64,000 bases of DNA, taken from positions 1 to 64,000 of the forward strand of contig CADCBQ010000001.1 of assembly GCA_902799745.1 (NCBI GenBank). The letters run 5' to 3'. The translations under genes were made by a program, and so were the position numbers. This DNA comes from Fibrobacter succinogenes. GTDB lineage: Bacteria; Fibrobacterota; Fibrobacteria; Fibrobacterales; Fibrobacteraceae. This document shows, piece after piece, positions 1 through 64,000 of this stretch. Each line of letters begins with the position of its first letter. Positions within the stretch are counted from its first letter, which is position 1. The notes under the pieces are model-generated. The model was not told the origin of the DNA. It saw only the letters and a program-made list of their open reading frames with translations, and did no database searches.

Positions 1-51
1 ATACATTATTACGCTGACAATTAATGTCAATATGGGGGTTCAGATTAAAAT

Positions 52-166
52 GCAGACCCTGAGTGTCCTCAGGGTGACTAGGAGGAGTACAGCAGCGACT
101 ACGCAGAACGCCCTTGAACAGTCACCCTGAACTCTACCCTGAACTGGTTTCAGGGTCAGGGTCTGC
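52..166. repeat. 115-bp nested palindromic (MITE-like) element
   Basis: An 11-bp terminal inverted repeat, GCAGACCCTGA at 52-62 and TCAGGGTCTGC at 156-166, encloses a second perfect 11-bp inverted pair (TCAGGGTGACT at 69-79, AGTCACCCTGA at 120-130). A small CCCTGAG/CTCAGGG hairpin lies at 57-74. No gene is encoded. Its left part recurs at about 1102-1128 and 3149-3188. Non-autonomous mobile element or REP-like repeat is an inference. I see nothing else in 1-316 beyond AT-rich upstream sequence of the toxin gene. Confidence 0.6.
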
Positions 167-316
167 TTTCCCATATGAATACAAGACGCACCGGCTTTAG
201 TTTTTTTATTCCTTGCAACCAGTAGATTGCACGATTTTCATTTGTAGTGTCTAGATTTGTTTTTCAAATTTTTAACGCTATAGTTGACGAGTAATAAAAA
301 GTAATATATATTTATT

Positions 317-593
317 ATGTACAATGTTTTCATGTCAAGAAAAGTCTCTCGGGCTGTTTCTGTAATGCCAAAAAAGCAGCAAGAAAAACTTGCGTTACTT
401 GTTGACGATATACGGATAAATGGCCCCGTCAGAACAAATTGGCCAAATTACGGAATATTGGCAGGGACATCTACTCATCATTGTCACCTTTCCCACAAAT
501 GGGTTGGCGTGTTGGATTGAAACGGAAAAAGGAATAACTGTGGAGGTTACATATGCAGGCAGTCGTGGAAGCGCCCCCTATGCAGAACACTGA
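317..593 (+). pseudogene. HigB/RelE-type toxin, frameshifted
   Basis: The first frame (317-520) has the pattern of the phage-derived HigB/RelE-like ribosome-dependent RNase toxins: NGPVRTNWPNYG followed by HHCHL. It stops at 518-520. The next frame continues the family's C-terminus at once from about 513 (WIETEKGITVEVTYAG, then APY) and ends at 591-593. Removing one T in the run at 510-513 joins the halves into a normal toxin of about 90 residues. The reading frame is therefore broken by a single extra base, either a real inactivating mutation or a sequence error. It overlaps the antitoxin gene downstream, as expected of a toxin-first TA operon. Confidence 0.75.
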
Positions 594-963
594 CGAACCA
601 GTGTCATTCAAGGTTTCGGGCAAGAACATTCCGAAGCCGGTCATTGCCTTTTTGGATGCGTTGTTCCCCGATTCCGTACGTATCGATGAAGACGACGATG
701 TTCTCGAGCCGGTGGAAGAAATGGACTGGTACAAGAAGGCCAAAAGAAGGATTAATCCTGCCAAGACACTGAAAATAATGCGTGTAAATGCGGGGCTTAC
801 GCAGGCGCAGTTGGCAAAAAAGGTCGGTCTTGCAAAACAGAATTACAATTCGCTAGAACGGGGCGCCAGACCAATTTCCATGCTCATGTCTAAGAAGCTG
901 GCCGATGCACTCGGAACATCTTATCTGATGTTTTTCCGTGAAAACAAAAAGCGATCACGTTAA
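553..963 (+). CDS. HigA-type XRE-family antitoxin
   Basis: A 136-residue protein whose C-terminal half is a helix-turn-helix of the Cro/C1 (XRE) family: GLTQAQLAKKVGLAKQNYNS, then the recognition helix and a KKLADAL third helix (about residues 75-125). The N-terminal half is acidic and probably contacts the toxin. A GGAGG at 542-546 lies 6 bases before the ATG at 553 and supports this start. An in-frame ATG at 580 is an alternative. The gene overlaps the last 41 bases of the broken toxin. Antitoxins of this kind bind their own promoter and neutralise the toxin. Here the toxin is probably dead, so this may survive as a solitary regulator. Confidence 0.8.
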   Translation: MQAVVEAPPMQNTDEPVSFKVSGKNIPKPVIAFLDALFPDSVRIDEDDDVLEPVEEMDWYKKAKRRINPAKTLKIMRVNAGLTQAQLAKKVGLAKQNYNSLERGARPISMLMSKKLADALGTSYLMFFRENKKRSR

Positions 964-1105
964 AAAAGCAAGTCATTGACACTGCCCCCTTATGCGACCT
1001 CGCTGATTAGGGTGGGTGGTGGGGGCCGGAGGCCGGGCGGTTTTAGCAGCGGTGCTGGGCGGCTTAGCAGCAACAAGGCGCGAGCTACTCAGCGTGAAAT
1101 GCTGA

Positions 1106-1123
1106 CCCTGAGTGTCCTCAGGG
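1106..1123. repeat. CCCTGAG/CTCAGGG hairpin repeat, copy 2
   Basis: A perfect 7-bp inverted repeat with a 4-base loop, within about 27 bases identical to the left part of the element at 52-166. It lies 27 bases beyond the stop codon of the dehydratase gene on the minus strand and could act as its transcript end, but no good T-run follows. Confidence 0.5.
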
Positions 1124-1149
1124 TGACTCATAGGAGTACTGCTGCGGCA

Positions 1150-3093
1150 TTACACCTTCGGCATCATCACGGTTTTGTTGAATTCTTCGGGGGTGGTGAA
1201 GGTCGGGACGATCTTGTGGAGGGCCTTGATGGCCTTTTGATCGTCGTTGGCGCTGGCGGCGTTCTTCAAATCCCATAGCTGGTTTACGAAGGAATCCAAG
1301 TCGATCGGAATCTGCTTGCCAATGTAAATGAGCTTGTTCTTGGTCTTTTGCAGGCCTTCCTCGCCCATCAGCAATTCTTCGAGCAGCTTTTCGCCGGGGC
1401 GCAGGCCCGTAAACTTGATTTCGACATCCTTATACGGCACCTTGCCGTACATGCGAATCAGGTTTTCGGCGAGCGTCACGATCTTCACCGGTTGTCCCAT
1501 GTCAAGCACAAAGATTTCGCCGCCGTGCGCAAAGCTTGCCGCTTCGAGCACCAGGTTCACCGCCTCGGGAATCGTCATAAAGTAGCGGATAATGTCCGGA
1601 TGCGTCACTGTGACGGGCTTGCCCTGCTCAATCTGACGCTTGAACAGCGGAATCACGGAGCCGTTAGAGCCAAGCACATTGCCGAAACGGGTCGTCACAA
1701 ATTCAGTCTTGCAGTCCTTCTGTTGCGCAAAGAACTGCACAATCATTTCGCAGCAACGCTTGCTCGCCCCCATCACGTTCGTGGGGTTCACCGCCTTGTC
1801 GGTACTGATCATCACGAACTTTTTCACGTTGTTGATTAGCGAAAGCGTGGCCATGTTAAACGTACCCACCACATTGTTCTTGATGGCTTCCATCGGGTTA
1901 TTTTCCATGAGCGGCACATGCTTGTGCGCCGCCGCGTGGAACACCACCTGCGGTTTGTACTTCTTGAAAATCTGGTTCATGCGGAAGTAGTCGCGCACGC
2001 TCGCAATAATCGTGACCAGGTTCAGGCTCTTGCCGTATTCCATGACCAGTTCTTGCTGAATGTCGTAGGCATTGTTTTCGTAAATGTCCACGATAATCAC
2101 CTGGGCCGGGTTGTACTTGGCAATCTGGCGCACCAGTTCGCTACCGATACTGCCACCGCCGCCGGTGACCATGCAAACCTTGTTCTCGATGAATTCGCGG
2201 ATTTCGGAATTGTCGAACTTGATCGGTTCGCGGCCCAGAAGGTCTTCTACCTTGATGTCGCGAATCTGCGAAATGTAGTTGGACTTTTCAGTTTCCGAGA
2301 CATCTTGCAGGCTACCCACGAACGGCAGCACCTTGACCGGGAGCCCCGTTTTGCCGCACAGGTCCAAAATCACCGCGCGGTCTTTGGGCGGGCAACTCGG
2401 GATGGCGAAAATAATCTGTTCAATGCGTTCGAGGCGCGCAATCTTTTCGATATCGCTTGTACCGCCGGCCACCAGCACGTCGCAAAAATACTTGCCGATC
2501 TTGTAGCGGTCATCGTCAATCAGGCAAACCGGGTACATATTGAATGTTTCGGCGGCACCCATGGCGTCTTTTTCTTTGGGGGCCTGCAGGCGCTTGACCT
2601 CTTGGAGCAGCACGCGCGTAGCCTCGCCCGCACCGATAATCATGGTACGGCGCTTTTTGCCCTCTTGAATGCCCGAATTCATGAGCGACATGAACGTGCC
2701 CTTGAACAGGTAGCGGAACAGGCACACACCCACCGTGGCCACCACACCCGTGAGCACCGCAAACAGCAAAAAGACACGGCCTTCGATCAGGTAATACAGG
2801 ATATTCGCAATAATAAAGCCACCGACAATGCCCTTGATGCAGCTCAGGTAGTCGCGCAGGTTAAAGTAACGCCACAGCTTGTTGTAAGAACCGTAAAGCA
2901 GCTGGCAGGCAAAGCAACTGAACGCGCAAAGCACCAAGAACGAGAACAGCTGGGGGCGATCAATGCGGTCCGAAAACACCGGCAGCGGAACATTGACAAA
3001 CAAGCCCGCTACAAAAACGATAAATGCATCGACGAGTGCCAAAAGCCTCTTGCGAAGTCTAAAGTTCGTGAAGAGTTGCAAAAACTTTGACAT
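1150..3093 (-). CDS. CapD/WbpM-type nucleotide-sugar 4,6-dehydratase
   Basis: A 647-residue inner-membrane protein. Four hydrophobic segments fill roughly residues 15-130, a first nucleotide-binding-like domain follows (IIGAGEATRVLLQEV), and the catalytic SDR domain starts near residue 305 with MVTGGGGSIGSELV. Then come AAAHKHVPLME, STDKAVNPTNVMGASKR and TRFGNVLGSNGSVIPLF, all hallmarks of the FlaA1/CapD/WbpM/PglF family. The length fits the long membrane form. Members convert UDP-GlcNAc or a similar sugar to a 4-keto-6-deoxy intermediate, feeding amino-sugar synthesis for surface glycans. The aminotransferase at 44851-46056 is a plausible next enzyme. The exact sugar substrate cannot be read from sequence. 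Confidence 0.88.
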   Translation of the reverse strand: MSKFLQLFTNFRLRKRLLALVDAFIVFVAGLFVNVPLPVFSDRIDRPQLFSFLVLCAFSCFACQLLYGSYNKLWRYFNLRDYLSCIKGIVGGFIIANILYYLIEGRVFLLFAVLTGVVATVGVCLFRYLFKGTFMSLMNSGIQEGKKRRTMIIGAGEATRVLLQEVKRLQAPKEKDAMGAAETFNMYPVCLIDDDRYKIGKYFCDVLVAGGTSDIEKIARLERIEQIIFAIPSCPPKDRAVILDLCGKTGLPVKVLPFVGSLQDVSETEKSNYISQIRDIKVEDLLGREPIKFDNSEIREFIENKVCMVTGGGGSIGSELVRQIAKYNPAQVIIVDIYENNAYDIQQELVMEYGKSLNLVTIIASVRDYFRMNQIFKKYKPQVVFHAAAHKHVPLMENNPMEAIKNNVVGTFNMATLSLINNVKKFVMISTDKAVNPTNVMGASKRCCEMIVQFFAQQKDCKTEFVTTRFGNVLGSNGSVIPLFKRQIEQGKPVTVTHPDIIRYFMTIPEAVNLVLEAASFAHGGEIFVLDMGQPVKIVTLAENLIRMYGKVPYKDVEIKFTGLRPGEKLLEELLMGEEGLQKTKNKLIYIGKQIPIDLDSFVNQLWDLKNAASANDDQKAIKALHKIVPTFTTPEEFNKTVMMPKV

Positions 3094-3163
3094 TGTGTTG
3101 CCCCTATGATAAATTTATATGGAAATATAGAAAAATAAGTTTTTTATCAGATTAAAATGCTGA

Positions 3164-3181
3164 CCCTGAGCGTCCTCAGGG
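3164..3181. repeat. CCCTGAG/CTCAGGG hairpin repeat, copy 3
   Basis: Same palindrome as at 57-74 and 1106-1123. About 40 bases around it (3149-3188) match 41-80. The repeat ends inside the TAG stop (3185-3187) of the Wzi-like gene, so the element appears to have landed exactly at the gene's end. A transcript-end or mRNA-stability role is possible but not shown. Confidence 0.5.
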
Positions 3182-3184
3182 TGA

Positions 3185-4672
3185 CTAGAGCATGAACATG
3201 ACACGGAGGGTGACGAAGGGGTCGTCGAAGAAGCCGTATTCGCCGGTGAAGGCGACGTGGTTGCCGCGGTAGCTGATGGCGGGGGCCAGGGAGTAATGGA
3301 GCGGAGCGTTGTGCGTAAAGCGCTTGCGAACAGTCTTGTACGGGTCTTCGATATCGCTACCGGCGTCGGTGCCTTTCCAGAGCCACTTGTTGTGCAGCCC
3401 CACGAACACGCTCGAAAGCCCCGCCAACTGGAGTTGGCTATACACGGTCCAGTCGATAGCGAGGCTGTTCGGGCCATTGGGGTTCCCAAGCGGTTTACCC
3501 AGGTGCGCCATTTGCGCTTGAGCGGTATCGTAATGGCAATAGGTGTACGGTTCTACACGGGCAATTTCGGCAATGGTACCCAGCTGCAGCGCGTGGCCAT
3601 TCAGGTTGAAGTCGTAACCGGCCTGCATGCCGAGCATTCCTGCCCAACGGTTATTGCTGTACTTGTTTTCGTACAAAGATGTTGGCGACGACATATCATC
3701 CAAGAAGAATTCGCCGTACACACGCACCGCATTGAACAGGCGGTAGTTCAAGTCAAAGGCGAGCGCGCCGTTATTCACGTGTTCGGTGTAATTGCCCTTT
3801 TCAATGAAAAGCGGGACAATCGGCACAAAAAGCCAGGGTTTATTCTCATTGTACAGCACCTGCAATTCGCTCATGCCCACGGTCAAGTTGCCCAAGGCAA
3901 GCTCGTAACGGTGCGCGTACAAGTTGCGGTCATTCAAGTTGTCTTTACTGTAGCTCCAGCTGTTCACGCGCAGGTCGGCGTACACGCTAAATACGCGGAG
4001 CGGGCCAAAGGTAAAGTCCAAGTTGAGCATGTTGTACGGCAACGCGAACTGGTTGAACGCGAGGTTATTGTAATAGCCCGGGCCCCAGTGCAACACATCG
4101 CGGGCAAGCGAGATTCGCGCCCAGGCGTAGTTCAGCCCCAAGTGCGCACGGTAGCGGGCATAGCTCACATAATCGTCACCGGCATCAGTTTCAAGCCCTT
4201 GAACATCGAACACTTCCCCATCAAAGCTCTTGGGTTTCTTGGCTGAATGCTGTTCGGCGTACATGCGGGCATCTAGATCAAAGTCCAGCGAGTCCGCGTA
4301 GCCGCGCAGGTATAGGCCGCCATCGATTCCCGGCCAAATGGTATCACCTAACGCTCCACCACCACGGTAATCGAGCCCCACCATGGGCGATGCGGCAATC
4401 GCAAAGCGGTGAGCGTCTTTCCCTGCGCCAATGGAATCGGCATAGTAGACCATCGCGCCACTTTCTTTGTTTGCAAAATCACGCACAAAGTTGTAGTTGC
4501 GGCGCGGGTAGGTAAAGAACTGGCGGTCGGTGCCGACGGTCTGGCGGTGGTAGTCCAGGAGCATCGGGAGGTAGTCGAGCGTACGCAGGTTGCGATTGTG
4601 CTCGGAACCGATCACAGACTGCGACCAAACGATGGAGGCGAGAAGGAGGAATGCTAATAGGAGGTTCTTCAT
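3185..4672 (-). CDS. Wzi-like capsule-assembly outer-membrane protein
   Basis: A 495-residue protein with a clear signal peptide (MKNLLLAFLLLASIVWSQS). The rest alternates polar and aromatic residues as in an outer-membrane beta-barrel and ends in a hydrophobic strand with a C-terminal LRVMFML. The segment RDVLHWGPGYYNNLAFNQF resembles the conserved WGPG region of the Wzi/capsule-assembly family, which helps attach capsule to the cell surface. Position between a sugar dehydratase and the OmpA/Wzc genes supports an export or anchoring role. Family assignment rests on this motif, signal peptide, size and context only; a generic porin-like barrel is the alternative. Confidence 0.6.
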   Translation of the reverse strand: MKNLLLAFLLLASIVWSQSVIGSEHNRNLRTLDYLPMLLDYHRQTVGTDRQFFTYPRRNYNFVRDFANKESGAMVYYADSIGAGKDAHRFAIAASPMVGLDYRGGGALGDTIWPGIDGGLYLRGYADSLDFDLDARMYAEQHSAKKPKSFDGEVFDVQGLETDAGDDYVSYARYRAHLGLNYAWARISLARDVLHWGPGYYNNLAFNQFALPYNMLNLDFTFGPLRVFSVYADLRVNSWSYSKDNLNDRNLYAHRYELALGNLTVGMSELQVLYNENKPWLFVPIVPLFIEKGNYTEHVNNGALAFDLNYRLFNAVRVYGEFFLDDMSSPTSLYENKYSNNRWAGMLGMQAGYDFNLNGHALQLGTIAEIARVEPYTYCHYDTAQAQMAHLGKPLGNPNGPNSLAIDWTVYSQLQLAGLSSVFVGLHNKWLWKGTDAGSDIEDPYKTVRKRFTHNAPLHYSLAPAISYRGNHVAFTGEYGFFDDPFVTLRVMFML

Positions 4673-4752
4673 TATTCAGACTCAAGAAGCTGATTCCGAA
4701 ACAAGTTCGGAATGACTCTACGGAGCAAGTTCAGCGTAACAGCAGGGTGACT

Positions 4753-4782
4753 TAAAAAAAAGGGTCGGCCGAAGGCCGACCC
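4753..4782 (-). terminator. Intrinsic terminator of the OmpA/TSP3 gene
   Basis: GGGTCGGCC and GGCCGACCC form a perfect 9-bp stem with a 3-base loop. On the minus strand it is followed by an unbroken run of eight T. It starts 18 bases past the stop codon of the gene at 4800-6911. Confidence 0.9.
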
Positions 4783-4799
4783 GTTAACAGTAGCAAGTA

Positions 4800-6911
4800 T
4801 TACTTCTCGAACGGAACAAGTTCCACGCGGCGGTTCTGTTCGCGACCTTCCTTGGTTCCGTTGTCGGCGATGGGCATTTCAGAGCCGTAGCCAATGGCAC
4901 GCAGGCGGTCACCTTCGATACCCTTCTTCTTCAAGTGGTCCACCACAGTCTTGGCACGCTTTTCAGAGAGCTTCTGGTTCGTAGCTTCGGAACCAGTATT
5001 GTCGGTGTGGCCCTGCACTTCGAGGTTTGCGGACTTTACCTTTCTCATCAGGTTAGCAATGTCATTCAACGTGGTGTAGCTCTTCTTGGTGAGCTTGGTC
5101 GAACCAGTCTGGAACTGGATACCCTTCTTGAGTTCGTCCAGGTTTTCCTTCTTATTCACCGGGCAGCCAGCTTCGTCAACAACGATGCCTTCGAGGGTGT
5201 TCGGGCACTTGTCCTTGGGGTCAGGTACGCCGTCTTTGTCGCCATCGAGCACGCAACCCACAGAGTCCACCGGCATGCCAGCCACGGTACCCGGGCACTT
5301 GTCCTGGCCGTCGGCAACGCCGTCCTTGTCGGTATCAGCAGCGCAACCGGTAGAATCCACCGTTACGCCCATGGCGGTATTCGGGCACTTGTCCTTGTTG
5401 TCGGGCACGCCATCGTGGTCAAAGTCCATCGGGCAACCGGTGCTGTCCACGCTCACGCCTTCCGGAGTGTTCGGGCACTTGTCCATGTTGTCGGGAACGC
5501 CGTCCACGTCAAAGTCAAGCATGCAACCCACAGAGTCCACCACAATGCCTTCCGGAGTATTTGGGCACTTGTCCTTGGCATCCGGAATGCCGTCCTTGTC
5601 GCTATCCACACGGTTCAGAGAATCGAGGCGAGCGCGTTCAGCGGCGTTCAGGGCAGCGGAATCCACCATCGAGTTTTCATCGGTCAAAATCACGGAATCC
5701 TTGTCAGCGCAACCATCGGTATTCACAGCGACACCAGCCGGAGTGTTCGGGCACTTATCGTAAGAATCGACCACGCCGTCCTTGTCAGTATCAATCGGGC
5801 AACCTTCGGAGTCAACCTTAATGCCCTTCTTGGTATGCGGGCACTTGTCCTTGTTGTTGTTCACGCCATCGTCATCGGAATCACGCCACATGTCAGCGCC
5901 AAAGCGCCAAGTGAGGAGTGCTGCACCCGAAATAAGCGGAGTCGGAGCATAGCAATAAGTGACATTGGTACCTTCATTACTCTGATAGCGAATCACACGA
6001 TCTTCGCAGCCATCCATTTCATCTTCATGATCGAAGCCAAGGTTCTTGAAGGTACGTACGGCCACTTCAAGACCCACTGCAAAGTCGATGTTGTAGGGCA
6101 AGTGGAAACGGAAACCCGGGGTAATGAGCATCGGGTCTTCGCTGGGTTCAAACTTGTAAATGCCCTTGGTCTGCAAGCGAGCTTCGCCCGAGTATTCCAA
6201 GAACACATCTACCCAGTTCCTCGGAATCCAGTTCACGCCTGCGCTATACATAAGCACATTGGTCAAGCTCTGATCCAGCGGGTATACGTAGCTAGCGGCC
6301 AAGTTAAAGCGGAACGGCTTACCGCGCTTGGTCAAGTCCCAAGTGGTTGCAAGGCCTGCAGCAAACGCCCAGTCATCAGCCGTAAAAGGTTGCGTATAGC
6401 CATCGCTGTTCAAGTACCACACGTGGCGGGGGCGCACACCGGCAGCCTGTTCACCTGTGGGTATATACATGTTGAGCATCAAGGCTACACCGAACACATT
6501 GTTGGTATCGAGCGGGAGCCTTATCTTGGACCACAGGTCCAGGTCACCGCGACTCGTAGTCCACTGGTTGGTATTACCAGAAGGGCCATTGGAGTTTGCA
6601 TGTTCGTAGTAAACAGGCAGAATGGCGCCTACATCTAACCAGTTCAGCAGGCCCACGCCCATAAAGAAGTTACCGGCCTGGCTGTAGTCCCAGTCGTTGT
6701 AGCTATACTTTCGGCCTTTCATCTCATACACGCCGCCACGGGAAAGTCCCCACGACGAAATAGAAATGTTGCCACCCGTACCAATGGTAAAATTCCATTG
6801 GCCAAGCGTCTTGGCATTAATCTGGTGGAGACCGTCGGAGCCGCCCTCCATGCCTATCTGGGCAAAGCTGATTCCAGCTGCCAGTAGAGCTGTCCCAAGT
6901 ATTTTTTTCAT
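4800..6911 (-). CDS. OmpA-family protein with thrombospondin type-3 repeats
   Basis: A 703-residue protein. It has a signal peptide (MKKILGTALLAAGISFAQ), an N-terminal barrel-like region to about residue 340, and about seven tandem calcium-binding TSP3 repeats of the form D-x-D-x-DGVxDxxDKCPNT at roughly 345-595. The C-terminal OmpA peptidoglycan-binding domain has VQGHTDNTGS, LSEKRAKTV and NRRVEL. It should span the outer membrane and hold the cell wall through the OmpA domain, with the calcium-stiffened repeats as a periplasmic spacer. A good AAGGA ribosome site precedes the ATG, and its own terminator follows. It lies inside the polysaccharide block but is probably a general envelope protein. 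Confidence 0.92.
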   Translation of the reverse strand: MKKILGTALLAAGISFAQIGMEGGSDGLHQINAKTLGQWNFTIGTGGNISISSWGLSRGGVYEMKGRKYSYNDWDYSQAGNFFMGVGLLNWLDVGAILPVYYEHANSNGPSGNTNQWTTSRGDLDLWSKIRLPLDTNNVFGVALMLNMYIPTGEQAAGVRPRHVWYLNSDGYTQPFTADDWAFAAGLATTWDLTKRGKPFRFNLAASYVYPLDQSLTNVLMYSAGVNWIPRNWVDVFLEYSGEARLQTKGIYKFEPSEDPMLITPGFRFHLPYNIDFAVGLEVAVRTFKNLGFDHEDEMDGCEDRVIRYQSNEGTNVTYCYAPTPLISGAALLTWRFGADMWRDSDDDGVNNNKDKCPHTKKGIKVDSEGCPIDTDKDGVVDSYDKCPNTPAGVAVNTDGCADKDSVILTDENSMVDSAALNAAERARLDSLNRVDSDKDGIPDAKDKCPNTPEGIVVDSVGCMLDFDVDGVPDNMDKCPNTPEGVSVDSTGCPMDFDHDGVPDNKDKCPNTAMGVTVDSTGCAADTDKDGVADGQDKCPGTVAGMPVDSVGCVLDGDKDGVPDPKDKCPNTLEGIVVDEAGCPVNKKENLDELKKGIQFQTGSTKLTKKSYTTLNDIANLMRKVKSANLEVQGHTDNTGSEATNQKLSEKRAKTVVDHLKKKGIEGDRLRAIGYGSEMPIADNGTKEGREQNRRVELVPFEK

Positions 6912-6963
6912 GAGTTGTTTCCTTCTTCGGTAACGTGATTAATATTAAAAATATAACAAATTG

Positions 6964-9114
6964 TTAAGATTTGCTGTAATAACCCTTACCGTAATATCCC
7001 TTTCCATAGTATCCGTAGCCATATCCATAGTAATGGCCCGGTTCGTATTCGCAATGGTTCATCACGAACGCGCAGGGTTTATCGGCATAGCGGCGCAGGT
7101 TGGTCAGGTTTTCCTTGATTTGGCCCAAAGAGTCGGTACCGTAGTGCACCACCATCAGGGCAAAGTCTACCAGCGGGTAAATCAGTTCGGCATCGGTCAC
7201 CATGCTTACCGGCGGGGTATCCACAATGATCATGTCGTATTCAGTCTTCATTTCGTCAAGGTGGTTCTTGAACGTTTCGTGGCGCAACAGTTCACTCGGC
7301 GACATCAGGCGCTTACCACACCCCATCACGAACAGGTTCTGGCAACGGGTATCGGCCACGGCTTCGCGCCAAGGCACCTTGCCCGAAAGTACTTCGGTCA
7401 AGCCCACGTTCTTGGAACTGCGAATCACGCCCTTGCGCATGTCAGCATCAATCAACAGCACCTTCTTGCCATTCATGGCGTACACGGCAGCCAAGTTTTT
7501 TGAAACAAAACTCTTACCCACACCCGGCACCAGGCCGCATACCATAAGCACCTTTTGACCCTCGGCCAGCGAAAAGTCCACCGCCGTCTGCAAAGACCTG
7601 AACGCTTCGCTCGCCCGGTCGTTCGGGGCAGCTTCAACCAGGGTAAGCTTGTGGCGCTTGTCGCGCAATAGTTTATTTCTACTTTCCGGAATCTTCGCAA
7701 ACACACTCACCTCAGTAGCATGTTCCAGTTCCTGCGAGCTACGAATGCCGTTCCGCATCATGCGGAGCAAAAACACCCACAGCACGCCCACCATAAAGGT
7801 CACTGCCATAGAGCACAACAGAATTTTGAACTTTTTCGGTTTGCTCTGAATGGGTTCTACCTGGGCAAAGTCCACTATGCGCACGTTACCCACCTCACCC
7901 GCGCGCACCACACGCAACTGCTGAATGTTGTTGAGCATGGCCGTGTACTGGGCGTTGTTCACCGAAACATCTTCTTGCAGGCGGACCATTTCTTGCTGGG
8001 TTACCGGCATGGATTCTGCACTCTTCTTGAGGCGAGCCAGTTCGCCACGCAAGCGGTTCTGCTGCTTTACAATGGTCTGCACCGAGGGGTGTTCTTCTTT
8101 AAACAAGCGCGTCGCCTGCTGGCGATGCTGTTCTAGCTGGAGCAACTGGCGCTGCAAGTCCACCTCTTTGTTCAAGTGCGCCTGGGTCTCCCCCGTCATG
8201 TCGACCGAACCAATGCTATGGCGGTAGTCAGCCAAAATTTTCTCGGAGCTGTCGAGTTTGGCCTTGACTCCCGGCAACTGCGATTCCAAGAATTCCAAGG
8301 TCTTTTCGGCCTCGGCACTGCGCATCTCTACATTCTGGCGCACGTATGTATTTGCAATGGTGTTGAGGATGGCAGCGGCACGGTCCGCATAGCGGTGCGA
8401 ATAAGACACCCCGATCACGCCGGTCTGCTTACCTTTTTCAGCCACTTTAAGGCCCTTGGCCAAACCACGCATGGCGAGTAAAGGATTTTTATAGCTCACA
8501 CGAAATTCTTCGCCAATTCGCGCCTTCATGCGACTCACTCGCATTTGCAAAGTGTCGCCCGCGTAAAGCACCTTGAGCATTTCGCCCACCTTGCCCTCGA
8601 CTAGCTTGGTTTCGTCTTCGTTGTAAATGGCGTAGGTGTCGTCGCCGGTGACTACGGCAGTCCACTTTTCGCTGCGGGCCAAATCCGGAATAAACAGGTA
8701 GTCGATATCCATGCGGCCTTCGCGGTGCAGCAGGCGATTCAACGCACTCGTGGGCGTAGCAGAGTAATTCAGGTGTTCTTCGGCCACCACGTAGCTCAGC
8801 ACCAAGCGGCTCTTGATAAGTTCAATTTCGGCATTAGCCGGGCTAGATACATCGAGAATGGCGCCCATTTCGCCCAAGGCGCGGTTCGCGGCCTTATTGC
8901 CCTTGACATCGATTTGCAACAGGGCATCGCTCGTGAACTGCGGACGAATCCACTGGCCAATCACAAGGCCCACAAAGGCGCCCACCGCCAAAAAGAGGCA
9001 CAAGGTGTAACGCTTTTTCCACAGAATAAACAGGGCTTCGAGCAGGGTGATGGTGTTGTTAGGCGTTTGCGCCGGGGCCCCCACCACAATCGTGTTCTGT
9101 TCGCTATCGGCCAT
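6964..9114 (-). CDS. Wzc-type polysaccharide co-polymerase / tyrosine autokinase
   Basis: The start is set at the ATG at 9114, which has GGAG six bases upstream, giving 716 residues beginning MADSEQN. An earlier in-frame codon at 9156 lacks this support. The N-terminal Wzz domain is flanked by transmembrane segments near residues 30-55 and 410-440, with coiled-coil between. The cytoplasmic bacterial tyrosine kinase domain has Walker A GLVPGVGKS (about residue 530), LLIDADMRKG and IIVDTPP. The last 25 residues form a tyrosine cluster (YYGYGYGYYGKGYY), the usual autophosphorylation site. Such proteins control chain length and export of capsule or EPS. Downstream genes on the same strand are other envelope and EPS genes. 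Confidence 0.92.
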   Translation of the reverse strand: MADSEQNTIVVGAPAQTPNNTITLLEALFILWKKRYTLCLFLAVGAFVGLVIGQWIRPQFTSDALLQIDVKGNKAANRALGEMGAILDVSSPANAEIELIKSRLVLSYVVAEEHLNYSATPTSALNRLLHREGRMDIDYLFIPDLARSEKWTAVVTGDDTYAIYNEDETKLVEGKVGEMLKVLYAGDTLQMRVSRMKARIGEEFRVSYKNPLLAMRGLAKGLKVAEKGKQTGVIGVSYSHRYADRAAAILNTIANTYVRQNVEMRSAEAEKTLEFLESQLPGVKAKLDSSEKILADYRHSIGSVDMTGETQAHLNKEVDLQRQLLQLEQHRQQATRLFKEEHPSVQTIVKQQNRLRGELARLKKSAESMPVTQQEMVRLQEDVSVNNAQYTAMLNNIQQLRVVRAGEVGNVRIVDFAQVEPIQSKPKKFKILLCSMAVTFMVGVLWVFLLRMMRNGIRSSQELEHATEVSVFAKIPESRNKLLRDKRHKLTLVEAAPNDRASEAFRSLQTAVDFSLAEGQKVLMVCGLVPGVGKSFVSKNLAAVYAMNGKKVLLIDADMRKGVIRSSKNVGLTEVLSGKVPWREAVADTRCQNLFVMGCGKRLMSPSELLRHETFKNHLDEMKTEYDMIIVDTPPVSMVTDAELIYPLVDFALMVVHYGTDSLGQIKENLTNLRRYADKPCAFVMNHCEYEPGHYYGYGYGYYGKGYYGKGYYSKS

Positions 9115-9216
9115 GTAAGTCTCCAAAATTTTTGCAAAAATAAAATTTTGGAACAAAATATAGTAAAAATTACTTAAAACTTACAGAGACAGCACGAAAA
9201 AGGTGCAGAAAGGGGA

Positions 9217-9486
9217 CTACTTGGAGTTGAACATTTCCTTGGGATACCCCGAAACCTGGACAGCATCATCCGTAGTGATTTTCCCTGCAGCAATCAAAGC
9301 CTTATAAACTTTGAGTTCCGCATTGACAACGCCGCTAGCCAGTCGCGTTCTATATTCTTCGTCACGTTTCATAGCCTTTTCCTGCCTTGCCATAATATAC
9401 TTATTTCTAAAGAAAAATCAAAGTTCCTTGAACGCCGGATCATACTTAGGATCGAGATATGTTTTGCCATTGAAATTTTTAGTCAT
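9217..9486 (-). pseudogene. Remnant of an Rpn/PD-(D/E)XK transposase-like gene
   Basis: A strong start (GGAGG, then ATG at 9484-9486) opens the peptide MTKNFNGKTYLDPKYDPAF, stopped by TGA at 9418-9420. The same frame reopens at 9393 and encodes 58 residues starting MARQEKAMKRDEEYRTR up to TAG at 9217. The first part resembles the LDPKYDPAFK start of Rpn-family nuclease/transposase proteins, and the second looks like their C-terminal tail. The simplest reading is an Rpn gene that lost its whole catalytic middle. The 58-residue part could alternatively be a small gene of its own; it lacks a strong ribosome site. Confidence 0.4.
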
Positions 9487-9601
9487 AATAAAACCTCCAT
9501 TGAGTTCAAGAGGTTCAAATCTAGATGCTAAAAACGACAATTGTGCAATCGGTAGTTTGCAGCTACTAACAATGTGCTAACAGATTTCTTTTGCTCTCAT
9601 C

Positions 9602-9823
9602 AAAGGAGATCCCGGCTTCCCCGTTCCGAGGACCATATCCTCTGTGTGGCTCGGCACTTTAGTGCCGCTACCAATTTATTATGACAACACAGCCACCAAT
9701 GTAACTTGGCTTCATAATACTCCGAACTTTGTTCGGGTTGTATTATGCCAAGGTACTCTAAGCAGCAAAGCTGCAAGTGGCTATTGGCAAGCCCGGGAAG
9801 ACAACCTGGCGACAAGTTCACCA
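9602..9823. repeat. Chain of perfect hairpins (structured repeat), copy 1
   Basis: Within the gene-free stretch 9487-9907 there are several strong palindromes in series: CGGCAC/GTGCCG at 9652-9667; a stem of about 20 bp at 9705-9752 with CCGAAC-TTT-GTTCGG at its tip; and AGCAGC-AAA-GCTGC at 9761-9774. The frame AAGGAGATC...GGAAGACAA around them recurs in degenerate form at about 17035-17135. No coding sequence is evident. A non-autonomous mobile element or a structured RNA are both possible. Confidence 0.5.
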
Positions 9824-9907
9824 GTAATCCGCTACAAAGTCTCCACCACCATAAAACAACTATAAAGGGGCGGTTGGGTGGGCGGAAATCCCCGCCCAAA
9901 ATAGGAA

Positions 9908-10138
9908 CTAGCCCTCCAAAATCTTGTCGATTTCAGAATCTATTTCGCTGGAGGTGACTAGGCTGCCACGCAACACGTTCCCACGGCCGATAACAGGGAA
10001 AAAAGAACGAAAACGAAGCGTTCCTTTCCTCGATTCCAGATACTCACGGAATCTGCCCGGGCCATATTCACGAAGTTTCGAAACGGACAATCCCGTAACT
10101 TTTTCGGCATTCTTTTCAATTAATGCAAAGGAATCCAT
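9908..10138 (-). CDS. Small hypothetical protein (76 aa)
   Basis: Not recognised. A convincing ribosome site (GAGGTG five bases before the ATG) and a fully open frame support it as a real gene. It encodes a soluble, charged, mostly helical protein with a central GRGNVLRGSL segment and an acidic end (SEIDSEIDKILEG). Size and charge pattern would suit a DNA-binding antitoxin, but no partner toxin lies next to it. It is the first intact gene of the accessory island and is followed downstream by the hairpin chain at 9602-9823. Confidence 0.6.
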   Translation of the reverse strand: MDSFALIEKNAEKVTGLSVSKLREYGPGRFREYLESRKGTLRFRSFFPVIGRGNVLRGSLVTSSEIDSEIDKILEG

Positions 10139-10310
10139 TTTTCACCTCGAAACACGTGCGTTAACAGCATGAAAATACATTAATATTCGGAACAAGTCAA
10201 CCTCCGGTAGCAGAATTTGTGCAATACAAAACTAATAAAACGATCTTACGCAAAATGACAAAAACTGGCATTTTGTAGAAATGATTACAAAACAAAGGAG
10301 AATCCTCCCC

Positions 10311-10379
10311 GGGTGTTCCCTGCTGCGCAGGGGCGGGCTCTCGCGGCATAGTCGCAAGTGGCTGGAGGCCCAACTTAAT
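10311..10379. repeat. Island GC-rich palindromic repeat, copy A
   Basis: The core (10311-10350) contains CCCTGC-TGC-GCAGGG and the motif GGGCTCTCGCGGCATA, followed by a GTGGCTGGAGGC tail. The same core occurs seven times between 10.3 and 25.7 kb and nowhere else in the window. This copy lies just beyond the stop of the gene at 10425-11795. Confidence 0.8.
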
Positions 10380-10424
10380 CGCAAGAAAGGCAATTGTTGC
10401 ATTAGCGACTTGAAACTGCCTAGA

Positions 10425-11795
10425 TTATAAAAGCAATTTCTTGACGACTTCCCAGTGACCGCCCCTATCGGGACCAATACGTTTGACAAGCCCCATTTCT
10501 ACAAGTTTTTTCAAGTTTTTAGCGACATTGGCGCGGTTAATCCCAACAACCTGTGCAATTCCCTCCTGCGACGCAGAGGGGTTTTGCTCTATAGCGGAAA
10601 GAATCTTCCTTTGATTTTCTGTAATATTTTCTGTATCTTTTTCTGTATCCTTTTCTGTATCCTTTTCTGTATCTCTGTCAACAGCTTTCCACACGGTCAC
10701 ACGTATTCCGCAACCAATTTCCTCAATCCTGGGAACAGGTAAACCGGCCTCTTGGAACAGCCCTATAACGCGGGTAACACCGGAACCGTACTTTTCAATC
10801 TCGCCCAACATATTGAAGTGGTTTGCAATCGCCTTATTCCGAAGAGTGGACAAGTAATTTCCCGAATTCAAATCGTCAGGAGTCATCCCATCCATCAGTT
10901 TTCCCGGATTGAAAAACTCTATACGATCATCAAAAATTTTGACGCACGATTCCGATGCAGAACGATAATCCCTGTGAACAATCATGTTCAAGATTATTTC
11001 CCTGATGGCCTTTAGCGGATAATCCCAAACAAGATCATTTTCAAGCTTGTCGCTTATGACGACCTGACAATTGATGTGCTTTTTCACGAACTCATAAATT
11101 TCTTCTACCTGGCTCACCAAATCGCCATGGGCTTCGCCCCTGTCCTTGATTATTGTCGGGGACTGGAAAAAGCCCATCTGCACAGCCGTGTTTACATGCC
11201 AATCCTTTGCGAAAAGCATTTCGGCAGCAAAAGTAAGCTTTCCTTCCCGCAGCAATCGATTCTTGCGCAAAAAATCAAGGGGATCCTTGGAGATATGATA
11301 CCCTCGCTCGTTGATACGCCGAATACTCTGCACGACCTTTTTGAGGGAGATGTCGTCCATCGAACCGGAATCGTCAAGTACAAAATCCCAGCTAGAATTC
11401 TGAGTGCGCAACGTGCAATCCCCAATCTCAATCGGGCTCATCGCATGAACACTGTTCTCGTGCCGAATAAAGTAGCGTCCCTGCACCGCCACCGGCTTTA
11501 TCGGGCTTTCCTTGACATTTATCGCAACAAGCGTCTTCCCTTTGTACTTTACGACTTCAACATCGGGGACCTGCACAGGCTCCGTCTTACTCTTGATTTC
11601 GTTAAGCCATTTCTGTAAGGATTCCTCGGCAAGTTCCAAACCAAGTACTCTATCGCACGACTTCAGCCCAACAAAGATGACACCTCCGTGCTTGTTGGCA
11701 AACGCGCCCACAGCCTCGATAACCTCTTGATTGAAAGAGGATTTGAATTCCACTGTAGAGGATTCGCCAGCCTTGATTACCGATTCGTACCGCAT
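10425..11795 (-). CDS. AlbA/Schlafen-type ATP-binding protein with C-terminal winged helix
   Basis: A 456-residue protein. The N-terminal AlbA_2 (Schlafen AAA_4) domain begins GESSTVEFKSSF and spans about residues 8-125. A GHKL-type ATPase domain with the N-box EIILNMIVHRDYRS and GSGVTR lies at roughly 255-370. The C-terminal winged helix-turn-helix has QRKILSAIEQNPSASQEGIA. This is the family annotated as RecG-like or transcriptional regulators with AlbA domains, often found in defence islands. The linker holds four 12-bp tandem repeats encoding DTEK (10631-10674), so its length may vary between strains. Function in this cell is unknown; nucleic-acid binding with ATP-controlled action is the family expectation. 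Confidence 0.85.
   Translation of the reverse strand: MRYESVIKAGESSTVEFKSSFNQEVIEAVGAFANKHGGVIFVGLKSCDRVLGLELAEESLQKWLNEIKSKTEPVQVPDVEVVKYKGKTLVAINVKESPIKPVAVQGRYFIRHENSVHAMSPIEIGDCTLRTQNSSWDFVLDDSGSMDDISLKKVVQSIRRINERGYHISKDPLDFLRKNRLLREGKLTFAAEMLFAKDWHVNTAVQMGFFQSPTIIKDRGEAHGDLVSQVEEIYEFVKKHINCQVVISDKLENDLVWDYPLKAIREIILNMIVHRDYRSASESCVKIFDDRIEFFNPGKLMDGMTPDDLNSGNYLSTLRNKAIANHFNMLGEIEKYGSGVTRVIGLFQEAGLPVPRIEEIGCGIRVTVWKAVDRDTEKDTEKDTEKDTENITENQRKILSAIEQNPSASQEGIAQVVGINRANVAKNLKKLVEMGLVKRIGPDRGGHWEVVKKLLL
10631..10674. repeat. 12-bp in-frame tandem repeat
   Basis: Four near-perfect copies of CTGTATCCTTTT encode (DTEK)n in the linker between the ATPase and winged-helix domains of the gene at 10425-11795. 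A unit multiple of three allows length change without loss of frame. Confidence 0.85.
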
Positions 11796-11907
11796 TTACA
11801 ACCTACACATTTGTTCACTATCAAATATACACAAACGCGGGGCGGTTGTCAATAGCCGGGGCAAAAAAAGTTAATTAAGCAACTTATTGTTGACAAAAGT
11901 GACTTGC

Positions 11908-11934
11908 GGGCGTTCCCTGCTGCGCAGGGGCGGG
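11908..11934. repeat. Island GC-rich palindromic repeat, copy B (partial)
   Basis: Carries the GGGCGTTCCCTGCTGCGCAG half only, ending at GGGG-CGGG six bases before the stop codon of the gene at 11941. Same core as copies A, C, E and F. Confidence 0.75.
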
Positions 11935-11940
11935 AAAAAA

Positions 11941-12618
11941 CTACCCAACGTTAATTTCAAGCATTCCATTTAAATCAGCCGACTTGCAGGATTGAGCGAT
12001 ATCAGACAAATCACCAACTTCAAGAGTTACATACTCATTAACAGCGTCCTTTTTTCGCAACAAGAAGCGAAACTCTCTTTGATACGAGAACTCTCTTCTT
12101 TTTCGGAACGCATTTTTGGGAAACTCATCCAAAACGTTATCCTTGGAAAAATCGTAATAATTTACAGGGCCTTTGAAAAGATCAAAACCATCTTTCAAGG
12201 CTGCCTTTTCCAATCTTTCAAGAAATAATTCCGCCTGCGGAATCACAACCACATATTCGCCATACTTAATCATTTTTTCAGAAAACAACACATCCCGTTT
12301 CAAATCTTCCAAAAAAGCGTACTTCTTTTGCGAATCAAGTCTAATCGTTGAAAAGCTCATTATATAGCTTTTCAAAACATCATCATTACCACAAATTGAC
12401 ACAGGTCCAGCCAGGTCGTTCAATTCCAACTGACCAAAGGAAACTTTTATTGAATTAGGCTGAAATACTTTACAACATTCATAAGGATCGTTTTGCTTAA
12501 AACTATCAGATGCTTCCGTATTCCGAAAATAATTCAAAGAATTAAAGTAAAGGTGACCCCTTAAAAAATCATCACGATACTTTTCACAACTGAAAAACTT
12601 GAATAAACCTTTACACAT
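11941..12618 (-). CDS. Hypothetical protein, accessory island (225 aa)
   Basis: The start is placed at the ATG at 12618 because GGAG lies six bases upstream. The ATG at 12630 overlaps that ribosome site. The protein begins MCKGLFKFFSCEKYRDDFL and has LYFNSLNYFRNTEA followed by NDPYE. This is a pattern seen in DUF2971-like proteins of mobile and defence regions (a short N-terminal 'stage' with ND-P-[FY]-E). The similarity is slight and I do not claim a family. No membrane segments or signal peptide are seen. A palindrome (12653-12675) sits 35 bases upstream. Confidence 0.65.
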   Translation of the reverse strand: MCKGLFKFFSCEKYRDDFLRGHLYFNSLNYFRNTEASDSFKQNDPYECCKVFQPNSIKVSFGQLELNDLAGPVSICGNDDVLKSYIMSFSTIRLDSQKKYAFLEDLKRDVLFSEKMIKYGEYVVVIPQAELFLERLEKAALKDGFDLFKGPVNYYDFSKDNVLDEFPKNAFRKRREFSYQREFRFLLRKKDAVNEYVTLEVGDLSDIAQSCKSADLNGMLEINVG

Positions 12619-12652
12619 CTTAATCTCCATTAATGGTTAAATATACATTCCC

Positions 12653-12675
12653 ATTTTGTCAAAAAATGACAAAAT
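12653..12675. repeat. ATTTTGTCA/TGACAAAAT palindrome upstream of gene
   Basis: A perfect 9-bp inverted repeat with a 5-base loop. A closely similar palindrome, with the same ACATTCCC prefix, lies near 25625-25655. Both lie upstream of minus-strand island genes, so they may be operators or parts of another dispersed repeat. A further hairpin, GGCGAC-AGA-GTCGCC, lies at 12712-12726. Confidence 0.45.
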
Positions 12676-12760
12676 AGACCCTTTTCAAGCAAAACATCCC
12701 CATCCGTGAGAGGCGACAGAGTCGCCGCGCACGAAATTGGGATGGAAATGTCTAGATAAT

Positions 12761-12934
12761 CTACTTTTCCTTTCTCACCCCCTTAAATGGCGTGCCATTT
12801 TGCTTGACATCCATAAAGCGGCCCGTTTCGGCATTACGCTTTACAAACTGCTGCGTCCTCGGATTAAAGGTTTGGGAACGGGAGCGGACCGTTCCATTCC
12901 TATGATTGTCTCCAGATGGCGGATTTGTCGCCAT
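12761..12934 (-). CDS. Conserved small basic protein (57 aa)
   Basis: The ATG at 12934 follows AAGGAGG by five bases, which decides the start over the longer frame to 12973. The product begins MATNPPSGDNHRNGTVRSRS and ends FKGVRKEK. It is strongly basic, rich in N, T and R, and probably unstructured until bound to a partner. I recall similar short proteins (TNPP-GD-HRNG ... F-GVR-EK) in many bacterial genomes, without a known function. It lies in the accessory island between the genes at 11941 and 13747. Confidence 0.7.
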   Translation of the reverse strand: MATNPPSGDNHRNGTVRSRSQTFNPRTQQFVKRNAETGRFMDVKQNGTPFKGVRKEK

Positions 12935-13138
12935 ATTGACCTCCTTTCTTATGCTGGCAACATCGTCAGGCATTTAAACAAAAAAAAGCTTTTCCACATC
13001 AAAAAAGTCATTTTTATGAAATTCTTATAAATTCAGTGTTATTTATCCCGTTTTCAAGCGGCAGGGAATTCTCGCCTACCCCATGACATACCATCCTTGG
13101 TTTAATGTTTACGGTTTCCCGCCAGGATTACATGTATC

Positions 13139-13343
13139 CTAGCGAGGTTTAAACCTCTCTTCAACATTGGAGAAAAGGCTCCCGTAGATATTATAGCGAG
13201 TAGCCGGGACATCACCGGGCAAAAATGCCACTCGGTTGGGATAAAAAAGTCCACCAGCCAGTGATTTTTTGCCCTTTTTGAACGAATTTAGCCAATTTAG
13301 GGCGTCAATCTCGTAAGAATATTTTTTCAAAATCGCCCAATAC
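13139..13343 (-). other. Unrecognised open segment, possible gene remnant
   Basis: The minus strand is open from the edge of the ATPase remnant to TAG at 13139 and reads GLFYPNRVAFLPGDVPATRY and SLFSNVEERFKPR near its end. Composition looks protein-like, but there is no start or ribosome site and I do not recognise the family. It may be the tail of a lost gene. Confidence 0.25.
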
Positions 13344-13550
13344 CGTGACCAGATATGGTTCGCCGAGAAGGGCAAACCCCACGAAGCGACGGTGCTAAAG
13401 CGGCTTAGCGGAATCGAGATGAGCGACGAGGGCGAATTCCGCAAGGTCCGCAGGGACAGGATTTTCGAAAAGGACTACTTCGACAAGAAATACGGAGCCC
13501 TGCCAGAGGTCAGCGACGGTTTCGATTTGATCGAGACAATGAAGGGGTAA
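13344..13550 (+). pseudogene. 3' remnant 1 of a RloA-like ATPase gene
   Basis: The plus strand reads RDQIWFAEKGKPHEATVLKR and continues to FDLIETMKG and TAA at 13548-13550. RDQ-W-FAEK followed by a K-YGALPE-like end is the C-terminus of AAA_15/RloA-type ATPases, just after their THD motif. The Walker motifs and the whole N-terminus are gone. Near-identical ends occur at 15884, 21090 and 24333. Confidence 0.7.
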
Positions 13551-13700
13551 GGGCGTTCCCTGCTGCGCAGGGTCGGGCTCTCGCGGCATAAATACTCGGC
13601 TCGGATACGAAAACATGCCAGCATGTTTTCGCTCACTCGCCTTCGATATTTTCCGCCTAGAGGGCCGAGCGCGGGACCCCAGCGGCCCTCCCGGCCCTTC
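13551..13700. repeat. Island GC-rich palindromic repeat, copy C, with long tail
   Basis: The core at 13551-13590 starts immediately after the ATPase remnant's stop codon. A second block at about 13657-13710 (CCTAGAGGGCCGAGCGC ... GGCCCTCCCGGCCCTTCGGG) matches 24593-24645 after copy F. A hairpin AACATG-CCAG-CATGTT lies between. Confidence 0.75.
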
Positions 13701-13746
13701 GGGCTTCAATCCCTAATGCGAATGATCCAGGAAATGCCATTCAACG

Positions 13747-15699
13747 CTATGTCGGATTCACAACGTTATCATCTTCATCATATAAAATGCCATCTTTCTG
13801 TCTATATACTTTTCCAGAATCAATAAGAACTGAGATTGCATCACTCACTGCAGATGGATAGCATTTTAGTTTAAATGCAATGTCCCTATGTATTCCAATT
13901 GGCCAAGGCTGTTTCGGCAACATTTGCTCAACCTTGTCAATAAATTCCGCATTAACTGAGACAATGTTCATCCGAAGCATGTCTATTTTAATTGATTGGA
14001 TATGTTTTATTGAGTACTTATTTTCTAAGAATCCCACCACATCATTTATTTTGATTTTAGGAACCCACTTTTTCGCAAACACACCTATTCCATATGATTC
14101 AATAAAAGAAGAATAGATATCTTCAAAAATTTCATTAGTAAATAATTCCATCTTATCACAAAGACTAACAAAATCTTTTTCGGAATAAGCAAAATCTTTT
14201 AAAACAACCGACGTTGCCAAAAAAGAGAAAATTGCACGCCAACTTTTCAAAAATCCTTCGGAACCACCTAATTTTTTCTTTGATGAAAGAAAATCTTCAA
14301 CCCTTCGTTGAATTTTTACAATAACAACCCATATAGCAAGGGTATTATTACAATCAAAAATGTCATTATAGTATGTTTTTATAGTCTTTTGTTTTAATCG
14401 AGCAGCCAATCTCGGATTTTTCTTTATTAAAGAAACATAGCCGGTCGCCAAATAAGATACAGAAATAATTTTTGAAGAATCTACCCCTTTATTCTTATAA
14501 TAATTATTCTTTCTATCATAAAACATATCATATTTTTTCAAATAATCTTCAATATCTTTCTGATATTTTTCAGTAGCAAATAACGAAACCAATTGAACCG
14601 GAGTTTGGTTATTCGTGGCTTTAATTATTTTTTTATTTAACTCTTCATCACGTGTTATTATAACTTTGACAAGAACTTTTCTATCACAATCTGTTCCTTG
14701 ATTTTTAAAGAAAGAGCATATTGATTCAGATGTTTGAAGGCCATTAACAATCTGCGGATTTGTCAAAAAAATTGTTTTTGAAACAATTGTTGCATTTGAA
14801 GCGATAACCGTTATGCCATTATTCATAAACCAAAAATCAACATTTTTTTCATTTTCTAATGAAGAAAGAATATCTTCATTAACTCTATTTAGCCCCATAT
14901 AGTCTCGAACATTCGCATTAAAAAGCAGTCTATTCATACTCCCATCTTCAAGTTTGATAAAATCATAGTAATTTGACAATTTTACCAACATGACATAGCT
15001 TTCTTCGGACGAAAAAGAATCTTCAAATGAAAGTTCTTTTTTTTCTATTGAATTTTCACGATAAGCACGAATAAGTTCTTCACTACCGAAAAAACAGAAA
15101 GAGACTTCCGTGTTAGAAAATTTTTCTTTCACTTTATTTACAATAGTTTCAGCAGTCGCTTCGGTCACATCACCGACATTAGCCGCATCGCCCCTAGATG
15201 CGTAAACAAATTTTATCGAAATCTTGTAATTAGACAAAGCTGACTTTTTATACGCTATTATAAGATCATCTCTAGCATCTAATACTTTTTCATTTAAAAA
15301 ATCAGTACTAATGCCATCTCGAGACTTTGTCAAATCAAAAAAAGCATCTACTCCAGATGAAATAGATTCTAACGGGCCTGCAATAAACGAATCTTTATGT
15401 TTTGACGTTATAACATATATTTCCATTTCCGCATTTTTATTTGGAAAATCATAAGAGCGCGCATCTTTTACCAAATAATCATTTACGAAAAGAAATATAT
15501 AATCAAAACCACTATCAGCTTTATCATCAGTACAGCATGATTCAATATCATCATCACTTAACGCATATTTTTTTAATATCTGCTGTACAGCAAACACTTC
15601 AAATGTTTTTCCGATTGCAGTCGAATTCTTTTCTGCACCTTGAGATTCTAATATATCATCAATGATGCAGTCAATTAAAATAGTATCATTTTTTGCCAT
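13747..15699 (-). CDS. AIPR-family abortive-infection protein
   Basis: A 650-residue soluble protein. The central region has the AIPR (abortive infection phage resistance) family pattern: NANVRDYMGLNRVNEDI, then FWFMNNGITVIASNATIV, then LTNPQIVNGLQTSESI, and KATNNQTPV (about residues 265-370). This family includes plasmid-borne lactococcal abortive-infection proteins thought to act in the cytoplasm against phage, and its biochemical activity is not settled. The AT-rich composition differs from the housekeeping genes nearby. The long N-terminal part (residues 1-250) resembles the nuclease-like half of larger members, without a motif I can confirm. Confidence 0.85.
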   Translation of the reverse strand: MAKNDTILIDCIIDDILESQGAEKNSTAIGKTFEVFAVQQILKKYALSDDDIESCCTDDKADSGFDYIFLFVNDYLVKDARSYDFPNKNAEMEIYVITSKHKDSFIAGPLESISSGVDAFFDLTKSRDGISTDFLNEKVLDARDDLIIAYKKSALSNYKISIKFVYASRGDAANVGDVTEATAETIVNKVKEKFSNTEVSFCFFGSEELIRAYRENSIEKKELSFEDSFSSEESYVMLVKLSNYYDFIKLEDGSMNRLLFNANVRDYMGLNRVNEDILSSLENEKNVDFWFMNNGITVIASNATIVSKTIFLTNPQIVNGLQTSESICSFFKNQGTDCDRKVLVKVIITRDEELNKKIIKATNNQTPVQLVSLFATEKYQKDIEDYLKKYDMFYDRKNNYYKNKGVDSSKIISVSYLATGYVSLIKKNPRLAARLKQKTIKTYYNDIFDCNNTLAIWVVIVKIQRRVEDFLSSKKKLGGSEGFLKSWRAIFSFLATSVVLKDFAYSEKDFVSLCDKMELFTNEIFEDIYSSFIESYGIGVFAKKWVPKIKINDVVGFLENKYSIKHIQSIKIDMLRMNIVSVNAEFIDKVEQMLPKQPWPIGIHRDIAFKLKCYPSAVSDAISVLIDSGKVYRQKDGILYDEDDNVVNPT

Positions 15700-15747
15700 A
15701 TAATTATCTCTTTGTAGTACAAACTTTACTTGAAATATAATTTATTT

Positions 15748-15883
15748 GTCAGCTACCCATTTTTAGGACTGGTTTAAAGTATACAAAATCACCCTGTTCT
15801 CATCAACCGATACTCCATTGGAGCGAGGTTGTTTAAGGAGTAGTGGGATCTTTCGTTGTTGTAATAATCCGTCCACTTTTCGG
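15748..15883 (-). mobile_element. IS3-family transposase 3' relic 1
   Basis: The minus strand encodes the typical OrfB C-terminus, reading KWTDYYNNERSHYSLNNLAP then MEYRLMRTG and a stop. It is followed by a conserved end sequence (GGGTAGCTGAC on the minus strand). The rest of the element is missing; at 15884 it joins directly to an ATPase remnant, so one was broken by the other. Confidence 0.75.
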
Positions 15884-15943
15884 TACGGAGCCCTGCCGGA
15901 GGTCAGCGACGGTTTCAATTTAATCGAGGCTATGGAGGGGTAA
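15884..15943 (+). pseudogene. 3' remnant 2 of a RloA-like ATPase gene
   Basis: Only the last 19 codons (YGALPEVSDGFNLIEAMEG) and the stop remain, fused to IS3 debris on the left. To the right the frame ending KEMSAGLDRAESILKLNKN (about 15945-16020, plus strand) looks like the tail of another lost gene that I do not recognise. Confidence 0.6.
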
Positions 15944-16028
15944 GGGAACAGCAAACCGAACATTCCTGGCTCAAGGAGATGTCCGCCGGACTCGACCGCG
16001 CCGAGTCGATTCTCAAGCTGAATAAAAA

Positions 16029-16922
16029 TCAGGAATCAACCTCATTCATATAATCATACATATCAGGTTCAGATTCATGCATTTTTTCATAATTATCAAA
16101 ACAAGCCGAAAGTGCATTATACGACATCAAAATAGAACTTAACTCATGAGCAACGTCTTCCGTGCCACCCAAATCAAACCACACCTTATCTTTTAAAATT
16201 AAAGAGATGTTGGCAGCAACAAAGGCAATTTGTTTATTCACCAAACTTTTCAAAGACTGAATTGAATTATAATTGTATGTACCAAACGGACTTAATGAAA
16301 GAAAATTAGGGTCGCCTATGTACGGTTCTATAGGCATTGCTGAAGACGAATTTGCATGAATAAATTCCGAGAGTTTTGAGCCAATAGGATCCTTAATAAA
16401 CTCATTATAATAGGCTTCGTCGACATCCTTTAAAACAGTTTCTATTTTCTTTGCAGCCTTGCCTCGGCCTACATGTTTATTCCAATACTCATTAGCATCC
16501 AAGGATTCTCCCATAATAGCTTGAGCTTCATTTTTATCCAATATAATCAACAATTCCAGTTGCATTTCTTCGAACGCACGTCTATAAAGAGCCAACCCCA
16601 TTGAAGAATATCCAGAAAGGAAAAGGATTCTAACAGAATTCACGTTCTTTATCAAATCCAATACCAGAGTAACAGGGGATTTCGGAGCGTCAATCCTTTC
16701 ATACAATTTGGACAAGAGCCACATTAGATAAATACTTTCTTCATATAGCCTAAGCCAAGGTTGCAGAAGTCCATTAAGTTTCTGATCCATTTCACTCCGA
16801 CGATTCAATTTACGATAAAATTCTTCTCGACGATTAATATCTTCTTTTGAAAAATCTTTTTCTTGTTGTTTCAAGTACCGCAAAATAGATAGATCTATTT
16901 GATTGTCAATATAATCGTACAT
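16029..16922 (-). CDS. Hypothetical mostly helical protein (297 aa)
   Basis: Not assigned with confidence. The protein is mostly alpha-helical with a helix-rich core (LALYRRAFEEMQLELLIIL) and no signal peptide. The pattern of an internal 'R-x-x-E' helix followed by a C-terminal helix pair recalls DUF5677-like and other HEPN-related proteins found in defence islands, which is only an impression. AT-rich codon use matches the neighbouring AIPR gene. No partner overlaps it. Confidence 0.6.
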   Translation of the reverse strand: MYDYIDNQIDLSILRYLKQQEKDFSKEDINRREEFYRKLNRRSEMDQKLNGLLQPWLRLYEESIYLMWLLSKLYERIDAPKSPVTLVLDLIKNVNSVRILFLSGYSSMGLALYRRAFEEMQLELLIILDKNEAQAIMGESLDANEYWNKHVGRGKAAKKIETVLKDVDEAYYNEFIKDPIGSKLSEFIHANSSSAMPIEPYIGDPNFLSLSPFGTYNYNSIQSLKSLVNKQIAFVAANISLILKDKVWFDLGGTEDVAHELSSILMSYNALSACFDNYEKMHESEPDMYDYMNEVDS

Positions 16923-16982
16923 AATTCTCTAACCTTCATATTATTTTTTATTTTCGCACACCTGTCAGCAATCCGATCCCGT

Positions 16983-17135
16983 AACCCTTTTTCCAGAAAG
17001 GGTTTCGCACTCTATACGCCTTATTTCAGCAACAAGAGGAGATCCCCACCTTGGTGGCCATGCGCACTAAAGAGCAAAGCTCTAAGTGCTGTCCGCCCGG
17101 TCAAGCCGGGGAAGACAAGTTGACAACAAAAGGAT
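16983..17135. repeat. Hairpin chain, copy 2
   Basis: AACCCTTT/AAAGGGTT at 16983-17004 is followed by GGAGATCCCC, a double hairpin (outer GCACT/AGTGC, inner AGAGC-AAA-GCTCT, about 17068-17093), a CCCGG-TCAAG-CCGGG hairpin and GGAAGACAA. The order resembles 9602-9823. No gene is seen. Confidence 0.45.
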
Positions 17136-17156
17136 GATTCACCTGAAACTAGTTCA

Positions 17157-17174
17157 GGGCGGGCTCTCGCGGCA
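17157..17174. repeat. Island GC-rich repeat, copy D (partial)
   Basis: Only GGGCGGGCTCTCGCGGCA remains of the island repeat. It sits eight bases beyond the stop codon of the RhuM gene. Confidence 0.7.
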
Positions 17175-17182
17175 CGAAGTTT

Positions 17183-18247
17183 TCACTTCTTTTCTTCAAT
17201 CGCTTTCGCTTCATTCAGGAACTTGTCAAAATCGCTCTTGAACAGTTTGTCCTGGACAACGCGGTATTTTTCGAATTCACTTTCGGCAAAAGCCTTTGCA
17301 ATTTCAGCCGACACCCGACCCTTGTCTGTCAGAATCTCCACCTCGTTGAAATCCAGGAACTTGTTGAGGCGAAGCGCCCAATCTTCCATCGTCATGGGAA
17401 TCTGCCGTTTCGCCTGAAATTCCGCATAGTCAAGGTACATCGTCACGAAGCGTTCCAACTGATGCAATTCATCCTTTGAAAGGTAGTTCTTCGCAATGCT
17501 GACATCCGACTTCTCGATTTTCCCGTCAGGCGCCTTGCGCCAGGTCGTCAAGCCCATGTGCGTCTTTTTCGCATCGGCGCGTTCCATAATGAGTTCGGCA
17601 GCCGTATGCCGGTGGATAGCCCAGTGCAACTTGTTCTGCACATTTGCGAAAAAATCTCTTGTCGTGACGGCATCCCGACTGTAATCGACACTCGTCGCAT
17701 AGATATCGGTAATCTTCTGGTAGAATTTCCGCTCCGACATCCGGATTTCCCGGATTTCTTCGAGCAGGTTCTCAAAGTATTCTTCGTCAAAAATCTGGCC
17801 GTTTTCCAGGCGTTGCTTGTCAAGAACATAACCCTTTATCGCGAAATTGCGCAAAACGTTGGTCGCCCATTGCCTGAATTGCGTTGCGCGGATAGAATTC
17901 ACGCGGTATCCCACCGAAATTATCGCATCAAGATTGTAGAATTTGGTATTGTAAGTCTTGCCGTCGGCGGCAGTATGTGCAAATTTTGCACATACTGAAA
18001 TTTCTTCCAACTCGTTGGTCTCAAAAACGTTCTTTAAGTGCTTGGTGACTACGGACCTATCGACATCGAACAGCCTTGAAATTCCGTCCTGCGTGAGCCA
18101 CACATTTTCGTCCTGGACGCGCACTTCTATCGAATCCAGAGAATTCTGCTTGGTAAACACCAAGAAATCGATGGTACTATTGCGAATCTGCAACGTTTTG
18201 CTCATTTCTACCTCAGAATTCAACACAACAGGCTCTTTTTTGTTCAT
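17183..18247 (-). CDS. RhuM-family protein
   Basis: The start is set at the ATG at 18247, which follows GGAAGGAG by six bases, giving 354 residues. The longer upstream frame has no ribosome site. Sequence is typical of the RhuM (virulence RhuM/DUF) family throughout: VRVQDENVWLTQDGISRLFD, RSVVTKHLKNVF, YNLDAIISVGYRVNSIRATQFRQWAT and a late MTMEDWALRLNKFL. The first third has a helix-turn-helix-like element. Named from Salmonella pathogenicity island 3, these proteins are common in mobile and defence regions; their activity is unknown. The gene is bracketed by repeat copy D downstream and IS3 debris upstream. Confidence 0.9.
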   Translation of the reverse strand: MNKKEPVVLNSEVEMSKTLQIRNSTIDFLVFTKQNSLDSIEVRVQDENVWLTQDGISRLFDVDRSVVTKHLKNVFETNELEEISVCAKFAHTAADGKTYNTKFYNLDAIISVGYRVNSIRATQFRQWATNVLRNFAIKGYVLDKQRLENGQIFDEEYFENLLEEIREIRMSERKFYQKITDIYATSVDYSRDAVTTRDFFANVQNKLHWAIHRHTAAELIMERADAKKTHMGLTTWRKAPDGKIEKSDVSIAKNYLSKDELHQLERFVTMYLDYAEFQAKRQIPMTMEDWALRLNKFLDFNEVEILTDKGRVSAEIAKAFAESEFEKYRVVQDKLFKSDFDKFLNEAKAIEEKK

Positions 18248-18380
18248 TTTCAACTCCTTCCTTGCGGACAAGCAAAAACCGCAAGGCACAAAGATACACA
18301 TTTGTTCACTACCAAATATACACAAACACGAAACGGTTGTCAATAGGTCGCCCCGTTTTTTGCTGGAATTTTCTGTGGCT

Positions 18381-18724
18381 GTCAGCTACCCATTTTTAGG
18401 ACTGGTTTAAGGTATACAAAATCACCCTATTCTGAGTCGGACACCCGGGCTGCGTGTACAAAATTTTGATTCCGTTTCCATCGCACCAATCTTGAAATTC
18501 ATGCGAAATGAATCGCCAATTCGCCTCAGTCATATTGGCTCATGCAAGCATGGCCAATACGACATTCGTCTCTAGAGTTTTTTTCGATAACCTCGCGGAG
18601 AATTTCGTTGTCCAGGGCGAGATTGGCGGACATCTGGTCCTTTGCTACCAAAGGTAGCATTTTGACGCAGGCAGAATTGCCATTTGTCTAGTTATGAACA
18701 GTCCTAATTATGGGGAAGCTTACA
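18381..18724 (-). mobile_element. IS3-family element relic 2 with one intact end
   Basis: On the minus strand, from 18724: terminal repeat TGTAAGCTTCCCCATAATT, then a piece of OrfA (MSANLALDNEILREVIEKNS), a piece of the OrfB DDE domain (ANWRFISHEFQDWCDGNGIK, then LYTQPGCPTQN), then the OrfB tail. Large internal deletions leave about 340 bases. The same 19-bp end occurs in opposite orientation at 27888-27906, so it is the element's terminal inverted repeat. Confidence 0.8.
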
Positions 18725-18735
18725 AAGTATCATAT

Positions 18736-19428
18736 TTAAATACTCTCGTTCTTATAAATCACCTGTGCATTTTCCGGATTCCATCGTCTAGCATTTCCCG
18801 ATGTCAGCGCCGGAATGTTCGGGTATTGCGTAACAAGGTCGCTATTTTTCTCGTAAGCCACCCCAACAACAGAAGACTCTCCCCCAACAGGCAATGACGA
18901 GATAACCACATGCAGAGTTCTATCCTTATAACGGCGCAAATAAAAATGCCTGTCATTTCCTTCAGCAATAATCGCCGGACTTCTCAATGTTTCAACGATA
19001 CACCCCGCATATTGGGCTCGTCGAATATCGAAATGATACTCATGACCGCCACACAGGTGCTTTGCACGAAACTCAATCGTCCTGCATTCATTCGCTTCAT
19101 GTTCGGATTTTTCAGGATCACGGTCCGGAACATCCAAATGCACGGCAACTCCATCCGGCCCCAAGACAATCGGATTGGCCTTCAGCAACCCAACTACTGC
19201 AGCAACAAGCTCCACCTCTTTTTTCTGGCACAAAATCGGTGCATCCACACTCTCCGCCGGAATAAATGGCTTCACCGACTTCAACTGAAAACCAATACCG
19301 ACTTCGTTCCAAGAAGAACATGGAGTCTTTTGCGTCTGAATGGGCCGTGGCGTCGCAAGTGGTTTCGTCTTGCTGGAACGGCGCATACCCGCGATTAACT
19401 CGTTAAATCTTTTCTCGTCGTTACCCAT
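18736..19428 (-). CDS. Partner protein of AAA ATPase, possible BECR-fold nuclease
   Basis: The start is the ATG at 19428, which overlaps the ATPase stop codon (ATGGGTAA), so translation is coupled; 230 residues result. The C-terminal half reads FRAKHLCGGHEYHFDIRRAQ, then ETLRSPAIIAEGNDRHFYLR, then LHVVISSLPV and QYPNI. This order (catalytic His region, 'TL-P--I', aromatic strand, 'L-VVIS' strand) resembles the barnase/EndoU/colicin E5/RelE-like (BECR, PBECR) nucleases. The N-terminal 60 residues are basic and probably flexible. The pairing suggests an ATPase sensor controlling an RNA-cleaving effector, but the fold is inferred by eye only. Confidence 0.6.
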   Translation of the reverse strand: MGNDEKRFNELIAGMRRSSKTKPLATPRPIQTQKTPCSSWNEVGIGFQLKSVKPFIPAESVDAPILCQKKEVELVAAVVGLLKANPIVLGPDGVAVHLDVPDRDPEKSEHEANECRTIEFRAKHLCGGHEYHFDIRRAQYAGCIVETLRSPAIIAEGNDRHFYLRRYKDRTLHVVISSLPVGGESSVVGVAYEKNSDLVTQYPNIPALTSGNARRWNPENAQVIYKNESI

Positions 19429-20773
19429 TCGATTCCCCACTTGCGTAATCAAACAGATTGGCATAAGATTCGATATTCGGTACGCCGCCAAGACAGCCGT
19501 CAAGATACAACTTGGGCAAGTTTCGGTCCCTACGAATCTTGGCTTCCTTTATGATGAATTCATCAAGCGAAGACAATTCCGTCGCCCCAAATTCGGCATT
19601 ACGTTCGGCAATCCAAATTTCATCGCGACGCAAAACATCCTGGTCCATTTGTTCAATATCGTGGTTCGTCAGCACCAATTGCGAACGGGTATCCTGGTTC
19701 CTAGTTTCAAGGAATGAAGCTAGCAGTTGCTTTACCAGATTAGTATGCAGGCTCCGATCAAGTTCATCAATGACATAGCAACAGTCCGAACCTAGTGAAA
19801 CCAGGTCGTTGAAAGCCGGGAACAGGTGCAGGCACCGGCGTGTACCGTCGGAATTCTCGGAAATTTCAAACGGAACCAGCGAACCATCCACACCGCGATG
19901 ATACGAAATCATCTTGTAACATTTAAGCTCTCCGTTCTGGAACTCAAACCGATAAAAATCATCGTTGTTCCCCATTGCCAAGACATTGATGGTTCCCGAA
20001 GAAAGCACCCTGACAATCTCGGCAATGTAATCCTTTGCGAAAAAGTTCGAATATTCCTCAAAAGGCTTAAAGTCTATCTTCTCGATGCTGGTATCCAGCT
20101 TATGCAAAACCATAGAAAGCTTGTCCGTCGGCATAGTCTTGTCCGTAAAGCGGATAAGGCGGCTGGCCGGCGTAAGCACAACGAGCTTGAAACGGAACCA
20201 GAAATAAATCTTTTTAAGTTCTTCAAGGCCGGGAACATCTTGAATCTGCATATAAGACAGAGCAAGCCGCTGCTTCAGGGTTCCCTGAATCGCATTACGG
20301 GCTTCCTTCGGCATGGAGGGTTCGAAACAGAACACTCCATTTTCATCACGTTCGAACACGGCCTTCAAGCGTTTGCCACGAGCTCGTTCAAGTTTTTCCC
20401 AAGCAACAAAGCCTTCATGGCTAAGTGCAAAATAGTAATGATACATCCGGTCATCAATCGTGAACGTGAACTCGAATTCACTGTTTTTCGAGACATTTTC
20501 AGGGTCAATCCTGAACGAATCCACCGGCTCCTTGTGATAGGGGTCAAAATCGGTAGAGGTTATCTGCCCCACTGCAAAATCGATGGCCTTGACCAGGTTA
20601 GATTTACCCGCAGCGTTAGCTCCAAAAACAACAGCAATCGGCAAAACATTCAACTTGTATTCCGGCAAATACTGGATGTGGTTCGCATGCTGTTTTTCCT
20701 TGCTCGCAATCATGGACAAAGACGTCTTTTCCTTGAAGGATTTCCAATTCGAAACGGTAAAATTCAGCAGCAT
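19421..20773 (-). CDS. AAA family ATPase (RloA/AAA_15-like)
   Basis: A 450-residue SMC/OLD-type ATPase. Walker A is GANAAGKSN at residues 51-59. The signature region is FEISENSDGTRRCLHLFPAF, Walker B CCYVIDELDRSLH (about 335-347), and the D-loop/H-motif LTNHDIEQMD. The end (RRDEIWIAERN ... ATELSSLDEF) is that of RloA-like proteins. Its gene overlaps the next by eight bases, so the two are a single operon. In known defence systems such ATPases form the sensor that holds an effector nuclease inactive until phage infection. No Toprim domain follows, unlike RloB or OLD systems. Confidence 0.85.
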   Translation of the reverse strand: MLLNFTVSNWKSFKEKTSLSMIASKEKQHANHIQYLPEYKLNVLPIAVVFGANAAGKSNLVKAIDFAVGQITSTDFDPYHKEPVDSFRIDPENVSKNSEFEFTFTIDDRMYHYYFALSHEGFVAWEKLERARGKRLKAVFERDENGVFCFEPSMPKEARNAIQGTLKQRLALSYMQIQDVPGLEELKKIYFWFRFKLVVLTPASRLIRFTDKTMPTDKLSMVLHKLDTSIEKIDFKPFEEYSNFFAKDYIAEIVRVLSSGTINVLAMGNNDDFYRFEFQNGELKCYKMISYHRGVDGSLVPFEISENSDGTRRCLHLFPAFNDLVSLGSDCCYVIDELDRSLHTNLVKQLLASFLETRNQDTRSQLVLTNHDIEQMDQDVLRRDEIWIAERNAEFGATELSSLDEFIIKEAKIRRDRNLPKLYLDGCLGGVPNIESYANLFDYASGESNG

Positions 20774-20879
20774 ATATCATCTCCTGTACCATAATATAGC
20801 AAAAAACAGCAAAAAGTCAATGCTTTACGAGATTTTTTCTCGTAAAATTCACATTTTGTGTATAATTCTTCTAAAAATC

Positions 20880-21119
20880 TTCGATTCCGAAGACATGGAA
20901 TCCGAGGGAACGCTTAAGATTCTCGACCTGTCCGGGCCGATCGTCGACACGCTTGTAACCGGGAAAGGGCAACCCGAACAACGCGCAACTGATATTCGCC
21001 ACCCACGACACGAACCCACTAAACAACGAGATATTGCGGCGTGACCAGACCTGGTTCGCCGAAAAGGACAAGCCCCACGTAGCGACAATTTCGACTTGAT
21101 CGAGGCCATGAAGGGGTAA
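20880..21119 (+). pseudogene. Remnant 3 of a RloA-like ATPase gene, with internal deletions
   Basis: Three pieces of one ATPase survive in order: the signature region EGTLKILDLSGPIVDTLVTG (about 20903-20962); after a frameshift and loss of Walker B, NPNNAQLIFATHDTN to RRDQTWFAEKDKPHVA (20971-21086); and after a second deletion FDLIEAMKG and TAA at 21117-21119. The known order of RloA motifs makes this reading secure. The repeat follows the stop directly. Confidence 0.8.
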
Positions 21120-21187
21120 GGGCGTTCCCTGCTGCGCAGGGGCGGGCTCTCGCGGCATAGTCGCGAGTGGCTGGAGGCCTAACGCAA
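21120..21187. repeat. Island GC-rich palindromic repeat, copy E
   Basis: Full core 21120-21159 plus the GTGGCTGGAGGCCTAACGC tail. CTCGCG and CGCGAG (about 21149-21168) can form a second stem beside CCCTGC-TGC-GCAGGG. Downstream of the gene at 21230-21697. Confidence 0.8.
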
Positions 21188-21229
21188 GGATGTCATTCTT
21201 TATCTCAAATCTTTTCAACCTAATTAAAT

Positions 21230-21697
21230 TTATTGGACATGCTCTAAATCTGTTTTCAAACGTTCCCATTCACGTTTCAATATTTTTTGGCATATTTCAA
21301 TATATCCGGGATTGTTTTTGTACTTTTCAATAACAGAACCTTTTGCAGAACTCAAAAAACTATAAAGCGAATCCTGTAAAGCACGATAGTCCTCATCATT
21401 CGGATTCATAAGAAGTTCTATTTCTGTTCCTAATTTATAAAATTCTCTCTCTTTCGTTGGGTCTAAATTAGGAAGAATCCCGTAACTTTGAAATTCACCC
21501 ATCGAACTTCTAAGTTTATTTATCCATTGTTGTCGAAATTCTGCAATTTTTAGCATTCCTTCAAAGGGACGCCGTTTGTCTTCATTCTTCTTCAATCTCC
21601 GGCTTGTTATCCAAGCTGATAAAACACCTATTAAGGCCCCCAGAATCGGAACAATAACCGCTGTTACAACCCATTGATGAGTATTTAAGAATTCCAT
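21230..21697 (-). CDS. Membrane-anchored hypothetical protein (155 aa)
   Basis: A single N-terminal transmembrane helix (VVTAVIVPILGALIGVLSAW, residues 9-28) followed by basic RRLKKNEDKRR, giving an inside-facing anchor, then about 120 cytoplasmic helical residues (KIAEFRQQWINKLRSSMGEF). I do not recognise the family. It lies 117 bases downstream of the large AAA_13 ATPase on the same strand and could be its membrane effector, though the gap and lack of overlap make co-transcription uncertain. Confidence 0.65.
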   Translation of the reverse strand: MEFLNTHQWVVTAVIVPILGALIGVLSAWITSRRLKKNEDKRRPFEGMLKIAEFRQQWINKLRSSMGEFQSYGILPNLDPTKEREFYKLGTEIELLMNPNDEDYRALQDSLYSFLSSAKGSVIEKYKNNPGYIEICQKILKREWERLKTDLEHVQ

Positions 21698-21814
21698 TAT
21701 AATCCTACCTATTTGTTTTTAAGAGAAAAAACGAGTGTTCGCCAACTATTACTTCTATTTATCATCATTATGACATTCAAATTTGCACCCTAGACAAACA
21801 AGTCATTTTCTCCC

Positions 21815-24217
21815 TTATGGCATTGCCGCTCTTGCTTTAACCTGGTTACACCATGTTTCCAATGTCATTTCAACATCCTTTATCCCAAGCAAATGTTGCA
21901 GCACATGCTTTTTATTAAGAAGATAGATAAAGCAAAGCACATCTTTCGCCGTTCTTTTCTTCTCTGCTTCCGAAATCAAACCGAAGAAATCATAATCCTT
22001 CATAGCCTTTATCTGTTCTTCCTTGTGGCTTCCGCCATGAAGAACCAATCTGTACATTAAATTTTCATAGTATGACTTATACGCAGGTTCAGGCAACAAA
22101 TTAAGAATGTCCGGATCTGTTGAAACATCTTCAATACCTTTCTTGTACTGGAATGTTGCGAATGCTTCAAGTACCTGTCGCATCAAATTTCCAATAACAA
22201 GATCATGTTCAGCAGTATTGCCCTGCCCATAATCGTAAATCAATTTTAATATCTCTGTGTATTCCTGACGGTTTTTATACTCGAAAAGCTTAATTGTTCC
22301 ATCTGTAATCTCAAATCTATTGAACTTTGGTTTATGGGCGTAGTTTTTCTTCTTACAACAATTAATGATTTCTTCAAACAACTTGTGGATATCATAGAAA
22401 GTCATGAGATCATGAGTCATAACAAATGCTTTTGAAAACTCATTCCCTTCTAGGAACGTACCAAGCATATATTTCAGGAACGAGAGAATCCCGATACGGT
22501 TTTCCGTGTCAAAACTTGAAACAGGATCATCAATAATTAGCAAATACTCCTTACCATAGACATCTTTCTCTTCTTGCCCTTCCATGATGCTAGCAAAGAA
22601 GTAACTAAGACCGATGATGTTACGCTCGCCAACTGAGACATCGCAGGGGCGTACTTTTTTCCCGTGTGAGAACAATCGATACTCTCCGTCTGTATAGTCA
22701 ATTCTCAATCTATCTTCTGCAAAGAAAATATATTTCAGAAAAGCATTCATGATATCAAGCGCAAGTTGGACGTTCTTTCTCTGAGCATCTAGATCTTCGA
22801 CGGCATTACTCTTTGTGTCATAATCGTTCTTGGCATCATTGAACTCTTTCTCGGCCATTTTAAATTCATTTTGCTGCTTGTCATATCCAGCAACAAAATC
22901 AATTATATCGTAATGTGCTATAAGACTATTAATCTCATTCAGTTTATTGATAATAGGTTCGGTATTTGTAGCCTTTCTATTGTATGCTTCTCTTTCTGAT
23001 TCTAAAATTGTAAAATTTTCAGAAAGTTGTTTCATCAAGTTTGCTACATCTTGACTAGACGCCTTAATGGGCTGATAAGGTTTCTCTATTTTCTGTTGAA
23101 TTAACTCATTATAAGTCCGAATTGCGGTGTTGATCTTATCAATTATACCACAGCATGCTTCGTAATTTTGTAGTGAAGAAAACAGCGACAAGTCAATGTC
23201 AACATCATTATGTACCCAGACTTGCAATGATTTCTGGTGTTCTTCTACGGTTTTCGAGAGAACCTTTTCAATGCTGGCTACTAAATTGGTTTTATACACA
23301 CCGTCAACTGATTGAAAGCAGTACGGGCACTCTTTTACGTCAGGATTTCGAAAGAAAGCGGCTTTCTGTGATAGTTCATTCGTCTTACCATCTTCGACAA
23401 GGCCCATGAGATACCGCTCTCGTTCCGAAAGTTCCGGTTTTTCAATCTTCTTTGCTAATAAAGCCATGATAGCCTCATCGTCATATTGGTCATATGGCTT
23501 CGGTAGTGTCGGAACTTTGCTTTCAATCTTTGAAGATCCAGATTTTGCGGTATCTAACGCCATCATCTGCTCATTAAATTCAACAATTAATTCAGAACGC
23601 GTCTTTGAAGGAGCAAGATCAATAAACTTTTTATAAGTATCCTCCTTTACTTGCGTATTCTGTCGGGCACCATAAATTTTTCGATTTCGCCCAGCCCAAG
23701 CATCATCGCCACGAAGAGCTTTCGCAATTTTTAACAACCAATGGGCCGGAGATTTTGAGTTGTTGGCATCCTCATACTCCTTTAACGCAGTTTCTTTCGC
23801 ATCATATTCGGCCTTTGCTAAATCTCTATCCTTCTCAGCTTGTTCAATTTTCCCCGCCAGATCGGCAGCTTCTCCAAGCATGATTATTGTATCCAGATGA
23901 TCTTCTTTGAATTTTACCTTTTCATTCACGAAATCTTCGTCAAAAACAAAGATTCTCTTTTTTTCATCATCAGATAGTGTGACAGAGTTTCCATCTTTAT
24001 CAATGAAAGACACCTGCTTAATTGCTGGTTGCTCTTCCCCCCGAGCCAATCTAAAAGCCCTAGCTATTGTACTCTTTCCGGAGCCATTTCGACCGTAAAG
24101 AAGGGTTCCCTTGATTGTTTTGAGTTCCTTACCATCCTGCGGATCAAACAATGAAAAAGGTGTTAACGTGGCAAAAAGGCCACCTTGAACTTCTACTGTT
24201 GATATATCCCTGAGCAT
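21815..24217 (-). CDS. AAA_13-family ATPase, RloC/PrrC-like
   Basis: An 800-residue ABC/SMC-type ATPase. Walker A is YGRNGSGKST (about residues 41-50). Long coiled-coil arms flank a CPYC motif near residue 300, as at a zinc hook. The ABC signature is VSVGERNIIGLSYF, Walker B LLIIDDPVSSFD (about 562-575), and the H-loop MTHD near 605. The C-terminal part holds LMRQVLEAFATF and YRLVLHGGSHKEE (about 680-730), comparable to the Arg/Glu/His region of the PrrC/RloC anticodon nucleases. Those enzymes cut tRNA when phage disables restriction or damages DNA. I could not confirm the full nuclease triad, so an ATPase of another AAA_13 defence system remains possible. Confidence 0.8.
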   Translation of the reverse strand: MLRDISTVEVQGGLFATLTPFSLFDPQDGKELKTIKGTLLYGRNGSGKSTIARAFRLARGEEQPAIKQVSFIDKDGNSVTLSDDEKKRIFVFDEDFVNEKVKFKEDHLDTIIMLGEAADLAGKIEQAEKDRDLAKAEYDAKETALKEYEDANNSKSPAHWLLKIAKALRGDDAWAGRNRKIYGARQNTQVKEDTYKKFIDLAPSKTRSELIVEFNEQMMALDTAKSGSSKIESKVPTLPKPYDQYDDEAIMALLAKKIEKPELSERERYLMGLVEDGKTNELSQKAAFFRNPDVKECPYCFQSVDGVYKTNLVASIEKVLSKTVEEHQKSLQVWVHNDVDIDLSLFSSLQNYEACCGIIDKINTAIRTYNELIQQKIEKPYQPIKASSQDVANLMKQLSENFTILESEREAYNRKATNTEPIINKLNEINSLIAHYDIIDFVAGYDKQQNEFKMAEKEFNDAKNDYDTKSNAVEDLDAQRKNVQLALDIMNAFLKYIFFAEDRLRIDYTDGEYRLFSHGKKVRPCDVSVGERNIIGLSYFFASIMEGQEEKDVYGKEYLLIIDDPVSSFDTENRIGILSFLKYMLGTFLEGNEFSKAFVMTHDLMTFYDIHKLFEEIINCCKKKNYAHKPKFNRFEITDGTIKLFEYKNRQEYTEILKLIYDYGQGNTAEHDLVIGNLMRQVLEAFATFQYKKGIEDVSTDPDILNLLPEPAYKSYYENLMYRLVLHGGSHKEEQIKAMKDYDFFGLISEAEKKRTAKDVLCFIYLLNKKHVLQHLLGIKDVEMTLETWCNQVKARAAMP

Positions 24218-24332
24218 TACCGACCTCCGCTCTGTTAATTTGTAATCAGGAGCACCTTACTTTCTTCTTTTTTTTATCTAAAAATTCCAAATAAAATCTA
24301 TTCAAAACAACATAAATTGTCAACCGATTTTG

Positions 24333-24512
24333 GATAAGCCCCACGAAGCGACGGTGCTAAAGCGTCTTAGCGAAATCGAAATGAGCGACGAGGGCGAATT
24401 CCGCAAGGTCCGCAGGGACAGGATTTTCGAAAAGGACTACTTCGACAAGAAATACGGAGCCCTGCCGGAGGTCAGCGACGGTTTCGATTTGATCGAGGCA
24501 ATGAAGGGGTAA
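24333..24512 (+). pseudogene. 3' remnant 4 of a RloA-like ATPase gene
   Basis: Fifty-nine codons from DKPHEATVLKRLSEIEMSDE to FDLIEAMKG and TAA, nearly identical to remnant 1. The ATPase core is missing, and no ribosome site or start codon suited to the family precedes it, so this is debris rather than a small gene. Confidence 0.75.
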
Positions 24513-24708
24513 GGGCGTTCCCTGCTGCGCAGGGGCGGGCTCTCGCGGCATAAAATCGCGGCCTCACGCCGCAATTTTTCCACCTAGAGGGCCGAGCGCA
24601 GGATACGAGCGGCCCTCCCGGCCCTTCGGGCTTCGATCTCCCCTAAAGGGGACCATAGCCACTAAGGCAACGAGTTGCCAAGTGGCTGGAGGCCTAACGC
24701 GGAATGCG
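24513..24708. repeat. Island GC-rich palindromic repeat, copy F, with long tail
   Basis: The core at 24513-24552 follows the ATPase remnant's stop directly. The tail contains CCTAGAGGGCCGAGCGCAGG ... GGCCCTCCCGGCCCTTCGGG (also after copy C), a CCCCTAAAGGGG palindrome and GTGGCTGGAGGCCTAACGCG (also after copies A and E). This is the most complete copy. No gene lies between it and 24786. Confidence 0.8.
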
Positions 24709-24785
24709 GGACTCGAGGCTTCACTTCTTTTTTTACTACAAATACCCCGACGAGTAAAAAAAAAGGACACCACTCATCACAAGTT

Positions 24786-25508
24786 TTATTTTTTCATGTA
24801 TTCAAGAAATCTTTTGCCCATAGGGGTTAGGCCGGCACCTGATTCATCAGGTTCATCAGAATCTTTGAATGTCAAAAAGGAGCCCCTTTTATCGTATCCC
24901 GACAAATCAGAACAAAAGACCAAGCCCAATTGTTCTAATTGTGTAGCAAAGAATCTGAACCGATATTTCTCTAATGGAAAATCCGCATTATTTTTTGAAT
25001 ACAAATTATAAAAATTCGCCCATGAATCAATTGTTTTCAAAGAACTTTCAAATTGATTCATAAAATTCAAGATTATTATTTCCTGCACGTTTATTTTAGC
25101 AAGAGCATCTACAAACAATCTTTCATCAGAGTCTTCATATTCAAGCCGATTTCGTAACACACTCTTATAAATTTCCGCAACAGATTTGCGCTTTTGAATT
25201 GTGTTAAGAGAATGCACCCTATTAAGAATATCAATCATCAAATTAACATAACTATCCGAAGTCAGATATTCTTTAGTGATTAAATTTTTCGAATCAAGTT
25301 CATCGTATTTTTCTTTCAAATACTGAAGTATTTCTCGTGTGTTGTGCTGATTTATTTCAGCAACAGCGCCTCCTAACAAAGCATATAGAACAGAAACCCA
25401 AGGATTAACAACAGCCAAAGCTGCCGAGCCTGCTTTTACCAATGGTCCAATTACCGTCATGAATTCAGACGAATCTATATTTGAAAAATCAGATGACAAT
25501 TCACCCAT
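24786..25508 (-). CDS. Hypothetical protein with hydrophobic segment (240 aa)
   Basis: Not recognised. A hydrophobic stretch (AGSAALAVVNPWVSVLYALLGGAV, about residues 26-50) near the N-terminus could insert into the membrane. The remainder is helical and ends with a small winged-helix-like part, QLEQLGLVFCSDLSGYDKRG, then LTPMGKRFLEYMKK, a pattern seen in several unnamed phage-defence and Abi-associated proteins. The gene stands alone between repeat copy F downstream and an IS3 end upstream. Confidence 0.65.
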   Translation of the reverse strand: MGELSSDFSNIDSSEFMTVIGPLVKAGSAALAVVNPWVSVLYALLGGAVAEINQHNTREILQYLKEKYDELDSKNLITKEYLTSDSYVNLMIDILNRVHSLNTIQKRKSVAEIYKSVLRNRLEYEDSDERLFVDALAKINVQEIIILNFMNQFESSLKTIDSWANFYNLYSKNNADFPLEKYRFRFFATQLEQLGLVFCSDLSGYDKRGSFLTFKDSDEPDESGAGLTPMGKRFLEYMKK

Positions 25509-25571
25509 CGTAGTCCTCTTTATACATTACTCTATTCCAAATACATCGTTTATTGAAAAATTTTCTTCTAC

Positions 25572-25590
25572 AATTATGAGGAAGCTTACA
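25572..25590. repeat. Solitary IS3-type terminal inverted repeat
   Basis: AATTATGAGGAAGCTTACA differs by one base from the 19-bp IS end at 18706-18724 (AATTATGGGGAAGCTTACA). No transposase sequence adjoins it, so it is a scar. Confidence 0.6.
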
Positions 25591-25678
25591 TTGCCAGTAA
25601 TGTTTTTTTATTCGAAAATGTTTCAACTACATTCCCGTTTTGTCACAAAGTGTCAAAACGGATTTTTTTGAAAAAATG

Positions 25679-25705
25679 GCGTTCCCTGCTGCGCAGAGGC
25701 AGGGA
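25679..25705. repeat. Island GC-rich repeat, copy G (partial)
   Basis: GGCGTTCCCTGCTGCGCAGAGGCAGGG lies just beyond the stop of the RloB gene. It is the last copy toward the right edge of the island. Confidence 0.7.
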
Positions 25706-25708
25706 TGC

Positions 25709-26326
25709 TTACAGGATCTGTATTTCCTCGAACAACTTAAAAAATTCTGAAATTCCCCGTTCTGGATTATCGAATTTAAAATTGCCGAGTTTTTGGGAAT
25801 TGCTTATAGCCGTTTGCAACTTGTCCTTTAATCGGGCGTATATATCTTTTGGGCCTTTCACAAAATAGTCCTTATTCTTCTCGTAATCCCGTATATGTTT
25901 TTTAAGATCGGACTTCAGTTCGTCAAAATCCTCGTAAAAACGACTCGTATATTTGTAATGTAATAAAAACCAGAATTCAAGGCAGGGTACATTTATTATA
26001 GTGAATAATTTATCATTGCCGGCCTCCGCTTTCAAATAGTTTTCCAATTCGTTTAGTGGAGTAATGCCTTTTTTGACAATTTTAGATTCCTTTAAAATAG
26101 TATCCAAATCGAGCATCCAAAACACTTTATCATGCGTCGCACACGCATCCTTTACTTCTTGGAATTGCGCATCTAATGACTGTTTTACGTGAATTTTAGG
26201 TTCAATAGCTATATTTAAAGTCGGCTCATTTTTACGGAGCATCTGTAAATACCATTGTTCCGTTTCGCCATCAACAATGACCGCGTACGATTTCTCAATT
26301 GGAATGTGTTTTCTCTGTCGGCTCAT
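25709..26326 (-). CDS. rloB: RloB-family protein (Toprim-like)
   Basis: A 205-residue protein of the RloB family: SYAVIVDGETEQWYLQML near the N-terminus (the conserved acidic EGE/DGETE region of the Toprim fold), VFWMLDLDTIL (the DxD pair), and PCLEFWFLLHY (conserved NP-FE-W-LLH region). RloB is always paired with the ATPase RloA, first seen beside type I restriction genes of Campylobacter; the pair resembles OLD/Gabija and AbiL systems, in which a Toprim nuclease works with an ATPase. The gene follows rloA with an 8-base gap. All three acidic positions are kept, so it is probably active. Confidence 0.85.
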   Translation of the reverse strand: MSRQRKHIPIEKSYAVIVDGETEQWYLQMLRKNEPTLNIAIEPKIHVKQSLDAQFQEVKDACATHDKVFWMLDLDTILKESKIVKKGITPLNELENYLKAEAGNDKLFTIINVPCLEFWFLLHYKYTSRFYEDFDELKSDLKKHIRDYEKNKDYFVKGPKDIYARLKDKLQTAISNSQKLGNFKFDNPERGISEFFKLFEEIQIL

Positions 26327-26334
26327 AGCAATAA

Positions 26335-27558
26335 TTACAAGTAAAAATCTTTTGTCTTGGGAATGGCCTTCAATTTCCCGCTTTTATATGCATTTAAAAT
26401 GTTCGATGTATTTCTTATTACTGCGGAGTCAAAATCGTCTAAAGAATACAATTCTGCGGCACCATCTTCATTCTTGTTGGTAAACCATATCGCATCATTT
26501 CTAAACAAGTTCTTGTCGTCTAGAATTTCGCGGTTGTGTGTAGTTACAATCAATTGAGACTGCTTCACATTTTCCATAAACATAAGCAGAAAATGTATTA
26601 CCAAATCAGGATGTAATGACGCATCAATTTCATCAACGGCAAGTAGATTTGGTTCGACTCTAGCCATTTCAAGAAGCCCTGCCAAAGAGTAGAATCTCTT
26701 TGTTCCATCGGATTCCATCCCAAAGGGTAATAGGTAACTGTTATTTTTTACTTTGTGAATTGTTCTAATGGCAAATTCTTTCGTCGTGCCGTCTGATTCA
26801 GAAGACTTTAATTCTTTATAAAGAATGTCGTTAATGTTAAAATCCGCCTTTTGAATGATTTCTAAGACTTTTTCTTTTTTTATGAAACCTAAATCAATGA
26901 AATCCGTGACCATGTCGCTGAAGTCGTCATCAGGCGTATTTGCCAAAAATATATGATTGTTAATCCAATCAGTTGAATCTTTTAGTTCTTTTTGCTCCAA
27001 ATTAACTTTTGTAAAACTGCTTAATACTGTCGTGTTCCATAAAGTATATAACTCGAGAATTTCTATGGCCGGTTTTGATATTTTGAATTCTCGACCAAAT
27101 TTTATTTTCGAAATTTGTTTTTGGGAATCAGTAGACCTTTTGAATACATTAGTTTTACGCTCATTTTTCCCGATTAAAAATAATTCTTCTGAAACAATGT
27201 GAGTCCTATTGAATTCTACGGAATAATAATATCGGGCATCGTTTTGTAAAAAATCTATTGAAAGGATGGTGTTCTTTTTATTAGAAGTTTCATCAAATAA
27301 AAAAGGTGTAAAAATCAATTCATCGCTTTTTTTTTCATTAGGGGATAAGATAAGGTCGTAAAGAAAGTCAAGAGCTTCAATAATCGTAGATTTTCCGGAT
27401 GCGTTTGCGCCGAATATGATAGCGAATTTTAAAAGACGTAATCCGTTCGCGTATATTACATATTCGTCTTCTAGGTGGGAGCCTTTTTGCGCTTCGAAGG
27501 ACAAAGTTTGTTTGTCCCTGATGGGGCCAAAGTTTTCAATCGAAAAATTAACAAGCAT
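26335..27558 (-). CDS. rloA: RloA-family AAA ATPase
   Basis: A 407-residue ATPase. Walker A is GANASGKST (residues 50-58) and the signature is GMESDGTKRFYSLAGLL. Walker B LLAVDEIDASLHPDL and the H-motif VTTHNREIL are followed by the family end NDAIWFTNKNEDGAAELYSL. It is the intact relative of the four ATPase remnants in this island, but its own C-terminus differs, so the remnants came from another copy. With the RloB gene it makes a complete two-gene defence operon starting from a promoter in the AT-rich gap 27559-27640. Confidence 0.87.
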   Translation of the reverse strand: MLVNFSIENFGPIRDKQTLSFEAQKGSHLEDEYVIYANGLRLLKFAIIFGANASGKSTIIEALDFLYDLILSPNEKKSDELIFTPFLFDETSNKKNTILSIDFLQNDARYYYSVEFNRTHIVSEELFLIGKNERKTNVFKRSTDSQKQISKIKFGREFKISKPAIEILELYTLWNTTVLSSFTKVNLEQKELKDSTDWINNHIFLANTPDDDFSDMVTDFIDLGFIKKEKVLEIIQKADFNINDILYKELKSSESDGTTKEFAIRTIHKVKNNSYLLPFGMESDGTKRFYSLAGLLEMARVEPNLLAVDEIDASLHPDLVIHFLLMFMENVKQSQLIVTTHNREILDDKNLFRNDAIWFTNKNEDGAAELYSLDDFDSAVIRNTSNILNAYKSGKLKAIPKTKDFYL

Positions 27559-27672
27559 AAAACCCTCTAATTTGCAATCACATTACATAATTTAGCACAT
27601 TTTTGCATAAAAAGCAACAGCAAAACGCCAATTTTCACCAACATACATCCCCCTTCGCAAATTTCAGTAAGG

Positions 27673-27822
27673 GATACAGCCATCAAAATCGACGAAGCCG
27701 GGCTCAAAGACGACCTAAAAACACTGATCCGGAGTACGGTCGAGGATACGCTCAACGCCATGCTGGACGAGGAGGCGGCAAGCCAGCCTCTGCAACACCC
27801 CAAATTGCTGAATTTTGCCTAA
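27673..27822 (+). mobile_element. IS256-family transposase N-terminal relic
   Basis: Fifty plus-strand codons read DTAIKIDEAGLKDDLKTLIR, then STVEDTLNAMLDEEA before drifting into unrelated sequence and a stop. This is the N-terminus of IS256-family (mutator-type) transposases (…LI-ST-ED-LNAMLDEEAD). The catalytic region is absent. Confidence 0.65.
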
Positions 27823-27830
27823 AAACGCCA

Positions 27831-27855
27831 AAAGAGGGGCGGCAGCCCCTCTTTT
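27831..27855. terminator. Bidirectional intrinsic terminator
   Basis: AAAGAGGGGC-GGCA-GCCCCTCTTT is a 10-bp stem with A and T runs on the two sides, able to stop transcription from either direction. It lies at the right edge of the island. Confidence 0.8.
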
Positions 27856-27887
27856 GCGTCTTTTCAGCCCAAAATCAACAGTCCCTA

Positions 27888-28070
27888 TGTAAGCTTCCCC
27901 ATAATTGTCAGCTACCCATTTTAGAACCTTTTTAAAGTATACAAAATCACCCGGTCCTTGCCAACCGATATTGCATCGGAGCCAGGGTGCTTGGCGAGTT
28001 GTGCGTAGAACCGTTCAATATAGCCGTTCCGTATCGGGTGCCGTACCGTTATCGCAGCAGAATGTCCCCG
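27888..28070 (-). mobile_element. IS3-family transposase 3' relic 3 with intact right end
   Basis: Starts with the 19-bp terminal repeat TGTAAGCTTCCCCATAATT at 27888-27906, then the shared GTCAGCTACCC. On the minus strand it encodes HPIRNGYIERFY and, in a shifted frame, NSPSTLAPMQYRLARTG and a stop, which is the OrfB end. It marks the border between the island and the glycan locus. Confidence 0.75.
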
Positions 28071-28151
28071 CGACAAAACAAAAGCATACAAATTTATTAT
28101 CTTTGGGCGGCAACCTCCATTTTGTGACAAATTATCGAGGATAAGAAGGAA

Positions 28152-29102
28152 ATGAAAGTCATTCTGCCAGTCGCCGGCAAGGGCGAGCGCATGCGCCCCT
28201 ACACCAACAACCTGCCCAAGTGCCTATTGCCCGTAGGCGGCAAGACCATTATCGACTGGATTGTAGAAGACACCATCCCGCTCAAGCCCACCGAAACCAT
28301 CTTTATTACCGGATACAAGGCCGAGAAGATGGATGAATACCTCAAGGCGAAACCCGAATGGGGCAATACCCGCACCGTACTACAAAACGACCCCCAAGGC
28401 CTGGGGCAAGCCATCAGCCTTGCTCTCCCCTACGTGAACGATGACGAACCGCTGCTCATCATCCTGGGCGACACCCTCTTCGATGCCGACATTCAGAGCC
28501 TCGCAAACGCCTCCGAGAACATCCTTTACACCTACAAGGTCCAGGACCCGCGCCGTTTTGGCGTAGCCGTCACCAACGCGGACAGGCAAATTGAACGCCT
28601 TGTCGAAAAGCCGCAAGAATTCGTAAGCGACGAGGCTATCGTCGGAATCTACTACATCAAAGACGTCAAGGAACTCAAAAAGGCGCTCCAGCACCTGATA
28701 AGCAACGACATCCGCACCCGCGGAGAATTCCAGCTGACCGACGCGCTCCAGATGATGATTGAACAGGGTTGCAAATTCTGCACCACCCCCGTAAACGAAT
28801 GGCTGGACTGTGGACTCCCCGAAACGCTCATAGCGACCAACACCTGGCTGCTGCAAAATAGGCCTAAGCTCAACAACATCTGCCACATTGTCATTCAGAA
28901 CAAGTCCATGCGCAACGTCACGCTAGTTCCTCCTTGCAACATCGGCAAGAACGTGATCATCGAGAACAGCACCATTGGTCCCAACGTGACCATCGGCGAC
29001 AACAGCATCATCAAGAACGCAAACATTCAAAACAGCGTTATATGGAAAAACGAGGAAGTCCATTCCTCGCAAATCAATGGTCAAGTCATCGCCAAATGCT
29101 AA
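28152..29102 (+). CDS. Sugar-1-phosphate nucleotidyltransferase (RmlA-like, long form)
   Basis: A 316-residue protein starting MKVILPVAGKGERMRPYTNN, the activated-sugar pyrophosphorylase signature, with KCLLPVGGKTII, LIILGDTLFDAD (metal-binding aspartate) and VGIYYIKD. After about residue 240 it has a left-handed beta-helix tail of hexapeptide repeats (IGKNVIIENSTIGPNVTIG). It transfers a nucleotide from an NTP to a sugar-1-phosphate, supplying an NDP-sugar. It is the only gene of the glycan locus on the plus strand and faces the operon's last gene with a 6-base gap. Whether it makes dTDP-glucose or another sugar is not readable. Flanking IS relics suggest that the island insertion or a rearrangement set its orientation. 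Confidence 0.85.
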   Translation: MKVILPVAGKGERMRPYTNNLPKCLLPVGGKTIIDWIVEDTIPLKPTETIFITGYKAEKMDEYLKAKPEWGNTRTVLQNDPQGLGQAISLALPYVNDDEPLLIILGDTLFDADIQSLANASENILYTYKVQDPRRFGVAVTNADRQIERLVEKPQEFVSDEAIVGIYYIKDVKELKKALQHLISNDIRTRGEFQLTDALQMMIEQGCKFCTTPVNEWLDCGLPETLIATNTWLLQNRPKLNNICHIVIQNKSMRNVTLVPPCNIGKNVIIENSTIGPNVTIGDNSIIKNANIQNSVIWKNEEVHSSQINGQVIAKC

Positions 29103-29108
29103 AATTTC

Positions 29109-29936
29109 TTATACACTTTGCAATATGTTTTGAATTTTTTTATCATTGCCCCACACTGCTTTTGAATCATAAGGGCGATCCGGGAAAGCTCCATACTTAA
29201 GCTTAATTTTGTAACCATTTTCTTTTATAAAACGTTCCACCCTATCAGCTAATTTTTCCGGACGTCCCGAGCAAATATTAACGATTCCCAATACGCTATT
29301 TTGACCAACAGCTCTCGCGACCTGTTCACAAAAGTCTTCGTAATTTATAAAATCATACTGATTCTGCCCCATAGTAAATGGGAACTCAACTTTCCCTTCC
29401 TTTTCTGCAGCAGTAATTTTAGAAAAGATTGATGCACCGTATTGGCTATTGCCTACAATGTAATAACCACGCAACCACAAGAAATTTCTGCACTTTTGCT
29501 TGCAAAGCATAGCAGCAAACTGTCTCAGAGCGTTTTTAGCTATTCCATATGGAGTAATGGGAGAACAGGGCGTATTTTCATTGATACTTCCCTCAAAGAA
29601 ACCAATTTCATGCATAGAACCCATCGTGGCAATAGTTTTCACATCGGATTCAGCGAATTTCTTGATAAATTGACAATGCAGCGGCAAGTCACCAACATGA
29701 GCATCGGAATAATGCACAAAACCGTCGCGCCACGCAAGGTGCAAAAGAACATCCGGCTTGCCAAAATAACTGTACGGATCCTCAATTTCGAAGAGATTGC
29801 ATTCACGTCTATCTGCGCGAGCATCAATATGATCCACCTTGAAATCTGCAGCAACAACCTGATTGCCATAATCAAGAATGTGTTTCACAATTCCCTGTCC
29901 GAGGTATCCATTTGCTCCTGTTACCAAAATCTTCAT
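29109..29936 (-). CDS. NAD(P)-dependent sugar reductase/epimerase
   Basis: A 275-residue SDR. The Rossmann motif is MKILVTGANGYLGQGIVKHI, followed by DVLLHLAWRDGF, ATMGSMHEIGFFEGSINENT and the catalytic YGIAKNALRQFA (Y-x3-K). Late motifs are short, fitting 4-keto-6-deoxy-sugar reductases of the RmlD/GDP-6-deoxy-mannose type rather than GalE. It is the last gene of the long minus-strand operon, 12 bases after the upstream epimerase, and probably makes or finishes a deoxy-hexose for the repeat unit. Confidence 0.8.
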   Translation of the reverse strand: MKILVTGANGYLGQGIVKHILDYGNQVVAADFKVDHIDARADRRECNLFEIEDPYSYFGKPDVLLHLAWRDGFVHYSDAHVGDLPLHCQFIKKFAESDVKTIATMGSMHEIGFFEGSINENTPCSPITPYGIAKNALRQFAAMLCKQKCRNFLWLRGYYIVGNSQYGASIFSKITAAEKEGKVEFPFTMGQNQYDFINYEDFCEQVARAVGQNSVLGIVNICSGRPEKLADRVERFIKENGYKIKLKYGAFPDRPYDSKAVWGNDKKIQNILQSV

Positions 29937-29948
29937 CGTTTCGTCTCC

Positions 29949-31100
29949 TTACTTTTTCCGAATGAACATTCCGGCCCTTTCCATTTCTGAAAGAGAACGT
30001 TCGTATCCACTATTGTCTTTATCTTGACCTTCTACCCAAGAGCAGAAAGCCTTCAAGCCATTATCTAAAGCAATTGTTGGCTGAAAATCTAGTATTTTTT
30101 TTGCCTTACTGATATCAGCCTTATTATGAGCAATGTCTCCTATTCGGAAATCTCCACTTACATTAATAACACTATTGCTTCTGTAATGTTTTTTTAAAAT
30201 TTCAGCAATTTCTATCACACTTGTGTTAACGCCTGAACCGAGATTGATTGTCTCACCGTTACTCATTGAGTTGTTGATGCTGTCAACTACACCTTTTGCG
30301 ATGTCTTTGACATTGACAAAGTCACGGCTTTCCATGCCATCTTCAAAAATATTGACGGGTTTATTTTCGAGCATCAAGGTTGAGAAAACGGAAAGAATGC
30401 CCGTATACGGATTCTTAAGGCTCTGACCGACACCATAAACATTTTGGAATCGGAAAATTGTATAATCAACACCCATTGCAGGGCACATTGTTCTCAGCAT
30501 CATTTCTTGTGCATACTTCGTGTACGCATACAATGAAGCCGGCTTTATGACGCTATCTTCTGTCGTTGGCAAAAGTGACATTTTTTTGCCACATTTGGGG
30601 CAATAGAAATTAAAATCGCCAGCCAACATCTTGTCTTTACTACGCCCATCAGGATAGATTACACCACAACAAGGACATTCATATTTACCTTCACCGTAAA
30701 CAGATCTTGACGAAGATAAAATAATCTTCTTAACAGTATTTTCTTTGCCAGCCAAGGAAATTGCTTGGAGCAAGTTTGATGTTCCCATTACGTTGGTTTC
30801 ATTGTACTGATTAATCTGATACATTGATTGACCAGTACCAGTTTCCGCTGCAAGATGAATAACAACATCACAATCTTTAATCGCTTCACAAACAATTGAA
30901 AGATCACATACAGATCCCTTGATAAAGCGACATTTGTCCTGTATCATTTTATAGAGATAGGAATTTTCCCAATCCTTTCCATGTATTTGTTCTGTCATGG
31001 AGTCAAGGACTGTTATATTGTATCCGACAGCACAATGAAGTTGATTGACAATTTCCGCTCCTATAAAGCCGGAGCCGCCCGTAATTAGAATATTTTTCAT
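29949..31100 (-). CDS. NAD-dependent epimerase with zinc-ribbon insert (rhamnose 4-epimerase-like)
   Basis: The start is placed at the ATG at 31100 (MKNILITGGSGFIGAEIVNQ), since the Rossmann motif begins there; 383 residues. The SDR catalytic motif is SLYAYTKYAQEM. Inserted between SSSRSVYGEG and that motif are two cysteine pairs, CPCCG and CPKCG, about 30 residues apart. As far as I know, this Zn-ribbon-like insert is seen in a subset of epimerases annotated as dTDP-L-rhamnose 4-epimerase. The product would then be a 6-deoxy-talose, in line with the RmlA-like and reductase genes beside it. That specificity is inferred. Confidence 0.75.
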   Translation of the reverse strand: MKNILITGGSGFIGAEIVNQLHCAVGYNITVLDSMTEQIHGKDWENSYLYKMIQDKCRFIKGSVCDLSIVCEAIKDCDVVIHLAAETGTGQSMYQINQYNETNVMGTSNLLQAISLAGKENTVKKIILSSSRSVYGEGKYECPCCGVIYPDGRSKDKMLAGDFNFYCPKCGKKMSLLPTTEDSVIKPASLYAYTKYAQEMMLRTMCPAMGVDYTIFRFQNVYGVGQSLKNPYTGILSVFSTLMLENKPVNIFEDGMESRDFVNVKDIAKGVVDSINNSMSNGETINLGSGVNTSVIEIAEILKKHYRSNSVINVSGDFRIGDIAHNKADISKAKKILDFQPTIALDNGLKAFCSWVEGQDKDNSGYERSLSEMERAGMFIRKK

Positions 31101-31205
31101 GATAAATTCATCCTTTAATTCTAGAAAACTTATGAACATCAAACAAATGTTTTAATTTATCCAGCAAAGTTAACCCTTCCATCAATGGAGTTAATTATAA
31201 GTACT

Positions 31206-31910
31206 TTATTTTTCAAAATGGGAAAAAAAACTCAATAATTTTCTTTTCATCACTGAACCACAATAGGATATAGACTGAACAACTCTAAGATTCAATCGTC
31301 TACCCCATCTAATAATATTTACAGAACGTCCAAATCCAGAAAGATTACTTTCATTCAGATAAACACCAGGATCCGATGGAATTTCAACTAAATACTCTTT
31401 TCTTTTGCAGAATTCCAACAACAACTTAGGTATGTTAGCTTCACAAACATCAATCTCACATTTCGGCAAAAAACTAAATGCGTTAATGATTTTTGTCGCA
31501 TACTCTTTTGACAATTTCGGTTTCTGAATCACAGCATGATAGGACAGCGAATATACATAATCTTCTGCATTCATAATATATATATTCTGCTCATTAAGAA
31601 CTCTATTATCAAGCATTGATTTTTCCCATTTTGCAGAATAATACCCATCACCAACATGTCGGACATCAAATCGGACATTCATATTACCAATATTTACGAT
31701 AAAGTTATCTCTATAATTAGATCGATGAACTCTTTTGGCTTTAGTTAAATGAACAAAAGAATCTAGATCTCGGCAAAGGATATCTATATCCTCATGTCCA
31801 TTTCCATATATTCCCTCATCAAATATATCATCCCAATTTCTAAGAACTAGATAATCACAGTTCTTATTTAAAAAATCAAAGAATTGTCTAATAGTTGCAA
31901 TTTCATTCAT
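31206..31910 (-). CDS. Nucleotidyltransferase-fold hypothetical protein
   Basis: The ATG at 31910 overlaps the stop of the upstream kinase gene (ATGAATGA), so translation is coupled; 234 residues. DYLVLRNWDDIFDEGIYGNG then EDIDILC has the shape of a nucleotidyltransferase active site (GxG ... DIDIL), followed by a conserved helical tail. I have no family name. Such proteins occur beside thymidylate-kinase-like and phosphotransferase genes in some capsule loci, which is the arrangement here. Confidence 0.65.
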   Translation of the reverse strand: MNEIATIRQFFDFLNKNCDYLVLRNWDDIFDEGIYGNGHEDIDILCRDLDSFVHLTKAKRVHRSNYRDNFIVNIGNMNVRFDVRHVGDGYYSAKWEKSMLDNRVLNEQNIYIMNAEDYVYSLSYHAVIQKPKLSKEYATKIINAFSFLPKCEIDVCEANIPKLLLEFCKRKEYLVEIPSDPGVYLNESNLSGFGRSVNIIRWGRRLNLRVVQSISYCGSVMKRKLLSFFSHFEK

Positions 31911-32469
31911 AATCAAAATGTTCCTCTATATAGTTATATACCAATTCTGCCAATTCTTGAGGATTGTACTTTTCACTACTCAAACACAGACATTTGGGAT
32001 TATCCAAAAAACATTGATCAAACCTTTTTTTCATAGCACGAAATGCTACAGGATCAGGAATATCATCTTTTCTACATAAAGATTCTGCAGCAGAACAATG
32101 CAAATAGATTACAACCGAAGGTGATGGGAACGCGTATTTATAAAGAAACGTATACACAAATTTGAAAACACCTGATGAGTTTATGTAAATTTCATCAACA
32201 GATCTGTCAAAAAGTACAATTTTCCCAGAAGCGACAGCATTCTTATACCGTTTCCAAAAGCAGAGATAACGAAGCCAGATTGAATACAAAAGTTCAAACT
32301 TTGTCATTCTAGGCTTATCCAGTATTTTCATCAGCCTAGGATCCTCATAACTCCTGCTACCCATATACTGAACAATACATTTGTCTTTCAGCAACTGCTG
32401 AAGATTTTTTATTACGGTTGATTTTCCAGTTCCATCAACCCCAAGTATCGCAATGGTCTTTCTATTCAT
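31903..32469 (-). CDS. Thymidylate-kinase-like P-loop kinase
   Basis: A 188-residue protein with KTIAILGVDGTGKSTVIKNL (P-loop, residues 3-22), LFDRSVDEIYINSSG in place of the dTMP-kinase DR-x-xS region, and a lid segment rich in charged residues (CRKDDIPDPVAFRAMKKRFD). A true dTMP kinase would lie with housekeeping genes; position in a glycan operon and the coupled neighbours suggest a kinase of another small molecule or a sugar-linked group. It overlaps the next gene by eight bases. Confidence 0.75.
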   Translation of the reverse strand: MNRKTIAILGVDGTGKSTVIKNLQQLLKDKCIVQYMGSRSYEDPRLMKILDKPRMTKFELLYSIWLRYLCFWKRYKNAVASGKIVLFDRSVDEIYINSSGVFKFVYTFLYKYAFPSPSVVIYLHCSAAESLCRKDDIPDPVAFRAMKKRFDQCFLDNPKCLCLSSEKYNPQELAELVYNYIEEHFDYE

Positions 32470-32472
32470 ATT

Positions 32473-33489
32473 TTAACTATAATTTGGAATGAATTCTTTA
32501 ATAACCTTAGATATTTTACAATCAACAGCGACAAAGGTTTTCCAACGTTCGCTTAAAACAGTAACTAAATAAGCTAGTAAGTATAAGCCCCTTTTTTCTC
32601 GATCAAAAACAATGTTAACCGACAACAGCACATCCGAAAACAAATCATCATATTTTCCTTGAAAATAATATAGAATCATTGTCATATCGTCATATAAAAC
32701 ATATTCCGTAAAAATAAAACAAAAAAGATCATACAAAACAAATCTAGGTTTTACAGATTCAAAATCAGTAATGTAATACCAAAATCCATCATACATCACA
32801 TTAGATTTCCATAAATCTCCATGTGAAAGAATCATTGGAAATTCTTTAACCAAATCCAACAAATCAGACTTTCCAAATCTCTGAGCAAAAAAACGACAGT
32901 TTTCATCCGCATCATCATCTTTAAAACTAGGAAAATTTCTTGCATAAACAGCATATTGTTTAGCAAGACATCGAAACGCTTCTTCTTTATCAAATATCTT
33001 TTGGCTTATAAATTCTTCCACAATAAATTTCTTTTCGCGAACAACCTCAAGCGTTTGAGCCACATAAAAATAATCTTTAAAATGATTCTTATTAGAAACC
33101 ACGCAAAGCATTTTATTTATATCTGAAAAAAGTGTTAAAACTGAAGATCTATCAATATTGAATATTTTATATTCTTGACCACTTGAAGATATAATAATTT
33201 CTGTGCCACCAAAATTTTCTTTAGCACGATTTTTATAAACAATTATCCATGTAATAAAAGCAATGACCCTCTTTGCAATTGGATGCTGATACGAAGATGA
33301 CGCGAATGTAATATTATCAAAATGTCTTTTATGAGACACTTCATAAATATAGTCGCAATGCAGAGAATTACGAAATTTGCCTGTAGCTAAATATGGTTTG
33401 ACTAAATAAAAAATATTTCGATTTCTAAAAAAAGAATACTTCAAAGTCCATAAGATATTACTTAAAAAAATATGAATTCCAGCCATCAT
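32473..33489 (-). CDS. APH/choline-kinase-family phosphotransferase
   Basis: A 338-residue protein. LSHGDLWKSNVMYDGFWYYI carries the Brenner motif HGD-x-x-x-N, and ITDFESVKPRFVLYDLFCF supplies the metal-binding DFE, both characteristic of aminoglycoside/choline phosphotransferases. The N-terminal lobe is divergent. It ends four bases before the thymidylate-kinase-like gene and overlaps the flippase gene by four bases (33486-33489). A phosphate or phospho-alcohol modification of the glycan is the likely job; no substrate can be named. Confidence 0.75.
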   Translation of the reverse strand: MMAGIHIFLSNILWTLKYSFFRNRNIFYLVKPYLATGKFRNSLHCDYIYEVSHKRHFDNITFASSSYQHPIAKRVIAFITWIIVYKNRAKENFGGTEIIISSSGQEYKIFNIDRSSVLTLFSDINKMLCVVSNKNHFKDYFYVAQTLEVVREKKFIVEEFISQKIFDKEEAFRCLAKQYAVYARNFPSFKDDDADENCRFFAQRFGKSDLLDLVKEFPMILSHGDLWKSNVMYDGFWYYITDFESVKPRFVLYDLFCFIFTEYVLYDDMTMILYYFQGKYDDLFSDVLLSVNIVFDREKRGLYLLAYLVTVLSERWKTFVAVDCKISKVIKEFIPNYS

Positions 33490-35021
33490 TTTATTTTTTT
33501 CACCATCCTTTCTACTATTTGTCGAATTATCGTCTTTTCCGAACTAGATAAGCCTAAAAAATAAAAAATAAATACAGCACCAATAATGGATGAACTTATA
33601 ACACATATTAATCGTCCTCCCCCCATTTCCATAAACAAAACAACAGGGTATGAAATTAAAAATGTAATTAAAAAAACTGGAAATAACGGGACAATTACTT
33701 TTTTTAGATAATCCATAATAGAGAACGACATAATCCCTTTAATAATAAACAGTCCCACGAAGAAGCCTAAAACATCAAATATCAACACCATTATCAAGGC
33801 CCATTCCGGTTTTGCCCCATATTTCAACATTATAAAAGCAATCGGTACAGACAAAAACTTAACAACACTACCATATAATTGATACTTACGCATCTCTCCC
33901 GATGCATGGACTAACGTCGCCATAGCGCCCATCATAATAAGAACAGCACTCGTCATTAAAATGATTAACACAAAAGTACTAGTATGTTTCGGAACATTCG
34001 CTCCCAACCATAGTTTAAGAACATATTCAATTTCCAAGCATACCGGAAGAGAAAGCATATAAAGAAATACTAAACTAAATTTGCTTATGCTATAAGTAAG
34101 TCGAAGAGCTCTATCAATTTCCCCCTTGGCATAAGACTGTATAACCTGCGGTCTCACTGGGGTAAGAATATTTGAAACAAACCCATTTATACCCGCATTG
34201 ATTTGGACAGCTATGCCTCTAGCAGCATTAACAACCGGTCCATAAAATAAATTCATTATAAGGTTTATGCCCTGATCTCGCATCATATTTGAGAAAGATC
34301 CAAACAAATTCCATCCTGAAAAAGAAAGCATAGATTTAAAGATTTCTTTATGAAAAACACGACTCAGATGAATTTCTACAAAATTTCGTCTACAATAAAC
34401 ATAATAACACATAAAGTCAAATAAAGATACCAAAGCAAGGAGTAATCCATAAAGAACAAGATAGTCTCCAACAAGCAAAGGTACAGTAAAAACAATACAT
34501 AGTTTTAAAACAGCATCAACAACATTGATTATTGCATAGAAATCCATACGTTCATGAGCCATAACTGCTGCTACAAAAGGGGCTTGAAAAACAATCAACA
34601 AGAAACTAATCATTGAAAACTGAAAAATCATCTCAGCAGCAAACATCCTGCCTTCAGGAACAATCATTTTGTTATGAAGATACCAAAGTCCAAAACTTTC
34701 GCACAGAGCAACAACAATAAAAGCAAGTATCAATTGAATCAAAACTGATGTACAAAAAATCTTATTCGCATTCTCTACACCATTTTTACCAAGTTCATAA
34801 TTAAAAAATCTTTGAATCCCATTGGACATTGATGTATTCAAAAATGTAAACATACTAACAAAACCGCATACAACATTATACACACCATAATCATCCACCC
34901 CAAGAAGAGAAAGTACAGCTCTTGTCGTATAAAGATTAATACAAAGAACAACAACCATTCTTATTGAAAGAAAAATGCTATTCTTGGCGATTCGTTTATT
35001 TGCAGATAAATTACTAGACAT
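33486..35021 (-). CDS. Wzx-type oligosaccharide flippase
   Basis: The ATG at 35021 gives 511 residues beginning MSSNLSANKRIAKNSIFLSI. Twelve or more hydrophobic segments cover the length. LLGVDDYGVYNVVCGFVSMF and NTSMSNGIQRFFNYELGK are typical of the MATE/MOP-family polysaccharide flippases. It would move the lipid-linked repeat unit to the periplasmic face for polymerisation by the product of 37727-39097. It overlaps the phosphotransferase gene by four bases and is strongly AT-rich. Confidence 0.88.
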   Translation of the reverse strand: MSSNLSANKRIAKNSIFLSIRMVVVLCINLYTTRAVLSLLGVDDYGVYNVVCGFVSMFTFLNTSMSNGIQRFFNYELGKNGVENANKIFCTSVLIQLILAFIVVALCESFGLWYLHNKMIVPEGRMFAAEMIFQFSMISFLLIVFQAPFVAAVMAHERMDFYAIINVVDAVLKLCIVFTVPLLVGDYLVLYGLLLALVSLFDFMCYYVYCRRNFVEIHLSRVFHKEIFKSMLSFSGWNLFGSFSNMMRDQGINLIMNLFYGPVVNAARGIAVQINAGINGFVSNILTPVRPQVIQSYAKGEIDRALRLTYSISKFSLVFLYMLSLPVCLEIEYVLKLWLGANVPKHTSTFVLIILMTSAVLIMMGAMATLVHASGEMRKYQLYGSVVKFLSVPIAFIMLKYGAKPEWALIMVLIFDVLGFFVGLFIIKGIMSFSIMDYLKKVIVPLFPVFLITFLISYPVVLFMEMGGGRLICVISSSIIGAVFIFYFLGLSSSEKTIIRQIVERMVKKIK

Positions 35022-35043
35022 TCTAACAATCAACTTAAAATAA

Positions 35044-36018
35044 TTACTTTATTCCATGCCTGTATGCATTGGCTTTTATAATTGCATACAATAAAAACGA
35101 ACTCTTAAGACGAGCAGCCAATGTTATCATGTTCTTTTTAAAATCATTTATGAACGGAGCTTTTTTTACGCAACTAAGCAACACACTATTGTTTAGCTGA
35201 GCAAAATACCTTTTAAATGTTAAGCAAGACATTTGCGAAACATATGAACTAGTTAGAACAAAAGCAAAAACCTTTCTTGCCCATAAATTTAGCGTACGAT
35301 CTTCAATCTTCACATTTCCAAACCTATTGTTTTTTAAATAATGCAAAGTTTTTTCATAAACAGATAAATAATCCCTTGGACTTCGCATAGCCGATTCATA
35401 CCCAACACAATAATGGTATAAACAGTCATCAACATAATATATGGATTTGATTTTTGACAAATAAGTTAGAACAAATATCATATCTTCCCCCACAGAAATG
35501 TCTTGAGGGAAATAGACTTCCGCTTCATGCAAAAGATTATTATCAAACATTTTATTCCATATAGCAAAGGCAATTTTTTCATCCATTAAATAATTGCGTA
35601 TAAAATCTTGATCAAACGAAATAATCTGTTCTAATCCCGCAAAGCACAGAACATTACGCAAATCATCATTATACACAAAATTGCAAACAGTCAGCGACTC
35701 TTTGTGAAATGCAGAATATAATTTTTCAAGAAAATTATCATCAACATAATCATCTGCATCAACAAAGCACAATGCTTCGCCCTTAGAGCACTTAATTCCA
35801 GCATTCCTAGCAGCCGAAACGCCCCTATTTTCTTGCGAAACTAAAACAAACCTAGAATCAGCCTGACTCCATTTTTGAGCAATCAGCTTCGAATTATCCT
35901 TTGAACCATCATCAACAACTATCGCTTCAAAATCATCAAAAGTTTGATTACTTATAGATGATAAACATCTATCTAAACTCTTCTCCGCATTATAAACAGG
36001 AATAACAATTGAAATCAT
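35044..36018 (-). CDS. Family 2 glycosyltransferase
   Basis: The start is set at the ATG at 36018 (MISIVIPVYNAEKSLDRCLS), because the GT-A fold begins there; 324 residues. AIVVDDGSKDNS and CFVDADDYVDDNFLE give the nucleotide- and metal-binding aspartates of GT2. SVGEDMIFVLTYL supplies the likely catalytic ED. It adds one sugar of the repeat unit on the cytoplasmic side; donor unknown. The C-terminal third is poorly conserved. Confidence 0.88.
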   Translation of the reverse strand: MISIVIPVYNAEKSLDRCLSSISNQTFDDFEAIVVDDGSKDNSKLIAQKWSQADSRFVLVSQENRGVSAARNAGIKCSKGEALCFVDADDYVDDNFLEKLYSAFHKESLTVCNFVYNDDLRNVLCFAGLEQIISFDQDFIRNYLMDEKIAFAIWNKMFDNNLLHEAEVYFPQDISVGEDMIFVLTYLSKIKSIYYVDDCLYHYCVGYESAMRSPRDYLSVYEKTLHYLKNNRFGNVKIEDRTLNLWARKVFAFVLTSSYVSQMSCLTFKRYFAQLNNSVLLSCVKKAPFINDFKKNMITLAARLKSSFLLYAIIKANAYRHGIK

Positions 36019-36086
36019 TTCACACAACCTTGAACCAAGAAATAAAGTTTATCATTTTTCGTCAACATTCATCAGTTTAACAGTTT

Positions 36087-36569
36087 CTATTTTTCTATTA
36101 TACTAACAATTTGACCATTCCTTTTAACAAGGCTATGATCCGGAACAGTATAATCAACAACAACTCCACCCGCAATTACACAATGATTTCCAATATTCGC
36201 GCCAGCTAAAATTAACACATTGGACCCAACCCACACATTATCACCAATATGAATTGGTCGAATAGAAAATCCTTGATTCCGAATAGGAATATCAAATCTT
36301 CCAAACCTGTGGTTATGATCATACAGTTTAACACCTTCTCCAAACAAACAGTTTCGCCCAATAGCAATCTCTTGTAGACAATTAATCGAACAAAAGTTGT
36401 TAAAAAAAGTATCTTCGCCAACAACTAATTTTGCCGATTTACTCATCACAACTCTAAACCCATCTCTAAAAGAAACGTTTTTACCCAAGCAACAATGTGC
36501 AAAGCTAAACTTGTAATATATTTTCTTAAGAAAATTTTTTATAATCCATTTTTTTGTTTGAAATACCAT
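36087..36569 (-). CDS. Hexapeptide-repeat acyltransferase
   Basis: A 160-residue left-handed beta-helix protein with repeats such as VVGEDTFFNN, IGRNCLFGEG and IGDNVWVGSNVLILAGANIG, and the catalytic-type DHNHRF loop. Typical of the MaaT/CatB O-acetyltransferases that decorate surface glycans. The N-terminal RILK-like basic helix (KKWIIKNFLKKIYYKF) may touch the membrane. Lies between two glycosyltransferase genes. Confidence 0.85.
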   Translation of the reverse strand: MVFQTKKWIIKNFLKKIYYKFSFAHCCLGKNVSFRDGFRVVMSKSAKLVVGEDTFFNNFCSINCLQEIAIGRNCLFGEGVKLYDHNHRFGRFDIPIRNQGFSIRPIHIGDNVWVGSNVLILAGANIGNHCVIAGGVVVDYTVPDHSLVKRNGQIVSIIEK

Positions 36570-36581
36570 TCTTGCCTCTTT

Positions 36582-37676
36582 CTAACAATTTGATTTAATA
36601 CATTTTTTGTAAAAACATTCCAATTCTTGGCAGTTATTTTCTATATCATATGTTTTTAACGCTTCTGCATTTTCATTTCTTAACGAAGATAATTCAACAA
36701 TACGTTTCGCCCACTCTTCTGGAGCAATTTTCAATGAAATGTACTCTAGATTATCCAGAATTTGAATCTCTTTGGTTACCGAATCAGAAACTAATGCCGG
36801 CAAACCGTTTGCCTGGACCTCAACCAAAACTATAGGAAGCCCTTCATATCGCGAAGGCAGAACAAAAACATCCATTGCGGACAACAATTTAGGCACATCA
36901 TTTCGACTTCCTAAAAAGAGCACATCATTCGACAAACCATAAGTATCTACAATTTTTTTTATTCGACCTTCATCATTACCATTGCCGATTAAAACAAGTG
37001 CAACATCATTTCTAATCGCTTTCAAGCTTTTGAAAATTTCTATTAGAAACTCCTGATTTTTCTGAAAAACAAATCTACCAACGTTTCCAACAACAATTTT
37101 TTCATTTAAGCCATATCTTTCCCTAAAATCATTTCGATTTTCATAAGAGAATTTATAATTAGCAATATCAATTCCATTTCTAATTATCTGGACAAGACCT
37201 TTTCGAAATGTAGACTCCCCCCATATTCCAATAGCAGCATCTGCTCCACAAGCACAGAGATTCGTAGCAAATAACTTTGTAAGTTTAGTTAGAATCCATC
37301 CCACAAACGAATGTTGTTTCGTTTCAGAAACTACAGTCCTGTGAGAATGAGATATTCTCGTTTTGACGCCACATATTTTTGCAATAATCATAGTGAAAAC
37401 TCCTTTATAATCACTATGATCATGAACAACATCATATTGTTTCGCACGAATAACTTCGCTCAATTTCTTATTATGAGCCAACAGACCTTCATGTATTTGC
37501 GGAATATGATATACATTGCACCCCATTCTAACTAGGCGTTTTTCTATGGCACCTTCATTTGGAACGCTAACAACAAAATCAAAATCAAATTTATCAGATA
37601 AGCGACTACAATAATCATAAAGAATATGTGCAACGCCACCATTATCTAATTCAGAAAGGACATGAAGAACTCGCAT
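36582..37676 (-). CDS. Family 4 glycosyltransferase
   Basis: A 364-residue GT-B protein. The N-terminal domain begins MRVLHVLSELDNGGVAHILY, with VHDHSDYKGVFTMIIA and a donor-site NGIDIANYKF. The C-terminal domain has VGNVGRFVFQKNQEFLIEIF and the E-x7-E motif in SRYEGLPIVLVEVQANG. This is the common retaining GT4 type of capsule and O-antigen loci. The acceptor and donor are unknown. Confidence 0.9.
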   Translation of the reverse strand: MRVLHVLSELDNGGVAHILYDYCSRLSDKFDFDFVVSVPNEGAIEKRLVRMGCNVYHIPQIHEGLLAHNKKLSEVIRAKQYDVVHDHSDYKGVFTMIIAKICGVKTRISHSHRTVVSETKQHSFVGWILTKLTKLFATNLCACGADAAIGIWGESTFRKGLVQIIRNGIDIANYKFSYENRNDFRERYGLNEKIVVGNVGRFVFQKNQEFLIEIFKSLKAIRNDVALVLIGNGNDEGRIKKIVDTYGLSNDVLFLGSRNDVPKLLSAMDVFVLPSRYEGLPIVLVEVQANGLPALVSDSVTKEIQILDNLEYISLKIAPEEWAKRIVELSSLRNENAEALKTYDIENNCQELECFYKKCIKSNC

Positions 37677-37726
37677 AACAAAAGCCTTTATATTTCATGA
37701 TTCTAACACAAAAAATTTTATCTTTA

Positions 37727-39097
37727 TTATTTCCCTTGGAGTCGTTCATTATATCTTCTGGAAATTTCCATAATAACAATAAATGCCCAAAAGGAAAGAA
37801 AGATTGTATTTTTGAAGTACCCGCGAACAAGGTTGAACATCTGAATATAAACAATAAACGTCCAACACCTTAATAAGACATTCTTATTTAGAATATTATT
37901 CTCCATCGCATACAATTTTGAAATTATAATTCCCAGCACGAAACAAGGAATAATACCAAACGTTCCAAAATTAGCATAAGCTTCTCCAAAAAAAGATCCC
38001 CCCAAAGCATGTGTTTTACTTGCATAAAAACCATTTATAAAATTCACATATTTTGCAGGAAAAACATAACTTGCAAACGGGAATATATGAAATAGAGCAA
38101 CAACATAACTCATTCCAAATAGATAATTACTAAAATTATAATTCCTTACCGACCCCAACATCGATGCTACTGTTCCTCCATAATCTGCTAGAAAAACATA
38201 TATTGGATTATTATTCCAAAAAAGGGTCAAATTATCCACATTCGTAAATTCAGAAAACATACTTTCAAAATCCAACCTATACATTCCAATAATGGTAAGA
38301 ATATATAGTCCAACAAAGGCCACAACAACTGAAACAACTAGTGTTTTCACCTTGAATTTTTTTCCACGAAAAAACATAAGTATAAAAGCAAATTCTATAC
38401 ACATAGCATCAAATCTTTGTCCGCTGAAAATTTGCACAGTAAAAAAAAGGCTCAAAAATAGGAGTGTTATTTTTGACTTCTTATCCAAAGCCCGTTGAAA
38501 CAACAATATAGCGCAAGAATACAACAACAAGGAAATATAACTCAAGGGCCCAGACATTATATTTTGTCTTACAGCCAAATACCCGCCCAAAGAAATAGAC
38601 ATAAAGGCATAATATAAATATGGAACAGCACAAACCGCAAAAAAGATCCATGCATTGCGATTAAAAGATGGGCTAAACTCATACTTAATTCTTTCTAAAT
38701 AAAATGTATTTTGCAATTTTAATTTGGGTTTATACGTCATTCCCAGAACTAAAGATACATAGAATATCACACATACAATAAAAGTTTCTTCAATTTCATG
38801 AGTCGTATAAAAAAACAAATCATTAAACAGAATAATATCATCTGATCCAAACAAATATAAGGGGAAAAAACCAAAATGAAAAACCCACGCTAAAACAGAA
38901 AATAGCACCGGGAAAGAAACGAATCTATAACCTCTACCCACGACAAGAATGATTACCGACAGGAACAGCACAACTAATGAGCACATTCCCAAATTGGCAA
39001 ATTCTTTTTCTTCAAAAGAAAAGAAATATACTAGATAGATTAAAGCCGAAGCAACCCCAAGATAGTACCATATTGATCTTGCACCAATTTCACTCAT
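37727..39097 (-). CDS. Wzy-like oligosaccharide repeat-unit polymerase
   Basis: A 456-residue polytopic membrane protein with roughly ten to twelve transmembrane segments and one large periplasmic loop in the middle (YRLDFESMFSEFTNVDNLTL region). There are few conserved motifs, as usual for Wzy. Among them is GGSFFGEAYANFGTFGIIPC, close to the 'GE-Y-NFG--G' pattern of O-antigen polymerases. Position with a flippase, glycosyltransferases and Wzc-type regulator in the same locus supports polymerase over a generic transporter. Confidence 0.8.
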   Translation of the reverse strand: MSEIGARSIWYYLGVASALIYLVYFFSFEEKEFANLGMCSLVVLFLSVIILVVGRGYRFVSFPVLFSVLAWVFHFGFFPLYLFGSDDIILFNDLFFYTTHEIEETFIVCVIFYVSLVLGMTYKPKLKLQNTFYLERIKYEFSPSFNRNAWIFFAVCAVPYLYYAFMSISLGGYLAVRQNIMSGPLSYISLLLYSCAILLFQRALDKKSKITLLFLSLFFTVQIFSGQRFDAMCIEFAFILMFFRGKKFKVKTLVVSVVVAFVGLYILTIIGMYRLDFESMFSEFTNVDNLTLFWNNNPIYVFLADYGGTVASMLGSVRNYNFSNYLFGMSYVVALFHIFPFASYVFPAKYVNFINGFYASKTHALGGSFFGEAYANFGTFGIIPCFVLGIIISKLYAMENNILNKNVLLRCWTFIVYIQMFNLVRGYFKNTIFLSFWAFIVIMEISRRYNERLQGK

Positions 39098-39126
39098 GAC
39101 GTTCCACCTACTTTTTCATAAAAAAA

Positions 39127-40344
39127 CTACTGTTTTCTATCATCAATCAAATTTCTAACTTTCGAATAATATTCATTATATTTATTTTTCAAATTAGCGT
39201 CCGAGTATTTTTGAGAAACAGTATAATTTCTAGTAGATTGTTTCAACACAAGTTCGTAATTTTCTACATAATCGACAATTCTTCTACAAAAGCCATCAAT
39301 ATCATTAAACCTAAATATATCTTCTCTATCCAAAATTTCGGGAATACCATCAACATTGGAAGCCACGCACAGCATCCCCGTAGCCATCACTTCTAGTAAA
39401 ACTCTAGGAAGTCCCTCACTATGCGAAGGAAACACAAACACATCATGCATCTTAATTATTCTAAAATATTCATCTCTAGATGCAATTCGCCCAGTAAAAG
39501 AAATTCTGTCCGACACCCCATGCAATTCAGCAAATTTTTTTAGAGATTCAACACCTTCACCATCACCAACAAAAGTAAGAAAGGCATCAATTTTTTTCTT
39601 GATTAAACACGCAAGAACAAGAATCGTTTCTTCGTGACCTTTACCTGACTTGTTACATATATTGTTTGATATATGCAGCAATTTTAATTTTCTATTCAGA
39701 TTACTATACTTTCTAAGCAAATAAACTTCAGATGAAATATCAGCATTACTTATTGATGCTGTAAAATATTTTTTCGACTCACCTTTAATCATCGCCATAC
39801 AGGGATATTTTTCCTGAAGAACATGATCTGTGACATAAGACACACCATTTGCTTTCAGGCATGTTTTCCTGCACATTCTACCCATATAAAAAGACAGCAT
39901 TTTTTCCAAGAAAGTTGGCTTCGTACTCAAATATATTGTTGCAGGATCAGCTCCAACATCCAGCATTATCGGTTTACCAAGAGCTGCAGCACATTTGATA
40001 GATACTGTTGTGAGAATGCAAGGCATTCTTACAAACACGGCATCTACATTTCTAAAAACATTTTGCAACTGAGATTTAATAGATTTCTTCAATAGAATGA
40101 AATTTTTCACACCATAGAAATCAGGAAGAAGGCAGAACGAAACTCTTTCTCCACCTGACAATCTCAAATTCGACACTTCATCTTCATTTAAAGCCTGTCT
40201 TCCTCTTGCCACAACAACCACTTCATCAAAATTAGAGGTAAAGCGTCGTAAATATTGCTCTGTATAAGTACCATTTACATAATAATCACCATTCAATCCT
40301 TTAACAAAGTGATTATCGGCAATCAGACATACTCGATATTGCAT
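39127..40344 (-). CDS. Family 4 glycosyltransferase
   Basis: The ATG at 40344 lies two bases past the stop of the preceding acyltransferase gene and gives 405 residues starting MQYRVCLIADNHFVKG. GT-B fold with LLHISNNICNKSGKGHEETI, FVGDGEGVESLKKFAELHGV, RISFTGRI and E-x7-E in SHSEGLPRVLLEVMATGML. A retaining transferase of the repeat-unit pathway. Confidence 0.88.
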   Translation of the reverse strand: MQYRVCLIADNHFVKGLNGDYYVNGTYTEQYLRRFTSNFDEVVVVARGRQALNEDEVSNLRLSGGERVSFCLLPDFYGVKNFILLKKSIKSQLQNVFRNVDAVFVRMPCILTTVSIKCAAALGKPIMLDVGADPATIYLSTKPTFLEKMLSFYMGRMCRKTCLKANGVSYVTDHVLQEKYPCMAMIKGESKKYFTASISNADISSEVYLLRKYSNLNRKLKLLHISNNICNKSGKGHEETILVLACLIKKKIDAFLTFVGDGEGVESLKKFAELHGVSDRISFTGRIASRDEYFRIIKMHDVFVFPSHSEGLPRVLLEVMATGMLCVASNVDGIPEILDREDIFRFNDIDGFCRRIVDYVENYELVLKQSTRNYTVSQKYSDANLKNKYNEYYSKVRNLIDDRKQ

Positions 40345-40346
40345 AT

Positions 40347-40934
40347 TTAAACCCAGTTCACTTTTTCCCATTTTTTCGTCACATCATTATATTTTTTTAT
40401 CACCCTACCAGGAATTCCAACAATCATGACGCCATCAGGAAACGTTTTCCCATTTATCAGCGTATTCGCCCCCACAATGCACCCATTCCCTATACAACTT
40501 CCCGCCAATATAACAGCATTCTCACCTATCCAAACATTATCTCCAATAACAACAGGACATGTGGACAAAGGGCGATCACTAGGATTTGAATACGGAGAAC
40601 TTTGTTCATCTCCTTTATAACATCCATGACTAGTATCGGAAATAAAGACCTTCGATGCAGTAAGAAAATTATCTCCAATAGTCACGCTCTCATCAGCATT
40701 TATATGTACAAAATCTCCTAGCCGAGCATTTTTGCCTATTCGCAGAGTTATTTTTTTACTAGAAGCATCTATTCGACAAGAATGTCCGGTCGTGAGACCT
40801 TCTCCATACAAAAAACCCTTTTTACCTCGAATATACACAGGCCTTCTTACAAGCCGGGCCTTTCGGTATGCAATTTTCGTAATAAAAAAAGAGTAAACCG
40901 TACTTATAAAATTCGAAAACGAATAGTCCATCAT
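40347..40934 (-). CDS. Hexapeptide-repeat acyltransferase
   Basis: A 195-residue protein starting at an ATG (40934 or 40931) that overlaps the stop of the upstream gene. Repeated hexapeptides (VTIGDNFLTASKVFISDTSH, VVIGDNVWIGENAVILAG, GVMIVGIPGRVIKKY) form a left-handed beta-helix of the LbetaH acetyltransferase class, with the DTSHGCY loop carrying the catalytic histidine. Second glycan O- or N-acyltransferase of the operon. Confidence 0.85.
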   Translation of the reverse strand: MMDYSFSNFISTVYSFFITKIAYRKARLVRRPVYIRGKKGFLYGEGLTTGHSCRIDASSKKITLRIGKNARLGDFVHINADESVTIGDNFLTASKVFISDTSHGCYKGDEQSSPYSNPSDRPLSTCPVVIGDNVWIGENAVILAGSCIGNGCIVGANTLINGKTFPDGVMIVGIPGRVIKKYNDVTKKWEKVNWV

Positions 40935-40938
40935 AAAA

Positions 40939-41931
40939 TCACTCTTTGACAAATACGTCTTTAATCCACCCACTCAAACTATATTTTTCATATAATTCTT
41001 TTTCTAACGGCTGAAAAACACCCTCTAAAAATGAATCACTGATGATAGGATTATTTCTATCAATAATCAGAATGTTTTTTTCATTATAAAAATCATAGTT
41101 TCTAACATCAGGGTTTGTCGTTATCAGTTTTCTTTTCGCTCCAATAGTTTCAATCGTTCGCATAGTCAAACCTGTTTGATTTGGATGTTGAATATCCAAC
41201 ACACACTTTGACATTTGCATTATTTTCGCAACGTCTTTCATAGAAATCGATTTGAATCTAAAAAAATCCTTCTTCACATTTCTGTACTCTTTTTCAAGCA
41301 GGTAATGGTAATAATACATGAACCAACTTTGCATATAGCAGAAGAAATAATAACGATAATTGGCGCAGCAATTTTGTATTTTTTTTATAATACTAAGCCT
41401 ATCAGAATGACATGTTCCAACAAACGAAATATCGTATTTTTCTTCACAAGCACAATTTTTCGGCTTATTAAATAAGTCTACATAAAATAACGGACGAAAT
41501 AGTATGTGATACGTTTCAGAGTCTTTCTTGTCAAAAGTTAAAACACGATCGTAATATTTAAATGTATTTTCCACCTCTCTCATATTCTTTACAGAATCAT
41601 CCATATAAAGAACCATTGTTGCAGAAGAATATGTATTACGATACTGTTTCAAAATTTCCACATCTAGAACATCATTAGAAAAAATAAAATCATATTTTAC
41701 ATCTGCATTCATCTTCCGAATATTTTCATGAAAACGCCTTTGTTTTTTGAAATAATATTTGGCATTTATTTTTCTTATTGCTTTTTCAAATGAATTAATA
41801 TTTGCCCTTGCATCAAATAAATCAACATGAGCACCTAACGCCTCTAGTTTTTCTTTTACAAGAACATCATATCCAAAAAAACGGGCGTAAAGCAACAAGA
41901 TTCGCTTTCCTTCAAGAATATGTTCATTCAT
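40939..41931 (-). CDS. CgeB-like glycosyltransferase family protein
   Basis: A 330-residue protein without the usual GT4 motifs. FIFSNDVLDVEILKQY, VLTFDKKDSETYHI, YDISFVGTCHSDRL and IQHPNQTGLTMRTIETIGAK match the pattern of CgeB/DUF3880-type transferases (a DIQ-P---GLT-R--E---- end). A role in repeat-unit assembly follows from context: it lies between an ATP-grasp ligase and an acyltransferase, with near-overlaps on both sides. Enzymatic activity and donor are not known. Confidence 0.65.
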   Translation of the reverse strand: MNEHILEGKRILLLYARFFGYDVLVKEKLEALGAHVDLFDARANINSFEKAIRKINAKYYFKKQRRFHENIRKMNADVKYDFIFSNDVLDVEILKQYRNTYSSATMVLYMDDSVKNMREVENTFKYYDRVLTFDKKDSETYHILFRPLFYVDLFNKPKNCACEEKYDISFVGTCHSDRLSIIKKIQNCCANYRYYFFCYMQSWFMYYYHYLLEKEYRNVKKDFFRFKSISMKDVAKIMQMSKCVLDIQHPNQTGLTMRTIETIGAKRKLITTNPDVRNYDFYNEKNILIIDRNNPIISDSFLEGVFQPLEKELYEKYSLSGWIKDVFVKE

Positions 41932-41941
41932 ACCAAGACCT

Positions 41942-43132
41942 CTATTGAATAATTATTTTCATTAAGTTAAGAGCTCTTTCACATTTATTTGCAGCATCGT
42001 CAGCACATAAACCTTGCACAATAACAAAGCCCATACGCGATCCGCTATCCGTAATCTCAGTAACAGTCTCGCCAACCCCATGCACAATACTAACCTGCTT
42101 CACTCCAGGCATTTGTTCAACATTGCTAATACCTTCAATTTTTTTCACGACACCAGCATGTTGCCGAAAATAACGAATGGCAGAACCACATTGAAGAGAA
42201 GGCGTGATATTCGGTTTTTCACCAAGAGCAATTTTAATGCAAGCCTCAACCATGTTGACTCCAGTAGACAGTGGAACCAAATGCGTTGTTATACAATCAC
42301 CGCCTAAACGAGCCCCCAGTTCCACGATTTTGGGTCCCTCCTTTGTTACTATAATCTCTGTATGAGAGGGACCGTTCTTTATTCCAATAGCTTTATTAGC
42401 GGCAATCGCGACCTTCTTAATTTCTTCCGCACAGCCCAATCGAGTGGGTTGCGTATGTCCCATTTCTACAAAATGCGGAGCCCCAGTTGTCATTTTATCA
42501 GTAATCTGAACAACATGAACAGAACCATCAACAGCAAGCGTTTCTACACTAACCTCTGGACCCACCATACACTCTTCAACAACAACGACTCCATTACGAG
42601 CGAATTGTTTTGTATAAGCATATGCAGAATCAATATCATCTCCATGTTCAACCTTCAGAATTCCCCTACTTCCAGAGCTATCCGCAGGTTTTACCATAAA
42701 CGGGCCTTCGATTCTATTTACCGCCATCCTAAACTCATCAATATTCATGACTCGATAAAATTCAGGAACAGGAACCCCAGCGTTTTTAAGCGTTTCGCGC
42801 ATAACACTTTTGTCAGTTGCCTTCACCGCAGTATCTTCAGATATGCCAATCAAGCCACACTCTTTAGCAACGGCAGCAACGGTCCGCATCGGCATATCCG
42901 TTGCAAGTGTCATAACACCATCGACTTTGTACTTCTTTGCAACTTCAATCGCAGCAGGAATATCAATTGTACTAACAACTTCCTTAACCACCCCAGGAAT
43001 ACCAAACCCAACAGCAGAAGGGTTCATATCAAGAGCAACCACATTCAAGCCCATTTCTACAGCTTTTTCTATTGCAGGAAGCTGGAGAATACTAGCTCCA
43101 AGAATCATTATTGTTTTTTTAGATGAATCCAT
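41942..43132 (-). CDS. ATP-grasp ligase
   Basis: The ATG at 43132 lies one base past the preceding stop codon, 396 residues. KTIMILGASILQLPAIEKAV begins the pre-grasp domain. GPFMVKPADSSGSRGILKVE and VVVVEECMVGPEVSVETLAV carry ATP and metal sites, and KIVELGARLGGD is the Mg-binding end. Similar enzymes join a carboxylate to an amine. With an aminotransferase just upstream, an amino sugar or amino acid may be linked to a carboxylic acid, giving an N-acyl amino sugar. The substrate pair is inferred from gene order only. Confidence 0.8.
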   Translation of the reverse strand: MDSSKKTIMILGASILQLPAIEKAVEMGLNVVALDMNPSAVGFGIPGVVKEVVSTIDIPAAIEVAKKYKVDGVMTLATDMPMRTVAAVAKECGLIGISEDTAVKATDKSVMRETLKNAGVPVPEFYRVMNIDEFRMAVNRIEGPFMVKPADSSGSRGILKVEHGDDIDSAYAYTKQFARNGVVVVEECMVGPEVSVETLAVDGSVHVVQITDKMTTGAPHFVEMGHTQPTRLGCAEEIKKVAIAANKAIGIKNGPSHTEIIVTKEGPKIVELGARLGGDCITTHLVPLSTGVNMVEACIKIALGEKPNITPSLQCGSAIRYFRQHAGVVKKIEGISNVEQMPGVKQVSIVHGVGETVTEITDSGSRMGFVIVQGLCADDAANKCERALNLMKIIIQ

Positions 43133-43133
43133 C

Positions 43134-44192
43134 TTATTTATTAACATCAGCAATAACCCTCACAATTTCTTCTCCAATGAACTTCATATCATTGGTATCA
43201 TATCTTTGATCACACGGAGCAGCAAGCATGTTTTCTTCCGTAGACTTGGCTACCTGACAAACATTCTTCTGAATGTCTGACAACGGCCAAATAATCGTGT
43301 TAAAAATGCCTTCGGCAGATAGCCTTCTCTGCACTTCATCTCTATTCGGGACAACAAACGCCACATACAAATCACTAAAGCCAACTCTGTCCTGAATAAA
43401 TTTGATATACGGGGATCTTGATAACACAGAAATCAATACATTTGCATTATTCTTACGAATCCGACGAATTTCATCCCAATCCGTATTATTAGCTATAGCA
43501 TAAGCATAAGCGGACATTGCACTCGGATTATCATGATTCATAATATCCGAAACGGTAGAAAAAATCTTTCTAAACTCCGTTTTAATTGATTCATCACCAT
43601 AATTCAAGTATTCATGTCGCAAGTTTTGAGCCCGCAAACGCGTTGTTGAAAAAGAAATATCATTTTGCAAAGGCTTCGAAATCTGCCCCCACAAAAGTCC
43701 CCCATCTGGAATGGGAAGCCATTTTCTAAGACTAGCCATAACATATTCTGGTTGGAAGGTGTTTTCCCTTTCCCAAATCAGATTATGGGTTCTATCTTCT
43801 ATAAAAACAATATTTCCAAGACTTCTCAAAGATTCTAGTTTACAATCACTAATTGAATTTTTTCCAAAATAATCCATGTACAGAAAAAGCGTTCTTTCTT
43901 TTCCAATACATTGCTTTAAATTTTCGAAATCAATTGAATAATCTTTATCAAGCTTATAAAAGCGTATTTTATGCCCAAACTGCTCAAAAGGCATAACCAT
44001 CGAGTCACAAGCTAAAGAAGGTAAAAGAGCTACGCAGGGTTCATACTCCCTCGCAATAGCTTTTAAAGCATCTCTACCACTACGAAGGCAATATGCAGCA
44101 AGCATTTTTTTATCAATACACGTGCCACCATATTTTTGCCATAACTCTTTGTCAAGCACGGCATCATACTCATATCCATATTCTTTAACCAT
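43134..44192 (-). CDS. PLP-dependent DegT-like enzyme (divergent)
   Basis: A 352-residue type-I PLP-fold protein. CLRSGRDALKAIAREYEPCV replaces the usual 'NSGT-AL', LPSLACDSMVMPFEQFG follows, and VFIEDRTHN is the cofactor-binding D region. ASLRKWLPIPDGGLLWG contains the probable Schiff-base lysine. It departs from standard sugar aminotransferases, for instance in lacking a plain SGT motif, so it may act on an unusual keto-substrate. It lies 23 bases after the initiating transferase and one base before the ATP-grasp gene. Confidence 0.7.
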   Translation of the reverse strand: MVKEYGYEYDAVLDKELWQKYGGTCIDKKMLAAYCLRSGRDALKAIAREYEPCVALLPSLACDSMVMPFEQFGHKIRFYKLDKDYSIDFENLKQCIGKERTLFLYMDYFGKNSISDCKLESLRSLGNIVFIEDRTHNLIWERENTFQPEYVMASLRKWLPIPDGGLLWGQISKPLQNDISFSTTRLRAQNLRHEYLNYGDESIKTEFRKIFSTVSDIMNHDNPSAMSAYAYAIANNTDWDEIRRIRKNNANVLISVLSRSPYIKFIQDRVGFSDLYVAFVVPNRDEVQRRLSAEGIFNTIIWPLSDIQKNVCQVAKSTEENMLAAPCDQRYDTNDMKFIGEEIVRVIADVNK

Positions 44193-44215
44193 ATTCAGCC
44201 GTACTCCTCCTCTAG

Positions 44216-44851
44216 TTATTTCTTTAAAGTTTCAGCAACTTTTACAGCCTCCCCTTCAGAACTTAAGTCCTTGTAGGTATTACTGTGTCCTAGAACAGTG
44301 GCAATCGTTTTAAAGAATATTTTTACATCAAAAATGAACGAAACGTGCTGTGCATAATAAGCATCATTTTCCATTTTCTGCATTCCATCAGCACCATTAC
44401 GGAAATACGCCTGGCTATAACCAGTAACGCCCGGTCGTACAGAAAGGAAGACTCTAATATTTTCAGGGTATTTATCTAGCCAGTCCGGAGGATCCGGGCG
44501 AGGACCAATTAAGCTCATAGAACCATTCAAAATATTAAGAATTTGAGGAAGTTCATCTATGCTAGTCGCCCTCATGAACTTGCCAACTTTTGTTACTCTC
44601 GGGTCATCCTCACCATTGTATGTAGAACCATCTGCTAGGCGAATATCAGGCGCATTAACATACATGGATCGGAACTTGTACATTTTGAATAATTTGCCAT
44701 CTTTTCCAATTCTTTTGGCGTTATAAAAGATAGGGCCCTTATCTGTTAATTTTATAATCGGTCCAAAAATAATCAAACACACAAAAAAAACTGGAAAGGC
44801 CATGACGCCAATCAGTAAATCAAGAATACGTTTAACAGCAAACTTGTACAT
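44216..44851 (-). CDS. Undecaprenyl-phosphate sugar-phosphotransferase (PglC-type)
   Basis: A 211-residue bacterial sugar transferase (PF02397-type). One re-entrant or membrane helix (LDLLIGVMAFPVFFVCLIIF) is followed by KFRSMYVNAPDIR, the catalytic pair region TSIDELPQILNILNGSMSLI and GPRPDPPDWLDKY, then VRPGVTGYSQAYFRNG. It puts the first sugar phosphate on the lipid carrier. It shares one base with the stop-start junction of the aminotransferase gene at 44851, so the two are coupled. Confidence 0.9.
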   Translation of the reverse strand: MYKFAVKRILDLLIGVMAFPVFFVCLIIFGPIIKLTDKGPIFYNAKRIGKDGKLFKMYKFRSMYVNAPDIRLADGSTYNGEDDPRVTKVGKFMRATSIDELPQILNILNGSMSLIGPRPDPPDWLDKYPENIRVFLSVRPGVTGYSQAYFRNGADGMQKMENDAYYAQHVSFIFDVKIFFKTIATVLGHSNTYKDLSSEGEAVKVAETLKK

Positions 44852-46056
44852 TATCCAAGAACCTCATTCAGCACATTTTTCAAACATTGGCACACATACT
44901 CAATTTCTTCGTCCTTAAGCAGAGTATGGAGCGGGAGCGTAATCTCGTTTGCAAACTGGGCGTAAGCGTTCGGGTAATCCGCAATATCAAAGCCCAAGTT
45001 CTTGTAGGCAGTCATCATGGGGAGCGGTTTGTAGTGCACGTTGGTGGCAATACCCGCTTCAGCCATTTTCACGATAATTTCATGGCGCTGTTCGGCGTTG
45101 ATACCCGGAATGCGAGAAAGGTACAGGTGGCCACTGGAATAGCTATCGCCTGTAGCGTGCAGGAGCGTCTTTACGCCAAGGGGTTTCAGAGCGGCGTCAT
45201 ACTTTTCGATAATCTGGTGGCGGCGTTCAACCAAGCCCGGGTAACGTTCAAGCTGCTTGAGGCCAATAGCCGCCATAATATCGGTCATGTTGCACTTGTA
45301 GTTGGGGGCAACAATGTCATATTCCCAAGCACCAAGCTGCGTCTTGGCCAGGGCGTCTTTCGACTGGCCATGCAGAGAAAGCAACTGGAACTGCTTGTAA
45401 ACGGCTTCGTTATCGATAAAATCGCGGGTGCGCCACGTAGCGGCACCGCCTTCGGCCGTGGTCAGGTTCTTGACGGCATGGAAAGAGAAACTGGAGAAGT
45501 CGGCAATTTCACCGGCCACCTTACCGTGCCACTTGGCACCGAATGCGTGGGCACAGTCAGCCACCACGATTACGCGGCCAAAGCCGTTCTGGATGTCATT
45601 ATTCGGCTTGAAGAGAGCCTTTTTGCGTTCCACGATATCAAAAATGCGGTCGTAATCGCAGACCACGCCGCCGATATCCACCGGAATAACCACTTTGGTC
45701 TTTTCGGTGATGGCGTTTTCGAGGGCGTCGTAGTCCATTTCGAAGGAATCCTTGCCGGTATCCACGAACTTGACGGTAGCCCCGCAATGGATTGCCGGGC
45801 TCGCCGATGCGGTATACGTGTAGGCAGAGGTAATTACCTCGTCGCCGGGGCCAATGCCCAGAATGCGGAGGATAAGTTCAAGTGCCGCCGTTGCAGAATT
45901 CAAGCAGACGACCTTGTCGGTATGGCAAACCTTGGCAATTTCAGCTTCAAATTTCTTGGTGCGGGGGCCGGTCGTTATCCAGCCAGAACGTAGCGCTTCA
46001 CAGACCTCTTCAATTTCCAAATTTGTGATATCAGGAGGAGAAAAAGGGATCTTCAT
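44851..46056 (-). CDS. DegT/DnrJ/EryC1/StrS aminotransferase
   Basis: A 401-residue PLP enzyme: MKIPFSPPDITNLEIEEVCE, CLNSATAALELILRILGIGP, ITSAYTYTASASPAIHCGA and ADCAHAFGAKWHGKVAG, with the Schiff-base lysine in FSFHAVKNLTTAEGGA. These are standard sugar aminotransferase motifs, acting on a 4-keto (or 3-keto) NDP-sugar; the dehydratase at 1150-3093 may supply the substrate. First gene of the operon, with a GC content closer to the housekeeping genes than the AT-rich genes behind it. About 140 bases of leader upstream. Confidence 0.92.
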   Translation of the reverse strand: MKIPFSPPDITNLEIEEVCEALRSGWITTGPRTKKFEAEIAKVCHTDKVVCLNSATAALELILRILGIGPGDEVITSAYTYTASASPAIHCGATVKFVDTGKDSFEMDYDALENAITEKTKVVIPVDIGGVVCDYDRIFDIVERKKALFKPNNDIQNGFGRVIVVADCAHAFGAKWHGKVAGEIADFSSFSFHAVKNLTTAEGGAATWRTRDFIDNEAVYKQFQLLSLHGQSKDALAKTQLGAWEYDIVAPNYKCNMTDIMAAIGLKQLERYPGLVERRHQIIEKYDAALKPLGVKTLLHATGDSYSSGHLYLSRIPGINAEQRHEIIVKMAEAGIATNVHYKPLPMMTAYKNLGFDIADYPNAYAQFANEITLPLHTLLKDEEIEYVCQCLKNVLNEVLG

Positions 46057-46255
46057 ACGCGCCGCAACCTTCGGTGTTACCCGGCCTTTCTAGCGCTCTG
46101 CGACCACCACAGAGCCCAGTCCGACCGGAATGTGAATTTATTCCGAACAAATATAAGTAATTACGCCGCCCCGCAGGGAAAATTGAGCCCATTTTATCAC
46201 AGAAATCTTACTTTTTTGCGTAGAAGGGGAATCTCTCCCGACCAACCTACCTAAA

Positions 46256-46284
46256 GTGGTTGTTTCCAAAATGGAAACAACCAC
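46256..46284. repeat. Perfect 12-bp inverted repeat
   Basis: GTGGTTGTTTCC-AAAAT-GGAAACAACCAC. It lacks a T-run of a classical terminator on either strand. It lies between the Rpn terminator and the glycan operon promoter region, so it may be an operator or insulator. Confidence 0.6.
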
Positions 46285-46294
46285 GAAAAATGCA

Positions 46295-46325
46295 TAAAAA
46301 AGCACCCGAATCCGACGGATCCGGG
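46295..46325 (-). terminator. Intrinsic terminator of Rpn pseudogene 1
   Basis: CCCGAATCC-GAC-GGATCCGGG (46305-46325) with an A-run on the plus strand (T-run on the minus strand) past the stop at 46361. The same terminator recurs at 47059-47088 and 47970-47998. Confidence 0.75.
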
Positions 46326-46360
46326 CATAAAAGTTTTCGGGAGATGAGGAAAAGGTTCTG

Positions 46361-46905
46361 CTACTTCAGGGCAAGCATCGCCGAAATCACGTTTTCCGGC
46401 ACGTTCTGCGAACGCAAGTAATCAGCCCGTTTGGAATCTCGAGCTTCGTTCTTTTCGCGTTCATATTTAGCGCCATTCGCTTGGCCCTTGAGGAAGGCTT
46501 CAGCTTCAAGAACTTCGTATTCATGATGGTCGAACATGTTTGCCTCCAGTGCTTTGGGCAGGTCAACTACAATATACCTATTTTTCCGCGAAATGGGAAG
46601 AGCATTCCCCGACTTGACCTCATATTCACTGTAAGTGGACCACACATCCTTATAGATGTCCTTCGACCTTAGAATCGAGTCATTACAAAGCCAAATGGAA
46701 ACCGTTTCCGGGAGTTCATAGTAACGATACTTTCATTCCTCTTCCGACAGGCCCTGGAAATAAGGAGAACGGTTAAAATCATAATAGTATCCTTATCATC
46801 CATCAGAATACGGAAGGTCGCAGCGTATTTAGGCAGCAGGAATTCCTCGCCTTGTTCATTCATGACGATGTACTTCTTGGTCGGTTGATTGGTATTAGCA
46901 GACAT
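46361..46905 (-). pseudogene. Rpn-family nuclease/transposase gene, decayed copy 1
   Basis: From ATG 46905 the first frame reads MSANTNQPTKKYIVMNEQGE and RILMDDKDT, then loses frame. The following sequence in another frame reads YDFNRSPYFQGLSEEE, TGA, then KYRYYELPETVSIWL, and the last frame ends KSGNALPISRKNRYIVVDLP ... VISAMLALK. The PD-(D/E)XK catalytic block expected in between (about 60-80 residues) is deleted. Rpn proteins are recombination-promoting nucleases; this copy cannot be functional. Its terminator follows. Confidence 0.7.
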
Positions 46906-46949
46906 TTATTTTTCCTTTCATGTTAAGTTATGGCACACCCCCTTATTAC

Positions 46950-47095
46950 TTAACACGCTTTTTAGTGCAAACTGGAACCCTATCTTCTTGTAAAACTTTT
47001 GTAAAAACGAGAATTTTCCCCGGCCTCCACTCCCCGACCACCCACCCCTGCAGCATATAAAAAATCACCCGAATCCGACGGATCCGGGCACTAAA
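46950..47095. repeat. Rpn-cassette intergenic repeat, copy 1
   Basis: Begins TTAACACGCTTTTTAGTGCA ... CTATCTTCTTGTAAAACTTT, then CCTCCACTCCCCGACCACCC, and ends in the terminator CCCGAATCC-GAC-GGATCCGGG (47068-47088). Copies lie at 47861-48003 and, diverged at the end, 48949-49075. Confidence 0.75.
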
Positions 47096-47117
47096 ACTTT
47101 TTGGGGGAAGGGGGGGC

Positions 47118-47816
47118 TTATCGCTGAGAGCGACGTTTCTGAATTTCGTCCAGAGGAACACCCGAAATAACAGCGATTTTCTCAACAGGAATATCGTTTG
47201 CAATCATGGCGTCAATCATTTCGAGTTTGGCTTCAGCTTTGCCTTCTTCCTTGCTTTCATGAAGGTCATATTCGAAAGTCATGTACTTGCTCCTTATGAG
47301 AGTGTCGGCTTTGTAATAAGACACTTGATCGTTGATGGTTCTAGTTTCACGGGAGTCCACATTTCTGGTCGCAAAATACTTCATGTAAGCCTTGACGACC
47401 GGGTCCGTAAAATCCTCGTACTTCTTAAAGATATAAAAATTTTTGAAAGTGCGGTCATCCAATGTAACGCTAGAATTCTCACGCGCCCTATTTTCAAAAT
47501 GATAAGCGGGAAAACCTCGCCCAAAAATATCCATAGGGCAAAGGAAAATGATGTACTGCTCCTTGAGGCTAGTGTAATAACCTCCCTTTGAAAGAGCAAC
47601 ACCATCACCCACACTCTGATAATATCTGGCACGCTGCGGAAGTTCCTTGGTATCGACCATTTGACGCCTTCGGCGTCTGCGGCTGCACTCGGTCATAAAA
47701 TTATGCAAGCATAATTTTGCGACGCTCGTTTTGCACGCTACTGCATTTCCAAATCAAACGAGTCCGAACATAATCGGGTCGGTAATGTCTAGGTCGTCAA
47801 AAGACTTGATATTCAT
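47118..47816 (-). pseudogene. Rpn-family nuclease/transposase gene, decayed copy 2
   Basis: ATG 47816 opens MNIKSFDDLDITDPIMFGLV, then TGA at 47754-47756. In the same frame, after a palindromic insertion, the protein resumes at about 47660 with QMVDTKELPQRARYYQS, SKGGYYTSLKEQYIIFLCPM, FATRNVDSRETRTINDQV and VISGVPLDEIQKRRSQR. These are conserved Rpn (PD-(D/E)XK transposase-like) segments, but the acidic catalytic region that should precede QMVDTKE is replaced. The downstream part (47118-47708) is open and could still yield a truncated protein. Confidence 0.7.
47660..47720. repeat. Two-hairpin insertion inside Rpn copy 2
   Basis: GACGCC-TTC-GGCGTC at 47663-47677 and AAAATTATG-CAAG-CATAATTTT at 47697-47718 are perfect stems. 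They occupy the place where catalytic sequence should be, so an inserted or template-switch-derived element is likely. Confidence 0.6.
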
Positions 47817-47860
47817 TTGTTTTTTCCTTTCGGGTTAAGTTGAGGAGCACTCCCTCTTTA

Positions 47861-48003
47861 TTAACACGCTTTTTAGTGCAAACTGGAACCCTATCTTCTT
47901 GTAAAACTTTTGTAAAAACGAGAATTTCCCCCGGCCTCCACTCCCCGACCACCCACCCCTGCAGCACATAAAAAACACCCGAATCCGACGGATCCGGGCA
48001 CTA
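47861..48003. repeat. Rpn-cassette intergenic repeat, copy 2
   Basis: Nearly identical to 46950-47095, ending in the terminator stem 47978-47998. It separates Rpn copies 2 and 3. Confidence 0.75.
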
Positions 48004-48034
48004 AAAACATTTGGGGGAGGGGGAACGGGTTCTG

Positions 48035-48875
48035 CTACTTCAGGGCGAGCATCGCCGAAATCACGTTCTCCGGCACATTCTGCGAACGCAAGTAATCAGC
48101 CCGTTTGGAATCTCGAGCAGCATTGTCCGCTTCGTTCTTTTCGCGTTCCTTCTTGATTCCTTCGTTTACAAAATGCTCAGCGAAGGTTTCGTACCCCTTG
48201 TTTGCAATGGCTTCCGGACTATCCATCTTAATTACCTCGCTCTTGTAGGGCCACTTCCAAATGAAATACGAAAGCGACTGCTTGATAAAATCTCTCCCCT
48301 CATCAGTGTTCTGCATCTTGAGCAGATGCAACGCCGCCTCGCGGAAAGTAATCGAGAACTTCTCGACATCAAAAATATACTTCATTGCCGTCAAGGCGAC
48401 AAGGGTGGTGGGCGAAAAGTCCCTCAATTCAGCGTCATCAATGGCATGCTACTACAGGCACATCCTTCTTGCGTTCCAAGAACAGGTGGTGGTAATATTC
48501 CGAAATTTGGAGAAGTACGTTATCCCTGTTGGTTGACTTATGTTCAGCTATAATACCCACATAAAGTCCCGTTACACCGCCCGCCTTGATATTCGCCTCA
48601 AATACTAGATCCGCAGAACCGGCATGTTTGTCAGACGAGTGGTTTTCACTCGCTCCACGAAGGCTCGCAAGATCAATGGTATCGAGAAAAGCCTTTAGTG
48701 AGGGATTATGACGCGAGAACAGAGTCAGAAGTTCAGCCATGCGAGATGGTTCTGCAAAAGCAAAGCGGAAATAGCGATCATGAATGAAGTCGCTCTTGCT
48801 ATCTTTCACAGAATCAACGATGACATTGAATTCATGGGCAATATCGCGAATTTCAATATTTTCTTTTTCAGACAT
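48035..48875 (-). pseudogene. Rpn-family nuclease/transposase gene, decayed copy 3
   Basis: From 48875: MSEKENIEIRDIAHEFNVIV ... SADLVFEANIKAGGVTGLYVGIIAEHKS, the D-x(n)-E-x-K-like nuclease segment, then HLFLERKKDVPVVACH and a stop at 48438. A shifted frame continues LRDFSPTTLVALTAMKY to VISAMLALK (48035). The missing piece is the conserved segment after VPVVA. The last 25 residues equal the end of copy 1, showing common descent. Confidence 0.75.
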
Positions 48876-48948
48876 TAGCGTGTCCTTGTTTTAGGGTGGC
48901 CCTACGGGCACTCCCGTAAGGCGACAGAGATTTGGACCCCATCTATTA

Positions 48949-49110
48949 TTAACACGCTTTTTAACGCCAACTGGAACCCTATCTTCTTGTAAAACTTTTG
49001 TAAAAACGAGAATCTCCCCCGGCCTCCGCTCCCCGACCACCCACCCCTATCGCACAAGACAGGGACAGGCTCCCCCAAAAACCAAACAGGCGCCCTTTTC
49101 TTTTTGGGGG
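48949..49110. repeat. Rpn-cassette intergenic repeat, copy 3 (diverged end)
   Basis: TAACACGCTTTTTAACGCCA ... CCTCCGCTCCCCGACCACCC matches the other two copies, but then runs into unrelated sequence with an imperfect CCCCCAAAAA/TTTTTGGGGG stem (49074-49107) that can act as a minus-strand terminator for the gene at 49128-50186. Confidence 0.65.
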
Positions 49111-49127
49111 AAGGAGGGAAATAATCT

Positions 49128-50186
49128 CTAGACTACACAGGGTATATTTCTCTTGTGCATTTCTTCAATCAAAATAGTATCGACTTTAGCAAAACTACCG
49201 GATTCACAGCATTCTATATTCTCTTTTTGCATCCGATTAAACACAGTCGCTTCAAAATCAGAATCTTTTAACATTTTCAAATAAGCATCCAAGTTTTCCA
49301 ATTCCTCATACACAAAAAGTGCATAGAAAAGCTTCAACACAACAGCCTTATTTAGACTTGCTCTTAATTTCGCAAACATATCTTGCATCAACATATTTTT
49401 CATAAGAAGACAATAACAACCGAATAAGCTATGATCCCTTATAAAGGGGAACACCCAATAATGCGTGCAAAAAGTCATCGTAACCACCGTTTGAAAGAAC
49501 AGTCCCACGCACAATCCATAAAACTGCATTACACCATCTTTTCCTTCGAGAATTGGGAAACCTAATAAATCTAAATGTTCTAAATATCGTTCTTTTAAAG
49601 TCGGTTTTTCATATTTCAGAAAAAGGCATCGACCTTTTTCTTCACCAATACACTCTATAACCTCATCTATTGAACGAAATTTTTCCTCATATTTTTCTTC
49701 ATCCATTTTCTCTTTAGAAAATAAATTCCAAAAAGAATTTTTTGCACCTATTTCGCAAAGTTCCTTATCAACAAACAAATACGACAATGGTAGAATCAGC
49801 ACCTGATCACCATGATTTTGAATAATTTCTATATCATCTGCAATAGCATCTTTCAAATACACGGCAAAATATTTTTTAGAACCATTGGTAGACAGTAGTG
49901 CTACGGGATCATCTACAAGATGTTTCTTTCCGAATGTCAAGAAGGGATACAAAGACTTACTGGCCACATTTAGATACATTCCACCAATAAACACACATGT
50001 ATCAAACTCATATGGATAATTATTCAAAAAGAAATCTATTTCCCGTTTATGCCGTAACCAAAATATTTGGCATTCATTTTGAATTGCAAAAACATTATCA
50101 ACATCAAATGATTCATACTTCTTTAAAAGCATGAGATATTCTTGTTGCATCTTTTTCATAGATTCTATCAGCAAATCATAATCCAT
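49128..50186 (-). CDS. Hypothetical protein, second gene of a two-gene unit
   Basis: A 352-residue protein I do not recognise. It is rich in aromatic and hydrophobic residues, with a possible membrane-seeking stretch (VMQFYGLCVGLFFQTVVTMTF, about residues 220-240). Its ATG overlaps the stop of the upstream gene by 11 bases, so the two proteins are made together and are likely partners. AT-rich, unlike the housekeeping block to the right. No nuclease or ATPase motif is visible. Confidence 0.65.
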   Translation of the reverse strand: MDYDLLIESMKKMQQEYLMLLKKYESFDVDNVFAIQNECQIFWLRHKREIDFFLNNYPYEFDTCVFIGGMYLNVASKSLYPFLTFGKKHLVDDPVALLSTNGSKKYFAVYLKDAIADDIEIIQNHGDQVLILPLSYLFVDKELCEIGAKNSFWNLFSKEKMDEEKYEEKFRSIDEVIECIGEEKGRCLFLKYEKPTLKERYLEHLDLLGFPILEGKDGVMQFYGLCVGLFFQTVVTMTFCTHYWVFPFIRDHSLFGCYCLLMKNMLMQDMFAKLRASLNKAVVLKLFYALFVYEELENLDAYLKMLKDSDFEATVFNRMQKENIECCESGSFAKVDTILIEEMHKRNIPCVV

Positions 50187-51663
50187 ACTCTTTCATCCTA
50201 TCTTTCAGTTCATCTGAAATACCAAACTGTTCAATCAGGAGATTGACGGATTTATTCATTACCATAACGGCATCATGCCAAACAGATTTCATCTTTTGAT
50301 AGTTTTCTACATCTGGAATACTATGATACTGATGAGCTGGAGCTTGGCATGCTATCATTGACGATTCACGAATTGCGCCCCACAAGCCATGTTCAAACGA
50401 AGAATCATAATTATAATACAAGCTATATAGCTCTTTCTCTCCAACTTCTTTTGCCATAGCTCTAATCCCGACATCATCAAAGTAACTAGTATCAATATCA
50501 ATAAATTCTTCATCTTTAAATTCATTAACTATGGCATTTAAATAATCTACATTTATATGCGGACTAACAATCGTTTCTGTAGATTCTTGATAATTCTTTA
50601 ACACAGCCTTATACTTGCCAATTCCATGAAATTGGAATTCTTCCCATATATTTTTCCTTTCCTTTGATTTTTTTAGAAGGTACTTCATCATCAAATAACA
50701 TTCAATCATTGTCCGAACAACGCTTCTTCCTGATATCGCATTATAAAGATTATGATCAACAATTTCCATAAATCTTTTATATGAATAAACCGATAATCCA
50801 AGTAGAACTAAAAATTTGAGGTTCAATGGATCTACAACTCTATATAGTTCTCGGTAATAAAGAAAAACAGCTTTTAACGCAGAAACATAAGACTTCGCAA
50901 CATCTTTTTTCACTTCTTTCTTGTATTTAAAATACATAGAACTACACTCAAATATAGATGACGTTTTCTTCCAAAAATTATCTAGAAAAGCTTGATTTCT
51001 TTGATATTGTGATATAGAGGTTTGTTCAAAGCATCGAATAAACCCCTGTATCTCACGATATTCTTTATTTAAGACTTCTGCATCGGCATAAGAATTTAAA
51101 TCATCAACAATGTTATCAAACCCCTGATTTTTCGACAAATGTATTTTACCATTTACCGCACATGTATAAACAACGAAAAAAACAATATCTGTAGAAAAAT
51201 CAGAGTGATACGCAGTCGCTTTTTTCATTACCCGTTCAATAATGGATGACAGATACTGAACATCACTTTCACCAGAAGAAAGCCAGGACGCAAAACAAGG
51301 CTCTTCCGAGAAAGTATATATAATAGTTAATGGGGAAAGTGCTTCTTTTGGAATAAACAGTTCAATAATATTGAACACCCTCTTTTGATCTTTCTCCGGC
51401 AGCTCAAATATCGTTGACAGCCGAGGTATTATCAAATCGGGAAATTCCAATGTTATCCGTTTTAAAGCACTTGCAAGACTACGTATCGCGGCCCTTCTAC
51501 TTTTAAAATAATCTAACACCAGTCCAATCCACAAATATTCGGGCAAGCGTTCTCTGAACCAATCATTAATATTGGCTATATCTCCCAATGCAGCATTCAT
51601 TGGAGAAACAAATTTTTTCTTTTTGGGGTCAAAAATATGGTCTTTTAGTTTTGAATGTTGCAT
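50176..51663 (-). CDS. DUF5677-like helical protein, first gene of a two-gene unit
   Basis: A 495-residue mostly helical protein. The C-terminal part reads SGRSVVRTMIECYLMMKYLL and later YNYDSSFEHGLWGAIRESSM, QAPAHQYHSIPDV, which matches my recollection of the DUF5677 pattern (R-x-x-E helix, then Y--SS--H). The N-terminal 230 residues have no known match. The R/E and late H could be a HEPN-like active site. The gene leads an operon with 49128-50186 and is divergent from the ATPase/nuclease pair, so the two units share the 279-base gap. Confidence 0.65.
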   Translation of the reverse strand: MQHSKLKDHIFDPKKKKFVSPMNAALGDIANINDWFRERLPEYLWIGLVLDYFKSRRAAIRSLASALKRITLEFPDLIIPRLSTIFELPEKDQKRVFNIIELFIPKEALSPLTIIYTFSEEPCFASWLSSGESDVQYLSSIIERVMKKATAYHSDFSTDIVFFVVYTCAVNGKIHLSKNQGFDNIVDDLNSYADAEVLNKEYREIQGFIRCFEQTSISQYQRNQAFLDNFWKKTSSIFECSSMYFKYKKEVKKDVAKSYVSALKAVFLYYRELYRVVDPLNLKFLVLLGLSVYSYKRFMEIVDHNLYNAISGRSVVRTMIECYLMMKYLLKKSKERKNIWEEFQFHGIGKYKAVLKNYQESTETIVSPHINVDYLNAIVNEFKDEEFIDIDTSYFDDVGIRAMAKEVGEKELYSLYYNYDSSFEHGLWGAIRESSMIACQAPAHQYHSIPDVENYQKMKSVWHDAVMVMNKSVNLLIEQFGISDELKDRMKEYGL

Positions 51664-51740
51664 ATTACAATTCCAAAGGTATTCCGATTCGTAGAATTCC
51701 GTGGGTTATTAATTCTGTAATCTATATTAAAAGACTTTAT

Positions 51741-51761
51741 TTGTCAAATACCATTTGACAA
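51741..51761. promoter_or_regulatory. TTGTCAAAT/ATTTGACAA palindrome in divergent promoter gap
   Basis: A perfect 9-bp inverted repeat with a 3-base loop in the gap between two divergent operons. Two direct copies of AGTGCAC lie at 51867-51873 and 51877-51883, ahead of the right-hand operon. Either could be a regulator site. The rest of 51664-51942 contains no gene. Confidence 0.45.
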
Positions 51762-51942
51762 GTCTCCCGGCATAAAATAGAGCGTGACGGCGCAGAGCGC
51801 CGCCGGGCCACCCAATTTTTTTCATGAAACCTCTTGACAACCTACAAACCAAATTTTATATTCAAAAGTGCACAAGAGTGCACTATCCAAAAATTTAAGC
51901 CCCGCCTTTTCATGCATGTAGGCGGAAAGGAAGCAATAGATT

Positions 51943-53187
51943 ATGAGTGACAATGAGGAAAACTCCTCTATGACAGTGGAAAATTTGTTATTTTCAATAA
52001 AAACAGGTTTTAACGTGTCTAAGCTAACAATAAAAAATTTCGGACCAGTCAAGTCTGCCACATTGGACTTCAAAAGAATTAACGTCCTCATTGGCCCCCA
52101 AAGTTCAGGCAAAAGCACTATTTTGAAAATTGCCAGTTTTTGCAACTGGCTTGAAAAGAAAATTCAATTGACACAAGACCCTGATGAATGGACCTCTCCT
52201 ACGGTAATAAAGGATCAACTAATTACATTTCACAAGTTGGACGGCTATGCGTCGACAGGTTCTGAAATTCTTTTTAAAACAGAAACCTTACAGATTCTAA
52301 TCAAGTTTTCAGAGAACAACCATATCGACGTAGAATTCAACTGGGGGAAGAAGCGTTGGGACTACAAACGTACAAAGAACGCGTACATTCCTGCAGAAAG
52401 AAACATCGTTGCATCTATTCCCAACTGGCTAGACATTAACTTCGACAGATTCAACAACATCCGAAACTATTTGGCTGAATGGGATGTCGCACGCAGAAAG
52501 TTTGACAAAATGCACAAGCTAGACATTTTGGACATGGGCGTTTCATATTTTTATGACGAAGCAAACAACTCCGATGTTATTACCCTAAACAAGCGCACGC
52601 TTAAATTTTCGAATGCATCTAGCGGACTTCAATCGGTAATTCCCCAATACGCGCTTTTATCTTATTTATTCGATTATTCCCTTTTATTTGAACAAACTAG
52701 CCTACGAAGGGTCCTTACAGAGGCAAAACTTCGAGACCTTATTGAGCAAAATCCAAAATTGCAGAAAAAAGGCATCAACGACTACTATTTAACCAACTGT
52801 GGTGTGAAGGTGTTTCTTGAAGAACCAGAACAGAATCTTTTCCCTCAAACCCAATATGCACTTGTTAAATGGTTGGCTCGCAAATTAAACGGCAACCCAT
52901 GTAACACGTTGTTTTTAAGTACACACAGCCCATACATTCTGTCTTCCATGAATAATTTGATTCAGGCCAAGGAGTCCGCATCCAAGGGTGCAGGAGCCTC
53001 GACTCGCGTAAAAAAAATCGTTGGGCAATCTGATTTTATGAATTTTGATGAGATCAGCATTTACGGAATAAATAACGGTCGAGTCAAAAGCCTTTTAGAC
53101 GAAGAAAACCGCCTAATTGCACAATCTTTCTTAGATTCTGTTTCTATTGATATTTCCAAAGAATTTAGCAACTTGATAAATGTATGA
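51943..53187 (+). CDS. AAA ATPase of a two-gene defence candidate
   Basis: A 414-residue SMC/OLD-like ATPase. Walker A is LIGPQSSGKST (residues 49-59), and the long insert contains YIPAERNIVASIPNWLDINF. The signature region is LKFSNASSGLQSVIPQYALL, Walker B VKVFLEEPEQNLFPQTQYAL (with EE-P-E), and the H-motif LFLSTHSPYILSSMNNLIQA. A GGAAAGGAAG ribosome site lies about ten bases upstream. It shares ATGA with the next gene (overlap 53184-53187). No Toprim domain. In analogous systems the ATPase senses DNA ends or phage state and gates a nuclease. Confidence 0.85.
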   Translation: MSDNEENSSMTVENLLFSIKTGFNVSKLTIKNFGPVKSATLDFKRINVLIGPQSSGKSTILKIASFCNWLEKKIQLTQDPDEWTSPTVIKDQLITFHKLDGYASTGSEILFKTETLQILIKFSENNHIDVEFNWGKKRWDYKRTKNAYIPAERNIVASIPNWLDINFDRFNNIRNYLAEWDVARRKFDKMHKLDILDMGVSYFYDEANNSDVITLNKRTLKFSNASSGLQSVIPQYALLSYLFDYSLLFEQTSLRRVLTEAKLRDLIEQNPKLQKKGINDYYLTNCGVKVFLEEPEQNLFPQTQYALVKWLARKLNGNPCNTLFLSTHSPYILSSMNNLIQAKESASKGAGASTRVKKIVGQSDFMNFDEISIYGINNGRVKSLLDEENRLIAQSFLDSVSIDISKEFSNLINV

Positions 53188-53651
53188 GAAAGAACCCCAA
53201 AGAAAATTTAGATGAGTGGGTCAATAGTCTTCCAGACTCTTCGTACACCACAACAAGTGAATCTAACATTAAGTTTGAAGAAAACAAAAGTCAAATCACG
53301 TTTTCAAACAAATCCCAAAAGAAATGTTTAAAGATAAATGTCGATGGAGGCGTTTACCCCAAAGGCGGGAAAAACACTAGATGCGACAAGCTCCTTGTTG
53401 AAAAGGAAAAATTGCGATTTTACTTTGTAGAGCTAAAGGGAGCGGATATAGAGCATGCAATTAAGCAGCTTGCGAGTTCTATCTGCGATTCCAAACTCAA
53501 CCCAGATTGCGCTCAAAGCAAGATTGCATTTGCTGTCGGGAAAAATCATTTTCCAGCAACAAATCCGCTAATTCAGGGCTGGATGAAAAAATTCAAAAAA
53601 TTTGACGCTACACTGGAGATAAGAAACACCCCGGCCAAGTATGAACTGTAG
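53184..53651 (+). CDS. PD-(D/E)XK-like nuclease partner
   Basis: A 155-residue protein whose core reads NTRCDKLLVEKEKLRFYFVE then LKG: an aspartate followed about 15 residues later by E-L-K, with strands before and after. That is the PD-(D/E)XK endonuclease layout. GADIEHAIKQLASSI then gives the usual helix with a late Q/E. The first 60 residues are polar and flexible. The ATG lies within the ATPase stop (ATGA), so synthesis is coupled. Nuclease assignment is by motif and context; a specific family is not recognised. Confidence 0.65.
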   Translation: MRKNPKENLDEWVNSLPDSSYTTTSESNIKFEENKSQITFSNKSQKKCLKINVDGGVYPKGGKNTRCDKLLVEKEKLRFYFVELKGADIEHAIKQLASSICDSKLNPDCAQSKIAFAVGKNHFPATNPLIQGWMKKFKKFDATLEIRNTPAKYEL

Positions 53652-53681
53652 AAATAGGAGTACTTTTCTACATTTACCCGC

Positions 53682-54149
53682 ATGAAACATTTAATCTCGA
53701 AAGAAGGCTTTGAAAAGTTCAAGGCCGAATGGGAACACCTCAAGTACGTTGAGCGCCCGGCCATGATCAACCAGGTGCAGGCCGCTGCTGCCGAGGGCGA
53801 CCGCAGCGAAAACGCGGCGTACACGTACGGGCGCATGCGCGTGCGCGAGATCGACCGGAGGCTGCGCGAACTCGACCGCATTCTAGACGGCGCACAGGTC
53901 GTGGAATCGCAGGCGAGCGACGACGGCACAATCCGCTTTGGCGCAACCGTCAAGATGAAGGACATCAAGACCAAGCGAGAACGCACCTACAGCATTGTAG
54001 GCGAACAAGAGATTGACCCACTGCAAGGCCGCATCAGCATGAAGTCCCCCGTCGGCGAAGCTCTGATGGGTAAGAGACAGGGTGATCAAGTGCAAGTGCA
54101 AGCTCCGAAGGGACTGATTACATATGAAATAATCGCTGTCACCTACTAG
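53682..54149 (+). CDS. greB: Transcription elongation factor GreB-like
   Basis: A 155-residue protein with the coiled-coil N-terminal domain ERPAMINQVQAAAAEGDRSENAAYTY (GDRSEN is the tip that reaches the RNA polymerase active site with acidic residues) and RMRVREIDRRLRELDRIL. The C-terminal FKBP-like domain reads GATVKMKDIKTKRERTYSIV, ISMKSPVGEALMGKRQGDQV. The EGDRSENA and R-R-IDRR pattern is that of GreB more than GreA. It rescues backtracked polymerase by stimulating RNA cleavage. First of the ordinary chromosomal genes. Confidence 0.9.
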   Translation: MKHLISKEGFEKFKAEWEHLKYVERPAMINQVQAAAAEGDRSENAAYTYGRMRVREIDRRLRELDRILDGAQVVESQASDDGTIRFGATVKMKDIKTKRERTYSIVGEQEIDPLQGRISMKSPVGEALMGKRQGDQVQVQAPKGLITYEIIAVTY

Positions 54150-54182
54150 ATCCTTCGACTCGTTACACTCGCTCAGGATGAC

Positions 54183-54210
54183 ACTTCCTACTGTCTACTT
54201 CCTACTGTCT
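54183..54210. repeat. 14-bp tandem duplication
   Basis: ACTTCCTACTGTCT occurs twice head to tail just ahead of the tatD start codon (54219). It may be a simple slippage duplication. Confidence 0.8.
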
Positions 54211-54218
54211 ACTTAGTT

Positions 54219-55022
54219 ATGTTCATCGATACTCACTGCCACCTTGATTCTTACGAGCAGCATTCGGGCGAGGCTCTCGACTCCCTGTTTGCAAGGCTCC
54301 CCCACGACCCGGACCAAAACGTCACGGCGCCCGAGGCTTACATTCATGTGGCATGCGACCCGGCGGACTTTGAACGCGCCAAGGAAATTTCCGAAAAATA
54401 CCCGAACGTGTACACCGCCTACGGCATTCACCCGGAATATGTAGAAACCGAAACCGCCGAAGACGAAGCGCGCCTTCTTGAGTTCCTAAAGCACCCAAAG
54501 TGCGTGGCCTGCGGCGAATTCGGGCTCGATTACCACTACGGTGCCGACACCAAGGCCGAACAGGTCAAGCTCTTCGAACGCCACCTAAAGTTGGCATTGG
54601 ATTCCAAAAAGCCGATAGTGCTGCACCTGCGCGAAGCCGACGATGACGCACTCGCCGTGCTCCGAAACGCCGACTTGCGCGGCTCCAAAATCCACGTACA
54701 TTGCTTTACGGGCTCGCCCAAATTCTGCGGCCAACTGTTGGACCTCAAGTACCGCGGCGCAAACATATTCGTGGGCTTCACGGGAATCGTCACCTTCAAG
54801 AACGCACAGAACGTGCGCGACGCCGCAGCGCTCGTGCCCATGGACCAGATGCTCCTGGAAACCGACTCCCCCTACATGGCACCTATCCCCTATCGCGGAA
54901 AGCCCTGCCATTCGGGCTACATCCCCTACATCGCAGCGGCTCTCGCCCAAGTAAAACAAATCCCTGTAGAAGAACTCTACAGGGCCTGTCGCGAAAATAC
55001 TCGCCGCTGTTACGGAATATAG
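54219..55022 (+). CDS. tatD: TatD-family metal-dependent DNase
   Basis: A 267-residue TIM-barrel hydrolase: MFIDTHCHLDSYE (metal-binding H-x-H), VACGEFGLDYHYG (E), KKPIVLHLREADDDAL (H), KIHVHCFTGSPKF (H), and LLETDSPYMAPIPYRGK (D). All canonical metal ligands are present. TatD proteins are 3'-5' exonucleases and related YcfH-type D-amino-acyl hydrolases. A TatD-type gene, not part of the Tat export system. Its stop overlaps the convergent EAL-protein gene by 13 bases. Confidence 0.93.
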   Translation: MFIDTHCHLDSYEQHSGEALDSLFARLPHDPDQNVTAPEAYIHVACDPADFERAKEISEKYPNVYTAYGIHPEYVETETAEDEARLLEFLKHPKCVACGEFGLDYHYGADTKAEQVKLFERHLKLALDSKKPIVLHLREADDDALAVLRNADLRGSKIHVHCFTGSPKFCGQLLDLKYRGANIFVGFTGIVTFKNAQNVRDAAALVPMDQMLLETDSPYMAPIPYRGKPCHSGYIPYIAAALAQVKQIPVEELYRACRENTRRCYGI

Positions 55023-57052
55023 CTTTCCCCGACGTAGCTGCGTTCGATCACGGGGATTTCTTTTGCAGGCTTATCTGCAGATTTTGCTTCGGGCAGATAA
55101 TGCTGCTGCAGGTATTCCTGCGCCTTGTCGGCCGAAAGCGGCTTGCTAAAGTAGAAGCCTTGAATCAGGCGGCAGCCTTCGTCCTTAAGGAACTCGAGCT
55201 GTTCTTCGCTTTCGACACCTTCGGCAATCAAATCCAGGTTCAAGGACTTCGCAATGCCAATCACCATGCGGGCAAACGAGGCATCTTCTTCGTCGTCGGT
55301 CACATGGTCAATAAAGGACTTGTCCATCTTGAGCGTGTGAATCGGGAACTGCTTGAGGTAAGAAAGACTGCTGTAACCCGTACCGAAGTCGTCAATCGAA
55401 ATCTGGATACCCATTCCCGAAAGTGCGTTCATGATCTTGACCGTCTTTTCGGCCTCGCAAACGGCGGTATATTCGGTGATTTCGAGCTTGAGGTTCTTGG
55501 GGTTCAAATGCGTTTCGAGCAACACCTGCTTAATGTCGTCGATCATGTTGTCGAGCGCAAACTGCTTTGCCGAGAAGTTCACGGCCACCTGCAGGTCGGT
55601 GTAGCCCTGGTCGGCCCAGGCCTTTGCCTGCAAGCACGCCATACGTAAGATCTGGGCACCCATCGGAATGATCAGGCCGGTCTCTTCGGCAATGGGGATA
55701 AATTCGGCCGGCGAAATAAACTTGTTTTCGGACTGGTTCCAGCGAACAAGGGCCTCGAATGCGGCCACGCGGTTGCCGTTCTTGATATCGACAATCGGCT
55801 GGTAGAACAGCACGAATTCGCGCGCCTGAATGGCCCTGCGGATATCGAATTCCAGCTTGTAAAGCTTCATGGCCTTTTCGCGGATACCGCCGCTAAAGAA
55901 CTGGATTCCGCCGTGAGCCACGCTCTTTTTCATTTCGCGCAGGCTCGAGGTCACGTTCGCCATAATGTCTTCGACGCAGTCGACTTCGCGGTTCAGGGCC
56001 ACCGCCATCGAAACGCCAATGTAAAGTTCACGGCCTTCAAGCTGAATGGGCTGCTTTACGGCACCGTGGATTCTGCGGACAATCGCCTTGATATCGTTAT
56101 CGTCGTCGTTGAACTTGATATCGTGCAGAATAATCGCAAACACGTCGGGGCCGATACGCGCAATGGTGTCGTCGATACGGCACTGCGCCTTGATACGGTC
56201 GGCCACCACCTTGAGCACGTTGTCGCCCACATTAATAGAATAAGAGGTGTTGATCGTGCCGAAACGGTCAATATCCAACAGGGCCACCGCAAACAGGTAA
56301 TCGGGGCGCTTGAGGGCCATATCGACATCGACCTTGAGCTTTTCCAAGAAGAACTTGCGGTTATACACGCCGGTAAGAGCATCTTGGTAGGCGTAATAGT
56401 AGTTCTGCTTGGCCTGTGCCTGCTTGTCGGAATATTCGTTGAGCGCACCCACGATGCGGATGGGGTGTCCGGAATCGTTCATCTGCACATGGCCCGAAAG
56501 CATGAGGCGGCCGTCGGTCGACTTGGAATCGAGCAAGTTGACCATCATGTTGAACTTTTCGCCGTTTTCGAGGGCAGACTTGAGCGCCTTTTTGAACTGG
56601 AGCCAGTCACTTTCGACAATGCGTTCCTTGAGCAGGTCAAAGGAATCGAGCATGGTGCTGGATTCGGCCTTCAGGAGCTTGATCGCGCGGCGGGACCAGT
56701 AAACCTTTCCGGTAATCACGTCGAAGGTCCAGAAACCGCTCGCCGAAATATCAACCATCATCTGGAAGATTTCGTCGCGTTCCATGAGGTCTTTCTTAAA
56801 GTCGCGAATAGGTACGGATTCGGTGGGGGGCGGCGCAATATTCACGTCTTCGCGCATGCGCTTGCGGTTACCGATAATCGGGAATCGGTACAGAACGGCA
56901 ACAACCACCAGGAAAAAATCGGCAAGAATATAGGGAATCGCCCAAATAAGACGTTCCCTACCTGATAAAATTTCTGGAATGAAGGCTGCAAAAAAGACGC
57001 TTGCTATGACTAGCAAGAAACGTAGCACCACTTTCTCATCAAATAATCTCAT
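55010..57052 (-). CDS. EAL-domain phosphodiesterase with degenerate GGDEF
   Basis: A 680-residue signalling protein. Two N-terminal membrane helices (VLRFLLVIASVFFAAFIP, LIWAIPYILADFFLVVVAVL), a PAS-like part (FWTFDVITGKVYWSRRAI), and a GGDEF domain with the active site changed to RIGPDVF. The C-terminal EAL domain is complete (FEALVRWN, EITEYT, DDFGTGYSSLSYL, IAEGVES). Cyclase activity should be lost while c-di-GMP hydrolysis should remain. By analogy it could act on surface polysaccharide or motility, but nothing here proves a link to the glycan locus. Confidence 0.9.
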   Translation of the reverse strand: MRLFDEKVVLRFLLVIASVFFAAFIPEILSGRERLIWAIPYILADFFLVVVAVLYRFPIIGNRKRMREDVNIAPPPTESVPIRDFKKDLMERDEIFQMMVDISASGFWTFDVITGKVYWSRRAIKLLKAESSTMLDSFDLLKERIVESDWLQFKKALKSALENGEKFNMMVNLLDSKSTDGRLMLSGHVQMNDSGHPIRIVGALNEYSDKQAQAKQNYYYAYQDALTGVYNRKFFLEKLKVDVDMALKRPDYLFAVALLDIDRFGTINTSYSINVGDNVLKVVADRIKAQCRIDDTIARIGPDVFAIILHDIKFNDDDNDIKAIVRRIHGAVKQPIQLEGRELYIGVSMAVALNREVDCVEDIMANVTSSLREMKKSVAHGGIQFFSGGIREKAMKLYKLEFDIRRAIQAREFVLFYQPIVDIKNGNRVAAFEALVRWNQSENKFISPAEFIPIAEETGLIIPMGAQILRMACLQAKAWADQGYTDLQVAVNFSAKQFALDNMIDDIKQVLLETHLNPKNLKLEITEYTAVCEAEKTVKIMNALSGMGIQISIDDFGTGYSSLSYLKQFPIHTLKMDKSFIDHVTDDEEDASFARMVIGIAKSLNLDLIAEGVESEEQLEFLKDEGCRLIQGFYFSKPLSADKAQEYLQQHYLPEAKSADKPAKEIPVIERSYVGESYIP

Positions 57053-57185
57053 TTACCCATCCGATATGCCCCAAATATATAACTTTTTGTTAACAAATGT
57101 GCTCAAATATTTATGTTTTTTTTCATAATCGCAGGATACAAACCTGCCGAATTTGATTTATATCACACTCAAATCTGCCCATATA

Positions 57186-57212
57186 AAAAAAACAGACCCT
57201 ATCGGATCTGCT
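57186..57212 (-). terminator. Intrinsic terminator after tRNA-Glu
   Basis: On the minus strand CAGATCC-GATA-GGGTCTG (one G-U pair) is followed by eight T, four bases past the tRNA 3' end. Confidence 0.85.
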
Positions 57213-57215
57213 TTA

Positions 57216-57288
57216 TAGTGCCAAAGGGACTCGAACCCTTGTTACCGGCGTGAGAGGCCAGTGTCCTGGACCACTAGACGATGGCACC
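57216..57288 (-). tRNA. tRNA-Glu (anticodon CTC)
   Basis: The reverse complement begins GGTGCCATCGTCTAGTGGTC, which folds into a cloverleaf: 7-bp acceptor (one G-U pair at its end), D-arm, CTGGC-loop-CGCCGG anticodon arm with loop CTCTCAC (anticodon CTC), and T-arm with GGTTCGAGTCC. No CCA is encoded. Reads the GAG codon. The 57-kb gene-free gap on each side holds only this gene and its terminator. Confidence 0.95.
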
Positions 57289-57358
57289 GAATTTGCCTAT
57301 TTAGCGCGCTAAACAAGCGCCGCCAAATATAGCAAACCGAACAAATTCTGTCTAGGAA

Positions 57359-59311
57359 TTAGTCCCTGTAGTAGAGGTCGAGGTTGCTTTCGACCGGGGT
57401 CGAATTTTCGAGGTTGTTCACGAATTCGGTGAACAGGCTCATGGCAACGTAGCTACCGGTATTGGCGACTTCGGTCTTCACGGCTTCCTTGACGGCGGCT
57501 TCTTCAGGAACCTTCTTGGAAACAACCTTGACCATCACGGCACCGTTTTCGGTGGCAACGGCAGAGGACCATTCGCCTTCCTTTGCACCTGCAAGCATCT
57601 TGGCGATCAGGGTGCTGCCATAGCCGAAGCCCGGCACAAAGCCGTCGACAGAGGCGTTCACCTTTTCAATGTTCACTTTTTCGATCTTGTTGGCAGCAAC
57701 GGCGGCAGAGTCGGCAGTGCTATCGGTCGGAGCCCAAGCCTTCACCTTGTCGGCGACAGAAGCGAGGTAAGCTTCAGCAGCGGCGGCGGACTTGTTGCGG
57801 AGCAAGGTGCTCTTGATGTTGTTGAAGTACAGGTCGAGGCTACGTTCGCCAGCCTTGATATCCTTCACCTTTTCAGCAACGACAACCCACTTGTTGTTCT
57901 TCATGATCGGAGAAACCTTGCTGGCTTCGTCCGGGAGGTTTTCGTTCGGCCAAGCATAAGCGGCGAGACCCTTGAGGTAACCGACGCCGTCGATGTTGTC
58001 GCCACGGGAAATCCAGTTGGAGGTATGAACGTCGAGGTTCTGTTCCTTGGCAGCTTCGGCAAAGGTCTTGCCGGCATCCACAGAAGCCTTGACCTTGTTC
58101 AGGATACCTTCGAGGCTGTCGATCGTTTCAGAAGAAGCGTTCACAATCAAGAGGATGTGACCGACCTTCACGAGGTCAGCACCGGTAGAGTCCTTGGACT
58201 TGCCGTAGCTCTTGATAATGTGGTAGCCGAAACGGGTACGGACCGGTTCAGAAACGGCACCGGAATCGAGACCGAATGCGACATCTTCAAATTCCTTGAC
58301 ATACACGCCGCGACCCACATAGTCGTCGCTCAAGATGCCACCCTTTTCAGCAGTGCCCTGGTCTTCAGAAGAAATACGGGCCATGTCTTCGAACGTGGTG
58401 GTCGAAGAGGAGTCAGTCAGCTGGTAGTAGAGCGTCATGGCGTATTCACGAATGCGGGCATCGTCGCCGGCAGTTGCTTCGACCGGGAGGTATGCAAATT
58501 CGAACTGGGCCATGTCCTTCTTGACAAAGAAGCTGTCGCGGTGGGCATTGAAGTAGCCAGCGACCATCACGCTATCCACGGAATTTTCGTCGGCCTTGAA
58601 GTCTGCACCGTTGGCAACCGCCACCTGCAGTTCGTAGTCGGTCAAGCGACGATTCACGTTCCAGTTAGCTTCGAGAGAAGTGGCATGCACAGAAGCCCCA
58701 ACCAGCACCTGCAGTTGGCGAGCCGGAATCGTGTTCACCTTGAGGTCTTCTTCGAGCTGAAGCATCACGCCCCAGCGGAAAGCTTCGGGAGTCTTGAGCC
58801 AAGCATCGTATTCAGCCTTGTTGAAGGTAGAATCGGTAAGGAACTTCGGGAGGCTTGCGATGTAGGCGTTGCTACGCTGCATCAGGTCTTCCTGGCTGGT
58901 AGCCTGCTGCTGGATCATGTACAGGCGGCGCTGGGCTTCTTGCACCAAACGGCCACGCACGGCATCCGGGTTGCGGCTGAATTCGGATTCGAGTTCGGCA
59001 ACCGAGGCGCCCAGTTCGTTCTTTTCGAACTGTTCGTTCAGCAAAATCTGGCGAACAAAGCTACGGAACACTTCGGAGCGCAGCTGGTTGTACTGTTCGT
59101 CTTCCAGATGCTGGCCCTGGTACTGGTTCTGCACGATATTCTTGATGCGGGAATCAAATTCGGCATAAGTGATCTTCTTGTCGTTCACCACGCCTACCGG
59201 GTAGCTGTGTCCCTGGTTGGGCACACGGTCCATGGCCAAAAGGCCCACCACGATACCCGCGGCAAAGATAACGATAATCCACTTGGCTTTTTCATTAATC
59301 CACGTTAACAT
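57359..59311 (-). CDS. PpiD/SurA-like peptidyl-prolyl isomerase
   Basis: The start is the ATG at 59311 with GGAG eight bases upstream, giving 650 residues (MLTWINEKAKWIIVIFAAGI). One N-terminal membrane anchor (residues 11-30) is followed by a SurA_N-like chaperone region (VGVVNDKKITYAEFDSRIKN), then a PPIC/parvulin domain (SSEDQGTAEKGGILSDDYVG, RTRFGYHIIKSYG, VGHILLI) and a second, degenerate chaperone half. Such PpiD-type anchored proteins help fold newly exported envelope proteins. Size and domain order fit PpiD. Confidence 0.88.
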   Translation of the reverse strand: MLTWINEKAKWIIVIFAAGIVVGLLAMDRVPNQGHSYPVGVVNDKKITYAEFDSRIKNIVQNQYQGQHLEDEQYNQLRSEVFRSFVRQILLNEQFEKNELGASVAELESEFSRNPDAVRGRLVQEAQRRLYMIQQQATSQEDLMQRSNAYIASLPKFLTDSTFNKAEYDAWLKTPEAFRWGVMLQLEEDLKVNTIPARQLQVLVGASVHATSLEANWNVNRRLTDYELQVAVANGADFKADENSVDSVMVAGYFNAHRDSFFVKKDMAQFEFAYLPVEATAGDDARIREYAMTLYYQLTDSSSTTTFEDMARISSEDQGTAEKGGILSDDYVGRGVYVKEFEDVAFGLDSGAVSEPVRTRFGYHIIKSYGKSKDSTGADLVKVGHILLIVNASSETIDSLEGILNKVKASVDAGKTFAEAAKEQNLDVHTSNWISRGDNIDGVGYLKGLAAYAWPNENLPDEASKVSPIMKNNKWVVVAEKVKDIKAGERSLDLYFNNIKSTLLRNKSAAAAEAYLASVADKVKAWAPTDSTADSAAVAANKIEKVNIEKVNASVDGFVPGFGYGSTLIAKMLAGAKEGEWSSAVATENGAVMVKVVSKKVPEEAAVKEAVKTEVANTGSYVAMSLFTEFVNNLENSTPVESNLDLYYRD

Positions 59312-59457
59312 AGAGTAGACTCCATAAAAATTTTGTCGGGCAAAATGTAGCAAAAAAAAACTATTACTTTTATTTTGCATTCAAATAATGCCGAAATAGC
59401 CGATTTTTTCTATCTATACCGTACACAAAGACAATGTTTACTCAACGGAGTTCGGTC

Positions 59458-61044
59458 ATGTACGACATTTTGGTCCTGGGAGCAGGTATTTCTGGCTTGA
59501 GCGCAGCAATTCATGCAGCAGAAAAAGGCCTTTCGGTAGTCATTCTCACTAAGGGTGCAAAACCAGACGGCTCATCGAACTACGCTCAGGGCGGCATTGC
59601 CACCGTTACCGAAAAGACGGACAAGTTCAAGTTCCACATCGACGACACGCTGGAAGCAGGTGCCGGCCTGTGCAAAAAGGAACCCGTGAACATTTTGACC
59701 AAGAGCGGCCCGGCCACTATTCAGCAGCTGGTCAAGTGGGGTGTGCAGTTTACCCCCTCGCCCGCCGACAAGACCCAGTTCGACTTGCACCTGGAAGGCG
59801 GCCACAGCCACCACCGCATTCTGCACGCCGCAGACCTTACGGGTAAAGAGATTATGCGTGCCCTGCTTGCGGAACTCCACAAACACAAGAACATTCACTA
59901 CATTGAAAACTGCTACATCAAGGACTTGATTTGCAAGGGTGAAGGCAAGGCCAAGCGCTGCGTAGGCGCAAAGATCATTCACCAAAAGACGGGCCTTGTC
60001 GAAAACCTTTACGCAAAGGCTTCGATCCTTTCTACCGGCGGTGCAGGCCGCATTTGGCAGTACACCGTTTGCCCGCCCGACAGCTGTGGCGACGGCATGG
60101 CGATTGCAGCCCGCGCAGGTGCAGCCCTGCAGGATATCGAGTTCATGCAGTTCCACCCCACGAGCCTTTACGCCCCGAGCCTTAAGAAGCCGTTCTTGAT
60201 TTCGGAAGCGGTGCGCGGCTTTGGCGGTATCTTGAAAAACGACAAGGGCGAAGAATTCATGAACCAGGTGCACCCGCTGCACTCTCTTGCTCCGCGCGAC
60301 ATTGTGGCACGCGCCATTCACAGCGAAATGCAGCGCCTCGGCAAGCCGAACATGTTCATCGACTTGAGCGGTCGCACGCCCAAGGATATCAAGAGCCACT
60401 TCCCAAACATTTACGCGAAGTGCATGGAAGCAGGTATCGACATCACCAAGCAGTGGATTCCCGTGGTGCCCGCCGCACATTACATGTGCGGAGGCGTACT
60501 GGTCGACACCTGGTCCCGTACCGAAATCAAGGGCCTGTACGCCTGCGGCGAAGTCGCCGCGACGGGCGTTCACGGTGCAAACCGCCTGGCCTCTAACTCG
60601 CTCTTGGAAAGTGTCGTTTACGCCATTCGCGCTGTCGACAACATTTGCGAAAGCGGACTCACCAAAGAAAAGATCGCCGTGTCCAAGTCGAGCAAGACCG
60701 AAAAGGTATCGTTCACCAAGGCGGCCTACTGGCGCAAGCGCAAGAAGATTCTGCAGGATATGATGTGGACGCACTGCGGTATCGTGCGTACCGTGGCGGG
60801 CCTGAACCAGGGCCTGAAAGTCATCGAAGATTTGGAAAAGGATATCGATGCGGCCATCAAGAACAAGGAAACCGAAAACTTGCATTACCTTGAATTCTTG
60901 AACGCCTTGCAGGTATCCAAGATGATCCTGATTGCGGCGCTGCACCGCAAGGAATCCCGCGGCCTGCATTACATTCTGGACTACCCGAATCTGGACCCCA
61001 AGACGAAGCACCATACGATTTACTTAAAGGGGTCTGAGCGATGA
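59458..61044 (+). CDS. nadB: L-aspartate oxidase
   Basis: The ATG at 59458 follows GGAG and gives 528 residues. FAD-binding motif LVLGAGISGLSAAIHAAEKG; SSNYAQGGIA; HSHHRILHAAD with the catalytic region; MGGVLVDTWSRT-type ending in the form CGGVLVDTWSR; and GEVAATGVHGANRLASNSLLE. These are those of NadB, which makes iminoaspartate for NAD synthesis, and not of succinate dehydrogenase. Reads away from the ppiD-like gene; the gap has AT-rich promoter-like sequence. Confidence 0.93.
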   Translation: MYDILVLGAGISGLSAAIHAAEKGLSVVILTKGAKPDGSSNYAQGGIATVTEKTDKFKFHIDDTLEAGAGLCKKEPVNILTKSGPATIQQLVKWGVQFTPSPADKTQFDLHLEGGHSHHRILHAADLTGKEIMRALLAELHKHKNIHYIENCYIKDLICKGEGKAKRCVGAKIIHQKTGLVENLYAKASILSTGGAGRIWQYTVCPPDSCGDGMAIAARAGAALQDIEFMQFHPTSLYAPSLKKPFLISEAVRGFGGILKNDKGEEFMNQVHPLHSLAPRDIVARAIHSEMQRLGKPNMFIDLSGRTPKDIKSHFPNIYAKCMEAGIDITKQWIPVVPAAHYMCGGVLVDTWSRTEIKGLYACGEVAATGVHGANRLASNSLLESVVYAIRAVDNICESGLTKEKIAVSKSSKTEKVSFTKAAYWRKRKKILQDMMWTHCGIVRTVAGLNQGLKVIEDLEKDIDAAIKNKETENLHYLEFLNALQVSKMILIAALHRKESRGLHYILDYPNLDPKTKHHTIYLKGSER

Positions 61045-61051
61045 GGTTCTG

Positions 61052-61106
61052 AGGTATGAGCTCAAAGGGCGAAAGCCCGAGCTCAAAGCGAAGCGACCTC
61101 ATACCT
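61052..61106. repeat. Inverted repeat between nadB and kinase gene
   Basis: AGGTATGAG (61052-61060) and CTCATACCT (61098-61106) bracket an inner GGGC-GAAA-GCCC hairpin with a GNRA-type loop. It could be an mRNA end or processing structure; no T-run follows. Confidence 0.55.
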
Positions 61107-61119
61107 AAATATTTGATTT

Positions 61120-62184
61120 ATGAGCGAAGCGAAGAATACAAGACCTACTAAGATTGGCGGGTACACCCCGACGCAGGAACTCGGTTCCGGCGCTATGGGC
61201 CACTTGTGGCTTTGCCACGACAAGTCGCTTGACCGCATGGTGGTCGTCAAACAGATGCAGCAGGACATCGAAGATAGCGATGTGAATGTTCGCCGCTTTA
61301 TGCAAGAAGGCAACATCCTTGCGCACCTGAACCACCCCGCCATCACCAAGCCCTACGCGCTGTGGAAAGAAAAAGACGGCAAGCTTTCGCTTTCGATGGA
61401 ATTTGTGCACGGCCTTACGCTCCGCCAGATTTTGGACCAGGTCAAGCAACCGCCGCTGTGGATGGTGCTGAACATTCTGCATGAAATTCTTTGCGCCTTG
61501 GGCGAAGCCCACCGCAAGGGAATCGTGCACCGCGACATTAAGCCCGCAAACATCATGATCGATAACGACGGGCGCATTCACCTGCTCGACTTTGGCATTG
61601 CGCATACCGAGTCGCCGCTCAAGTTCAGCAAGGACGAAGACGGCGAACGCCTTACGCAAACCGGCGCAATCCTCGGTACCGTAACTTACATGAGCCCCGA
61701 GCAGACCGTTGGCGAAGAAGCCACGCCCGCATCGGATTTGTTTGCCGTCGGCATTGTCGCAAGCGAAATGCTCCTGGGCCAGAACATTTTCCGCGGCAGC
61801 AACTTTAGCGACACGCTCCAGCGAATTCAAAAGCTGCGTGTGACCGAAAAAGCGTTCGACAAGGAACTCCCCCGCCGCTTAAAGAAGCTGATTGTGAAGA
61901 TGCTGAACAAGGACCCGCGCAAGCGTCCGCTCACCGCGTTCGACGCCGCCGAGCAGATTTCGCTCGTGATGCGCAACTACCCGCGCGACATGGTGCCTTA
62001 TTCGGCCATGTGGATTTTTGCAGTCAAGGATTCGATCAAGCAAAAGACCGAATCGATTGACGAAACGCTTTATACTGAGCCTCCGATTTACCCGACGCAT
62101 ACCAAGTTCCACTTTTTCAAGGGACTAGGCGTCGGAACTTTAGTTGGCTTTTTAATTTGTTTTATTTTGACTCGAAGTTTATAG
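61120..62184 (+). CDS. Serine/threonine protein kinase, tail-anchored
   Basis: A 354-residue Hanks-type kinase: TQELGSGAMGHLW (glycine loop), VVVKQM (ATP-binding lysine), HRDIKPANIMIDNDG (catalytic loop), LLDFGIAH (DFG), TVTYMSPEQTVGEEATPASD (activation segment with SPE), all intact. The last 18 residues (GVGTLVGFLICFILTRSL) form a membrane anchor, placing the kinase on the inner membrane. Start at 61120; the ribosome site is weak. Confidence 0.9.
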   Translation: MSEAKNTRPTKIGGYTPTQELGSGAMGHLWLCHDKSLDRMVVVKQMQQDIEDSDVNVRRFMQEGNILAHLNHPAITKPYALWKEKDGKLSLSMEFVHGLTLRQILDQVKQPPLWMVLNILHEILCALGEAHRKGIVHRDIKPANIMIDNDGRIHLLDFGIAHTESPLKFSKDEDGERLTQTGAILGTVTYMSPEQTVGEEATPASDLFAVGIVASEMLLGQNIFRGSNFSDTLQRIQKLRVTEKAFDKELPRRLKKLIVKMLNKDPRKRPLTAFDAAEQISLVMRNYPRDMVPYSAMWIFAVKDSIKQKTESIDETLYTEPPIYPTHTKFHFFKGLGVGTLVGFLICFILTRSL

Positions 62185-62210
62185 ACAAACTTTTTTAGAC
62201 AACATAATCT

Positions 62211-62900
62211 ATGAACGCAATTGACATTATCTGCCTCGTCATCATTCTCTTTTTAATGCTGCTTGGTTTGTGGCAAGGATTTTTCCGGGGCATTTTCCGT
62301 TTGGTCGCCTGGGCAGGCGGTATTGTGGGCGCTTATTTTGCATGCGACCTGCTTTCTGACTTTATTTCGAGCACACTGCAGGCAAGCGCATTCTCGACCA
62401 AGCTCGTTTGCATGTGCATCGGCTTTTTGGTGCCGTTCCTGCTGTTCCTCTTTATCGGCCGCCTGCTGAACCACCTTACCGAAGGCACCACGGTCGGCCG
62501 CGTAGACCGCATTCTCGGCGGCATTTTCGGAGTTATCAAGGCGCTACTCATTTGCTTTGTACTGCTCACGATTTTGCACCTGTTCCCCTTCGGCGGAATT
62601 ATCCCCGAAACCCGCGACACCGCATTCGCCTACGATGCATACAAAGGAACGCTCGAACTCATGGGCTACTCGTCGCAGCCGGTAAATTTGTTAGAAGTCG
62701 CAGAACAGAAAGCTAGCGAAATCACCAAGTCGATTACCGACAAGGCCGCCGAAAAGACAAGCGAGGTCGTGAGCGACGTTGCAGACAAAGCCGCCGAGAA
62801 AGCGACCGAAGTCGTAAAGGAATCGGTGAAAGACGCTGTAGATTCGCTGAAGAACGCAGATAAAGATGCTAAAGAAGTCGCAAAAGAAGCCGCAAAATAG
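62211..62900 (+). CDS. CvpA-family membrane protein
   Basis: A 229-residue protein with the CvpA/colicin-V-production signature (IDIICLVIILFLMLLGLWQG, FFRGIFRLVAWAGGIVGAYF) and four membrane helices to about residue 125. The C-terminal 75 residues are alanine/lysine/glutamate-rich repeats (DKAAEKTSEVVSDVADKAAE) that should form a long helix or coiled-coil. CvpA proteins affect envelope integrity; the exact role is not settled. 26 bases after the kinase gene, same strand, likely co-transcribed. Confidence 0.87.
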   Translation: MNAIDIICLVIILFLMLLGLWQGFFRGIFRLVAWAGGIVGAYFACDLLSDFISSTLQASAFSTKLVCMCIGFLVPFLLFLFIGRLLNHLTEGTTVGRVDRILGGIFGVIKALLICFVLLTILHLFPFGGIIPETRDTAFAYDAYKGTLELMGYSSQPVNLLEVAEQKASEITKSITDKAAEKTSEVVSDVADKAAEKATEVVKESVKDAVDSLKNADKDAKEVAKEAAK

Positions 62901-62905
62901 CGGCT

Positions 62906-64000
62906 TTACCTTGTCGCGTACTTACGCGCCTCTTTGATAATATCTTCTTCGCCATCGACGTGATGATTGCGCATCACGAATTTGCCGTTACAGATAACCG
63001 AATGAATGGCGCTGGAATCAGCGGCGTACACCCAGTTGCTGACCAGGTTATAGTTCGGCGCAAGGCGTTCATTCTTTAAATCGAGCAGCAAGGCATCGGC
63101 ATAAAAATCATCGGCAATCAGCCCCGCCGGAATTCCATAGGCAAGCGCCGTATTCCAAGTCGCCATTTCAAGCGCCTCAATCGCCGGTAACGATTCTGCC
63201 TTGCCGGTTTTCGGCTCGACCTTTGCAAGCAGCGAAATCAGCTTCATTTCTTCGTGCATGTCGAGGTTGTTATTCGACGAAGCTCCGTCGGTACCGAGGC
63301 CTACAAGCACGCCGCTGTCCAGGAGCGCATTCACCTTCGGAATGCCGCTGCCGAGTTTCAGGTTCGAGCACGGGTTCAGAATCGCTGCGGACTCCGATTC
63401 GGCCATCAGCGACATTTCGTATTCGTTCAGGTGAACGCAGTGCGCGCCGACAAAGTTTTCGCCGAGAATTCCCCACTTGTCGAGGAGTTCTACGGGAGTG
63501 CAGCCGTACTGCTTTTTGCAATCCTTGACTTCTTTGAGCGTTTCGGACAAATGAGTGTGCAGAATGTAGTTTTCTTCGCGAGCCACCTTGGCGCAGCGCT
63601 TGAAGATTTTTTCGCCAACCGTATAAATGCTGTGCGGCATCACGGCGAGCTTGACGCGTTCCGATTCAAAGCGGTGATCTTGCAGGAACTTGAAGTTTTC
63701 TTCGATATGTTCGGGCGTATCCAAATTTTCGGCAATCGTCACGCCGATCGCCGCGCGGATTCCCATTTCCTTGACGACCTTCATGGTGACTTCGCGGCGC
63801 CAGTACATGTCCGAGAAAAACACCGTTCCGGACTTGATCATTTCAAGCACGGCAAGGCGCGTTCCGATTTCGATATCCTTGGCGGTAAGCTTCGCCTCGA
63901 ACGGCCAAATGTATTCCGTGAGCCACTTCTGCAGCGGCATATCGTCGGCATAGCCACGCAAAAGGGTCATGGCCGCATGCGTGTGACCGTTATAGAACGG
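62906..64000 (-). CDS. mtaD: 5-methylthioadenosine/S-adenosylhomocysteine deaminase family protein (5' end cut off)
   Basis: The gene enters the window from the right: before the internal ATG at 63970 the frame stays open to the edge and reads PFYNGHTHAAMTLLRG, the metal-binding H-T-H. Other conserved amidohydrolase sites follow: YILHTHLSETLKEV (H), GAHCVHLNEYEM, NPCSNLKLGSGI and GLGTDGASSNNNLDMHEEMK (D). These are the MtaD/guanine-deaminase-like motifs that act on nucleoside purine rings. At least 364 residues are visible; the N-terminus is missing from the window. Confidence 0.88.
   Translation of the reverse strand, partial: PFYNGHTHAAMTLLRGYADDMPLQKWLTEYIWPFEAKLTAKDIEIGTRLAVLEMIKSGTVFFSDMYWRREVTMKVVKEMGIRAAIGVTIAENLDTPEHIEENFKFLQDHRFESERVKLAVMPHSIYTVGEKIFKRCAKVAREENYILHTHLSETLKEVKDCKKQYGCTPVELLDKWGILGENFVGAHCVHLNEYEMSLMAESESAAILNPCSNLKLGSGIPKVNALLDSGVLVGLGTDGASSNNNLDMHEEMKLISLLAKVEPKTGKAESLPAIEALEMATWNTALAYGIPAGLIADDFYADALLLDLKNERLAPNYNLVSNWVYAADSSAIHSVICNGKFVMRNHHVDGEEDIIKEARKYATR

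Follow-up and report, generated by a model that had tools for sequence, protein, structure and literature searches.

The locus at 51943 to 53651 of the window, by which we mean the whole 64,000-nucleotide stretch of DNA analysed, raises the question of what a large ATPase gene and a small nuclease gene do together when the end of one is the beginning of the other, and whether such a combination belongs to any system already described. The source assembly belongs to the genus Fibrobacter and comprises ~3 Mb in 52 contigs. The initial annotation had proposed an SMC-like ATPase translationally coupled to a short nuclease, and the pair itself holds up well: an OLD/ABC-type ATPase and a partner of 155 aa form one operon, joined by an ATGA (53184..53187, + strand) that contains both the ATPase stop and the nuclease start. 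By analogy with characterized systems, the pair very probably acts against phages, and it is probably a two-gene operon that couples an OLD-ABC ATPase with a PD-(D/E)XK nuclease (PDC-M29) and works like WonAB.

The ATPase gene (51943..53187, + strand) was annotated with 414 aa, or 390 aa if translation begins at GTG 52015. The 24 leading codons show no conservation when compared with further Fibrobacter copies, whose start aligns with GTG 52015; the annotated start at 51943 therefore appears doubtful and the 390-aa product is more likely to be the true one. Both Pfam families first suggested for this protein were recovered, AAA_15 (PF13175) at 1.9e-19 and AAA_21 (PF13304) at 1.8e-15, along with AAA_23 at 2.8e-8. 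The ABC/OLD motif set is complete (414-aa numbering): a Walker A motif, GPQSSGKST, with K57; the conserved arginine, R153; the ABC signature, ASSGLQS; the Walker B/D-loop, EEPE, within LEEPEQN, with E293/E294; and the H-switch, STHSPY, with H328. In the 390-aa numbering, R129, G204, E269, E270, E272, and H304 do not vary across 61 ATPase relatives. The structure model (pLDDT 92.1) has as its closest solved fold PtuA of retrons Ec78/Ec83, which aligns from end to end (Z 18.6, 299 of 390 residues), and Foldseek also returned retron PtuA (9e-11). Rad50 and SMC heads stand next to PtuA in the structural ranking (Z 16-18), and RecF is among the fold likenesses as well. A profile search found no Toprim domain in the ATPase or its partner, and the 390-aa protein consists of the ATPase head alone, with no Toprim or other nuclease fused to it. 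We therefore describe it as an OLD/PtuA-type ABC ATPase.

The partner (155 aa, 53184..53651, + strand) is, by motif and predicted fold, a PD-(D/E)XK nuclease. The initial annotation had read a D-x15-E-L-K core; the core is present, and its spacing is one residue shorter, D68-x14-E83-L-K85. Together with E33, D54, C67, and Q95, these residues make up the full acid-D-ExK-Q signature of PD-(D/E)XK enzymes, with the catalytic codons at 53385-53387 (D68), 53430-53432 (E83), and 53436-53438 (K85) on the + strand. Among 69 family members, D54, C67, D68, and F81-V-E-L-K-G86 are invariant, and E33, D88, A92, Q95, and P124 are nearly so. As the family is conserved down to ~20% identity, a chance open reading frame can be ruled out.

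The structure prediction for the partner (pLDDT 93.8, pTM 0.89) puts D68 where one strand begins and E83/K85 where the next one ends, followed by a helix carrying Q95. Structural re-alignment (VIA) of this model matched mostly PD-(D/E)XK enzymes at modest scores (Z 5-6.5), namely Can2, Cdn1, Card1, EcoT38I, HamA, FokI, NucS, McrC, and Avs4, and the same list includes acetyl-CoA carboxylase domains at Z ~5, so that the Z values alone prove little. Many of these neighbors (Can2, Cdn1, Card1, HamA, Avs4, and McrC) stem from defence. Foldseek returned nothing below 1e-3 for the model, with mixed best rows (APOBEC2, Can2, and CD38), and the fold call is therefore based on the VIA re-alignment together with the invariant motif. 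The structure prediction itself is a confident one, and the original reading of this gene as a nuclease survives. A search of PDB sequences with the partner family gave no match, nor did an HNH profile match the partner. An assignment to CDtoxinA was rejected, as its Pfam match (0.053) lay below the cut-off.

A scan of 84,980 genomes yielded 80 loci, or 90 once Fibrobacter and plasmid copies were added. The 90 loci span seven phyla, and 86 of them have the ATPase immediately upstream of the partner; two of the other four begin at a contig end, and two have shortened partner frames. Among 66 non-redundant pairs, the intergenic distance ranges from -47 to +10 nt, and 24 of these pairs show the exact 4-nt overlap. 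Judged from their sequences, the two genes co-evolve: their distance matrices, built from pairwise identities, correlate with r 0.84, and the best of 2000 permutations reached 0.12. The family is sparsely distributed. Within the genus Fibrobacter, 8 of 80 genomes carry the pair, no other member of the phylum searched does, and members of the family occur in 6 of 398 sampled Pseudomonadota genomes. In the tree, the Fibrobacter branch groups with rumen Bacteroidales instead of standing apart by phylum. The named Fibrobacter relatives from the genome scan are MAGs from ruminants, and one of the Fibrobacter copies (L002) keeps both genes at 91% and 83% identity. Two relatives are carried on Bacteroidales plasmids, and viral contigs contained no relative, whether the query was the partner alone or the family alignment. 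At two loci, one in Pseudanabaena (L048, 9060-10310, - strand) and one in Bacteroidales (L067, 2809-3645, + strand), the pair has a further ATPase nearby that belongs to the same superfamily but is more distantly related.

The initial annotation knew of no system that combines exactly these two components, a claim of novelty that our searches do not support. PADLOC profile PDC-M29A matched the window ATPase at 5.7e-58, covering residues 1-388 of 390 and profile positions 1-404 of 410, with AriA next at 9.8e-21. The same profile is the best one for 61 of 61 family ATPases, each at 1e-10 or better. PDC-M29B was matched by 47 of 69 partners (best 1.1e-11), and in a separate whole-genome search of two relatives (L031 and L032) it fell exactly on the partner gene. 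Neither the window partner nor any other Fibrobacter partner tested gave a PDC-M29B match up to E 10; these partners differ from PDC-M29 in scoring below the detection of the B model, and PADLOC would miss this component in them. The window partner is nevertheless homologous to relatives that match PDC-M29B (tblastn/HMM), and the two models, of 410 and 164 positions, describe a two-gene unit of equal sizes. At the profile level, the window pair thus belongs to the PDC-M29 family, the ATPase directly and the nuclease through its family only. PDC-M29 is itself an unvalidated phage defence candidate, and the literature searched contained no mention or published test of it. PDC systems, most of which lack tests, were obtained by guilt-by-embedding screening (Payne et al., bioRxiv 2024.01.29.577857, as cited in PMC12988326 and PMC13356809), and a different PDC pair proved inactive when assayed (PMC12409345).

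A characterized system of the same build is WonAB, from the WASA-1 prophage of V. cholerae, which requires both its OLD-ABC ATPase and its PD-(D/E)xK protein (PMC12137116). WonAB aborts infection by ICP1; translation stops and genomic DNA is not degraded (PMC12137116). Its essential residues are K34, R182, E300, and H333 in WonA and K71 in WonB (PMC12137116). In the window pair, too, a small PD-(D/E)XK protein comes after an OLD-type ABC ATPase, and the apparent counterparts of the essential residues, assigned by motif and spacing and not by alignment to WonA, are K33, R129, E270, and H304 in the ATPase (390-aa numbering) and K85 in the nuclease. The equivalent R, E/E, and H are invariant in the 61 ATPases, and K85 is invariant in the 69 nucleases. 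In three relatives (L016, L025, and L044), the spacing of K/R/E/H and of the nuclease K nearly matches that of WonAB; L044, with K34, R183, E303, and H336 in the ATPase and K70 in the nuclease, has nearly the WonAB numbering. The window pair departs from it in the stretch from Walker A to the conserved arginine (96 residues vs 148), in the stretch after that arginine (141 vs 118), and in the position of the nuclease lysine (85 vs 71). Our proposal that the pair works like WonAB is thus one of analogy, with kinship suggested by architecture and published residue numbers. Among the phages, plasmids, and 398 Pseudomonadota genomes that we searched for WonAB, no record could be named as WonAB. Its authors place the system close to “OLD-ABC ATPase + Novel REase” operons, which occur in 0.96% of bacterial genomes (PMC12137116) and which are attributed there to Krishnan et al. 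2020 (as cited in PMC12137116).

Other known systems share one component with the pair and differ in the second. PtuA of Septu and of retrons Ec78/Ec83 offers the closest ATPase fold of all solved structures, with PtuA sequence profiles reaching only 8.8e-10 on the window ATPase; its companion PtuB is an HNH nuclease, whereas the window partner is PD-(D/E)XK. Septu is reported to cleave tRNA-Tyr (PMC13096335). PD-T4-4, which the WonAB authors named as similar (PMC12137116), resembles the pair in organization and in an ATPase of the same superfamily (6.8e-14), but the partner family has no PD-T4-4_B match among hits up to 0.01. PARIS (AriA/AriB), Gabija (GajA), and OLD share the OLD-family ABC ATPase, as seen in the AriA match given above and in GajA at 1.7e-11, but in place of PD-(D/E)XK they employ a Toprim nuclease, either fused or as a separate partner.

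The pair lies in a 4.6-kb segment beside greA (49055..53663) that also holds a second two-gene unit. The G+C content of the segment is 33-40%, compared with 52-57% in DegT, greA, and tatD. Two related genomes (L121, G104; L124, G101) have the same DegT gene, at 92-94% protein identity, without the second unit or the pair, and in them intact Rpn genes or the Rpn upstream region run directly into greA. In the other genomes examined at this site, greA has different upstream neighbors. Because of these differences and the low G+C content, we conclude that the spot is variable and that the segment was recently acquired, in keeping with its initial description as an integration site. The second unit, at first thought unexplained, is Aditi, and the pair therefore sits beside another defence system: DitA (50176..51663, - strand; PADLOC 5.8e-164, also DUF5677, PF18928, 1.3e-20) is divergent from the ATPase gene, and DitB occupies 49128..50186 (- strand; 5.4e-73). 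Aditi is said to have been tested as a defence system by Millman et al. in 2022.

Beyond Aditi lie three Rpn-family copies (46361-46905, 47118-47708, and 48035-48875, - strand) that had been called decayed. They are indeed disrupted, by internal deletions or by shortening of the frame, and all three have the same region upstream. One fragment matches TIGR01784 (3.6e-13) and another PF04754 (1.6e-4); intact copies of 315 and 330 aa occupy the corresponding place in L121 and L124. In G101, the greA site carries, flanked by two Rpn genes, a protein that looks RhuM/Fic-like (MNEILLYKTDNAEVKVEIMLRNENLWLTQAKMAELF...; L124 ~11949-12860, + strand), so the cargo of the spot varies from strain to strain. 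Short intergenic repeats occur both in the acquired segment and in the Rpn zones of related genomes (window 51765-51830 with L124 11738-11765; window 47019-47049, 47930-47960, and 49018-49060), and are possible junction traces. Rfam gave no match within 46000-56000, so nothing there points to a known retron RNA. Enrichment of defence genes beside related loci was weak and is indicative only, as neighbors across many genomes were compared with random stretches of the source genome, and families were counted instead of proteins.

Based on these likenesses, we propose a mechanism in which the ATPase would form an ATP-dependent head-to-head dimer, detect a phage-triggered signal, and hold or license the small nuclease in a complex. 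Once activated, the nuclease would cut a nucleic acid needed by the infected cell, which would shut down and abort the infection. By analogy, RNA (tRNA or rRNA) is a more likely target than DNA, given that translation or tRNA is what WonAB and Septu act upon. A DNA-targeting effector is a possible reading that we hold to be the less probable one; here, a Rad50/RecF-like ATPase would sense DNA ends or replication intermediates, and its nuclease would cut phage DNA or all DNA. The near parity of Rad50 and SMC heads with PtuA and a list of nuclease neighbors made up mostly of DNases (EcoT38I, FokI, NucS, and McrC) speak in its favor, but fold resemblance does not reveal the substrate, and WonAB spares genomic DNA and halts translation, while the tRNA cleavage reported for Septu points the same way.

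Overlapping genes on mobile DNA, including the two Bacteroidales plasmids, could also suggest a toxin-antitoxin or plasmid- or island-stabilizing pair, with the nuclease as toxin, the ATPase as antidote, and no anti-phage role, and AriA of PARIS, a structural cousin, has been deposited as an “antitoxin.” We find this improbable: WonB without WonA is not toxic and simple sequestration was ruled out for that system (PMC12137116), and in the window the larger gene comes first and the full ATPase motif set is under strong conservation. The similarity of the ATPase fold to Rad50, SMC, and RecF would likewise fit a housekeeping DNA-repair ATPase with its own nuclease, a role made very improbable by the patchy occurrence of the pair within the genus, phylum, and Pseudomonadota, and by its place in an acquired, low G+C segment. 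That the pair is a decayed, non-functional remnant like the fragmented Rpn genes next to it is hardly credible, as neither reading frame is interrupted, none of the invariant residues has been lost, and the L002 pair remains closely similar. The WonAB-like anti-phage operon thus remains our preferred reading.

The window pair leaves the range of known system kinds unchanged. With it, a defence class for which we found one characterized example in the literature, WonAB, gains a well-resolved branch, and the alignment of 69 nucleases and 61 ATPases from seven phyla, with its invariant residues listed, should ease mutant design and the improvement of models. It is unlikely, though conceivable, that the Fibrobacter branch is a functionally distinct OLD-ABC + PD-(D/E)XK subtype that has exchanged its trigger, for instance for a signal from rumen phages, or its target, for instance for another RNA or DNA, and that has its own operator-like palindrome as a switch. 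This reading draws on the branch being unseen by the B model and on the differently placed insert in the ATPase.

The palindrome in question belongs to the region upstream of the ATPase gene. A sigma-70-like promoter, TTGACA-17-TATATT (51834..51862, + strand), agrees with the consensus at 11 of 12 positions; it is a pattern match only, and shuffles yield 1.5 weaker sites on average. Just behind its -10 box lies the inverted repeat GTGCACAAGAGTGCAC (51868..51883), which may act as an operator; no regulator gene adjoins the promoter or the repeat. It is the sole such site in the window, with 0.02 expected in shuffles when one mismatch is allowed, and both the promoter and the repeat are specific to the intergenic stretch ahead of the ATPase.
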